This document shows, one piece after another, positions 1 through 44,749 of a DNA stretch of 44,749 nt (position 1 is the first letter of the stretch; every line of letters begins with the position of its first letter). The notes under the pieces are model-generated. The model was not told the origin of the DNA and searched no databases. It saw only the letters and a list, made by a program, of their open reading frames with translations. Made by a program: the position numbers and the translations under genes. The stretch is from positions 1-44,749 of the IMG/VR virus record IMGVR_UViG_3300008448_000172, one strand, 5' to 3'. This DNA comes from a virus.

Positions 1-2
1 AA

Positions 3-362
3 TTAAAATTAAAATTCTTAGAACAAGCTATTGGTAAAATTGCAGCATATGGACCAGGCGGCGGTGCGGGCGATACAACATCAATTACATCGTATACGAA
101 GTTAGTAACCTCTTCTACTTATGTGGTTAGTAGAAAAGATTACTATGTAGGAATAAATTACTCGGGTGCTACTACTATAACTCTACCTTCTATAAATGTG
201 GAGAATGGTAGACAGTTGGTAATTAAAGATGAATCTGGTAATGCAAGTTTAAATCCAATTACTGTTTTGGGTAATGTAGACAATGATCCGAATGGATTTA
301 TTATAAAAATAAACAATGGCGGAATACAATTAATTTATAGAAATGGTTGGAGAATAATATGA
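3..362 (+). CDS. Virion structural protein, C-terminal part (5' truncated)
   Basis: The frame is open from base 3, so this is the 3' end of a gene that starts outside the window; the stop is TGA at 360-362. The visible 119 residues include a Gly-rich stretch (GPGGGAG), then a small beta-rich domain with the phrases ITLPSI, GRQLVIKDESGNA, NPITV and IQLIYRNGWRII. This domain, ending in a W-R-[IL]-I motif, is a recurrent C-terminal module of marine phage fibre and baseplate-associated proteins. A GTG at 123 could be read as a start, but the upstream in-frame sequence is protein-like and continuous, so truncation is the better reading. The stop overlaps the next start (ATGA), so the two genes are probably translationally coupled. 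The precise role in the virion is not known. Confidence 0.7.
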   Translation, partial: LKLKFLEQAIGKIAAYGPGGGAGDTTSITSYTKLVTSSTYVVSRKDYYVGINYSGATTITLPSINVENGRQLVIKDESGNASLNPITVLGNVDNDPNGFIIKINNGGIQLIYRNGWRII

Positions 363-1720
363 CATATCTTTTTAGTAATACCGTCATTGTTGCTAATGAA
401 GTGGAAATAAAAAATGATGCAGCTAACACTTTACCTATAAGTATAATACATGAGGGAAATGTTGTAAATCATTATAATGAGCTTCCTGTAACATTGTCAG
501 CAGGTGCATCTGACGCATTTGGTAGATTGAGAATTAGTAATCCTTACACATTGGGAGATTACAAACACTTATATGGCATCGATCCCAATTTTATAGATAA
601 ACTTGATAACGGCGGAACCATTGCGTTCGTTAGAAATCAAGCATGCGCAAAGCTAGCCACAAATGCACACCCCCATAGTAATGTTATACATCAAACTAAA
701 ATGTATCATCATTATATGCCGGGCAAGAGTCAGTTAATAAAAAGCACCTTTAATTTTTATTCTAACACCACAAACGTAATTAAACGTACCGGATATTTTG
801 ACGAGTATAATGGTATTTATTTTGAACAAGATGGCAATGGAGTTCTAAGTTTTTGTATAAGAACAGATGTATCTGGTTCAGCAAGTGATGCTAGAAAGAT
901 ACCACAAAGTCAATGGAATGTAGACAAATGTGATGGTACGGGACCTTCAAAGTTTAACCTAGATATCACAAAGACACAAATTCTTTTTATAGATTTTCAG
1001 TGGTTAGGCGTTGGTAGAGTACGCTGTGGATTTGTGCATGATGGTATTTTTATATCCGCCCATGAATTTTATAACAGTAATAACTTAGATGTAGTTTATA
1101 TGAGTAATCCTAATCTACCAGTTAGATGTGAGATTAGAAATGTTGGTGCTACCACCGGAGCGAATCTAGATCAAATTTGTTCTACTGTAATTAGTGAAGG
1201 CGGTTATGTGGAATCGGGACAGGATTGGGGGGTAACTAGTCCTAGTTCCCGTTCGCTAAATTCTGGTAATACTTTACCAATTATGGCAATTAAACTAGCA
1301 CCAACTCTGCGAGGATATCCGAATCGAGAAACCGTAAGAATGGGGCAAATAAGTTTATACAGTTCTGCTAGTACAATTAAATATAAACTGATAAAGCTTC
1401 CAAACGAAGGTTTTTTAATAGGTGGCGACTGGGCAAATGTTAATATAGAAAGCGGAGTTTTATATAACTCAAATGCGACTCTGTCTATTGATGGCGAAGA
1501 AATTGATAATGGGTTCATAACCGCAACTGCTGGTTCGGGGTCATCGGGTAAAGCGACTGCGGGAACTGCAACACCAAATGCCCCAAGTGTTGCTAAGAAA
1601 AATTTCATTACGCAGAATTACTTCAATTCTAATAGCGAAGTTTTTGTAGTAGTCGTTACCAATATTGGGCCAGATCCAACAACTGTGGAAGCTGGGGTGC
1701 AATGGCGTGAGATTTACTGA
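359..1720 (+). CDS. Putative virion structural protein
   Basis: A protein of 453 residues. I choose the ATG at 359 because it overlaps the previous stop (ATGA) and has GGAG at 349-352 upstream; a TTG 12 bases earlier is less likely. Near residue 50 it carries the phrase SDAFGRLRISNPYTL, which recurs in fibre- and neck-like structural proteins of marine T4-like phages. The body is beta-rich with many Asn/Gly turns. A Gly/Ser/Ala/Thr-rich linker (around TAGSGSSGKATAGTATP) precedes a final small domain ending VQWREIY. There is no signal peptide, membrane segment or catalytic motif. The structural assignment rests on composition, the shared phrase and location among virion genes; the exact component is unresolved. 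Confidence 0.6.
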   Translation: MTYLFSNTVIVANEVEIKNDAANTLPISIIHEGNVVNHYNELPVTLSAGASDAFGRLRISNPYTLGDYKHLYGIDPNFIDKLDNGGTIAFVRNQACAKLATNAHPHSNVIHQTKMYHHYMPGKSQLIKSTFNFYSNTTNVIKRTGYFDEYNGIYFEQDGNGVLSFCIRTDVSGSASDARKIPQSQWNVDKCDGTGPSKFNLDITKTQILFIDFQWLGVGRVRCGFVHDGIFISAHEFYNSNNLDVVYMSNPNLPVRCEIRNVGATTGANLDQICSTVISEGGYVESGQDWGVTSPSSRSLNSGNTLPIMAIKLAPTLRGYPNRETVRMGQISLYSSASTIKYKLIKLPNEGFLIGGDWANVNIESGVLYNSNATLSIDGEEIDNGFITATAGSGSSGKATAGTATPNAPSVAKKNFITQNYFNSNSEVFVVVVTNIGPDPTTVEAGVQWREIY

Positions 1721-1736
1721 TCCAAATATCAAAACA

Positions 1737-1744
1737 TATAAATA
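1737..1744 (+). promoter_or_regulatory. T4-type late promoter (TATAAATA)
   Basis: An exact copy of the T4 late promoter octamer TATAAATA lies in the 50-base gap before the nucleotidyltransferase gene, with its last base 27 bases upstream of that ATG. In T4 this octamer is read by host RNA polymerase carrying the phage factors gp55 and gp33. The placement in one of the few intergenic gaps and the match to a second exact copy at 14446 support a functional site. Confidence 0.75.
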
Positions 1745-1770
1745 ATAAGAATTATATTCTGATAGAGCTC

Positions 1771-3606
1771 ATGAAATTTAAAGATTACATCCGAGAAGAA
1801 GCCAGCAAACCTGATACCATAGTAGTCCTTAATGGCCGCATGAATCCAATGACTCGTGGCCACGAGGAAAATATAAATGGTATGCTAAAATTTGCCAAAA
1901 ATCACAAAGCTGATCATTTGGTAATCGCTTCCCATTCTCATGATAGTAAGAAAAATCCATTAACTCCAGAACAAAAATTAAAGCATCTTAAAAGAGCTTT
2001 TCCCGGGGTTAATATAAAAACGTCATCTAAAGAACATCCTACAATATTTCATCAGCTATCTCAGGTACATTCTCAGGGGTATTCCCATGTGGTATTGCCC
2101 TCCGGTTCCGACCGCACTGAGGATTATGATAGAATAAAAGAATATAATGGTAAGCATGGCAAACATGGTTACTATAACTTTAAGACAATTACAACTGCCA
2201 GCACCGGAGAAAGACAAGAAGGTATCTCAGGAACAGACATGAGAAATCATGTTACTAATAATAATTTTAAAAAGTTCAGAGAAAATCTTCCTTCTAAATT
2301 ATCTGCAAATGAACAGCATGCCAGAGAAGTGTTTAATGATGTAAAGACTGGGCTGACACCAAAGAAAAAAGTTACCGAGGATTATGAAAATCCAAATCGC
2401 TTTGATTGGGGCACTCCTGGCGGTACTAAGTATATGCAGAAAATGACTCCGAATAAACCTATTGAGTGCGTAACGCCCAATGAGGTCTGGAGCGAAAAGA
2501 TGGGAATGTGTGTTCCTATTAGAGAAGCATATATTAATAATGAAATTTTTAAATTGGATGAAATCGTTGAAGCAAAAAATGGTGACAAAGGTCCTATCGT
2601 ATTTCGAGGATCAACCTATGTTACTATAAAATTAAACGAAGGTGTTACTGTTAAGCACTGGCTTAAAGATATTAAAGAGTCAACCGGCAAACTTGTTGAA
2701 AAGAAAACTACTGAGCCTGTTGTAACTTATAAGAAAAGATTTAGCGAAAAGAGAATACCTGCCTTATTAATGACTAAGGAACAACTTGTAGAAATGAATA
2801 AAGAAAATTCTCAAATTACCTACATGGGATATAAGACAGAGCATTTTGATATGTGCCCCTCTGCACATGCTTTATTCACCAAATTAATGACTTTAGATAA
2901 ATTAAATCCTAAGTACATTCTTCAAGCAATGCAGGCAACAGATCACTATTTGGGTATAGAAAAAAATGCACAGGCGAAAGGATTCGCTAACGAACAAATG
3001 GTACATGACTTTAATATGAAATTTGCTATTGCACATGACACCTTAAATATGTTATACGTTGAAGATAAAGATTTAGAATTCATGCAAGATCATCTTAAGA
3101 TTATGTCTGATTTAAGTATGCATAGAGACGGAACCTTTGCGAATGAACCTTTAGGTACAGTAACTGTACAAGGTACAAGTATGGAAGAAAGTTCAGACAG
3201 CGCTGATTATAAAATTGTTATAGAACCCGGCGGTAGAAAACGTAAAGTTCGTATGTTTAAAGAACAAAGAAAGACAATAACTATGAATAACAAATATTCT
3301 AATCTTCGTAAAAGAATTCAAGAACTTTACGAACCAGATGCTCCTACCCATAACCGAGACATTAATTTCTCAAACGAAAAAGATGTGTTCCATGGTATAG
3401 ATCACCCAATTGCTGACCAACACGTAGATGGAAAAGCTGTTGGAATGGTATCTTTTAAATCTTTTATGAATGATCCTGTTAATCAAAGGGTGGCAGCAGA
3501 GCACGAGAAAGATAGACAAGATGTGCATAGAGCTCAAACTCAATTAGGATTGAATCCAAGCCCTGCATATAAGCAGATGAAAAAAGTAAAACAACTGGAG
3601 CCATAG
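1771..3606 (+). CDS. Nucleotidyltransferase-domain protein with capsid-targeting-like N-terminus
   Basis: A protein of 611 residues. Residues 17-165 form a HxGH-superfamily nucleotidyltransferase domain: VVLNGRMNPMTRGHEE puts a TRGH signature at 28-31 and GISGTDMR (151-158) corresponds to the ISSTxxR motif. NMN adenylyltransferases and glycerol-phosphate or choline-phosphate cytidylyltransferases share this fold; the substrate cannot be told from sequence. Residues 200-611 match no enzyme family I recognise and are charged and mostly helical, with a second MVSFKSF-like segment at 559. The N-terminus MKFKDYIREEA resembles the T4 internal-head-protein targeting peptide (MKTYQEFIAEA). A late promoter (1737) precedes it and a Dps gene follows after one base. 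The inference is a late protein packed in the head, or a structural protein carrying an enzymatic domain. Confidence 0.7.
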   Translation: MKFKDYIREEASKPDTIVVLNGRMNPMTRGHEENINGMLKFAKNHKADHLVIASHSHDSKKNPLTPEQKLKHLKRAFPGVNIKTSSKEHPTIFHQLSQVHSQGYSHVVLPSGSDRTEDYDRIKEYNGKHGKHGYYNFKTITTASTGERQEGISGTDMRNHVTNNNFKKFRENLPSKLSANEQHAREVFNDVKTGLTPKKKVTEDYENPNRFDWGTPGGTKYMQKMTPNKPIECVTPNEVWSEKMGMCVPIREAYINNEIFKLDEIVEAKNGDKGPIVFRGSTYVTIKLNEGVTVKHWLKDIKESTGKLVEKKTTEPVVTYKKRFSEKRIPALLMTKEQLVEMNKENSQITYMGYKTEHFDMCPSAHALFTKLMTLDKLNPKYILQAMQATDHYLGIEKNAQAKGFANEQMVHDFNMKFAIAHDTLNMLYVEDKDLEFMQDHLKIMSDLSMHRDGTFANEPLGTVTVQGTSMEESSDSADYKIVIEPGGRKRKVRMFKEQRKTITMNNKYSNLRKRIQELYEPDAPTHNRDINFSNEKDVFHGIDHPIADQHVDGKAVGMVSFKSFMNDPVNQRVAAEHEKDRQDVHRAQTQLGLNPSPAYKQMKKVKQLEP

Positions 3607-3607
3607 A

Positions 3608-4042
3608 ATGGATGAATTGAAAACAGCGTTAACTAAAGTTTTAGCAAATACTTTCGTTATGTACTTTAAAGCACATGCATATCATTGGAATGTAGAGGGA
3701 ATGTTTTTCCCCCAGTTCCATGAATTTTTCGGAAACCTATACGAAGAACTACACGGTGCAGTCGATCCTATTGCTGAACACATTAGAGCAATTGACGGTT
3801 ACGCTCCAGCATCCTTATCAGATATAAAGTCTGCTTCTGTGATAGCAGAAAGTATGCTCATAACAGAACCTAAACAAATGATTAGTAATTTAATTTCTGA
3901 TAATAATTTAGTTATTATTTCTTTAATGCAAGCGTATCAGGAAGCAGAAAAGGTTTCGGAAATAGGGTTGGCAAATTTCCTACAAGACAGAATCGACATT
4001 CATCAAAAACATGGTTGGATGCTAAAGGCTAGTGCAAAATGA
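3608..4042 (+). CDS. Dps-like ferritin-family protein
   Basis: A protein of 144 residues, the normal size for a compact Dps. Dps proteins form 12-subunit shells that oxidise and store iron and protect DNA. The family signature is clear: HAYHWNVEG (23-31), FHEFFGNLYEEL (37-48), VDPIAEHIRAIDGYAP (52-67), and a C-terminal HGWMLKAS helix. Aligned by eye to E. coli Dps, H26, H38, D53 and E57 correspond to ferroxidase ligands H51, H63, D78 and E82, while the position of D67 is G42. The extended basic N-terminus that E. coli Dps uses to bind DNA is absent. GGAG at 3598-3601 is the ribosome-binding site. It sits between genes with capsid-targeting-like N-termini and overlaps the next by four bases, so it is likely made late. 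Confidence 0.85.
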   Translation: MDELKTALTKVLANTFVMYFKAHAYHWNVEGMFFPQFHEFFGNLYEELHGAVDPIAEHIRAIDGYAPASLSDIKSASVIAESMLITEPKQMISNLISDNNLVIISLMQAYQEAEKVSEIGLANFLQDRIDIHQKHGWMLKASAK

Positions 4043-4482
4043 TTACATTTAAAAATTTTACTCAGGAAATTTCAGAAGAAGATATCGATAATCTAATCGA
4101 ATCTTTAGAATGGGAAGATGTCATTGAGCTTTTTGATGAGGAAAATTTTATATTAGACGAGGCTATCTCCGCAACTGAAAGACTTAAGCGTGGGCAAAAG
4201 ATGCGCTCAAGAAAAGAGATGCTTAAGATTGCAAGAAATATTAAGTTAAAAAGAGCTGCAAATACAGATGTTTTAAAAAGAAGATCTAAAGTGTCTGCAA
4301 GAAAACTTCTTATGAGAAAGTTTCTGAAGGGAAGAAGCAAGTCTGATCTTTCCGCAGGAGAAAAAAGTGCGTTGGAAGCTAGAATTTCTGCAGCGCTAAA
4401 AATGGCGAAAAATCTTCCAGATAGATTAATGCCAAAGGTTAGAGATATTGAAAGAAAACGTTTGCATAGTAGGGGAAAATGA
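4039..4482 (+). CDS. Small basic phage protein, possible internal head protein
   Basis: A protein of 147 residues in two parts. Residues 1-45 are acidic and open with MITFKNFTQEI, which resembles the T4 capsid-targeting peptide. Residues 50-147 are very rich in Lys and Arg and begin ISATERLKRGQKMRSRKEM, with further basic helices (RKLLMRKFLKGRSKSDLS, MPKVRDIERKRL). This basic tail is typical of a widespread family of uncharacterised proteins in the structural regions of marine T4-like phages. The start ATG overlaps the Dps stop (ATGA) and the gene's own stop overlaps the next start region. A DNA-condensing or core protein packed in the head would fit the charge and the context, but that is inference. 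Confidence 0.6.
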   Translation: MITFKNFTQEISEEDIDNLIESLEWEDVIELFDEENFILDEAISATERLKRGQKMRSRKEMLKIARNIKLKRAANTDVLKRRSKVSARKLLMRKFLKGRSKSDLSAGEKSALEARISAALKMAKNLPDRLMPKVRDIERKRLHSRGK

Positions 4483-4484
4483 GC

Positions 4485-5303
4485 ATGAAGTTTAAAGAAC
4501 TCAGAGAAAGTATTACCTCTAGAATGATATCCATGGCGGTGAAACATACTACACCAAAGAAAAAATCCATGGTGAAAGAAGGTGAGGCAGAGGATTCTTT
4601 AGCTAAATCGGATAAAGACAAGTTTAAGTCCAAATCTTATATGGATAATGATGGCGGTGCGGCGGTACCAAAGAACTTTAATGGTGCTGACAAATATATG
4701 GATAAAGGCCCTGCTAGCGGTACTGTAAAGAAAACTTATATGGATAAAGGCCCGGCTACTCCTCCTGTAGTAAAAGAGGAATATCCGCAAATAGGAGATG
4801 GAATTTATCTAGAATTAGATGATGTTTTAATTGAAACAGAAATTATAGATGAAACCGAAGATGGTTTTATTATTTACATGGATGAGCAAAGTGAAACTTT
4901 AGTATCAAAAATTCCTGAGTTTATTTTTGGGAAAGATACTGTTGATTCTTTGAAAAGAATTAAAGATAGGGATCGTGAAAATCAGGATCCTATGAAGAAA
5001 ACTGCAGCTGCTGCAGATTTTTGGAGTAAAAGATTAAACAATCCTACAGGAAAAAATGTTAATGAAGCAGAGTATCAGGGTCGGGATGTTTCATTAAATA
5101 AACCAATGGCGGGCGATGTAGCTAAATCAAAAGTTTATGTTAAGGGGCCCAGCGGAAGAGTAGTGAAAGTAAATTTCGGTGATAAAAATCTTAGTATTAA
5201 AAAGCATATTCCTGCCAGAAGAAAATCTTTTAGAGCAAGGCACAAATGCGAAACCCCTGGACCAAAACACAAAGCAAGGTATTGGTCGTGTAAAGCTTGG
5301 TAA
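4485..5303 (+). CDS. Uncharacterised phage virion-region protein with basic Cys-containing C-terminus
   Basis: A protein of 272 residues from ATG 4485. An upstream ATG at 4479 overlaps the previous stop, but AGGGG at 4471-4475 is only 3 bases from it and 9 bases from 4485, and the latter gives the MKFKELRES start that matches the head-targeting-like starts of neighbouring genes. Residues 55-90 hold short repeats of YMD(K/N) followed by G(P/G)A. Residues 97-150 are acidic. The C-terminus is strongly basic and conserved-looking (PARRKSFRARHKCETPGPKHKARYWSCKAW, of which the key features are two Cys and many Arg/Lys/aromatics); the same ending is common in hypothetical proteins of marine T4-like phages. 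Function unknown; a role inside the head is plausible. Confidence 0.6.
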   Translation: MKFKELRESITSRMISMAVKHTTPKKKSMVKEGEAEDSLAKSDKDKFKSKSYMDNDGGAAVPKNFNGADKYMDKGPASGTVKKTYMDKGPATPPVVKEEYPQIGDGIYLELDDVLIETEIIDETEDGFIIYMDEQSETLVSKIPEFIFGKDTVDSLKRIKDRDRENQDPMKKTAAAADFWSKRLNNPTGKNVNEAEYQGRDVSLNKPMAGDVAKSKVYVKGPSGRVVKVNFGDKNLSIKKHIPARRKSFRARHKCETPGPKHKARYWSCKAW

Positions 5304-5321
5304 TAGGCATCATTTTTTAAT

Positions 5322-5329
5322 AATAAATA
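5322..5329 (+). promoter_or_regulatory. Possible late promoter (AATAAATA)
   Basis: The 54-base gap before the gene at 5358 contains AATAAATA, one mismatch from the T4 late octamer TATAAATA, 28 bases before the ATG. The spacing is close to that of the two exact octamers (27 and 24 bases), which is the main support. AT-rich sequence makes chance matches common. Confidence 0.35.
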
Positions 5330-5357
5330 ATTTAAGTAACATTAAAAGGAAATAAAA

Positions 5358-6662
5358 ATGGCACGTATAACAAACAACTTATTTGAATCAATTCAAAAAG
5401 TGACTGCCGGCGAAGTCGTAGAAAGTTCGGTAGATAAAGCTCATTACTGCGCTACACACGTAGAACACGCTCTTTTGGGCTATGGACAATGTATTTCAGA
5501 ACAACATGCTGAACCAGATGAGAATGGCGATATTGCATGGTATACTGTTCAATTCCCAACGGGAACTCATAAAATTTCTACAAACCAACTTAGAGTTGTA
5601 GAAGGCAAATCTCATATGCATTCTAAGAAGATGGCTGAAGATACCGAAGCCATCGAGGAAGCTGAAGGCGGAATTCCAAAGACCGACAGACATAAAAAAT
5701 TAGCATCGCATTATGGCGATCCAAATCGCATTACCAGAGGCGATGTCATCACTGCTGCTAAAAAGAATGCAATGAAGGAAGCTAAAGATGTAAGCGCTTT
5801 CGATTGGAAGAGTAAATCTAAGGCACCTGAAAGTAAATTTTCGGCTAAGAAAACTGCTTCCGGAACCATTTATACTAAAAAGTATAAAGAGGAAAAGGAT
5901 GATGATGATTTAAAATCACCTTCAAGAAGAGCTAGAGATTCTGCAGCAGTTCTCGGTAAAGGTGAAGTAAGAAAACAAAAATCCATGAAAGAGGGAACCA
6001 TGCAAACAGTTATTAACCATAATGACTTCGTATTAGAAGTCACAGACAATCCTACGTTTAAAGATTATTTTGCAGCAATGCAAGCAATTGTTCCTTCTCT
6101 TGACGAGAACGTACAACAAGAAATGATTACAATTGCGACTGAAGCCTACAAAGAAGGTTACATTGACGTAATCTTAGAATCAATGGCAAAACAGGCATTT
6201 ACTGATAGGATAAATAATTATAGAAAAGCAGGCTATGAAGTATATAATGAAAAGTATGTAGTGAATTCTGGCGATCCATACGTAGAATATACTGTAGAAA
6301 AGAACGGCGAAGTAACGAAGTATGTACATACCGGTGTTGCTATGCAAGTTAGTGAAGAAGATGAGATTCAGACTTCTGTAGATTCTCAGGGTCGTATTCG
6401 TTATATGAAAGATCCAAAGAATCCTAGTCCACAAAAATCATCTGTAGATGATAAAGGTAGACTACAATATAAGGATACAGACAGACCAAATTCTTCTTCC
6501 GTAGATGATCAAGGTCGTATTCAGTATATGAGAGATCCAAATAATCCTACTCCTCAGTATTCTTCAGTTGATTCTAAGGGTAGACTACAGTACAAGGGAC
6601 CTACTGCTGGTCCTCAGCAAACTACTGTAGATGACAAAGATAGAATTATCTTCCGTAAGTAA
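5358..6662 (+). CDS. Uncharacterised structural-region protein with SVDDxGRxxY repeats
   Basis: A protein of 434 residues with AAAGGA upstream as ribosome-binding site. Residues 28-80 form a small domain with VEHALLGYGQCI, SEQHAEPDENGDIAWYTVQF and THKISTNQLRVVE, a phrase combination that recurs in hypothetical proteins of marine T4-like phages. The middle (90-200) is charged and low in complexity. Residues 210-280 are helical (NPTFKDYFAAMQAIVP, TEAYKEGYIDVILESMA). The last 95 residues carry five imperfect repeats of [ST]-V-D-[DS]-x-[GD]-R-[IL]-x-[YF], spaced 20-22 residues apart with Pro/Gly-rich links, which look like regular beta units. No enzyme motif is seen. It is probably a virion component because of its neighbours. 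Confidence 0.6.
   Translation: MARITNNLFESIQKVTAGEVVESSVDKAHYCATHVEHALLGYGQCISEQHAEPDENGDIAWYTVQFPTGTHKISTNQLRVVEGKSHMHSKKMAEDTEAIEEAEGGIPKTDRHKKLASHYGDPNRITRGDVITAAKKNAMKEAKDVSAFDWKSKSKAPESKFSAKKTASGTIYTKKYKEEKDDDDLKSPSRRARDSAAVLGKGEVRKQKSMKEGTMQTVINHNDFVLEVTDNPTFKDYFAAMQAIVPSLDENVQQEMITIATEAYKEGYIDVILESMAKQAFTDRINNYRKAGYEVYNEKYVVNSGDPYVEYTVEKNGEVTKYVHTGVAMQVSEEDEIQTSVDSQGRIRYMKDPKNPSPQKSSVDDKGRLQYKDTDRPNSSSVDDQGRIQYMRDPNNPTPQYSSVDSKGRLQYKGPTAGPQQTTVDDKDRIIFRK
6372..6659 (+). repeat. Five in-frame repeats encoding SVDDxGR(I/L)xY units
   Basis: Within the 3' end of the gene at 5358, five units start at about 6372, 6435, 6495, 6561 and 6621. Each encodes a [ST]VD-x-x-[GD]-R-[IL] core, and units alternate between endings RYMKDP/QYMRDP and LQYK. 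Spacing is 60-66 bases. Confidence 0.7.
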
Positions 6663-6663
6663 T

Positions 6664-6698
6664 GGCGTAAGCCCGACAGGTCGGGGTCGTTAGCCCGA
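6664..6698 (+). other. Intergenic inverted repeats with two alternative hairpins
   Basis: The 60-base gap between 6662 and 6723 holds CCCGA at 6672-6676, TCGGG at 6681-6685 and CCCGA at 6694-6698. The middle block can pair with either outer block, giving two mutually exclusive stems. A further GGC-GTAA-GCC mini-stem overlaps at 6664-6673. An A-run (6701-6706), not a U-run, follows, so this is not a classical terminator for + strand transcription. GC-rich blocks stand out in this AT-rich genome. It could be an RNA processing, stability or attenuation element ahead of the next gene's AAGGAG. Confidence 0.5.
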
Positions 6699-6722
6699 TC
6701 AAAAAATAATAAGGAGAGCAAA

Positions 6723-7577
6723 ATGTCTCAATGGGGCAATTTAGATTACAAAGAATTGTTGGGAACCGCGGCAGTAGTTGAGGGCGCAACTAACGTAACA
6801 ACAACAATCGGTAGCTTTACTACAGCTAACGTAAGACCAGGAGACGCTCTTCTGATTTCGAACGTTAAGTATAGAGTAGCAGCTATTACTTCTAATACAA
6901 CTTTAACACTAAGTAATGCCTATACTGCAGCAACAGGTGCAGGCAGGGCAATGGCTATACAACAATCGCCTAAAGATCTTCTAACCTATGGTTGGACGTC
7001 AAACGTTAATTACGATAACCTAGTAGGTAAGCGTAATGTATTTGGTGTAGATAAATTAGAAGTTCAAAATCCTGATGTAAAAGCCAAAGGTATTAACTCA
7101 CCAGGCTGGGTGCATTATAAGACTTGGACAAACACTCAGGGCTCTACTCGTCACAGAGCAGAAACTTTAGTTGCAATGTCGAAGAACTTTAATAGTAATG
7201 CTATTCCTTCACTGCAACTTGATGCACCAGATGATGCAACAATTCCTGATTATGGTGTAACCGTTTCAACAGTTAGTGCAACTAAGACAGGTACTGCGGC
7301 ATCACCAAGTGCAATTTATGCGGCAACAGGAACAGTTATTCCTTCAGGTCCGACCCCAACATATACATGGCAGTTCTCGCCAAATAATATCGTTTGGGTA
7401 GGTCTATTGAACAACGATGGTCCGGTAAACACAGGAAATGCTACATCGTCAATAACTCTATCTAATATCTACGCAACACCTAATGTTATTAGTGGTTATG
7501 TAAGAGTTGTAGTTGGTGCAGCAGGAACAACTGATACAGCAACATCTGCAGCATTCCAGATTGTAGCAGGTTCCTAA
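6723..7577 (+). CDS. Virion structural protein with Ig-like C-terminus
   Basis: A protein of 284 residues with a strong AAGGAG site at 6711-6716. Residues 1-80 form a small beta domain (TAAVVEGATNVTTTIGSF, VRPGDALLISNVKYRVAAI, TLTLSNAYT) of a type seen at the N-terminus of abundant hypothetical structural proteins in marine myoviruses. Residues 85-160 include VFGVDKLEVQ and GWVHYKTWTN. Residues 170-284 are Ser/Thr/Ala-rich and resemble an Ig-like fold: TPTYTWQFSPNNIVWVG has the Trp of such domains and SGYVRVVVGAAG a later strand. Ig-like domains commonly decorate capsids and tails. A head-decoration or tail-surface role is likely but unproven. Confidence 0.65.
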   Translation: MSQWGNLDYKELLGTAAVVEGATNVTTTIGSFTTANVRPGDALLISNVKYRVAAITSNTTLTLSNAYTAATGAGRAMAIQQSPKDLLTYGWTSNVNYDNLVGKRNVFGVDKLEVQNPDVKAKGINSPGWVHYKTWTNTQGSTRHRAETLVAMSKNFNSNAIPSLQLDAPDDATIPDYGVTVSTVSATKTGTAASPSAIYAATGTVIPSGPTPTYTWQFSPNNIVWVGLLNNDGPVNTGNATSSITLSNIYATPNVISGYVRVVVGAAGTTDTATSAAFQIVAGS

Positions 7578-7603
7578 TTAGTGAAATAAATTAAAAGAAA
7601 ATA

Positions 7604-10507
7604 ATGGCAGATCTAAAATTATCTGATTTACTTGCCGCGACCGCTATATCTGAAGATACCTTCATTTATGGTATTCAAAACGGCATAAGTAAAAAGATTG
7701 GTTCAAATGTTTTATTCCAAAATCTAACCGACCCTATTCTTAAAGGTAGGGTCGTTTTAGATGGTGTGCAATTAATTAAGGGAACCGATACTAATCAAAC
7801 TATTAGTGTAACTAAATCAAGAACTGAATTTAGTACAGGTTCTCTTGTGATGTACCCTAGTCTGCCAGAACCTTCTATTGATGGCGTTATTAAAATTCTA
7901 ACCTTGGCAAATACGCAAGGTGGCAGAGTTGAAATAACTACAGCAAATTCTAGAATATTTCCTAATGTCTCAATTACTATGGATAAGCGTGGCGAGAGCC
8001 TTATGCTTATCTATAGTAGTAATTCTTATTCTAATGGCTGGGTTATCTTAGGAACAACACCTGGTCTGAAAACAAGTTTAGAATTACCTGAAGCAAATAT
8101 TAGTGATCAAAGAATTCGTAGAGCTATTAGTGCGGGCAACGAAACTATAATTTATGATGAAGCTAACGGTAAAATTCGCATAGGCGATCTTTCTAATACT
8201 GTAGCGCAAATTAGTTTAGCCAATGTAACAACTGACGATTTACGTGAAGGTAACATCAACTTATACTTCACAAATAATAGAGCAGTAACTGCTCTAATTC
8301 CGGATTTAAATCAACTTAGAAAACCTAACGCAAATGTAATATACGTTTCAGTAAATGGTGATGACCGTTTAGACGGTTTAACAATGCCGAATGCTATTGC
8401 AAATATTCATGTTGCATTAAGTAGAGTTAACGCATATTGGACTGTTAAAGTTTTCCCAGGCGTTTATACGTTATATGGAAATCCTGTTACTATTCCAAGA
8501 AAAGTTTCTTTGATCGGTAATGATTTAAGAACTTGTGATATCTATCCTGAGAATCAAACCGAAGACATGTTCTATATGAACAACGGAGCATATGTCAATG
8601 GGTTTACATTCAGAGGGCATAGAGCAGCAAATCCGAATGATATTAAAAACGGATCTGCAGTATTCTCCTACAATCCCGATGGGTCTGCAGGAAATATTAC
8701 AACCAGTCCATATATTCAGAATTGTTCGTCTATTACCACTACCGGCACTGGCGTAAGAGTAAATGGTAATTACGTGGGCGGACTACGTTCAATGGTTCTT
8801 GATGCCTATACGCAGTTTAATCAGGGTGGCATAGGTGTACACCTGTTGAACAAGGGATATATGCAGTTAGTATCTCTATTCACAATTTGCTGCGAATATT
8901 CCGTTCTTGCAGAACATGGTGGTTTTGGTTCCATTACTAACTCTAATAGCTCATTTGGTAATTTTGGTTTAGTTGCAGATGGTGCAAGTGAAACTTTATA
9001 TTCTGCAAAAATAATTAGGCAAATTTCAAGTAGAGCAGTTGAAATAGAAACAACAGTTAAGCCAAATATTCAAGATAGATTATTAATGGCTAACTATAAT
9101 CAAGAAAAATGTTTTAGAGACACTGGTCTAATTGTAGATTCCTTAGCGTTAGATTTAGCATATCAATCAAATACTCAGTCAAGATTCGCAGGATTACAGT
9201 ACTGGGCACAGAGCGTATCTAAAGTATTAGATCAAAAAAATGAAGTTTCATCTACACTTAGATATCTAAAGACCTTAGCTACGAACGTAGTAATTAACAG
9301 TACTAACTGGGATAATGCTGCCAATGTACCTTTTCAGGGAACAAATACACAAGTTATTTTGGGCGCCGCTCCCGGCGATGGCAACACTTCTAATTTGGTT
9401 GCAGGTGCGTTTGATTTATTTTTAGATGTTTATGAAAATGGTTTATTTGGCGTTACTGACAGGATAATACCTAATTCATATCCCGCAAATTCAAATCCAG
9501 TCATTCAAAATACTGCAAATTTACTTATTGCAAATAAGAACTTCATGCAGTCTGAAGCGCAGGCATTTTTGACAACAAATTTTCCATACGCGACATATAT
9601 TCCCGGAACAAGTATGTTCCTAGATGCGGGTAAACTTATAGATGCTATAACTTTTGATGTTTTACATGGCGGTAATAGACAAACTATTACCAGGGCAATA
9701 TTATATTATGATTATATACAGGATTCAACCGCAGTTAGAAATCAAAGGGTTCAAACCAGCGGAGCTTTCTCCTTTATTAAAACCTTTATAGACGATATTC
9801 TAACTCTAACGCCTATTGCAAATACTTATCAAACTACTTATACTCAAAATACTACTATAGGTAATGCAGTAACCAGTAGCGAAGTTTTATATGTAAGAAA
9901 TAGGATTGATGACATAACAAATATTATTGATAACGGTCCTGATTATGAAAATGTTCAATATAATATTGAACCGATCTCGCTTACCGCAAATACTAACCCC
10001 AATGTAGTTCTCGCCACTCAGATTATTCTGGCAAACAGAGATTTTATTAGAGCAGAAGTACTTGAGTATGTAAATCAAAATTGGAAAGATTTAAGTAATG
10101 GTACAAGAAACTTCTATACAGTAAACGAATCAACTGACGTATCTTCTAACCTTTGCATTGTTACTTTTGATGAGAAAATTCTTGCCGTAGATAGACCTTT
10201 GGCAAATAATAGAATTAGTTTTTATCAGGGAAGTTACATATCAGGTTCTAGTCATACTTTTGAATATGTAGGTGCGGGAACTCAATTATTGCCTGCCTTA
10301 CCAATGAATGGCGGCATACCTGTACAAGACCATGAAGTTGTTGAAACTCGTGGAGGTTCAGTATACTATACAAGTACAGACCATAAGGGTGATTTTAGAA
10401 TTGGTAACGAACTACTAATTAATAGAGCAACTGGTACGATCAACGGTAGAACATTTAATAAGAGCTTGTTCGCGGTTATGACCCCGTACATTTTGGCATT
10501 ACAATAA
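7604..10507 (+). CDS. Large tail-fibre protein with pectin-lyase-like domain
   Basis: A protein of 967 residues. The N-terminus MADLKLSDLLAATAIS is related to that of the fibre at 27434 and may be the attachment segment. Residues 205-225 carry the fibre repeat TTDDLREGNINLYFTNNRAV. Residues 243-420 look like a right-handed beta-helix: VIYVSVNGDDRLDG, AIANIHVALSRVN, VFPGVYTLYGNPVTIP, SLIGNDLRTCDIYP. From about residue 490 comes a domain with QEKCFRDTGLIVDSLALDLA followed by a half-similar unit (DAGKLIDAITFDVLHGGNRQ). It ends STDHKGDFRIGNELL to MTPYILALQ, nearly the same as the end of the protein at 18096, of which it is a shorter paralogue. The role is host-surface recognition by inference from family and context. 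Confidence 0.8.
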   Translation: MADLKLSDLLAATAISEDTFIYGIQNGISKKIGSNVLFQNLTDPILKGRVVLDGVQLIKGTDTNQTISVTKSRTEFSTGSLVMYPSLPEPSIDGVIKILTLANTQGGRVEITTANSRIFPNVSITMDKRGESLMLIYSSNSYSNGWVILGTTPGLKTSLELPEANISDQRIRRAISAGNETIIYDEANGKIRIGDLSNTVAQISLANVTTDDLREGNINLYFTNNRAVTALIPDLNQLRKPNANVIYVSVNGDDRLDGLTMPNAIANIHVALSRVNAYWTVKVFPGVYTLYGNPVTIPRKVSLIGNDLRTCDIYPENQTEDMFYMNNGAYVNGFTFRGHRAANPNDIKNGSAVFSYNPDGSAGNITTSPYIQNCSSITTTGTGVRVNGNYVGGLRSMVLDAYTQFNQGGIGVHLLNKGYMQLVSLFTICCEYSVLAEHGGFGSITNSNSSFGNFGLVADGASETLYSAKIIRQISSRAVEIETTVKPNIQDRLLMANYNQEKCFRDTGLIVDSLALDLAYQSNTQSRFAGLQYWAQSVSKVLDQKNEVSSTLRYLKTLATNVVINSTNWDNAANVPFQGTNTQVILGAAPGDGNTSNLVAGAFDLFLDVYENGLFGVTDRIIPNSYPANSNPVIQNTANLLIANKNFMQSEAQAFLTTNFPYATYIPGTSMFLDAGKLIDAITFDVLHGGNRQTITRAILYYDYIQDSTAVRNQRVQTSGAFSFIKTFIDDILTLTPIANTYQTTYTQNTTIGNAVTSSEVLYVRNRIDDITNIIDNGPDYENVQYNIEPISLTANTNPNVVLATQIILANRDFIRAEVLEYVNQNWKDLSNGTRNFYTVNESTDVSSNLCIVTFDEKILAVDRPLANNRISFYQGSYISGSSHTFEYVGAGTQLLPALPMNGGIPVQDHEVVETRGGSVYYTSTDHKGDFRIGNELLINRATGTINGRTFNKSLFAVMTPYILALQ

Positions 10508-10517
10508 AGGATTAAAA

Positions 10518-10880
10518 ATGGCAACGTTAGTTCCCTTAAATACTTTTAAAACAATTGCGGCAAATATTACTACGAATCAAACATTACTCTATACTACTCC
10601 TGAAGAAGTCGCAACAATTATTCTTACAGCTCAGGTAAGTAATACGGGAAGCGCCGACGCTAATGTTACATTTATTCATAGATCCAATGTATTAGTAGGT
10701 GGCACTAGAGTAATTACTGATACAGAATTGGTTAAAGATTTTGACATCCCTACAAAAGATGCATCATCAGTTATTGTAGGTAAAATTGTTTTAGAAGAAA
10801 ATCAGGCAGTTCTGGTTAGAGGTAGCGCAAATGCTACTCTAAAAATTCTTTTAAGCTTGTTAGAAACTTCATTAGTATAA
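10518..10880 (+). CDS. Small fibre-associated structural protein
   Basis: A protein of 120 residues, all beta-strand-like, beginning [28 protein letters not shown]. It is a paralogue of the protein at 22248, which begins MATALNVFRTVTADLTTEDKLLYTAP; both end in a hydrophobic strand and a [LV]-L-E-[TS] tail. Each lies directly downstream of a pectin-lyase-like fibre and upstream of a fibre that starts with a GRxxxV/NRYW region, so the arrangement was duplicated as a unit. Small size and position suggest a connector, cap or adhesion subunit of the fibre. No catalytic motif or signal peptide is seen. Confidence 0.65.
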
Positions 10881-10884
10881 AAAA

Positions 10885-12654
10885 ATGTCCTTAAAAAGTC
10901 TAAGCGGAAGAGTAAGGGTAAAAAACCCGGCAAGTGCGGATCCGGCACGATATAGCTATTTAAACGTAGAAAATGCGGAACCTAATTTAGGGTTACCGGA
11001 TGCAGATGGCTACATTTTAAAGGGTGATGTAAACGGAAGACGATATTGGACTGCAGGTGCTGCCAACGTAAGACCTTCTCTTAGATATGACTACATTGCA
11101 AGCGAAGGGCAAAATGTTTTTAGTAATACTACCGTAAGTTTAACAGGTAGATCTTTATTCTTTGCAAATACAGATGTAGTTTTAGTTCATATCAACGGGG
11201 TATTACTTTCTCCAACTGGTAATGTTCTTTTAGGTGCAGAACAGATACCTGACTACACCTTGGGCGATAGTTCTATAACATTGTCCGAAGCTGCATCCGC
11301 AGGCGATATTGTTACAATTATGCCTGTTCTTGGTGGGTCTAGTGGAGATCGAGGACCAGCTGGACCAACAGGCCCGCAGGGTGCTACGGGTGCAACTCTT
11401 TTAGTTGGTGGACCTACAGGTGCAACCGGAGTTCGAGGAGCAACAGGTGCCACTGGTGCAACAGGACCTACGGGACCGCAAGGCTCTACAGGATTAGGTG
11501 CCACAGGCGCAACAGGGCCAACCGGTCCGACGGGACCTACGGGGCCTACAGGCCCCGCAGCAGCGACAGGTGCAGAAGGTTCGACCGGAGCCACAGGCCC
11601 AACCGGTGCTACGGGAATTGGTGCAACAGGTCCAACAGGTGCCACGGGTGCGACAGGTCCTAGCGGCCCATCGGGATTTATAGGACCATCTGGGCCTTCG
11701 GGTCCTACAGGATCTACAGGTTCGACCGGAGCCACCGGACCTACGGGACCAACAGGGCCTTCGGGACCAACAGGACCATCTGGACCCACTGGCCCATCGG
11801 GATTTATCGGACCTACCGGACCAAGCGGACCTACCGGACCTAGTGGGCCGACGGGACCAACAGGGCCTTCGGGACCAACCGGACCAAGCGGACCTACGGG
11901 AGTCTCGGGGCCTAGTGGCCCTTCAGGGCCTTCCGGACCTAGTGGAGCAAGAGGACTTCAAGGACTTCAAGGAATACAAGGAATACAAGGATTGCAAGGA
12001 AATCCTGGCTCCCAAGGTATTCAAGGGCCAACAGGACCTACTGGGCCCACTGGGCTTACTCCCGCAATAGGCGGATCGACTACGCATATACAGTACAATA
12101 ACAACGGATCCCTATCCGGAGATTCAAACTTAACATGGACGGCTAGCGGATCAGGTAGAAATTTAATAGTTGGTGGATCAGATGGCACAGCAAATCATGG
12201 AATAGTTTCTAGATTCTTTAATTTCAATTCTTCCGGCACGACGATATATTATAACGTCGCATCGACTTGGATTTCTTTTGATATTGCAAGTGGGCAAAAA
12301 TTCCGAATCGCAAACAACGGAGACGTAACTGCGGCGGGTGACGTTATTGCGTATGGTGTATCTGATATTAGACTAAAGAATAATATTAAGGTTATAGACA
12401 AGGCGTTAAATAAAGTATTACAGCTAGAAGGTATAACTTATAATTGGAACAATATTGCTGCTGAAAAAATAGAAAAATCTACAACAGAAAGAGAATCTGG
12501 TATTATTGCACAACAAGTTAAAGAAGTTTTGCCTGAGGCTGTTTCTGAAAGAGCAGATGGTTATTTAGGAGTACGTTACGAAAAACTAATACCTCTTTTA
12601 GTTCAAGCAATTAAGGAGTTGAAGGAAGAAGTAGAAGAACTTAAAAATCGTTAA
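10885..12654 (+). CDS. Collagen-like tail fibre with C-terminal S74 autocleaving chaperone
   Basis: A protein of 589 residues in three parts. Residues 1-150 are a head domain ([41 protein letters not shown]) related to the start of the protein at 22582. Residues 155-395 are collagen-like Gly-X-Y repeats, mostly GPT, GPS and GAT with a few GLQ/GIQ units, so Thr and Ser dominate the Y position. The C-terminus is a peptidase S74 chaperone: [10 protein letters not shown] starts at S493 with K498, then [31 protein letters not shown] and [18 protein letters not shown]. In this family the domain helps the trimer fold and cuts itself off just before the Ser, so cleavage is expected after residue 492. 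A glycosyltransferase-methyltransferase follows after 18 bases. Confidence 0.88.
11350..12066 (+). repeat. Collagen-like Gly-X-Y repeat tract
   Basis: About 80 Gly-X-Y triplets in frame, made of degenerate 9-base units encoding GPT, GPS, GAT and GST. There are short interruptions such as LLVGG and FIGP. The tract is more GC-rich than its surroundings because of GGN and CCN codons. The long open frames seen on the opposite strand here are a by-product of this periodicity. Confidence 0.9.
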
Positions 12655-12672
12655 TTTTATTGAAAGTATATT

Positions 12673-14358
12673 ATGAGATTTCATATTTTGGGAATACCTC
12701 ATACGGTAACATCTAAAGAATATAATGCCTGCGCATATACGCAAAAGGTTGTTAAATTTGGTAAGATGATGACACAGAGAGGGCATACTGTTATTCATTA
12801 TGGGCATGAAGATTCTGATCTTATTTGTTCTGAACACGTTAGTGTAATTACAAACAAAGATTTAGAAATTGCATATGGTAATTATGATTGGAGAAAAAAC
12901 TTTTTTAAGTTTGACGTAAATGATCATGCTTATCAAACATTCTACAAAAATGCAATTGCTGAAGTAGGTAAAAGAAAGCAAAAGAATGATTTTATTTTAC
13001 CTTTTTGGGGGCATGGTGTAAGACCTATTTGCGACGCTCATCAGCATGATATGATTGTAGTTGAGCCAGGTATAGGATACGCCGGCGGACATTGGGCAAG
13101 ATGGAAAGTATTTGAATCCTATTCTATAATGCACGCATTTTATGGAATGCAGGGAGTCGGGCATTGTCAGTCTGATTGGTATGATGTAGTTATACCAAAT
13201 TACTTTGACGAAGAAGATTTTATTTATTCTGAGGAAAAAGAAGATTATATTTTGTTTTTGAGCAGGGTGTACGAAGGCAAGGGTATTCATATTGCAGTAC
13301 AAGCAGCACAAGCAGCGGGAGTTAAGTTAATTGTTGCAGGTCAAAATCCAGACAATCTTCAATTCCCTGATAATGTTACTTACGTTGGTTATGCAGATGT
13401 AGAAACAAGAAAAAGATTGATGGCAAAAGCCAAAGGATTAATTGTAGCATCGTTGTATATGGAACCATTTGGTGGTGTGCAAATAGAAAGTTTATTATCC
13501 GGAACACCGACTATTACTACAGATTGGGGCGCATTTACAGAAAATAATATACAAGGTGTTACTGGATATAGATGCAGAACATTTGCAGATTTTGTAAACG
13601 CAATGAAAAATGTGGACAAAATCAAATCATCGGATTGTAGAAAACAAGGGGAAAGATTTTTACTTCAGAATGTTGCCCCAATGTATGAGAAGTATTTTCA
13701 AGATGTGCTAAATGTATATACCGGAAAAGGCTGGTATGAAATTAAAAAGAAAAAGGAACCAAAAAAAATTTTTATAGACTGCGGAACACATATGTTCCAA
13801 GGATTTGAGAAACACAGATTAAATTTAAACATAGATAATAAATGGGTAATACATGGGTTTGAAGCTAATCCATATGTTTACGAAGCAGCAAAAGATTTAA
13901 GAAAAAATTACATATCTGAAGGTTTAAATTTTAATCATCATAATCTAGCGGTAGGAACTAAAACTAAATCATCCACAGTTAATTGTGCTTGGGCAGGATA
14001 TTTGGGAGGGTTTTTGCACGTTGGATCCAACACGTTAAAAAATCCTCCAGCAGTTGATACAGTTTTTGGTGAGAATTTTGATTATGTGGAAAAAAGAATA
14101 CATGAAATTAATTTTTCAGACTTTGTTAAAAACATATGTGATGACGAAGATTATTCAATTTTAAAAATGGATATTGAGGGTTCGGAATTTGAGGTTTTGG
14201 ATCATATGATATTAACGGGCGCTATTAAATTATTCAAAGAGGTTTATATAGAATTTCATCAAAGATTTTTTGATAATCCCTCTTTTTATGAACAAAAAAT
14301 TCTAAAGTATAAAGAATTTTTTAAAGAAAATAATATAATTCTAAGGGAAGATGGATAA
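12673..14358 (+). CDS. Fused glycosyltransferase (GT4-like) and FkbM-family methyltransferase
   Basis: A protein of 561 residues with two enzyme domains. Residues 1-355 resemble a GT-B retaining glycosyltransferase: ILFLSRVYEGKGIHIAVQAA and VKLIVAGQ are typical of the nucleotide-sugar half, and MEPFGGVQIESLLSGTPTITT carries the E-x7-E pair (E264, E272). Residues 365-561 match the FkbM O-methyltransferase family: IFIDCGTHMFQGFEKH near the SAM-binding start, HGFEANPYVYEAA, and ILKMDIEGSEFEVL with D500, E502 and G503. FkbM enzymes commonly O-methylate sugars. Placement 18 bases after a Thr/Ser-rich collagen-like fibre suggests it decorates that fibre, or alternatively host surface glycans. No membrane segment, so it should act in the cytoplasm. 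Donor and acceptor are unknown. Confidence 0.85.
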   Translation: MRFHILGIPHTVTSKEYNACAYTQKVVKFGKMMTQRGHTVIHYGHEDSDLICSEHVSVITNKDLEIAYGNYDWRKNFFKFDVNDHAYQTFYKNAIAEVGKRKQKNDFILPFWGHGVRPICDAHQHDMIVVEPGIGYAGGHWARWKVFESYSIMHAFYGMQGVGHCQSDWYDVVIPNYFDEEDFIYSEEKEDYILFLSRVYEGKGIHIAVQAAQAAGVKLIVAGQNPDNLQFPDNVTYVGYADVETRKRLMAKAKGLIVASLYMEPFGGVQIESLLSGTPTITTDWGAFTENNIQGVTGYRCRTFADFVNAMKNVDKIKSSDCRKQGERFLLQNVAPMYEKYFQDVLNVYTGKGWYEIKKKKEPKKIFIDCGTHMFQGFEKHRLNLNIDNKWVIHGFEANPYVYEAAKDLRKNYISEGLNFNHHNLAVGTKTKSSTVNCAWAGYLGGFLHVGSNTLKNPPAVDTVFGENFDYVEKRIHEINFSDFVKNICDDEDYSILKMDIEGSEFEVLDHMILTGAIKLFKEVYIEFHQRFFDNPSFYEQKILKYKEFFKENNIILREDG

Positions 14359-14428
14359 CAATTGAGATATAATTTTGGCGAGTAACCTATAGTAATTGAA
14401 TTCTTTTTTTCATGAAATGCTATCTACT

Positions 14429-14442
14429 ATCCAATTTTGGAT
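14429..14442 (+). other. Small inverted repeat upstream of late promoter
   Basis: The 119-base gap 14359-14477 contains ATCCAA-TT-TTGGAT, a perfect 6-base inverted repeat that ends 3 bases before the late octamer. A T-run (14404-14410) lies upstream and not directly after the stem, so I do not call a terminator. It may be a protein-binding palindrome or chance. Confidence 0.3.
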
Positions 14443-14445
14443 TAA

Positions 14446-14453
14446 TATAAATA
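14446..14453 (+). promoter_or_regulatory. T4-type late promoter (TATAAATA)
   Basis: An exact TATAAATA octamer, its last base 24 bases before the next gap end and ATG at 14478. It sits in the largest gap of the fibre region and would drive the second fibre block starting at 14478. It matches the site at 1737 in sequence and in distance to the start codon. Confidence 0.75.
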
Positions 14454-14477
14454 ATAGAGAAAAGTCTTGGAAAAAGA

Positions 14478-17400
14478 ATGACAAGAGCACGAGTATTTTC
14501 AAAAGGTTTGGGTGGCGGAGGCGGAGCAAATGCTAATATAAATTTAGCAGATGTCCTACCTCTTCTTACTACTGCTAATGTAATTGAGATTTTCCCAAAT
14601 GTTTACTACAGTAATGCTAGAGTATTTGCAAATATTAATCTTGCAAGTCTAGATGATCTGTTTGATGTAGGAAATACTACTGGTAAGGTCGCAGGACAAG
14701 GGCTAGTTTGGAATGGAAATGTTTGGACATTTGGTAACATTTCTGCAAATTTAAGTCTATTTACTACTGACGATTTACCTCAGGGCAATACCAATTTTTA
14801 CTTCTCTAATGCTCTGGCTAGACGAGCATTTACTGCAGGAACCCCTTCAATTGTAATCGACTGGAATCTAGGTACCATTTCGGCTAACCTAGAAGCAGTT
14901 GCTGCGTCTGCAAATACAACTGATACATTACCAGAAGGCGCTGTTAATCTTTACTATAGAGACTCGAGAGCGCACGCTAATTTAAAATTAGCTAGACTTT
15001 CTGATTTAAGTGATGTATATACAAAAGGTGATATCCTACCAACAGGTCATCCTGGGGCAGGAACTCCCTTAACTCAAGTAAATACCGGATATACTTTAGT
15101 TTGGCATGAAGAATCTAATTCATGGATTGCCGGCAGAGTAGTATCTGAAGAATCAAATGTTGCTAATTCTGCAATAGAAGCCAATACTGTATTAAGTCTT
15201 GGTAATCTTACAACAAATGATTTAGCTGAAGGCAATGTAAATTTCTATTTTACCAATGCTCGTGTTTTAGCCAATGTAGAAAGAATGAGTATCAACGTAT
15301 TGGCAGATGTCAATACTTCAGATAGTCAAGAAGGTTACATACTTACTTACATTGGATCTACTTGGGTTGCAAGATCTCTAGGTAATATCTCAAATATTGA
15401 TATTGTAGTATCCACAAACTTCGCAAACACCGCAGGGTTAGCTAATGTTGCTCTAATAGCCAATACTGCAAATTTAGCTTTAGTAGCTAGTGTTGCAAAC
15501 TTAGCCCTTAATACCCAATTAGCTAATTCTGCGACCTTCGCATTTACTGCAAACGTTGCGAACCTTGCGTTAGTAGCATTGACTGCTTTAACAACAAATG
15601 CGGCAACACAGGTTCAGAATTTAAATAATTTTACTACTGCTAATTTAGCAGAAGGTGTAAATCTTTACTATACAAATGCAAGAGTTCTATCTAATGTAGA
15701 ACAAATGAGTATTAATGTATTGGCAGATGTCAATACAACAAATGTTTCCGTTGGTACAGGCATTGGCTATGTTTTAACTTGGACAGGTTCAGAATGGGCG
15801 CCTAATGCCTTGCCCGGTGCAAGCGATACTTCAGGTTTTGCAGAAAGATCCAATGTAGCTAACGTAGCGTTGTCCGCAGTATCTACAGAAAGAGCTAATG
15901 TAGCAAATACTGTTTTAACGCTAAGTAATTTTACAACTGCGGATTTACGCGAATCTTTTAGCAATCTTTATTACACATCTCAAAGAGTACGAGATGATAT
16001 TCAAAATGCTATTCTCAATAAAGATATTGAGATAGGCGATGCAATTGTTAATGGTAATCTTAATGTTAGGGGAAATTTAACATTACTAAATAGCGATAAT
16101 GTTTTAGTTAAAGCCAGAAGAATAACTTTAGCTTCACAGGCATCTGGAGTATCCCAGGCAGAAGGCGCTGGCATCTATATTGAAGGTGCCAATGTAGCAT
16201 TCGCATATAGTCAGACAAATGATGGTTGGGGTTTAGATAAAAATCTAACCATCAATGGTAACCTATTACCTGCAGTAAATGGACAATATAACTTAGGTCA
16301 ACCCGGAAAGTTATGGAGAGGCGTTTATATTGGCGCCCAAACCATCTTCTTAGGCAATACCTCTATTGGTGAAAATCCAACGGGCGGATTAATCGTTCAA
16401 GATCAGTTTGGTAATCCTGCAGGAATTGATTTATCTAATATTGTTGGTACCGAATATGTTTCGATTAACAGATTAATAGGTAATACAAACCCCGAAATAG
16501 AAAATCAAGCCTATATCGGCGGTAATGTTAAGCAATTCACATCCGGCAAGACGGGTAATATTTACTTTGGTATTTTAAAGGATGGAACTGTTAACGAATT
16601 CGCAGGTATGCGAGTTATTGAAGCCAATATTGATGGTAATGTAAGAAGTGATGTTCTATTCTACAATGATTATGAAAATAGAAATAATTCTACAATTAGA
16701 TTGGGATTATATGGTGATGGTAATATTGGTTTAACAAGTAATCTTGTTATATTCAATAACATTAATTTAATTGATAGATTTGGTAATTTTGTAGGTAACG
16801 CATTCTTAGGTACTACAGACGTAGCAATAGAAAAAGGCGGCACCGGCGCTAACACCCGACCAAATGCAAGAAGAAATCTATTCTCAGATTTCTCGGGCGG
16901 CCTTGTAGCTAAGATTGGCGGAGCAACAAATACACTTGTAGCAACATCTATTGTTGCAGGTACAGGTGTTTATGTAACGGATGGTGATGCACAGAATGGT
17001 AGTCCAACTATTGCTATTGGTCAGAACGTACATCCTACTGCATCAGTTATATTTAGTAACGTTACTGTTAATGGACAATTAAACAGCGATGACATTACTG
17101 CGGCAGTTATTACCGCAAGAACAGATTTAATTGTTCAAGGTAATTTGACAATTCGTGGTAATATTACTACAATTAATTCTACCACAGTAGTAATTGATGA
17201 TAAGAATTTAGTACTTGCGAATAATGCGATCGATGCATCGCAAGCGGATGGTGCGGGCATTACAATTAATGGTGCCAATGCTACAATTAATTACGCAAGT
17301 GGCGGCGACAAGTTTGTAGTAAATAAAGCATTAGAAGTACAAGGCAATTTAACTTTAGGTTCGTATTCTGTTACCGCAGAACAAGTTAATGTTACTGGCG

Positions 17401-18092
17401 ATAAAGTAATTCTTCTTTCATCGGTTGCAGGATCACCAACTTCCAATGCAAGCTTAGTAGTAAATAGAGGATCCAGTCCAGATGTAGATTTAAAATGGAA
17501 TGAATCTACTGATCGTTGGGAATTTACTAACGACGGCACAAACTATTTTGTTTTACCCAGACCAGAAGAATATGACAATGTAATATATGATGTTTCAATA
17601 CAGAGTGGAACCACTCCTGCTCTAAGTGCTAATTTAATTCTAAATGGAAGAAAATCTGGTAATGTAATTTCTACAGATAGAATTGAAATTGTTGGTTCTG
17701 GTTTAGTAAAAGTAACAAGAACAAATGATGACAAGTTAAATATTGCAGCAGGCGTTGGTACAATTACAGTAACAAATATTGATAATGCCGGAAATTATGT
17801 TCTAGATCAATTTCCGCTAGGAACCTATAGATCAGCAAAGTACGTTTATAGTGCTTTAACGACATCATATATTTCTGGCGGCCCACATCACGCAACAGGA
17901 GAAATTTTAGTATTGCATGATGGTGCAAATGCGTATATTACTCAGTATGCAATGTTGACGTCTACAGACGATGATGTAATTAATTTGGACGCCGACATAA
18001 ATAGTGGGAACCTAAGATTGTTAGCAACTGCAACGTCGGGTGGTCATTTGGTTACCTTAAAATTAACTGGTATAACTTATACTGAAATATAA
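14478..18092 (+). CDS. Giant tail-fibre protein
   Basis: A protein of 1204 residues, beginning MTRARVFSKGLGGGGGANANINLADV. The first 560 residues are tandem fibre repeats of the type TTxDLxEGxxNxYxTNARVxxN-xxxxSxNxLADV, with Ala/Asn-rich coiled stretches (for example ANVALIANTANLALVASVANL). Two copies of a longer module follow (about residues 535-600 and 870-960): NGNLNVRGNLTLLNSDNVLVKAR / QGNLTIRGNITTINSTTVVIDDKNLVLANN, then QADGAGITINGANATINY. The C-terminus ends in a distinct beta domain (about 1040-1204). There is no S74 domain. A late promoter lies just upstream. It is a tail or side fibre by family; the large number of repeats points to length variation by recombination. Confidence 0.8.
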   Translation: MTRARVFSKGLGGGGGANANINLADVLPLLTTANVIEIFPNVYYSNARVFANINLASLDDLFDVGNTTGKVAGQGLVWNGNVWTFGNISANLSLFTTDDLPQGNTNFYFSNALARRAFTAGTPSIVIDWNLGTISANLEAVAASANTTDTLPEGAVNLYYRDSRAHANLKLARLSDLSDVYTKGDILPTGHPGAGTPLTQVNTGYTLVWHEESNSWIAGRVVSEESNVANSAIEANTVLSLGNLTTNDLAEGNVNFYFTNARVLANVERMSINVLADVNTSDSQEGYILTYIGSTWVARSLGNISNIDIVVSTNFANTAGLANVALIANTANLALVASVANLALNTQLANSATFAFTANVANLALVALTALTTNAATQVQNLNNFTTANLAEGVNLYYTNARVLSNVEQMSINVLADVNTTNVSVGTGIGYVLTWTGSEWAPNALPGASDTSGFAERSNVANVALSAVSTERANVANTVLTLSNFTTADLRESFSNLYYTSQRVRDDIQNAILNKDIEIGDAIVNGNLNVRGNLTLLNSDNVLVKARRITLASQASGVSQAEGAGIYIEGANVAFAYSQTNDGWGLDKNLTINGNLLPAVNGQYNLGQPGKLWRGVYIGAQTIFLGNTSIGENPTGGLIVQDQFGNPAGIDLSNIVGTEYVSINRLIGNTNPEIENQAYIGGNVKQFTSGKTGNIYFGILKDGTVNEFAGMRVIEANIDGNVRSDVLFYNDYENRNNSTIRLGLYGDGNIGLTSNLVIFNNINLIDRFGNFVGNAFLGTTDVAIEKGGTGANTRPNARRNLFSDFSGGLVAKIGGATNTLVATSIVAGTGVYVTDGDAQNGSPTIAIGQNVHPTASVIFSNVTVNGQLNSDDITAAVITARTDLIVQGNLTIRGNITTINSTTVVIDDKNLVLANNAIDASQADGAGITINGANATINYASGGDKFVVNKALEVQGNLTLGSYSVTAEQVNVTGDKVILLSSVAGSPTSNASLVVNRGSSPDVDLKWNESTDRWEFTNDGTNYFVLPRPEEYDNVIYDVSIQSGTTPALSANLILNGRKSGNVISTDRIEIVGSGLVKVTRTNDDKLNIAAGVGTITVTNIDNAGNYVLDQFPLGTYRSAKYVYSALTTSYISGGPHHATGEILVLHDGANAYITQYAMLTSTDDDVINLDADINSGNLRLLATATSGGHLVTLKLTGITYTEI

Positions 18093-18095
18093 TAA

Positions 18096-21000
18096 ATGCA
18101 AGATTTTAGAGTAAAATCCGGACTAAGAGTCGATGGTAATGTATATGGCGTTACCAATTTAACCGTTACCTATAGCGGTTCCTTTGGTAATATTAGAGTT
18201 ACCGGAGATATTGTAGGTAATGTTGTTGGCACAGTTAGTAGCTTAGCCAATCATACTACATCAAATCTTGCAGAGGGTAACAATCTATATTATACAAATG
18301 CCAGAGCATACGCTAATTTAACTTTAGCCAGTATCAATGCTCTGGCGGATGTTGATACTGTTAATGTTTCTCCGCTATTAGGATATGGATTACTTTGGGA
18401 CGGTTCAAAATGGGCGCCAAACGTAATCACAGTTTCAGATACAGAATTAGCGAATGTTGCTAATAGTGTTCTTGGTATTGTACAACAATCTATTTCATCA
18501 TTCCAAGCAAATGCTGCTCTCGTATCGGAAGAAGCAAACGTTGCTAATGTTGTTAGAACTTTAGCGAATTTCACTACTGCAAACTTAGCAGAAGGTACTA
18601 ATCTTTACTTTACTTCTGAAAGAGTGCTAGATGCCTTAGAAGGCAATAATGTTACAGTTAATAATTTAACTGTATCTGGTGATTTAGAAGTACAAGGAAA
18701 TATTGTAACTATTAATACTGCAACACTAGTTGTAGAAGATAAAAATATTCTTCTTGCGAACGGTGCAATTAATGCCGGCCAAGCTAACGGTGCAGGTATT
18801 ACCATTGCGGGTGCAAATGCATCCATTACATATGATTCAGCCAACGATCAATTTGAAACTAATAAAGATTTAGAAGTACAAGGTAATGTAAATATTGCCG
18901 CAGCAACTGAAGCAGCAAATGGATCGACTACTGGCGCACTAACAGTTACAGGTGGCGCATATATTGCTGGTAATTTGAATGTTGCTGGTGCAATATTCTC
19001 AGAAGCAGAGCCGGTAATTAATTTAAGTGCAATGAATCAGAGCTTGGCGGTATTAAGATCGCAAGTTCTCGCACCTTCAAGTAACGTATTATATGTAAAT
19101 GGCAACGGTGATGATGCAAACGATGGTTTCTCATATGCAAACGCTCTTGCTAATATTCACACTGCATTAAATCGCGCACAACCTTGGACAACAGTTTTTG
19201 TTAAGAGCGGCGATTATGTACTTTATAATCAGCCAGTAACAATTAAGCAAAGAGTTGGTTTGGTTGGTGATAACTTAAGAACAACAACTGTTAGACCAAG
19301 TCAAGCAAACGTAGATATGTTCTACGTTGAAAACGCATCATATGTAACAGGAATTACATTTAGAGATCATATTGCACCTGCTGCAGTATTCTCATATAAT
19401 CCAGATGGTTCCGCTGGAACTATTGTAACAAGCCCGTACATCCAAAATTGCTCATCCATTACAACTACCGGTACAGGTATGCGTGTAAATGGTAATTATG
19501 TAAGCGGATTACGTTCAATGGTTTGTGATTCTTATACCAATACTAATGAAGGTGGTATAGGAATTCATATGTTGAACAGAGGCTATACTCAGTTAGTTTC
19601 TGTATTTACTATTTGCTGTGATATTGCTGTACTTTGCGAGGATGGAGGTTTCTGTTCTATCACAAACTCCAACGCATCGTTTGGTAGATTGGGTCTATTA
19701 GCAAGAGGTGTTAGCCAGCCGCTAAACTTCGGAAAGTTCGATTCAATCGTAGATACGGATGAAGGAACCAAATATTTAATTAAGGATTTGAATTCAAGAC
19801 CGAACTATGGTGACGCAGTTCTGTTTGCCAATTACAATCAAGAAAAATGTTCTAGAGACACAGGTTTAATTGTAGATTCATTGGCATTTGATTTGGCATA
19901 TCAGTCAAATACACAATCTGCTTTCTCTGGTTTACAATATTGGGCACAAGCAGAATCTGCTATTCCAAACCAGGCAGAGGAAACAATTGCCGCATTTAAT
20001 TATGCTAAAGATTTAGCAACGAATGTTGCATTAAATATTACCATTACATCTCCAAGACAAGCAAATGTTACCCAAACATCTGGCACTGCTGGGGCATGGG
20101 TATCGAGAATTTCTGACGGATTTGATTTAGTTGCAAATATTATTACCGGCGGAACGATAGGTGTAACTGATAGAATTATTCCAAATGGATTCCCTGCAAA
20201 TACAAATGTAGCTGTTAATGATGCAGCCAATTTAGTTCTTCTGAACAAGTCATTTATTCAGAAAGAAGTAATTGCATTTGTTAATCAAGAATATCCAGGA
20301 TTCTTTAGTAATGCAAGTAATTTTATTGATGCAGCAAATGCTGCATCAAAATGCGAAAGAGATACAGGTTACTTACTTGATAGTATAGTATTTGACTTCC
20401 TACATAATGGTAATAGACAAGCTATTACTTCGGGTGTATATTATTATAATAATGATTTCAATACTACACAAATTGCCAATCAAATTCCGCAAACAACTGC
20501 GGCATATGATTTTATTGGATCCATAGTTGATGATATTGTAAGAAATAAAAAGGTTGCGGCATATAATCAAGAAAAATGTGAAAGAGATACTGGTCTAATC
20601 GTAGATTCTCTAGCATTTGATTTAGCTTATAATAGTAATACGCAATCCAACTTCGCAGGTTTACAATACTGGTCTCAGACATCTTCGGCAATCCCTAACC
20701 AGTCTGAAGAAACTGTGGCAGCAATTAATCATGCCAAAGTATTAGCTGCAAATGTTGCACAAAATATTACTATTGCTTCTCCAAAGCAAGCTAATATTCT
20801 GCAAGTATCTGGTACAGGTGGTAGCGCACTAGAGTCAAATACAATTACTAATAATTATAACTTAATTATTGATATTATTAATAATGGAACTGTTGGTGTA
20901 ACTGATAGAATTGTTCCTAACAGATTCCCCGCTAATTCTGATGTAAATGTTAATAATGCTGCGAATTTAATTCTTTTGAATAGATCATTTATCCAGGCAG

Positions 21001-22241
21001 AAACAATTGCGTATATAAATCAAACATACCCAGGATTCTTTGCTAACGCTAATAACTTTATTGATCCTGTAAATGCAGAAGCAAAATGTTCAAGAGACGT
21101 TGGATTCATTTTAGATAGCGTAGCTTTTGATTTAAGACATGATGGTAATAGACAATCGATTCAATCGGGTGTGTTCTACTATAACTTCAGTGCAAACACA
21201 ACTCAAATTAATGATCAGATTGTACAGACCGGCGCAGCATATAATTTTATTGGTAGTATCATAGATGAGGTTGTAAGAGGAGTTCCTGTAGCAAATGTAA
21301 GGCAAAATGTCTATACTCAAAATACTACAGCAGCGACTGCCGCAACCTTTGAAGAAGCAAACATTGTTCTGCAGAAAATTAGTTTAATTAATAATATTAT
21401 TACTAGTGGGCCAAATGTTGCTCTGGCCAAAACATCATTAAGCGGAAATGTTATTACAATCTCCACAAATGTGTCAAATGCAGTTAAATTAATTTTAGCA
21501 AACAAAGATTTTATTAGAGCAGAGACAATTGAATTTGTAAATGCTACATTGTTCGATCCTCCGTATCAGTCTGTTTATAGACAAAATACTACAGCTTTCC
21601 CTGCGGCAAGTTTAACCGAAGCAAACTTAGTATTAAATAATATAGATCTAATTACAAATATTATTGAGAATGGTGCAAATGCTGCTCCTGCTAGAAGACC
21701 AATATCTTATAGTACGTTAAGTAATGACTCAAATGTAATTAATGCAGCTAAAATTATTCTATCTAATAGAGACTTTATTGTTGCAGAAGTAAATGGATAC
21801 ATTAATAGAAATTGGGCAAATATTAGTAATGGAACAGTTGCTTTCTATACAGTAGCTAACAGCACACCGCTTGTAGGAAATACTTCGTTAGTTACTTTCC
21901 TTGAGGGTGCGATAGAAGATATTACTCCGATAGCAAATTCTACAGTGAGTTTCCATCAACCAAGTTATATTTCTGCGTTGGGTTACACATTTGAATATAT
22001 TGGTTCGGGCACTAATTTACAAACGGCATTACCGTATAATGGCGGATTCCCGATTCAAGAAAATGAAGTTACTGAAGAAAAAGGCGGAAGAGTTTATTTC
22101 ACAAGTACAGACCAACAGGGCGACTTTAGAATTGGTACAGAACTAGTTTTCAATAGAGTAGATGGAACAATTTCAGGTAGAACATTTACCAAGGCATTGT
22201 TCTCAGTTATGACACCATATATATTAGCAGTCGAAGGATAA
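18096..22241 (+). CDS. Giant tail-fibre protein with pectin-lyase-like domain and duplicated KCxRDxG domains
   Basis: A protein of 1381 residues. Residues 1-190 hold the fibre repeat ([19 protein letters not shown]) and a DGSKWAPN unit. Residues 190-300 hold the EDKNILLANGAINAGQANGAGITIAGANA module. Residues 328-500 resemble the beta-helix of the protein at 7604: VLYVNGNGDDANDG, AYANALANIHTALNRA, GLVGDNLRTTTVRP. From about residue 580 two copies of a 243-residue unit follow, each with YNQEKCxRDTGLIVDSLAFDLAY and then a half-similar KCxRDxGxxLDSxxFDxxHxGNRQ. The end (TSTDQQGDFRIGTELVFNRVDG to MTPYILAVEG) is nearly the same as in 7604. Its start is 3 bases after the previous stop. It is a host-recognition fibre by family. 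Confidence 0.8.
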   Translation: MQDFRVKSGLRVDGNVYGVTNLTVTYSGSFGNIRVTGDIVGNVVGTVSSLANHTTSNLAEGNNLYYTNARAYANLTLASINALADVDTVNVSPLLGYGLLWDGSKWAPNVITVSDTELANVANSVLGIVQQSISSFQANAALVSEEANVANVVRTLANFTTANLAEGTNLYFTSERVLDALEGNNVTVNNLTVSGDLEVQGNIVTINTATLVVEDKNILLANGAINAGQANGAGITIAGANASITYDSANDQFETNKDLEVQGNVNIAAATEAANGSTTGALTVTGGAYIAGNLNVAGAIFSEAEPVINLSAMNQSLAVLRSQVLAPSSNVLYVNGNGDDANDGFSYANALANIHTALNRAQPWTTVFVKSGDYVLYNQPVTIKQRVGLVGDNLRTTTVRPSQANVDMFYVENASYVTGITFRDHIAPAAVFSYNPDGSAGTIVTSPYIQNCSSITTTGTGMRVNGNYVSGLRSMVCDSYTNTNEGGIGIHMLNRGYTQLVSVFTICCDIAVLCEDGGFCSITNSNASFGRLGLLARGVSQPLNFGKFDSIVDTDEGTKYLIKDLNSRPNYGDAVLFANYNQEKCSRDTGLIVDSLAFDLAYQSNTQSAFSGLQYWAQAESAIPNQAEETIAAFNYAKDLATNVALNITITSPRQANVTQTSGTAGAWVSRISDGFDLVANIITGGTIGVTDRIIPNGFPANTNVAVNDAANLVLLNKSFIQKEVIAFVNQEYPGFFSNASNFIDAANAASKCERDTGYLLDSIVFDFLHNGNRQAITSGVYYYNNDFNTTQIANQIPQTTAAYDFIGSIVDDIVRNKKVAAYNQEKCERDTGLIVDSLAFDLAYNSNTQSNFAGLQYWSQTSSAIPNQSEETVAAINHAKVLAANVAQNITIASPKQANILQVSGTGGSALESNTITNNYNLIIDIINNGTVGVTDRIVPNRFPANSDVNVNNAANLILLNRSFIQAETIAYINQTYPGFFANANNFIDPVNAEAKCSRDVGFILDSVAFDLRHDGNRQSIQSGVFYYNFSANTTQINDQIVQTGAAYNFIGSIIDEVVRGVPVANVRQNVYTQNTTAATAATFEEANIVLQKISLINNIITSGPNVALAKTSLSGNVITISTNVSNAVKLILANKDFIRAETIEFVNATLFDPPYQSVYRQNTTAFPAASLTEANLVLNNIDLITNIIENGANAAPARRPISYSTLSNDSNVINAAKIILSNRDFIVAEVNGYINRNWANISNGTVAFYTVANSTPLVGNTSLVTFLEGAIEDITPIANSTVSFHQPSYISALGYTFEYIGSGTNLQTALPYNGGFPIQENEVTEEKGGRVYFTSTDQQGDFRIGTELVFNRVDGTISGRTFTKALFSVMTPYILAVEG
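19831..21289 (+). repeat. 729-bp internal duplication (diverged)
   Basis: Two in-frame copies, about 19831-20560 and 20561-21289, offset by exactly 729 bases (measured between the two AGAAAAATGT anchors at 19841 and 20570). They encode the same order of motifs: QEKCxRDTGLIVDSLAFDLAY, GLQYW, ASAIPNQ, GVTDRI, FPAN, FVNQxYPGFF, then KCxRDxG and GNRQ. DNA and protein have diverged moderately. Confidence 0.8.
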
Positions 22242-22247
22242 AATCAA

Positions 22248-22589
22248 ATGGCAACCGCATTAAACGTATTCAGAACAGTTACAGCAGACCTTACAACCGA
22301 AGATAAGTTGTTATATACTGCACCAAGCAGAAAAACATCTATTTTCCTTTCGGTTCAGGCTACTAATCTAACTAATAATACTGTTCAAGTATCTTTTTAT
22401 CATGGATCAACTGCAAATGTAAAGACTGCTCTTGCTAAAAACTTCAAAATTCCAACAGGCGATTCTATGGCAGTTATCAGCGCGGGTGCTAAGTTGGTGT
22501 TAGAAACAGGACAAAAAGTATATTCAAGCGCAAGCGCAAACAATTCAGTTCAATTAGTAATGAGCGTACTAGAATCAGCAAATGACTAA
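22248..22589 (+). CDS. Small fibre-associated structural protein (paralogue of 10518)
   Basis: A protein of 113 residues beginning MATALNVFRTVTADLTTEDKLLYTAP and ending VQLVMSVLESAND. It shares the layout and many positions of the protein at 10518, with beta-strand-like alternation throughout and no Cys. It lies 6 bases after the pectin-lyase-like fibre and overlaps the next fibre gene by 8 bases, repeating the order seen at 10507-10885. A connector or tip role within the fibre complex is inferred from this conserved order. Confidence 0.65.
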   Translation: MATALNVFRTVTADLTTEDKLLYTAPSRKTSIFLSVQATNLTNNTVQVSFYHGSTANVKTALAKNFKIPTGDSMAVISAGAKLVLETGQKVYSSASANNSVQLVMSVLESAND

Positions 22590-25500
22590 ACTAATATCGG
22601 GAAGAATTGCTAAAGTAGACAGCGCTAATGTCAGTGCTGATCGTTATCAATTCATAGAGCTTTCAGAAACAGAACCAGATTTAGGCCTACCTTCTGAGTT
22701 AGGTCAAATATTCACCTCAGACTTATCCGGTAACAGATATTGGGTTCGTTTAGATACTGCAAACGTAACAGAACTTAATAATCTATATTTTACCAATACT
22801 AGAGTTATAAGTGCTCTTGTTGGTGCAAATGTATCTTTAAATAATTTAATTGTATCCGGTGATCTAGAAGTACAAGGCAATCTTGTAACTTTAAATGTGG
22901 TTTCCGTTTCAATTGAAGATAAGAATTTATTACTGGCAAATGGTGCCACTAATTCAGCCGCAGCAGATGGCGCAGGAATCACTATTGCGGGTGCTAATGC
23001 TGAAATAACATATCAAAATACCGGCGATAGAATTAATTTCAACAAACCGGTTAATGTTCAAGGCAATTTAACGATCGATGGTTCGTTTGTTGGCAATGGC
23101 TTAATAATTAGAAACATTGCTGTTACTGATGAAATATTAACAGGAAATATTTTAGGTCAAGGGTTTACATCTAATACAATTGTTGTATCCGAAACCTTAA
23201 CTGGTAATATAATCACTGCAAATGTAGTAACTTCAAAAGAATGGTATGGCATTTATACTGCCAACGTACTAGAAACTTCGGGCAACCTGTACTATACAAA
23301 TGATAGAGTATTCTCATTTGTAACAGGAATGTCTATAGGTGACCTTGTAGATGTTGCAAATATCTATACCCACAATGGCGGAGCTTATGTAGGTATACAG
23401 GAAGGACAAGCTTTAGTTTGGGATGGTAATGTATTTATTCCAGTATTCGTTAATAGTGAAGTTGCAAACGTAGCAGATCTTGCTGTTAAGGTTCTAAATT
23501 TAGAAAATCAAACTACTGCCAATGTCCGTGAAGCAGCATCCAATCTATACTTTACAAATACTAGAGTATTAGATGCGATTTCACTTGCAACTATTAATCC
23601 AAATAATATTAACGCAAATAATATTGTTGTAGATAGTATTACTGCAAATATTTGGAACAGAATATATACGGCAAATGTAATTGAAACTGCAGGTAATTTA
23701 TATTTTACCACACAAAGAGCTAGAAGTTCCGTTTCAAACAGTACAGGTGTTTATTATAGTTCAGACAATGGGGTGTTCTCAATTGGACAAGATGTTGCAA
23801 TAACATCCGATGTTCAATTTAGAGATTTAACACTATCAGGTAATTTATTCATATTAGGTAATGTCGCAATTATTGCAGCCAATACCTTAGAAATTAATGA
23901 TCCGATTATACATCTTGGTTTAGGTAATCCAGGTGATCAGTGGGATATTGGATTCGTTGGGCATTATGTAGACGCCGGGGACAGACACACAGGTCTCTTT
24001 AGAGATGCAACTGATAAGAAATTTAAATTTTTCAGCAATACAACTGTAGATCCTAGTAATGTAAATTATATCGATACTACTGAAGATTCATTTAGATTAG
24101 CTTCAGTTGTTGCAGAGACATTTGAAGGTAATGTAATTGGTACTGTAAGCAGTATCGCCAATCATAATACTGATGCTCTTGCTGAAGGCGTAAATAACCT
24201 TTACTATACCAATGCAAGAACTGTCCAAACAGTAACACCATTATTAACTACTGCAAATGTAGTAGAATTAACTAATCAATATTTTACTAACGTTAGAGTT
24301 CTACAAGCAGTAGAACCAAGATTAACTACTGCAAATGTAGTAGAATTAACTAATCAATATTTTACTAACGTTAGAGTTCTACAAGCAGTAGAACCAAGAT
24401 TAACTACTGCTAATGTAACAGAACTAGATAATCTATATTTTACCAATGCTCGTGTTCTAGCTAATGTAGAACAAATGAGTGTTAATGTGTTTGCTGATGT
24501 TGATATTTCAGGTGTTGCTGTAAATGCAACATTAGTTTGGGATGGTACGAAGTTTGTTCCAGGTTCTACAGATACGTCTTTAAGATCTAACTTCGCAAAT
24601 GCTGCAACTTTTGCTAACATTGCAGGATCATCTAATGTTGCCCTACTTGCAGACTTAGCTAATTTAGTATCTTCGTTAAGTAATCATAATACTTCGAATC
24701 TTGCTGAAGGTACTAACTTATATTATACAAATAGTAGAGTTTTATCAGCATTAGTTTTTGCAAATGTTTTAGTTGCGGATTTAACAGCAGCAGGTAATCT
24801 TGTTGCAAATGGTCTAATCATCCGCGGTATTAATGTTAATGATAATTTTCTGACGGGCAATATTAACATTACGAATATTGCCGCAGCAAATGTAATTAAT
24901 GCAAATATTATTTCTGCGCAGCAATGGCAAGGAATTTATACTGCCAATGTAATTGAATCGCCAACAAATTTATACTTTACTAATACCAGAGCAATTTCTG
25001 TAGTAACGCCTTTATTAACTACGGCGAATGTAAATGAATTTGGATCGAATCTTTACTTTACACCTGAAAGAGTAGTTCAGACAGTAACGCCTTTATTAAC
25101 TACGGCGAATGTAAATGAATTTGGATCGAATCTTTACTTTACACCTGAAAGAGTAGTTCAGACAGTAACGCCTTTATTAACTACAGCAAACGTAAATGAA
25201 ACAGGTGCAAATCTATATTTTACCCCTACAAGAGTAGTTCAAACAGTAACGCCTCTATTAACTACAGCAAACGTAAATGAAACAGGTGCAAATCTATATT
25301 TTACAAATGCGAGAGTTTTAGCTTCTCTTGTTAATGCAAATGTTCTAGTTGCAGATTTAACAGCAGCAGGTAATTTAGTAGCAAATGGTTTAATTATTCG
25401 CGGTATTAATGTTACTGATGCTGTACTAACAGGCAATCTTACCGTTACTAATATTACAAATGGTAATGTAATTATTGCGAATGTTATTTCTTCACAAGTT

Positions 25501-26988
25501 TGGCAGAATTTATATTCCGGCAACATAATTGAATCCACAAATCTATTCTTCTCAAATGCAAGAGTAAATGTAGCAGTTCGTCCGATGATGACGACTGCAA
25601 ATGTGGTAGAAAAGGATAACCTATATTTTACAATTCAACGAGTATTTGATACCTTATCATATGCAAATTTAGGATTAAACAATCTAACAGTTATCGGTGA
25701 TTTAGAAGTACTTGGGAATACCGTTACTCTAAATACCGGTATTCTTACTGTTGAAGATAAAAACATTACGCTGGCAAATGGATCTACTTCTGCTGCGGTA
25801 GCAGATGGTGCAGGTATTCATGTCGCCGGCGCCGGCGCCAATATCATTTATGAAGTCGCAGGTGATGTTTGGGGCTTTAATAAAGATATTAGAGTTACCG
25901 GCAATATAATTGCAACCGCAAACTTAATTGCGAATGGCTTAATAATCAGAAACATTAACGTATCTGATACTGTTCTTGCAGGTAACGTAACAGGTACGGC
26001 TGTTACTGGAGCAAATTTATTAGCTGATAGTGTAACAGCTAATATTTGGAATAGATTATATACTGCAAATGTAATTGAAACTGCAGGTAATTTATATTTC
26101 ACAACTGCAAGGGCAAGAGCATCCTTTACTGCTGGCGAAAATGTTACGATTACTGATGGTGAAATTTCAGCACAATTAGGATCTACAGTTGTAGTTAATG
26201 ATAGCACAACAGTTGTGGCTGCAGCAAATACTTTAACCTATTCAATGGGTAGAAATATAACTGATCCAAGAAACGTATTAGTTATTATCGAAGGTTTATT
26301 GCAGATACCTACAACAGATTATACTGTTAGTGGTTCTAGTTTAACATTAACCTCGCAGCCTCCGGTTGGTACTAGTATTGAAATAAGATTCTTTGGTACT
26401 GAGGCATTTAGATCTACTACACCATCAACACTTGCTACAGTTAATACATTTGTTGGTAACGGAGCAAATTCTAGTTTCAATTTAACAGTTAGTCCTCCAA
26501 GTAAATCATATGTTACCGTAGTTATTGACGGTGTTACGCAATTAGCTGAAGCATATGAAATAGTAGGTACAACTTTAATTTTAGATGAAGCACCAGATAA
26601 TTCTGCAAATATTGATGTAAGAATTATAACCGGTGTTGGTACAGGTGCATTCAACACCAGAACATTTAATGGCGACGGTGCCAATACTAATTTTACAATT
26701 ACTTCAGGGTTTTCCAACGATACTATACTTGTATTTGAGAATGGTGTTGCGCAGGTACCTGTTACCGATTATAATGTTTCAGGAACCACATTACAATTTA
26801 CAACAGCACCCGCACCAAATGTAATTGTTCAAATTAGGGAATTAGGAGTGGTTCCGAACGTAAGTCAACAATCTAATAATTTAGTTTTTGTTATGGCAAA
26901 TTCATTACATTGGCAAGGCGAAACTATTACAACAGTTTCTGCAGCATTAAATCAATTAGCAGCTAGACTATACACCGCAGGTTATTAA
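22582..26988 (+). CDS. Giant tail-fibre protein, largest gene in the window
   Basis: A protein of 1468 residues. The N-terminus (LISGRIAKVDSANVSADRYQ, LGLPSELGQIFTSDLSGNRYW) is related to that of the collagen-like fibre at 10885, but the collagen tract and S74 domain are replaced by long fibre repeats: PLLTTANVxExxxNLYFTxxRVxxxV, EVQGNLVTLNVVSVSIEDKNLLLANGA, VANGLIIRGINV and WNRIYTANVIETAGNLYF. Two groups of near-perfect DNA repeats (78 and 81 bases) lie inside. Residues about 1220-1440 are three related beta units (VLVIIEGLLQIPTTDYTVSGSSLTL, VTVVIDGVTQLAEAYEIVGTTLIL, ILVFENGVAQVPVTDYNVSGTTLQF) that may form the tip. It is a tail fibre by family; the receptor is unknown. Confidence 0.8.
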   Translation: MTKLISGRIAKVDSANVSADRYQFIELSETEPDLGLPSELGQIFTSDLSGNRYWVRLDTANVTELNNLYFTNTRVISALVGANVSLNNLIVSGDLEVQGNLVTLNVVSVSIEDKNLLLANGATNSAAADGAGITIAGANAEITYQNTGDRINFNKPVNVQGNLTIDGSFVGNGLIIRNIAVTDEILTGNILGQGFTSNTIVVSETLTGNIITANVVTSKEWYGIYTANVLETSGNLYYTNDRVFSFVTGMSIGDLVDVANIYTHNGGAYVGIQEGQALVWDGNVFIPVFVNSEVANVADLAVKVLNLENQTTANVREAASNLYFTNTRVLDAISLATINPNNINANNIVVDSITANIWNRIYTANVIETAGNLYFTTQRARSSVSNSTGVYYSSDNGVFSIGQDVAITSDVQFRDLTLSGNLFILGNVAIIAANTLEINDPIIHLGLGNPGDQWDIGFVGHYVDAGDRHTGLFRDATDKKFKFFSNTTVDPSNVNYIDTTEDSFRLASVVAETFEGNVIGTVSSIANHNTDALAEGVNNLYYTNARTVQTVTPLLTTANVVELTNQYFTNVRVLQAVEPRLTTANVVELTNQYFTNVRVLQAVEPRLTTANVTELDNLYFTNARVLANVEQMSVNVFADVDISGVAVNATLVWDGTKFVPGSTDTSLRSNFANAATFANIAGSSNVALLADLANLVSSLSNHNTSNLAEGTNLYYTNSRVLSALVFANVLVADLTAAGNLVANGLIIRGINVNDNFLTGNINITNIAAANVINANIISAQQWQGIYTANVIESPTNLYFTNTRAISVVTPLLTTANVNEFGSNLYFTPERVVQTVTPLLTTANVNEFGSNLYFTPERVVQTVTPLLTTANVNETGANLYFTPTRVVQTVTPLLTTANVNETGANLYFTNARVLASLVNANVLVADLTAAGNLVANGLIIRGINVTDAVLTGNLTVTNITNGNVIIANVISSQVWQNLYSGNIIESTNLFFSNARVNVAVRPMMTTANVVEKDNLYFTIQRVFDTLSYANLGLNNLTVIGDLEVLGNTVTLNTGILTVEDKNITLANGSTSAAVADGAGIHVAGAGANIIYEVAGDVWGFNKDIRVTGNIIATANLIANGLIIRNINVSDTVLAGNVTGTAVTGANLLADSVTANIWNRLYTANVIETAGNLYFTTARARASFTAGENVTITDGEISAQLGSTVVVNDSTTVVAAANTLTYSMGRNITDPRNVLVIIEGLLQIPTTDYTVSGSSLTLTSQPPVGTSIEIRFFGTEAFRSTTPSTLATVNTFVGNGANSSFNLTVSPPSKSYVTVVIDGVTQLAEAYEIVGTTLILDEAPDNSANIDVRIITGVGTGAFNTRTFNGDGANTNFTITSGFSNDTILVFENGVAQVPVTDYNVSGTTLQFTTAPAPNVIVQIRELGVVPNVSQQSNNLVFVMANSLHWQGETITTVSAALNQLAARLYTAGY
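24243..24398 (+). repeat. Perfect 78-bp tandem repeat, two copies
   Basis: Copies at 24243-24320 and 24321-24398 are identical as read. A third unit starts at 24399 with the same first 12 bases and then diverges. Each unit encodes 26 residues (LTTANVVELTNQYFTNVRVLQAVEPR, here given by its core TTANVVELTNQYFTNVRV). Perfect identity against diverged neighbours means recent duplication or gene conversion. Confidence 0.9.
25003..25326 (+). repeat. 81-bp tandem repeat, four copies
   Basis: Units start at 25003, 25084, 25165 and 25246. The first two are identical over 81 bases; the third and fourth are more like each other (ETGANLYF version) and the fourth fades into the next module. Each encodes 27 residues with the core PLLTTANVNExGxNLYFT. 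The period differs by one codon from the 78-bp repeat upstream. Confidence 0.9.
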
Positions 26989-27003
26989 ACATAAATAATT
27001 TAT

Positions 27004-27414
27004 ATGGCAAGAAGAATAAGCAGATTACAAATAGAAACAAGTGCAGCTAGTAACAATGACATACTGGTTGTGGAGGCTGGCGACTTTGTTTTTAAGAATC
27101 TTGCCAATGTCTACGCTGGCATTAGTCCAAATTCAAATGTGGAAGGTAATATTAGATTTACCGGTTCGGTAACTGCTAATTCTTTTGCTTCTGCAGGCAC
27201 GGGTACTCCCACAGTAAGTTCTGAAACAAGTATTAATCTAAGTGCTAATGGTGCAAATGGTGGCGCAGTAGTAGTACAAAATTCAGCCTTAAGATTAAGA
27301 TCATATTCTACTGGAAATTTATCCTCTCTTACTGCAGTTGAGGGAGATCTAGTTTACAATAATACAACTAAAACTCTCCAATTTTATAATGGTACAGTTT
27401 GGGCAAACGTCTAA
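27004..27414 (+). CDS. Small fibre-type structural protein
   Basis: A protein of 136 residues: MARRISRLQIETSAASNNDILVV at the start, then a beta-rich region with NVEGNIRFTGSVTANSF, INLSANGANGGAVVVQNSALRLRSY and a final LVYNNTTKTLQFYNGTVWANV. The last phrase is a common ending of phage fibre and structural modules (value-label-type beta units). It is preceded by ATTTAT rather than a clear ribosome-binding site. A CATAAATA sequence at 26990-26997 is too close to the ATG to be a convincing late promoter. It lies between two fibre genes and probably belongs to the same structure. Specific role unknown. Confidence 0.6.
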   Translation: MARRISRLQIETSAASNNDILVVEAGDFVFKNLANVYAGISPNSNVEGNIRFTGSVTANSFASAGTGTPTVSSETSINLSANGANGGAVVVQNSALRLRSYSTGNLSSLTAVEGDLVYNNTTKTLQFYNGTVWANV

Positions 27415-27433
27415 GAATTAGATAAAGAATCAA

Positions 27434-30675
<3,242 letters not shown>

Positions 30676-30676
<1 letters not shown>

Positions 30677-31746
30677 TGGCTCTTTTAAATGACGGAGAAA
30701 TTAGTCTAGGTGGTAGTTCTACAGGTAGATCTATAAATTTAGAATTAAGCAAATTACCCGCAGCCATAGTTAGTCTTAATGATTCGGATGTACGAAGTCT
30801 AGCCGGCATTCTATCCGGCACTATTTCCCTAGAAAATTTTTACGGTAAATCTGTCTACATATATGGGCAGGAAGAATTTACCTCGGCTGGAACCTACACC
30901 TGGGTTTGTCCAGAAGGAGTTACCGCAGTATCTGTTTTATGCATAGGCGGTGGCGGCGGCGGTGATGCAGGTTCTGATCTTATTGGCGTAGGTGGAGGCG
31001 GCGGTGGCGGCGGTCTTGCCTACAGAAATAATATTTCCGTTATACCAGGACAAAGCTATACCATAGTTGTAGGTGCAGGCGGATTCGGTCAGATTACAGT
31101 GAATAGAGTAACTACACAAGTAAGTACAGATGGTGGACAATCTAGCGCATTTTCCTGCATTGCGACGGGCGGGGCAAAAGGTGCCAGAACTGCTGCCACA
31201 GTCGTAATTGGTTCAACCGCGGATGGCGATGGTGGGGGAAGATCGGGAGTATTTAATGGTGGGGCATCAGGCGGAGTAGGTGGTTCAATCGACACTTCCG
31301 TTTTAGGATTTAGAGGACCTGGGGGTGGCGGAGCTGCAGGTTATACTGGCACAGGAGGCTATGGCGCACGTGGTCAAAGGGCATCTGGCACACCAACTTC
31401 TGCTGCAGGATTTGCTGGAGGACCAGGAGCAGGTGGCGGCGCAGGCGGTGGAGGCTCAGCTTTTAGAAGCGATGTTGTTAGAGTAGCCACCGGAGCAGGT
31501 GGAGGTGGTGTAGGAATTTATGGCGCAGGTCCCAATGGCGCAGGTGGCACGGGTGGTTCCTCAACCGTAGCTGCGGTGGATGGTGGTGATGGTTCAAGTG
31601 GTTCTTTTGGCTATTATGGTGCAGGTGGAGGTGGAGGAGTAGGTGGAGATTCTAGATCAGCACAGGACGGAAAAAACGGTGCGGTAAGAATTATTTGGCC
31701 TGGTCAATTAAGAGCATTCCCACAAACAATTACAGAAAATGTATAA
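30676..31746 (+). CDS. Glycine-rich tail protein
   Basis: A protein of 356 residues. Residues 1-55 (MALLNDGEISLGGSSTGRSINLEL to GTISLENFYGKS) resemble the N-terminal module of phage proteins that decorate tails and end in FYGK(S/T). Residues 60-340 are a glycine-rich domain with runs such as GGGGGG, GGAGGGGGG-like segments and strands typical of Gly-rich phage adhesins (TSAGTYTWVCPEGVTAVSVLCIGGGGG). The Gly-rich face could form a stacked polyglycine-type adhesion tip, as known for some T4-like receptor-binding adhesins; that parallel is inference. The ATG shares its first base with the previous stop (TAATG), and its own end overlaps the protease gene by 8 bases. Confidence 0.75.
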
Positions 31747-33328
31747 AGAATATATTGTTAGCTTAAATCGAGGTGTGGATTACGACGCTTTCTGGAATCA
31801 AATAGAAAACGAGAGCGAAAACGATTCCTTTGTACCATCTAGACGAGTAGAAATAATTAATAATAGAGATGGTAGCTCACGTAGTTGCCATTATTCTTTA
31901 ACAGATGAAGAAGCGGCAAACTTAAAAAATGATTCTAGAGTTTATTCGGTTGAAATTCCCCCTGATCAAAGAGACGATGTAAAAATTGGTCTAAGAGCTT
32001 TTCAGGTAGGAGACTTTTCAAAAGGAAATTCTTCTTCGGGTGACAGAAGAAACTGGGGATTAAAAAGGATAAACGAAGCAACAAATGTCTATGGCACAGG
32101 TAATACTGCAAATGATATTTACAAGTATATCTTAGATGGCACAGGCGTAGATGTAGTTATACAAGATAGCGGTATTGAAGTTGCTCATCCTGAATTTAAA
32201 GATGATGCGGGCAGCTCAAGAGTACAACAAATAAATTGGTATACTGAAAGTGGCTTAGGTGGAACACAGAATGCAAATCATTACAGAGATTTTGATGGCC
32301 ATGGAACTCACGTAGCAGGAATTGTTGCAGGCAAAACTTTTGGTTGGGCAAAAAATGCAAGAATATATTCCCTGAAGGTTAATGGTCTTGAGGGAGCAGG
32401 CGATACTAACACAGGTATTTCCATTACAGATTGCTTTGATGTAATTAAACTTTGGCATAGAAGAAAACCAATAGATCCTAAAACAGGATTTAGAAGACCA
32501 ACCATTGTTAATATGAGTTGGGGATATAGTTTAACATATTCAAGTGTATCATCTGTAACCTATAGAGGAACAACTTACACTGACGGAAGTACTACAGGAG
32601 ATGCTGCATACCGCTGGACAAATTATGGCTTAGTTAATTTGACCAGTGGAGGAAACTTTGTAACTAATTTTAGATTGGGTTCTGTTGATACAGATATACA
32701 AGAATTAATAGATGAGGGAATACATGTTGTAATTGCGGGTGGAAATAATTATCATAAAATAGATGTACCATCAGGAGTAGATTATAATAATAGTTTTGTA
32801 ACTGGTGGTTCCACATATGAATATCATAGGGGGTCTAGTCCGTATGATGATGAGGCATTAAAGGTTGGAAATATTGATACCATCACTTTTAACGCAGTAC
32901 AAGACCAAAAAGCACATTCAAGTGAAACAGGGCCAGGTATAGATATTTGGGCACCGGGTGCAAACGTAGTAAGTGCAACAAGTAACATTAATGAATATAG
33001 CAATGTTTCATATAATTTAGATTCAGGTTTTAAGCAAATTAATTTAAGCGGTACATCTATGGCAGCCCCGCAGGTATGCGGAGTAGGCGCACTTGTTTTA
33101 CAATTAAATCCAGGATTAACCCCTGCAAATTTAAAGAACTGGTTTGTTACAAAAGCAGTAAGTAATTCGGTTATATATACTTCGAATGTCAACAATGATT
33201 ACACTAATACAAGATCGTTGTTAGGCGGAAATAATAGATTTTTATATAATCCATTTGGTATAGAATCAGATTGTAATTTAGTTGGTCCTGTAACCATTAC
33301 CAATGGAGCATTTACTTTAGAAAAATAA
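31739..33328 (+). CDS. Subtilisin-like serine protease
   Basis: A protein of 529 residues of the S8 (subtilase) family. The catalytic triad is complete: D143 in VVIQDSGIEVAHPEF, H188 in DFDGHGTHVAGIVAG, and S440 in NLSGTSMAAPQVCGVGALV. The oxyanion-type Asn region (VVIAGGNNYHK) is also present. Residues 1-85 are separate from the catalytic domain and resemble an inhibitory propeptide (KEYIVSLNRGVDYDAFWNQI, RVYSVEIPPD). No signal peptide is seen, so secretion through the Sec route is not indicated; it would act in the infected cell or on the virion. Being last in a run of fibre genes and overlapping the Gly-rich protein gene, it may mature a tail protein or degrade host surface protein. Both are inferences. 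Confidence 0.93.
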   Translation: MYKEYIVSLNRGVDYDAFWNQIENESENDSFVPSRRVEIINNRDGSSRSCHYSLTDEEAANLKNDSRVYSVEIPPDQRDDVKIGLRAFQVGDFSKGNSSSGDRRNWGLKRINEATNVYGTGNTANDIYKYILDGTGVDVVIQDSGIEVAHPEFKDDAGSSRVQQINWYTESGLGGTQNANHYRDFDGHGTHVAGIVAGKTFGWAKNARIYSLKVNGLEGAGDTNTGISITDCFDVIKLWHRRKPIDPKTGFRRPTIVNMSWGYSLTYSSVSSVTYRGTTYTDGSTTGDAAYRWTNYGLVNLTSGGNFVTNFRLGSVDTDIQELIDEGIHVVIAGGNNYHKIDVPSGVDYNNSFVTGGSTYEYHRGSSPYDDEALKVGNIDTITFNAVQDQKAHSSETGPGIDIWAPGANVVSATSNINEYSNVSYNLDSGFKQINLSGTSMAAPQVCGVGALVLQLNPGLTPANLKNWFVTKAVSNSVIYTSNVNNDYTNTRSLLGGNNRFLYNPFGIESDCNLVGPVTITNGAFTLEK

Positions 33329-33329
33329 T

Positions 33330-33719
33330 ATGCAATTTGAATTGACTGAAGATAATTTTATTATGTTTGCGGTAAAAAATTACGATAATCCTGGTTGTGT
33401 GGGGATGGATGAATTTTATGATGACTTAAAAAGATTTAAGTATATAAAAAGATTACTTAGAAAACATAATGTTGGTAAAGATTTAAAAGAAAGATTAATT
33501 TTAAATCACATTATAGTTCTTGGTAATTTGTTTGGGGTTGAAGCCACAACTAAAATGTTATTTTTTAAACTTGAGAAAAAGTTTTGGCCTCAGATAAAAA
33601 CCTTTTTAGTATTTCTAAATTATATGCCATTAAAAGTTATAGTATCACCGGGTGTGGAAATTTTAGATATAGACATACCGATCGACGAAAAAATTTTTGA
33701 AACTTTAAAGACAATCTAA
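33330..33719 (+). CDS. Conserved phage protein of unknown function
   Basis: A protein of 129 residues beginning MQFELTEDNFIMFAVKNYDNPGC. The pattern DEFYDDLKRFKYIKRLLRKH, then LKERLILNHIIVLGNLFGVEATTKMLFFKLE and FLVFLNYMP is one I recognise as recurring in hypothetical proteins beside structural genes of marine T4-like phages. It is mostly helical, with no signal peptide, Cys cluster or catalytic motif. It starts one base after the protease stop and ends one base before the next gene, so it is in the same transcript. Function cannot be inferred. Confidence 0.65.
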   Translation: MQFELTEDNFIMFAVKNYDNPGCVGMDEFYDDLKRFKYIKRLLRKHNVGKDLKERLILNHIIVLGNLFGVEATTKMLFFKLEKKFWPQIKTFLVFLNYMPLKVIVSPGVEILDIDIPIDEKIFETLKTI

Positions 33720-33720
33720 T

Positions 33721-34290
33721 ATGGGACGATTTGTAGATTCAATTATTGCTTATAGAATTTTAACATTATTAGTTACTCCTTTTGAAAATACTGAGGCATT
33801 TCGTCGCGGAATAATTGATACCAAAGGCAAAGAATTAAAAAAGATGAGCGATCTTAAATCTGTTGAAGATAGAGACGCTTATACTTTATTACATAGATTA
33901 GTATATAGAATAAAAAGAATAATAGAGAAAGTGCCCATTGATAATAAAAAGATTGTATCTTTAGCTGCGGCATATTCTCTAATTAAAGAACATCTGAATA
34001 ATAATAAAGAACCAATAAATTTAGAAGAACAATATCTTAAAAGACTAGATACTAATCTTAACGAAGAAGTTGCTTATTTAGAAACACTTATGGAAAAGAA
34101 CAAGATGTTTACGTTTAAGCAATTTACTGAGGAAAATGGTCCAGTCGCAGCAGCTCCCGCAAATAACGCAGCAGCTACACCTGGCATTGCAGGTTTAGGA
34201 AAAGATGTACCTGTTAGTGTAAAAGCGCAAAAAAGATATACCTCTAAAAATTCTAAATTTATGTTTAGACGAGGAAAAGTAAATGGCTGA
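33721..34290 (+). CDS. Conserved phage virion-region protein with internal targeting-like motif
   Basis: A protein of 189 residues. The N-terminal 125 residues are helical and conserved in style (GRFVDSIIAYRILTLLVTPF, DAYTLLHRLVYRIKRIIEKVPIDNKK), a type common near the structural genes of marine T4-like phages. Then comes M129 in MFTFKQFTEENG, closely like the starts of the proteins at 1771 and 4039, followed by an Ala/Pro/Asn-rich linker and a basic tail (KRYTSKNSKFMFRRGK). The internal ATG at 34105 could start a separate 61-residue protein, but no good ribosome-binding site precedes it. It overlaps the next gene by 8 bases. A virion location is likely; function unknown. Confidence 0.6.
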   Translation: MGRFVDSIIAYRILTLLVTPFENTEAFRRGIIDTKGKELKKMSDLKSVEDRDAYTLLHRLVYRIKRIIEKVPIDNKKIVSLAAAYSLIKEHLNNNKEPINLEEQYLKRLDTNLNEEVAYLETLMEKNKMFTFKQFTEENGPVAAAPANNAAATPGIAGLGKDVPVSVKAQKRYTSKNSKFMFRRGKVNG

Positions 34291-34624
34291 GCAAAAGATT
34301 AGAGATCTAGATACAGATATTAGAGTGTCTGTTTTAGAAACTCAGGTTAATTCGTTAACTCATGATCTTGAGAAAATAGAAAAGAAAATTGATGATAACT
34401 ATTCAGTTCTCCACACCAGAATAAATGAATTGGATGAGGCGTTTGAAATAAAAAATGAAAAGATATTGAAAAAGATAGATGACCATAGTTTGGCAAGCAC
34501 CCAACACACCAGAGAACTTTTGGATAAGATTAATAAAATCGAAAAATGGAGATGGATGATTATGGGCGGGGCCTTGGTTGCTGGTTATGTTCTGGCACAT
34601 ATTAGAATGGAAAATCTATTTTAA
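34283..34624 (+). CDS. Coiled-coil protein with C-terminal membrane segment
   Basis: A protein of 113 residues. Residues 10-90 are a long heptad-rich helix (VSVLETQVNSLTHDLEKIEKKI, ILKKIDDHSLASTQHTRELLDKINKIEK). Residues 92-107 (WRWMIMGGALVAGYVLAH) form a single membrane-spanning segment with a short tail. This is the layout of XhlA-type haemolysin or holin-accessory proteins and of some phage membrane anchors. There is no signal peptide, so it should be anchored by its C-terminal tail in the inner membrane. It is the last gene before the early promoter at 34628. A lysis-related role is possible but not shown. Confidence 0.6.
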   Translation: MAEQKIRDLDTDIRVSVLETQVNSLTHDLEKIEKKIDDNYSVLHTRINELDEAFEIKNEKILKKIDDHSLASTQHTRELLDKINKIEKWRWMIMGGALVAGYVLAHIRMENLF

Positions 34625-34627
34625 CAC

Positions 34628-34656
34628 TTGACATTCTACCTGTGATATAATATAAT
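34628..34656 (+). promoter_or_regulatory. Perfect sigma70-type promoter
   Basis: TTGACA at 34628-34633 and TATAAT at 34651-34656 are exact consensus hexamers with the ideal 17-base spacing. It lies between the last gene of the late block and the primase gene, in one of only a few gaps. It would give strong early expression from unmodified host RNA polymerase. The expected start point near 34663 falls inside the hairpin described next, so part of that stem may or may not be transcribed. Confidence 0.8.
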
Positions 34657-34679
34657 TTAGGCTTATATAGGAGCCTAAA
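34656..34679 (+). promoter_or_regulatory. Hairpin overlapping the primase ribosome-binding site
   Basis: TTTAGGCT (34656-34663) and AGCCTAAA (34672-34679) are perfect complements around an 8-base loop. The AGGAG ribosome-binding site (34669-34673) lies partly in the loop and partly in the stem, and the first base of the ATG is the last stem base. Such hairpins at the translation start are used as operators by phage translational repressors (for example the gene 43 operator of T4/RB69). Whether it is in the mRNA depends on the start point: full only in read-through transcripts from upstream. Confidence 0.6.
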
Positions 34680-35701
34680 TGTCTTTATTTGTCGATCTAA
34701 AATATTTAAAATTAGTTAGTTCACAACTGCCCCTTTTTAAACAAAAGGGCGATCATCTATATAATTGCAGATGTATCATCTGTGGTGATTCTTCCAAAAA
34801 GAAAAATAGAGCAAGGGGATACTTTTACTCATCGAAGAACGAACTGTATTATAAGTGTCACAATTGCAGCGCTTCTATGCACTTTGGTTCATTTCTAAAA
34901 CAGTTTTTTAATGTACAATATAATCATTATGCTTTAGAAAGATATGGTCAAGGAATTCCAAAAAATAAACCTCATCAAAGTGTTGAGGAAAAATTTAAAA
35001 TGGCTGAACCTGTTTTTGAAAAGAAAACCGAAAGACTTATTGATAAAATTTTAGATAGAGTAGATACCTTACCCGAGGATCATATTGCAGTAAAGTTTTG
35101 CGAAAAAAGAAAAATTCCTGTAGAAAAGTATGAGGATATATACTTCATTGATAATGTTAAAAACATAGAACAACTAAGTGAAAAATATAAAAACAAAATA
35201 GAAACAAGTGAGCCTAGACTCGTACTTCCTTTTTATGACAGAGATGGGCAAATGACGGGAGTTACTTGCAGGGCATTAGGAAAAGAAACTCTAAGATATT
35301 TGACTATTAAAGTTAAAGAAGATGAAATACTCGCATTTAATTTAGATAAGGTAAATACTGAAAAAGATATTTTTGTAGTTGAAGGTCCTATTGATAGTTT
35401 GTTTTTGCCTAACGCTATTGCAGTAGCAGGAACAGCATTTGTTAAACTTAACACACTTGATTTGCCTAAAGATAAATTAACAGTTATTTTAGATAATCAA
35501 CCTCGCAATAAAGATGTTTGTAAAATAATAGATAAAATGATCGACGGCGGATATAAAGTAGTTATCTGGCCTCAGTCATTGGTGGAAAAAGATATTAATG
35601 ACATGGTGCTTGCTGGTAAGAAACCATTAGATATAATTAAAAAGAGTACATATCAGGGACTTGAAGCAAAAATTAAATTCACTGAATGGAAGAGGTGCTA
35701 A
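34679..35701 (+). CDS. 61: DNA primase, T4 gp61 type
   Basis: A protein of 340 residues, the size of T4 gp61, which makes RNA primers at the replication fork with the gp41 helicase. The N-terminal zinc-binding domain is visible: C32xxC35 in CRCIICGDSSKKK and C60xxC63 in YYKCHNCSAS, with a GYFY strand between. The catalytic TOPRIM-like domain has the acidic signature VVEGPIDSLFL (E235, D239) and AVAGTAF, then VILDNQ with D272. The C-terminus (IIDKMIDGGYKVVIWPQ, EKDINDMVLAG) continues the TOPRIM fold. It follows a perfect sigma70-type promoter and a hairpin over its start, so it is the first gene of the early block in this window. Confidence 0.88.
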   Translation: MSLFVDLKYLKLVSSQLPLFKQKGDHLYNCRCIICGDSSKKKNRARGYFYSSKNELYYKCHNCSASMHFGSFLKQFFNVQYNHYALERYGQGIPKNKPHQSVEEKFKMAEPVFEKKTERLIDKILDRVDTLPEDHIAVKFCEKRKIPVEKYEDIYFIDNVKNIEQLSEKYKNKIETSEPRLVLPFYDRDGQMTGVTCRALGKETLRYLTIKVKEDEILAFNLDKVNTEKDIFVVEGPIDSLFLPNAIAVAGTAFVKLNTLDLPKDKLTVILDNQPRNKDVCKIIDKMIDGGYKVVIWPQSLVEKDINDMVLAGKKPLDIIKKSTYQGLEAKIKFTEWKRC

Positions 35702-36409
35702 ATGAAGGTTTACATTAACAAATACAAAGATCATTGGATAAGTCCATATACAGTAATTGATCGCATTTTCTTCTGGACTGAATGGTCCAAGTGCAGTCGT
35801 GATCGTAGTGCTATTATTGATGATGCCAAATATGTCGAGCATCCTGAATGGGTAGATAAACTAGCAGACTTTTTAAATCCAATTTCTGTAGCTATTCAAT
35901 CGGTGTTAGATAAAATTGATCGCAAGATTGATTATGTTAAAATTGATCGTTGGGATACTTGGAGTATGGACAATACTTTAAGTCATATTGTTCTACCTAT
36001 GCTAAAACAACTAAAAGAAACTAAGCATGGTTCTCCCTATGTAGACGATGATGACGTACCAGAAGAATTAAGATCAACGTCTGCTCCTCCTAGAAAAAAT
36101 GAATGGGATACAGATGATAATCATTTTAAGCGTTGGGATTATGTTCTTGATGAGATGATCTTTGCCTTTGAGCATAAAGTTAGTGATGATTGGCAAGATA
36201 ATTTCCGTTCCGGTGAAATTGATATGATCTGGACACCCGTTGATGCGGATGGTAAAGAAGTACCAAAGGGAGAGCATAAATTTTATACGATGAAAGATGG
36301 ACCTAAGCACACATATGTTTGTGACTATGATGGAATAAAGGCGATCGAAGATCGTATGCAGAATGGTTTTAGACTTTTCGGAAAATACTATCAAGGATTG
36401 TGGGACTAG
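35702..36409 (+). CDS. Conserved phage protein of unknown function
   Basis: A protein of 235 residues that starts directly after the primase stop. It begins MKVYINKYKDHWISPYTVIDRIFFW and contains WDTWSMDNTLSHIVLPMLKQLKE, RWDYVLDEMIFAFEH and NGFRLFGKYYQGLWD. The pattern is familiar from many marine and other large phages as an uncharacterised protein; it is rich in Trp, Asp and His and has an acidic linker (YVDDDDVPEEL). No catalytic motif I can name, no membrane segment. A role in early metabolism is suggested only by position. Confidence 0.65.
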   Translation: MKVYINKYKDHWISPYTVIDRIFFWTEWSKCSRDRSAIIDDAKYVEHPEWVDKLADFLNPISVAIQSVLDKIDRKIDYVKIDRWDTWSMDNTLSHIVLPMLKQLKETKHGSPYVDDDDVPEELRSTSAPPRKNEWDTDDNHFKRWDYVLDEMIFAFEHKVSDDWQDNFRSGEIDMIWTPVDADGKEVPKGEHKFYTMKDGPKHTYVCDYDGIKAIEDRMQNGFRLFGKYYQGLWD

Positions 36410-36411
36410 AA

Positions 36412-36579
36412 ATGACGATAGAACAAGAAAGAGCGTTTAACGATTGGTGGAATAAGTACTATAAATCTTCCAGCGATATACAAATAAAAGAAGCTGCAAA
36501 AGAAGCTTGGATTGCGGCAGTAGAATACTCAGAAAATAAAAGTGATAGAAATTTTAGATGGGATGGTATTATTAAATGA
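36412..36579 (+). CDS. Small conserved-type phage protein
   Basis: A 55-residue protein starting with ATG at 36412, two bases after the previous stop, and ending with TGA that overlaps the thyX start (ATGA). The sequence is MTIEQERAFNDWWNKYY followed by an Ala/Glu-rich helix and a NFRWDGIIK end. The pattern of Trp/Tyr residues and the Ala-rich helix resemble small helical phage proteins. No known function. Tight coupling on both sides supports a real gene. Confidence 0.65.
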   Translation: MTIEQERAFNDWWNKYYKSSSDIQIKEAAKEAWIAAVEYSENKSDRNFRWDGIIK

Positions 36580-37244
36580 AAGTAAATTTGATTAGCTATT
36601 CCGAACCTGCAGGAACAATGCCGGCGGATATTGATAACATGCAAGACTTGGTGGCATATTGTGCAAGAGTTTCAAATCCATCAAACCAACTTAATACGGA
36701 AACTTCTGAAAAATTAATCAGATATCTAATTAAAAATCAGCACTGGTCTCCATTGGAAATGGTGAGTGTTTGTCTTGAGATAATAACCACACGAGATATT
36801 GCTAGACAAATGCTTAGACACAGAAGTTTTAGTTTTCAAGAGTTTAGCCAAAGATATGCAGACCCCGTACAGGAGTTAGAATTTGTAACTCGTGAAGCAA
36901 GATTGCAGGATACGAAAAATCGTCAGAACAGCATAGAGATGAATTTTTCTAATACTGAACATAGAGAAATCTCAAGGCTCTGGCAAGAAAAACAACAAGA
37001 AATTATCAGATTGGCCAAGGAAAATTACGTTTGGGCCATAAATAATGGTATAGCTAAAGAACAGGCCAGGGCTGTTCTGCCCGAAGGCCTTACTACTAGC
37101 CGACTGTATATGTCCGGAACTCTACGGAGCTGGATACATTATATACAACTTAGGTCGGAAAACGGAACACAAAAAGAACACGCGGAAATAGCAAAGGCTT
37201 GTGCCGAAGTCATTTCCTCTATTTTCCCAATGATTAAAGAGTAA
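36576..37244 (+). CDS. thyX: Flavin-dependent thymidylate synthase
   Basis: A protein of 222 residues, the usual ThyX length. ThyX makes dTMP from dUMP with FAD, NADPH and methylene-tetrahydrofolate. The signature RHRxxSxxExSxRY is perfect: RHRSFSFQEFSQRY at residues 81-94. Also typical are HWSPLEMVSVCLEI near the N-terminal half and ARAVLPEGLTTSRLYMSGTLRSWIHYIQLR, which holds the dUMP-binding and catalytic Ser/Arg residues. Together with NrdAB and dCMP deaminase downstream it makes a full route to dTTP for phage DNA. The start overlaps the small gene upstream by four bases. Confidence 0.95.
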   Translation: MKVNLISYSEPAGTMPADIDNMQDLVAYCARVSNPSNQLNTETSEKLIRYLIKNQHWSPLEMVSVCLEIITTRDIARQMLRHRSFSFQEFSQRYADPVQELEFVTREARLQDTKNRQNSIEMNFSNTEHREISRLWQEKQQEIIRLAKENYVWAINNGIAKEQARAVLPEGLTTSRLYMSGTLRSWIHYIQLRSENGTQKEHAEIAKACAEVISSIFPMIKE

Positions 37245-37250
37245 ACTATT

Positions 37251-37712
37251 ATGTGGATACTTAATTTCTTACCCGATTCTTTTCTGGTACTTGTAGTACA
37301 TGCAATCACGCTGTTAGGTATTATTGGTCTTACCGTCGGATTTTTCCTAGGGTTTATACCATTAATCAGAACATATTCTAAAACAATTAAAATCGCAAGC
37401 ACGGTTATTCTTCTAGCAGGTGTTTATCTGCAAGGGGGTCTTGATACTGAAATGGAATGGAGACAACGTGTTGCTGAGATGGAAGAAAAAGTTAAAGTTG
37501 TAGAAAAGAAAGTCGAAGTAACAAACACTAAAATTAAAACTAAAATTGTAACAGTCAATAAACTTATTGAGAAAAAGGGACAAAAGACTGTAGAATATAT
37601 CGATAGAGAAGTTGTAAAGTATGATAACAGTTGCGTCATTCCAAAAGAATTTGTAAGAGCTGTTAATGACGCTGCAGCAAAAGTAGACGTAAAAGAAGGA
37701 GAAGGACAATGA
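37251..37712 (+). CDS. Probable inner-membrane spanin (Rz-like)
   Basis: A protein of 153 residues. Two hydrophobic segments (about residues 8-34 and 42-60) come before a long charged coiled coil (65-115: EWRQRVAEMEEKVKVVEKKVEV, KIKTKIVTVNKLIEKKG). The end SCVIPKEFVRAVNDAA is typical of Rz-like proteins of marine phages. Inner-membrane spanins anchor in the inner membrane and cross the periplasm to a lipoprotein partner, fusing the membranes at lysis. The next gene, overlapping by four bases, encodes a short lipoprotein, as expected for a pair. Two membrane segments rather than one is unusual for Rz; the second may be the functional anchor. Confidence 0.6.
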   Translation: MWILNFLPDSFLVLVVHAITLLGIIGLTVGFFLGFIPLIRTYSKTIKIASTVILLAGVYLQGGLDTEMEWRQRVAEMEEKVKVVEKKVEVTNTKIKTKIVTVNKLIEKKGQKTVEYIDREVVKYDNSCVIPKEFVRAVNDAAAKVDVKEGEGQ

Positions 37713-37975
37713 ACAAAATTTTTCTATTTTTAACTTCTCTGTTTCTGGTTGGTTGCTCAACCACAGTACCTGTAGTTATGAAGTTCCCCGCAGCACCCGA
37801 AGAACTAAGACAACCGTGTCAGGATTTATCTGTCTTGAATGAGGAAGCAAAACTTAGTGATGTAGCGAAATCAGTTTCTTCAAATTATACACTTTATCAT
37901 AAATGTGCAAGCAAAGTAGATCTATGGAATGAATGGTATACTGAACAAAAGAAAAATTTCGAATCTTTAAAATAA
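37709..37975 (+). CDS. Probable outer-membrane spanin lipoprotein (Rz1-like)
   Basis: A protein of 88 residues with a classical lipoprotein signal: MNKIFLFLTSLFLVGC, lipobox LVGC with Cys16 as the lipidation site. The mature part starts STTVPVVMKFPAAPEELRQPC, Pro-rich as in Rz1-type proteins, then a short helix ending WNEWYTEQKKNFESLK. Two further Cys could form disulfides. It overlaps the coiled-coil gene upstream (ATGA). GAAGGA precedes the ATG. The pair is expected to act at lysis. No endolysin or clear holin is seen in the window. Confidence 0.7.
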   Translation: MNKIFLFLTSLFLVGCSTTVPVVMKFPAAPEELRQPCQDLSVLNEEAKLSDVAKSVSSNYTLYHKCASKVDLWNEWYTEQKKNFESLK

Positions 37976-37993
37976 TAATAACCGGAGTAAAGA

Positions 37994-39793
37994 ATGGCAG
38001 AAAATATGGTACATGGGATTGTTGTCGATTATTCTAGAGACACACTATTCGATGAGTTGGGTATTAAAAGACTAAAAGATAGTTACATGAAGGAAGAAGA
38101 ACAATCTCCTCAAGAAAGGTTTGCCTATGTTTCAAAAGCTTTCGGATCTAACAAAGACCATGCTCAGCGCCTTTACGATTACAGCTCTAGGCACTGGCTT
38201 TCTTATTCTACTCCTATTCTTTCTTTTGGGCGTAGTAAGCGTGGCCTTCCTATTAGTTGCTTTCTTCCCTATCTGGATGATAGCGCAGAAGGTCTTGTCA
38301 ACACACTTTCGGAAGTCAACTGGCTTTCGATGCTAGGTGGAGGAGTTGGAATTGGACTGGGTATTCGTTCTGCTGATGACAAGTCAGTTGGCATTATGCC
38401 TCATCTTCGAACGTATGATGCATCCTCGCTTGCGTATAGACAAGGTCGCACTCGTCGCGGCAGTTATGCTACATATCTTGACATTAACCATCCTGACATA
38501 TTACTTTATCTAGAGATGAGAAAGCCCACAGGCGATCCTAATATGCGGGCGTTGAATTTACATCACGGAATCAACATTACAGATGATTTCATGAATTTGG
38601 TAGAGAAGTGTATGATTGATTCTCAGGCAGATGATACCTGGGAATTGAGAGATCCTCATTCTGGAGAGGTTCGAGATACAATTTCTGCCAGAGAACTTTG
38701 GCAGCGCATTCTCGAAATTAGAATGATGACGGGTGAACCATATCTACATTTTATTGATACAAGTAACAGGCACATGCCAAAGTTCCAAAAAGAACTGGGA
38801 CTTAGTATTAGACAATCTAATTTGTGTTCTGAAATTATTTTACCTACAGATAAGAAACGTACTGCAGTTTGTTGCCTTTCGTCTGTTAATTTGGAGTATT
38901 ATGATGAGTGGAAAGATAACAAACTTTTTCTTCGGGACGTCGCGGAGATGCTGGATAACGTACTTCAGTATTTTATTGACAATGCTCCTGATGCTATTTC
39001 TAGAGCCAGGTTCTCTGCTGAGCAAGAGCGCAGCATTGGTGTGGGGGCTCTTGGCTTCCATGCTTATTTACAGAAGAATAATATTGCCTTCGAAAGCCCG
39101 ATGGCGATAGGAAGAAATAAACAAATCTTCAAACACATCAGGGGAAAATTAAATGAAGCGAATATTGCCTTGGCGAAAGAACGAGGTGAAGCTCCGGATG
39201 CTACAGGTACTGGTAACCGCTTCAGCCATCTCATGGCTATTGCACCCAATGCTAGCTCTTCTATCATCATGGGCAACACTAGCCCTAGCGTTGAACCTTA
39301 TCGAGCAAATGCATATAGACAAGATACGCTCAGCGGATCATCTTTAAATAAAAACAAGTATTTAGATTCAATTATTCGCAAAGAAGCAGAATCTCATAAG
39401 GATGGTTGGTATGAGGAAGTCTGGTCAAGTATTATCGCAAATGATGGTTCGGTGCAACATCTAGAATGGATGGATGGATGGACAAAAGATGTATTCAAAA
39501 CATCTATGGAAATAGATCAGCGCTGGATCATTGAACACGCTGCAAATAGACAGGAATATATAGATCAAGCACAATCTATTAATCTTTTCTTCAGACCAGA
39601 TGCAAACGTAAAATATCTACATGCAGTACATTTTATGGCATGGAAGTTAGGTCTAAAAACTCTTTACTATTGCCGCTCCGAAAAGATTGGTAAAGCGGAT
39701 AAAGTATCAAAGAGAATTGAAAGAGAAGTCATTAAAGAAATTGATATGAAAGCTATGATCGAAGGAGATGCTTGTTTAGCCTGCGAGGGATAA
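37994..39793 (+). CDS. nrdA: Ribonucleotide reductase large subunit (class I), short form
   Basis: A protein of 599 residues. It reduces ribonucleotides to deoxyribonucleotides with NrdB. Active-site residues are visible: C89 (PISCF, the E. coli C225 position), C278 and E280 in NLCSEI with N276, and C293 in AVCCLSSVNL (the C462 position). A Cys pair at the very end (ACLACEG) is the redox tail that reloads the site. E. coli NrdA is about 760 residues; here the N-terminal ATP-cone is missing, so dATP shut-off through that site is not expected. GGAG precedes the start. It opens a cluster that ends with nrdB, with three other genes in between. Confidence 0.93.
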   Translation: MAENMVHGIVVDYSRDTLFDELGIKRLKDSYMKEEEQSPQERFAYVSKAFGSNKDHAQRLYDYSSRHWLSYSTPILSFGRSKRGLPISCFLPYLDDSAEGLVNTLSEVNWLSMLGGGVGIGLGIRSADDKSVGIMPHLRTYDASSLAYRQGRTRRGSYATYLDINHPDILLYLEMRKPTGDPNMRALNLHHGINITDDFMNLVEKCMIDSQADDTWELRDPHSGEVRDTISARELWQRILEIRMMTGEPYLHFIDTSNRHMPKFQKELGLSIRQSNLCSEIILPTDKKRTAVCCLSSVNLEYYDEWKDNKLFLRDVAEMLDNVLQYFIDNAPDAISRARFSAEQERSIGVGALGFHAYLQKNNIAFESPMAIGRNKQIFKHIRGKLNEANIALAKERGEAPDATGTGNRFSHLMAIAPNASSSIIMGNTSPSVEPYRANAYRQDTLSGSSLNKNKYLDSIIRKEAESHKDGWYEEVWSSIIANDGSVQHLEWMDGWTKDVFKTSMEIDQRWIIEHAANRQEYIDQAQSINLFFRPDANVKYLHAVHFMAWKLGLKTLYYCRSEKIGKADKVSKRIEREVIKEIDMKAMIEGDACLACEG

Positions 39794-39794
39794 A

Positions 39795-40433
39795 ATGAAA
39801 GGCACCATAGCCTTATTTTTAAATCATCCAAAGTGTTCTGTACAATCAGGCAATGGTATTATCAAGGCATTAGATCCTTATTATCATTTTAAGATTTTTA
39901 CAAAGCATGATATAGAAAGTAAATTCTTTGATGATGTGGATATGGTTTGCTTTCCTGGGGGAGTCGGTGACATGACTTCCTTCTCGTCTATGCATCCTGA
40001 GACAAAGAAACTAGTTAGAAACTATGTTAGACGAGGCGGAAAGTATCTTGGTATTTGCATGGGTGCCTATTGGGCAGATTCAAAGTTTTTTAATATTCTT
40101 GATGATGTGAGAGTGGTACAATATATTAAACAACCCAATGTAAATACCAGGAGACCTCATGCAAAGGCAATGCCGGTAACATGGCGAGGTGTTGAAGATA
40201 AAATATTCTTTTTTGATGGTTGTACCTACGTAGGAAATAAGTTTAAAACCATTGCTAAGTATGAAACAGGCCACCCAATGGCTATTATACAAAACAATGT
40301 TGGTCTAATAGCATGTCATCTTGAAAGTGAAAAATATTGGTATGATGATTATTCTTGGATGCCGAAACACTGGCATAATTACAGACATCAAAAATTATTA
40401 GTTGATTTTGTAGATACACTATACAGGAGTTAG
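39795..40433 (+). CDS. Glutamine amidotransferase-like protein (class I fold)
   Basis: A protein of 212 residues with the class I GATase/DJ-1-like fold, closest in feel to the biotin-protein-ligase N-terminal type. The nucleophile elbow is GICMGAYWAD with C88. A second site AIIQNNVGLIACHLESEKYW supplies H175 and E177. CFPGGVGDMTSF is the usual strand-turn before the active site. It starts one base after the nrdA stop and precedes a membrane protein and an Fe-S carrier in the nrd cluster. The substrate is unknown: true glutamine hydrolysis, peptide or other amide chemistry are all possible. Confidence 0.7.
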   Translation: MKGTIALFLNHPKCSVQSGNGIIKALDPYYHFKIFTKHDIESKFFDDVDMVCFPGGVGDMTSFSSMHPETKKLVRNYVRRGGKYLGICMGAYWADSKFFNILDDVRVVQYIKQPNVNTRRPHAKAMPVTWRGVEDKIFFFDGCTYVGNKFKTIAKYETGHPMAIIQNNVGLIACHLESEKYWYDDYSWMPKHWHNYRHQKLLVDFVDTLYRS

Positions 40434-40434
40434 A

Positions 40435-40623
40435 ATGGTGGGTGAAATTTTAGTATGGGGATTCTTTTCTGCTTTTGGTTGGATGGCGGCAAATTGGACA
40501 GCTGATAAAATTATACCAGAAAAACCTAAGCAGGAGGTTCAAGTTTGTACTGCCTGGGAGGAAAAAGATAATGGTGATGGTACAAGAACAAGATCAAGAA
40601 CCTGCAATTTTTTAAAGGAGTAG
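40435..40623 (+). CDS. Small membrane protein
   Basis: A protein of 62 residues. Residues 4-22 (EILVWGFFSAFGWMAANWTA) are a hydrophobic segment with Trp/Phe/Gly/Ala, the rest a soluble tail with two Cys (QVCTAWEEKDNGDGTRTRSRTCNF). CAGGAG precedes the start. It lies one base after the amidotransferase stop. Small proteins with one membrane helix and a hydrophilic tail are frequent in marine T4-like phages; function unknown. Confidence 0.6.
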   Translation: MVGEILVWGFFSAFGWMAANWTADKIIPEKPKQEVQVCTAWEEKDNGDGTRTRSRTCNFLKE

Positions 40624-40628
40624 CATGA

Positions 40629-40955
40629 ATGCTTAGTATTTCAGAATCAGCTACCAAAAAAATTAAAGAAATAATTGACGAAGAGAGCAACCCGGATTTA
40701 AAATTAAGAATATTTGTGCAGGGTGGCGGTTGCTCAGGATTTCAATATGGGTTTACCTTAGATGAAAAAACTGAAGAGGATGATTTTTCTTTTGAGAAAA
40801 ACGGAGTACAAGTGTTAGTAGATTCTATAAGTATGCAGTATTTGAATGAAGCGGAAATAGATTATGAAAAGACTTTGACTTCTGCAGAATTTAAAATTAA
40901 AAATCCAAACGTAAAGGCAACCTGCGGTTGCGGGTCAAGTTTCACTATAGATTAA
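40629..40955 (+). CDS. A-type iron-sulfur cluster carrier (IscA/ErpA/HesB family)
   Basis: A protein of 108 residues, normal for this family, which carries Fe-S clusters to target enzymes. The three ligand Cys are in place: C35 in [11 protein letters not shown], and C99 and C101 in [21 protein letters not shown] and [25 protein letters not shown] are the typical core. An ATG at 40625 reads ATG-AAT-GCT-TAG and closes at once, so the start is ATG 40629, 8 bases after AAGGAG. It sits between nrdA and nrdB. Class I reductase is not an Fe-S enzyme, so the client is not obvious: host Fe-S proteins or iron supply to NrdB are options. Confidence 0.9.
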
Positions 40956-40994
40956 GAAACGGAAAAATCTCATGTTAGAACCATAATCTAAAGG

Positions 40995-41022
40995 TAGACT
41001 TAACCCTCACTGGAATTATAAT
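40995..41022 (+). promoter_or_regulatory. Candidate sigma70-type promoter ahead of nrdB
   Basis: TAGACT (40995-41000, 4 of 6 matches to TTGACA), a 16-base spacer, and an exact TATAAT (41017-41022). It lies in the 86-base gap before nrdB, one of the longest gaps in the metabolic region. A short stem TTAGA/TCTAA (40975-40979 and 40987-40991) lies just upstream. The gap could otherwise be only a spacer. Confidence 0.45.
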
Positions 41023-41041
41023 AGAAAGGCAAAACCGTAAA

Positions 41042-42037
41042 ATGAATGAAGCTCACAAAAAATTAAAACTTACAGATGAAAGATCATATTTTAAGCCCTT
41101 TAAATATCCTCAATTCTATGATGCCTGGCTAAAACATGAACAAAGCCATTGGCTGCATACAGAAGTCCCTATGTTAGAAGATGTAAAGGATTGGAAGAAA
41201 AAATTAACAGATGCAGAAAAACAATTTTTAACTAATATTTTTAGATTTTTTACTCAGGGCGATGTTGATGTTGCCGGAGGATATGTAAAGAACTATCTTC
41301 CTCACTTCCCACAACCTGAAGTAAGAATGATGTTAGCAGGATTTGCAGCAAGAGAAGCATTACATATTGCCGCATATTCTCATTTAATTGAAACACTTGG
41401 CATGCCCGAGTCTACGTATAATGATTTTTTAGAATATCAGGAGATGAGAGATAAACATGATTACGTTCTTGGTATTAGCTCACAGAATGGCGATGCTGCT
41501 AGTACTGCTACTCATATTGCAGTATTCAGTGCTTTCACCGAAGGGATGCAATTATTCAGTTCCTTTATCATGTTACTTAACTTTCCTAGACATGGAAAGA
41601 TGAAGGGCATGGGGCAGATTGTTACCTGGTCTATTGTGGATGAAACACAGCACGCCGAGGCAATGATTAAGCTATTCCGAACATATATAGAAGAAAACAA
41701 GGAGATCTGGAACGATGAGCTTAAAGGGAAGATTTACACGATTGCGGAGAAGATGGTGGATCTTGAAGATAAGTTTATTGAACTTGCTTTTCGATCTGGC
41801 GCAATCGAAGGTTTAACTGAAAATGAAGTAAAAGAATATATTCGTTATATTGCGGATAGACGTCTTATTAGTTTAGGATTAAAAGGTATCTTTAAACGTA
41901 AAAAGAATCCTTTACCCTGGGTTGAGGAAATGATCAACGCACCAACGCATACTAACTTCTTTGAAAACAGAGCGACAGATTATGCTAAAGGTGCACTAAG
42001 TGGAAATTGGAATGATGTATGGGGCAAGGCGGCGTGA
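41042..42037 (+). CDS. nrdB: Ribonucleotide reductase small subunit (class I, tyrosyl radical type)
   Basis: A protein of 331 residues holding the di-metal radical site that starts each NrdA turnover. Ligands aligned with E. coli NrdB: D74 (D84), E105 and H108 in REALHIAAYS (E115, H118), E167 in FTEGMQLF (E204), E201 and H204 in DETQHAEAM (E238, H241). Tyr112 is at the radical position (Y122), so this looks like a tyrosyl-radical enzyme and not a Tyr-less variant. The end GNWNDVWGKAA has the aromatic tail expected to dock on NrdA. GAAAGG precedes the ATG. The next gene overlaps the 3' end. Confidence 0.95.
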   Translation: MNEAHKKLKLTDERSYFKPFKYPQFYDAWLKHEQSHWLHTEVPMLEDVKDWKKKLTDAEKQFLTNIFRFFTQGDVDVAGGYVKNYLPHFPQPEVRMMLAGFAAREALHIAAYSHLIETLGMPESTYNDFLEYQEMRDKHDYVLGISSQNGDAASTATHIAVFSAFTEGMQLFSSFIMLLNFPRHGKMKGMGQIVTWSIVDETQHAEAMIKLFRTYIEENKEIWNDELKGKIYTIAEKMVDLEDKFIELAFRSGAIEGLTENEVKEYIRYIADRRLISLGLKGIFKRKKNPLPWVEEMINAPTHTNFFENRATDYAKGALSGNWNDVWGKAA

Positions 42038-42213
42038 AGGAAGTGCCTATTCATTTTGTGGATAGGCGCAGACAAATTTGTACTTCATGTGAGCATTTGA
42101 CTACCATTATTGGAGTTAAAAGTTGTAATGTATGCGGATGTGCTATCTGGGCTAAAACTATGCTCAGGGGCACATCTTGCCCAGAAGGAAAATGGAATGC
42201 CGAACAGGATTGA
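42034..42213 (+). CDS. Small zinc-ribbon protein
   Basis: About 60 residues. The start is uncertain: GTG 42034 overlaps the nrdB stop (GTGA); an ATG at 42019 in the same frame lies inside nrdB. The protein has two Cys pairs: ICTSCEH and CNVCGCAIWAKT, then a final TSCPEGKW, a pattern found in small phage and bacterial zinc-ribbon proteins. The C-x-C-P-x-G-K-W ending is typical of this group. It overlaps the dCMP deaminase gene by 17 bases. It probably binds zinc; a nucleic-acid or protein partner is unknown. Confidence 0.7.
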   Translation: MKEVPIHFVDRRRQICTSCEHLTTIIGVKSCNVCGCAIWAKTMLRGTSCPEGKWNAEQD

Positions 42214-42628
42214 TTATGCACATATGAAAACGGCAGAGAACTATGCCGAACTATCATATGCAAGAAGATTGAAGGTAGGTGCAATCGTAACCAAAGATGA
42301 TAGAGTAATATCTATTGGTTATAATGGCACACCGAAAGGATGGGACAATAATTGCGAGGATGAGATTCGCACACCATCATTCTTAGAAAAACAACTAAAA
42401 ACCAAACCTGAAGTAATACATGCAGAAGCCAATGCTATCGCAAAACTAGCAAGAAGTAAGGAATCTGGAGAAAATGCGTCGATGTACATTACCCATGCTC
42501 CTTGCTTCGATTGTGCAAAGCTTATATATACTGCAGGCATTAAGAAAGTTTTTTATCGTGAACACTATAGAAGTGAGCAAGGTATAAAATTTTTACATAA
42601 ATGTGGAATAGAAGTGGAGAAAATATGA
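42197..42628 (+). CDS. dCMP deaminase
   Basis: A protein of 143 residues from ATG 42197, with AAGGA 7 bases upstream. It converts dCMP to dUMP, which feeds ThyX. The zinc site is complete: HAE at 75-77 (H75, E77 in VIHAEANAIAKLA) and PCFDC with C103 and C106. KVGAIVTKDDRVISIGYNGTPKGWDN is the typical N-terminal strand and loop of deoxycytidylate deaminases. The frame extends further upstream without an ATG, but the preceding part overlaps the zinc-ribbon gene. The end overlaps the next start (ATGA). Confidence 0.9.
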   Translation: MPNRIDYAHMKTAENYAELSYARRLKVGAIVTKDDRVISIGYNGTPKGWDNNCEDEIRTPSFLEKQLKTKPEVIHAEANAIAKLARSKESGENASMYITHAPCFDCAKLIYTAGIKKVFYREHYRSEQGIKFLHKCGIEVEKI

Positions 42629-43104
42629 AAACAGGATTTACGTGTTCTACGTTCGATCTCTTCCATGCCGGGCATATTGTTATGCTTGAGGAGGCGAAAC
42701 GACAGTGTGATTATTTAATTGTAGGTATTCAAATTGATCCTACTCTAGATAGATCAACAAAAAACAAACCGGTGCAATCTATAATTGAAAGACAACTTCA
42801 AGTAAAAGCCTGTAAATATGTAGATGAGGTTATTCTATATAGTACAGAAAAAGAACTAGAAGATATACTGATGACCTTACCTATTAATGTTAGAATCTTA
42901 GGTGAGGAGTATATGGACAAAGAATTTACAGGAAAAGATATTTGTCTGAAGCGAGGGATTAAACTGCACTATAATAAGAGAGATCATTATTTTAGCTCTA
43001 CAGACCTTCGTAAGCGGGTGTTTGAGGCTGAGGCAAAAAGAAAGGGAATTTCATGGCAAGAAAACACTACGAGTGCTTCGAATGTGACGCAGTCTTCAAG
43101 ATAA
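42625..43104 (+). CDS. Cytidylyltransferase-like protein (glycerol-3-phosphate type)
   Basis: A protein of 159 residues from ATG 42625, which overlaps the dCMP deaminase stop and has GGAGA upstream. Signature motifs: TFDLFHAGH with HAGH at 14-17, and YFSSTDLRKRV with SSTDLR at 124-129, the ISSTxLR counterpart. The domain size and the TCSTFDLFHAGH start match glycerol-3-phosphate and related cytidylyltransferases that make CDP-activated alcohols. It differs from the larger protein at 1771, which uses the same fold. A role in surface-sugar or lipid precursor synthesis is possible; the phage substrate is unknown. Confidence 0.8.
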   Translation: MKTGFTCSTFDLFHAGHIVMLEEAKRQCDYLIVGIQIDPTLDRSTKNKPVQSIIERQLQVKACKYVDEVILYSTEKELEDILMTLPINVRILGEEYMDKEFTGKDICLKRGIKLHYNKRDHYFSSTDLRKRVFEAEAKRKGISWQENTTSASNVTQSSR

Positions 43105-43220
43105 ATCATGACCTAGACGAAAATTACTATAAAGTAATACACTGTCCTTTCTGTGGTACGGAGATGGATGGAGAGGATGATCGTTACGAAGAAGAAGGGT
43201 ATGACGAAGACTTGTCCTAA
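43053..43220 (+). CDS. Small zinc-finger-type phage protein
   Basis: A 55-residue protein overlapping its neighbours on both sides (52 bases with the gene before and 20 bases with the gene after). It reads MARKHYECFECDAVFKINHD, then VIHCPFCGTEMDG and an acidic tail. Two Cys pairs (C8/C11 and C31/C34) form a zinc ribbon. AAGGG lies about 8 bases upstream. The MxxKHYECxECxAxFxIxHDLD pattern is one I recognise as recurring in marine T4-like phages, which supports a real gene. Function unknown, possibly nucleic-acid binding. Confidence 0.75.
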   Translation: MARKHYECFECDAVFKINHDLDENYYKVIHCPFCGTEMDGEDDRYEEEGYDEDLS

Positions 43221-43554
43221 ATGCGGAACTGAGCACAAGAAACGCGGGGCATTTTGCAGCAGACCTTGTGCTAACTCTCGTCAATGGACAGAAGAACAGA
43301 AGCAGGTATTTTCAAAGAAGCAAAAAGAATATATGGCCAAGGATGAGTCCGAAGGTCATAGGTATAAAAAGTCTATTCAGACTACAATGCTACATAAAAC
43401 TGGTCAAATGGGTAGGGGTATTGCAACTGAAAGAATTGAAGATGTGATGACCGACCCAGATGACTATTTTCTTGTCCCGCCTTCACAGGACATAAATCAT
43501 TTTGTCGAGGATGGGGATTACTGGGAGGTGGTAGATGACCATAATAAATACTGA
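43201..43554 (+). CDS. Zinc-finger protein, possible homing-endonuclease relative
   Basis: A protein of 117 residues from ATG 43201 (the frame is open further up without a better start). The N-terminus has a zinc-finger: TCPKCGTEHKKRGAFCSRPCANSRQWTEEQ, with Cys 5, 8, 20 and 24. This start is typical of phage HNH/NUMOD-type homing endonucleases and of a set of short zinc-finger phage proteins. No HNH catalytic motif is visible in the rest, which is acidic (EDVMTDPDDYFLVPP). It may therefore be a truncated nuclease or a standalone DNA-binding protein. Confidence 0.6.
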   Translation: MTKTCPKCGTEHKKRGAFCSRPCANSRQWTEEQKQVFSKKQKEYMAKDESEGHRYKKSIQTTMLHKTGQMGRGIATERIEDVMTDPDDYFLVPPSQDINHFVEDGDYWEVVDDHNKY

Positions 43555-43572
43555 TTTAGATATGGTATTATT

Positions 43573-43968
43573 ATGTGGTTATATAAAGATGTTCCCTTAG
43601 AGGAAATTCCTGAAAATGCATATGGATATGTTTATTTGATAACAAACAATGTTACGGGTAAAAAATACATAGGTAAAAAATTGTTTTGGTTTAAAAAAAC
43701 TAAAACGGTTAAAGGCAAAAAGAAAAGATTAAAAGCAGAATCTGATTGGAGAGAATATTGGTCTTCATCTGATGATGTAAAGAAAGATGTAGAGACCTAC
43801 GGTAAAGATAATTTCATTCGAGAAATTCTTCATATCTGCCCTAATAAAGGATCATGTAATTATTTAGAAGCACGAGAACAAATGGATAGAAGAGTTCTTG
43901 AAACGGATGAATATTATAATGGTCAGATTCAATGCAGAGTACATAGAACACATATTAAGGTAAAATAA
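43573..43968 (+). CDS. GIY-YIG endonuclease-like protein (SegE type)
   Basis: A protein of 131 residues. The GIY-YIG signature is present as YGYVYLITN (17-25) and KKYIGKKL (30-37). A conserved Glu lies in NYLEAREQMDRRVLE and basic residues in the central part. Its layout resembles the phage SegE-like GIY-YIG family, whose members include homing endonucleases. The GIY triplet is GYVY here, a usual variation. No separate DNA-recognition domain is present, so activity may be limited or different. An AATAAATA at 43543-43550 lies upstream inside the previous gene. Confidence 0.75.
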   Translation: MWLYKDVPLEEIPENAYGYVYLITNNVTGKKYIGKKLFWFKKTKTVKGKKKRLKAESDWREYWSSSDDVKKDVETYGKDNFIREILHICPNKGSCNYLEAREQMDRRVLETDEYYNGQIQCRVHRTHIKVK

Positions 43969-43972
43969 TATT

Positions 43973-44605
43973 ATGTCATTTTTAGTTGCGAACACGCCAC
44001 CTGTTCATTGTTATATTCGTAAAGAATTTCTCTATGATTTTGAAAAAGGACACGGGGAATTTGAACCTTGTGTCTGGGTATCAATAAAAAGTATACGAGG
44101 ACAAGCATTTAGAATAGAAGCATATTTACCTAATTACGGAGCTTTATATGATAAATTACCTTTACACGCTTTCGTTAGTAGAACAGAAAATCTACCTGGA
44201 GAATTTTTACCGCTAGACACTCTGCAAATTTGGGATTGCTTTGATTATGATATTGCGATCATACAAAAGGCATTTCTAAGTAATTTAAGTTGCAAATTCT
44301 ATGCGAAAGATAAAAATTTCTACACAGGTAACTATCTGTTTACCGTCGACAATGCACATCCTGATAGAAATATAATCGACATGGGATACAGCGAATGGCC
44401 AGAGGATCATAAAAGCTTTAACTTTATTGAATTGGATAATGGTCAATACGCAGCACAACCTAATAATCGTTGTTTATTCTTCGATGCAGCAAGCAATCCA
44501 AAAGAATTAAAATTCCCAGACTTTAAAGTGTGTACTAAGAAATATATTGTAGAGCAAAATCCTAAATGGTCGTTGGGGGATTCAACAACAGTAATGTATG
44601 AATAA
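43973..44605 (+). CDS. Conserved phage protein of unknown function
   Basis: A protein of 210 residues that begins MSFLVANTPPVHCYIRKEFLYD and contains KGHGEFEPCVWVSIKSIRGQAF, YGALYDKLPLHAFVS and IQIWDCFDYDIAI-like text (LQIWDCFDYDIAI). The pattern recurs in marine T4-like phages beside replication genes and is annotated as hypothetical. Its N-x-G-Q-Y-A-A-Q-P-N-N-R near the end (DNGQYAAQPNNR) is also typical. It is beta-rich, with no membrane segment or obvious catalytic motif. It overlaps the next gene by 8 bases. Confidence 0.7.
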   Translation: MSFLVANTPPVHCYIRKEFLYDFEKGHGEFEPCVWVSIKSIRGQAFRIEAYLPNYGALYDKLPLHAFVSRTENLPGEFLPLDTLQIWDCFDYDIAIIQKAFLSNLSCKFYAKDKNFYTGNYLFTVDNAHPDRNIIDMGYSEWPEDHKSFNFIELDNGQYAAQPNNRCLFFDAASNPKELKFPDFKVCTKKYIVEQNPKWSLGDSTTVMYE

Positions 44606-44749
44606 TGATAGATTGTTCACATACCTTCTTCTTTTAACCGCATTGAGTATTTCTGCAGTAGCAGGATATTTCTCAATCGTTGGTCTGACTCTAATCTTCT
44701 CCGCGGCATTTTGGCCTATCGTAACGATGGGTGTGGTACTTGAACTAGG
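44598..44749 (+). CDS. Membrane protein, N-terminal part (3' truncated)
   Basis: ATG at 44598 overlaps the previous stop by 8 bases and the frame stays open to the window edge. The first 50 residues hold two hydrophobic segments (LFTYLLLLTALSISAVAGYF and LIFSAAFWPIVTMGVVLEL) around a short turn. This start is familiar from a large membrane protein of marine T4-like phages that is usually unannotated. The rest of the gene lies outside the window. Confidence 0.65.
   Translation, partial: MNNDRLFTYLLLLTALSISAVAGYFSIVGLTLIFSAAFWPIVTMGVVLEL

Follow-up and report, generated by a model that had tools for sequence, protein, structure and literature searches.

The DNA primase gene of a T4-like freshwater phage probably carries a cis-acting lock that would keep it from being translated out of read-through transcripts. 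In the window, i.e., the whole virus record of 44,749 bases that we analysed, a strong sigma70 promoter is sited such that the predicted start of transcription falls within the 5' arm of an inverted repeat or immediately behind it. Messages from this promoter would lack that arm, leaving AGGAG and the AUG open for translation, whereas read-through messages from the upstream structural (late) genes would have both arms, cover the ribosome-binding site and the AUG with a 9-10-bp hairpin, and yield little primase. The promoter, the hairpin, the tandem gene context and the excess of native pairing in relatives are read directly from the sequences, and the lock logic is supported as an architecture, for which the transcription start site and the size of the effect are predicted.

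Promoter and hairpin before the primase gene

The main genes of the window all lie on the + strand, on which tail and other structural genes, extending to 33328, are followed by two small unknown proteins, a 113-aa protein, the primase, thyX, nrdA and nrdB (Table 1). The primase has matches in 2,355 phage records, and the 54-nt gap between it and the holin-like gene contains both the promoter and the inverted repeat. A nucleotide search of cultured phages returned no near relative of the window. Two near-identical contigs have bases missing, through assembly error or real variation: L003 lacks 94 bases within thyX (window 36773-36866), which is not a multiple of three, and L002 is about 53 bases short at the end of gene 33721-34290 (window 34246-34298). 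Elsewhere in the window, a ferredoxin-type phage gene (phrog_3704; 43973-44605) adjoins a homing-endonuclease-like gene (43573-43968) that also matches an 'NAD synthetase' PHROG.

Table 1. Features at the primase start and late-promoter-like motifs, in window coordinates
Feature	Position	Strand	Remark
113-aa coiled-coil protein, C-terminal membrane segment, XhlA/holin-like	34283..34624	+	weak matches; tandem upstream of primase
-35 hexamer TTGACA, perfect	34628..34633	+	sequence; identical in L329
Alternative extended -10, TGaTATAAT, overlapping main promoter	34643..34651	+	sequence; absent from L329
-10 hexamer TATAAT, perfect, 17-nt spacing	34651..34656	+	sequence; identical in L329
Hairpin 5' arm, ATTTAGGCT	34655..34663	+	upstream of main promoter's predicted start site (34662-34665)
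Hairpin loop, TATATAGG	34664..34671	+	U34664.G34671 may pair
Shine-Dalgarno AGGAG	34669..34673	+	5 nt before ATG; kept in L329
Hairpin 3' arm, AGCCTAAAT	34672..34680	+	contains end of Shine-Dalgarno and AU of start codon
T4-like DNA primase, gp61 type, 340 aa	34679..35701	+	phrog_47 DNA primase, E 4e-75
NATAAATA motifs	1737, 5322, 14446, 26990, 43543	+	before genes 1771, 5358, 14478, 27004, 43573; like T4 late promoters
Nearest late-promoter-like motif upstream of primase, CATAAATA	26990..26997	+	14 nt before gene 27004

The perfect sigma70 promoter TTGACA-17-TATAAT (34628-34656) that an earlier note on this DNA had described is confirmed in the sequence, and so is its rarity, with a single occurrence of TTGACA-N15-19-TATAAT in the window and 0.09 expected from dinucleotide shuffles. 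This promoter predicts the +1 at 34662-34665. The extended -10 that overlaps it was overlooked in that note; RNA from it could begin some 5 nt earlier, near 34658-34660.

The hairpin is likewise real and slightly larger than the 8-bp perfect stem first described, with 9 perfect base pairs plus the U34664.G34671 pair. It had been said to enclose the ribosome-binding site and the A of the ATG; both the A and the U of the AUG (34679-34680) lie in the stem, while AGGAG is split half into the loop and half into the stem. The primase start is the most structured of the window's 39 gene starts at -12.8 kcal/mol, the next reaching -8.3 and most lying between 0 and -5. Against shuffles, the core from the -35 to the AUG gives p = 0.023; the z-score is -2.7 for 34640-34700 and -0.9 for a wider stretch, and the swap test described below gives 0.066/0.021 for the window's own hairpin. 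Taken from the window alone, the evidence for the hairpin is modest. A search of 33000-37000 against Rfam gave two matches, both below the gathering score and neither at the hairpin.

In read-through RNA, opening the Shine-Dalgarno and AUG is computed to cost 11.7-12.5 kcal/mol and the unpaired probability is about 0 for 34671-34678, i.e., the ribosome-binding site and AUG are predicted to be paired as in hairpins of the T4 type. The computed cost is 2.8-3.0 kcal/mol for RNA starting at 34662-34665, and 7-8 kcal/mol for RNA starting at 34658-34660, which retains 5-7 stem pairs; the outcome thus turns on which side of 34661 RNA begins. From the main promoter the start is predicted after this position and from the extended -10 before it, and a start from the latter would retain part of the stem, which is a counterpoint to the lock. 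The claim that own-promoter RNA is open and read-through RNA shut thus stands as regards geometry (about 3 versus about 12 kcal/mol, with the pairing kept in relatives), the start site itself being a prediction.

Pairing at the primase starts of related phages

About 430 primase loci were taken from IMG/VR, some of them the same contig more than once, and 203 were left after removal of near-identical upstream regions. A recognisable sigma70 promoter lies within about 75 nt of the primase start in 187 of the 203, and the promoter is therefore a general feature. The perfect form, TTGACA-N17-TATAAT, has 53 sites in the 1.49 Mb of primase loci, 19 of them within 60 nt upstream of primase. The upstream gene is in tandem with primase in 176 of 184 loci (the other 8 were called divergent, some on doubtful ORF calls), and the coiled-coil/holin-like gene type precedes primase in relatives as well. 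A perfect sigma70 consensus also recurs at two places inside the primase gene, within ORF nt 820-960 (L009, L016, L152, L333, L372, L080, L307 and L409); the codons that spell out recurrent peptides (I/LDKxI...YNV; LTxEEIxxII) account for these sites, which were rejected as real promoters, being probably a coincidence.

In the swap test, the promoter-side and start-side halves of each locus were co-folded and compared with halves exchanged among loci, which preserves the composition of the promoter and the ribosome site. Mean coupling was -6.1 kcal/mol for native and -3.9 kcal/mol for swapped halves (n = 187). The best 5% held 42 of the 187 primase starts, with 9 expected, and the binomial p of 2e-16 treats related loci as independent and is therefore too small, the comparison with other gene starts being the safer argument. 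With fixed geometry, the best 5% contained 35 and 42 primase starts and just 9 and 8 of 187 other gene starts drawn from these loci; the excess pairing is specific to primase starts, and other starts are at chance level. Independent shuffling gave 22 of 162 loci at p <= 0.01. At the 0.07 level 50 of the 187 loci are coupled, most relatives being individually non-significant and the L065-group cyanophages mostly not coupled. In 45 of the 50 coupled loci, 80% or more of the 5' arm precedes the predicted +1.

The nearest relative, L329 (primase 74% identical), keeps both hexamers and the 17-nt spacing with just 7 of 17 spacer bases in common with the window, and it retains AGGAG as well as the stem (TTTAGGCT/AGTCTAAA), with one G-C pair replaced by G.U. 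At the same place L333 has a different stem, AAGACTC/GAGTCTT, and L254, L004, L336 and L337 have other stem sequences followed by U-tracts. Pairing kept with different letters in related phages suggests that it is selected. L331 has no comparable hairpin. Among cultured phages, Melnitz and Mosig have a TTGACA promoter directly before primase with no clear hairpin by eye, the Melnitz primase message being apparently leaderless, and Synechococcus phage DSL-LC02 has a repeat of 5 bp at most. T4 itself (RB59) was considered and set aside; its gene 61 starts 2 nt after 61.1 within an operon, so there is no such arrangement there. In L334, TACAGGCT and AGCCTGTA, located about 50 nt upstream of the primase ribosome site and at that site, could by eye pair, enclosing a loop of about 50 nt and masking the Shine-Dalgarno.

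The modest significance in the window itself and the hairpin's absence or insignificance in most relatives would fit a chance or weakly selected structure, functionless in this phage, next to a real and conserved promoter. We consider this improbable, given that the hairpin is kept in L329 through a G.U-compatible change and in L333 through a different stem sequence, that the window's primase start is an outlier among its gene starts, and that the excess pairing is specific to primase. The inverted repeat could also act as DNA, as an operator binding a dimeric repressor or activator, since inverted repeats near the -10 are the usual operator layout and the repeat brackets the -10 in many relatives. 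The repeats, however, have no common sequence, they keep their 5' arm ahead of the predicted start site even though they sit at no fixed place with respect to the -10, the G.U pairs of L329 and L085 preserve symmetry in RNA and not in DNA, and the U-tracts and the overlap with Shine-Dalgarno or AUG point to RNA, which makes an operator very improbable.

Late transcription and the output of the hairpin

The lock on read-through RNA presupposes transcription arriving from upstream, where the structural genes lie on the same strand as primase and have T4-type late-promoter motifs. In the window, five of eight NATAAATA motifs are located 14-36 nt before gene starts (4% expected, p 7e-6). The TATAAATA sequence itself has 2 occurrences in the window, fewer than the 8 in shuffles. 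These late-type motifs make it plausible that late RNA from the tail genes reaches primase. Outside genes, the hairpin is the sole terminator-like site that the + strand has from the structural genes to primase. Two reports on marine T4-like phages treat sigma70 promoters as early (PMC3037559, PMC9004378), and from the sequence we infer early-on, late-off timing for primase.

The same hairpin might instead serve the upstream late unit as its intrinsic terminator, which overlaps the primase promoter for want of space, its overlap with the ribosome-binding site being incidental. Intrinsic terminators have a G+C-rich stem-loop; the window's stem has 10 pairs, of which only 3 are G-C. A scanner calls the window's hairpin terminator-like, no other such non-genic site precedes primase on that strand, and about 5-8 U directly follow the stem in L254 (GGCTC/GAGCC then UUUUU), L004, L336, L337 and the L010 group; the L009 group also has a U-tract there. 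Against this, the tract after the stem is a poor U-tract or none in the window (GUCUUUAUUU), L329 (GUCCUUAUUU) and L333 (ACAUUGUC), and in the leaderless group (L308 and others) the stem is followed by coding sequence, not U. We regard a terminator with incidental overlap as rather unlikely for the window, where the read-through lock would act mainly on translation because no good U-tract follows the stem.

In sister lineages the same hairpin also resembles an intrinsic terminator of the upstream unit. The window and L329 join first in the primase tree, then L333, then L254; together with the stem comparison, this places a hairpin without a U-tract in the window lineage, as it seems, and a terminator-like element in its sisters. 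Since a U-tract follows the hairpin in L254, L004, L336 and L337, read-through there would more likely be ended by termination than by ribosome exclusion.

Across the coupled loci the 3' arm covers the Shine-Dalgarno, covers the start codon of a message predicted to be leaderless, or runs into a terminator-like U-tract. Automatic classification of the 50 loci gave 26 with the AUG in the stem, 12 with the Shine-Dalgarno, 7 terminators and 5 others, in which the terminator count is an underestimate, as the AUG class takes in U-tract hairpins whose flanks extend the pairing to the AUG (L254, L004, L337, L093). In L308, L312, L409 and L421 the ATG follows the -10 by 6-7 nt, which should make the message leaderless; this ATG is part of a 15-17-bp stem that can form only with sequence from upstream of the start. 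In these four and their relatives, in the region 40 nt before the primase start, the stem reaches across the -10, which sits in its loop, to the ATG. Fixed-register covariation in this leaderless clade gave a percentage of paired positions above shuffles (0/500 and 1/500); pair counts were weak and double-change counts were not above shuffles, because only a subgroup shares the register, and the swap test was used instead of such counts.

Environmental T4-like phages may have repeatedly evolved a cis-acting lock at primase starts, a generalization to which we give even credence. An anti-start arm, built from whatever the local sequence is, would lie just upstream of the transcription start, so that only own-promoter RNA would be usable, with interchangeable outputs of termination, Shine-Dalgarno occlusion or leaderless-AUG occlusion (stem up to about 16 bp in L308, L312, L409 and L280).

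Relation to known hairpin controls

In the transposase genes of IS10 and IS50, a hairpin present only in RNA started outside blocks translation and the own-promoter transcript lacks one arm; they differ from the primase case in that they belong to mobile elements and the arm derives from the element's end sequence. For T4 e (lysozyme), soc, 49 and I-TevI, the principle is established that upstream-initiated RNA folds over the Shine-Dalgarno and AUG (PMC3014915, PMC2988022). As in those genes, the phage is T4-like, the promoter here would lie in the 5' arm, and own transcripts are predicted from sequence to lack the arm and be translated. The T4 examples, in contrast, are late genes whose early RNA is locked, whereas primase, an early gene of replication, has a sigma70 promoter, and the RNA locked there would be late read-through. 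A late promoter (TATAAATA) with early or middle RNA locked belongs to the T4 type, while primase has TTGACA-17-TATAAT and the late motifs are found upstream at structural genes; the primase hairpin would thus work like the T4 cases without being one of them, and we class it as a variant of the principle and not as a member of the set. Unlike the T4 genes, relatives of the window would have other outputs, namely termination or a hidden AUG in messages predicted to be leaderless.

Aeromonas phage Aeh1 mobE and T4 segB share with primase a ribosome-binding site sequestered only in upstream-initiated transcripts, but they encode homing endonucleases and have late promoters that lie inside early or middle units (PMC2988022). 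Early promoters of marine T4-like phages have consensus sigma70 sequences, as here, and the consulted parts of those reports describe no overlapping primase hairpin (PMC3037559, PMC9004378). The use of the T4-type hairpin principle with opposite timing at an early replication gene would appear to be new. If true, dense one-direction phage genomes could keep late transcription apart from an early replication gene with no protein, dedicated terminator or spare DNA. The loci offer examples that are defined by sequence and open to test, among them leaderless messages with a start codon that would be hidden only in read-through RNA, and the T4 hairpin principle would be extended from late proteins kept out early to a replication protein kept out late.
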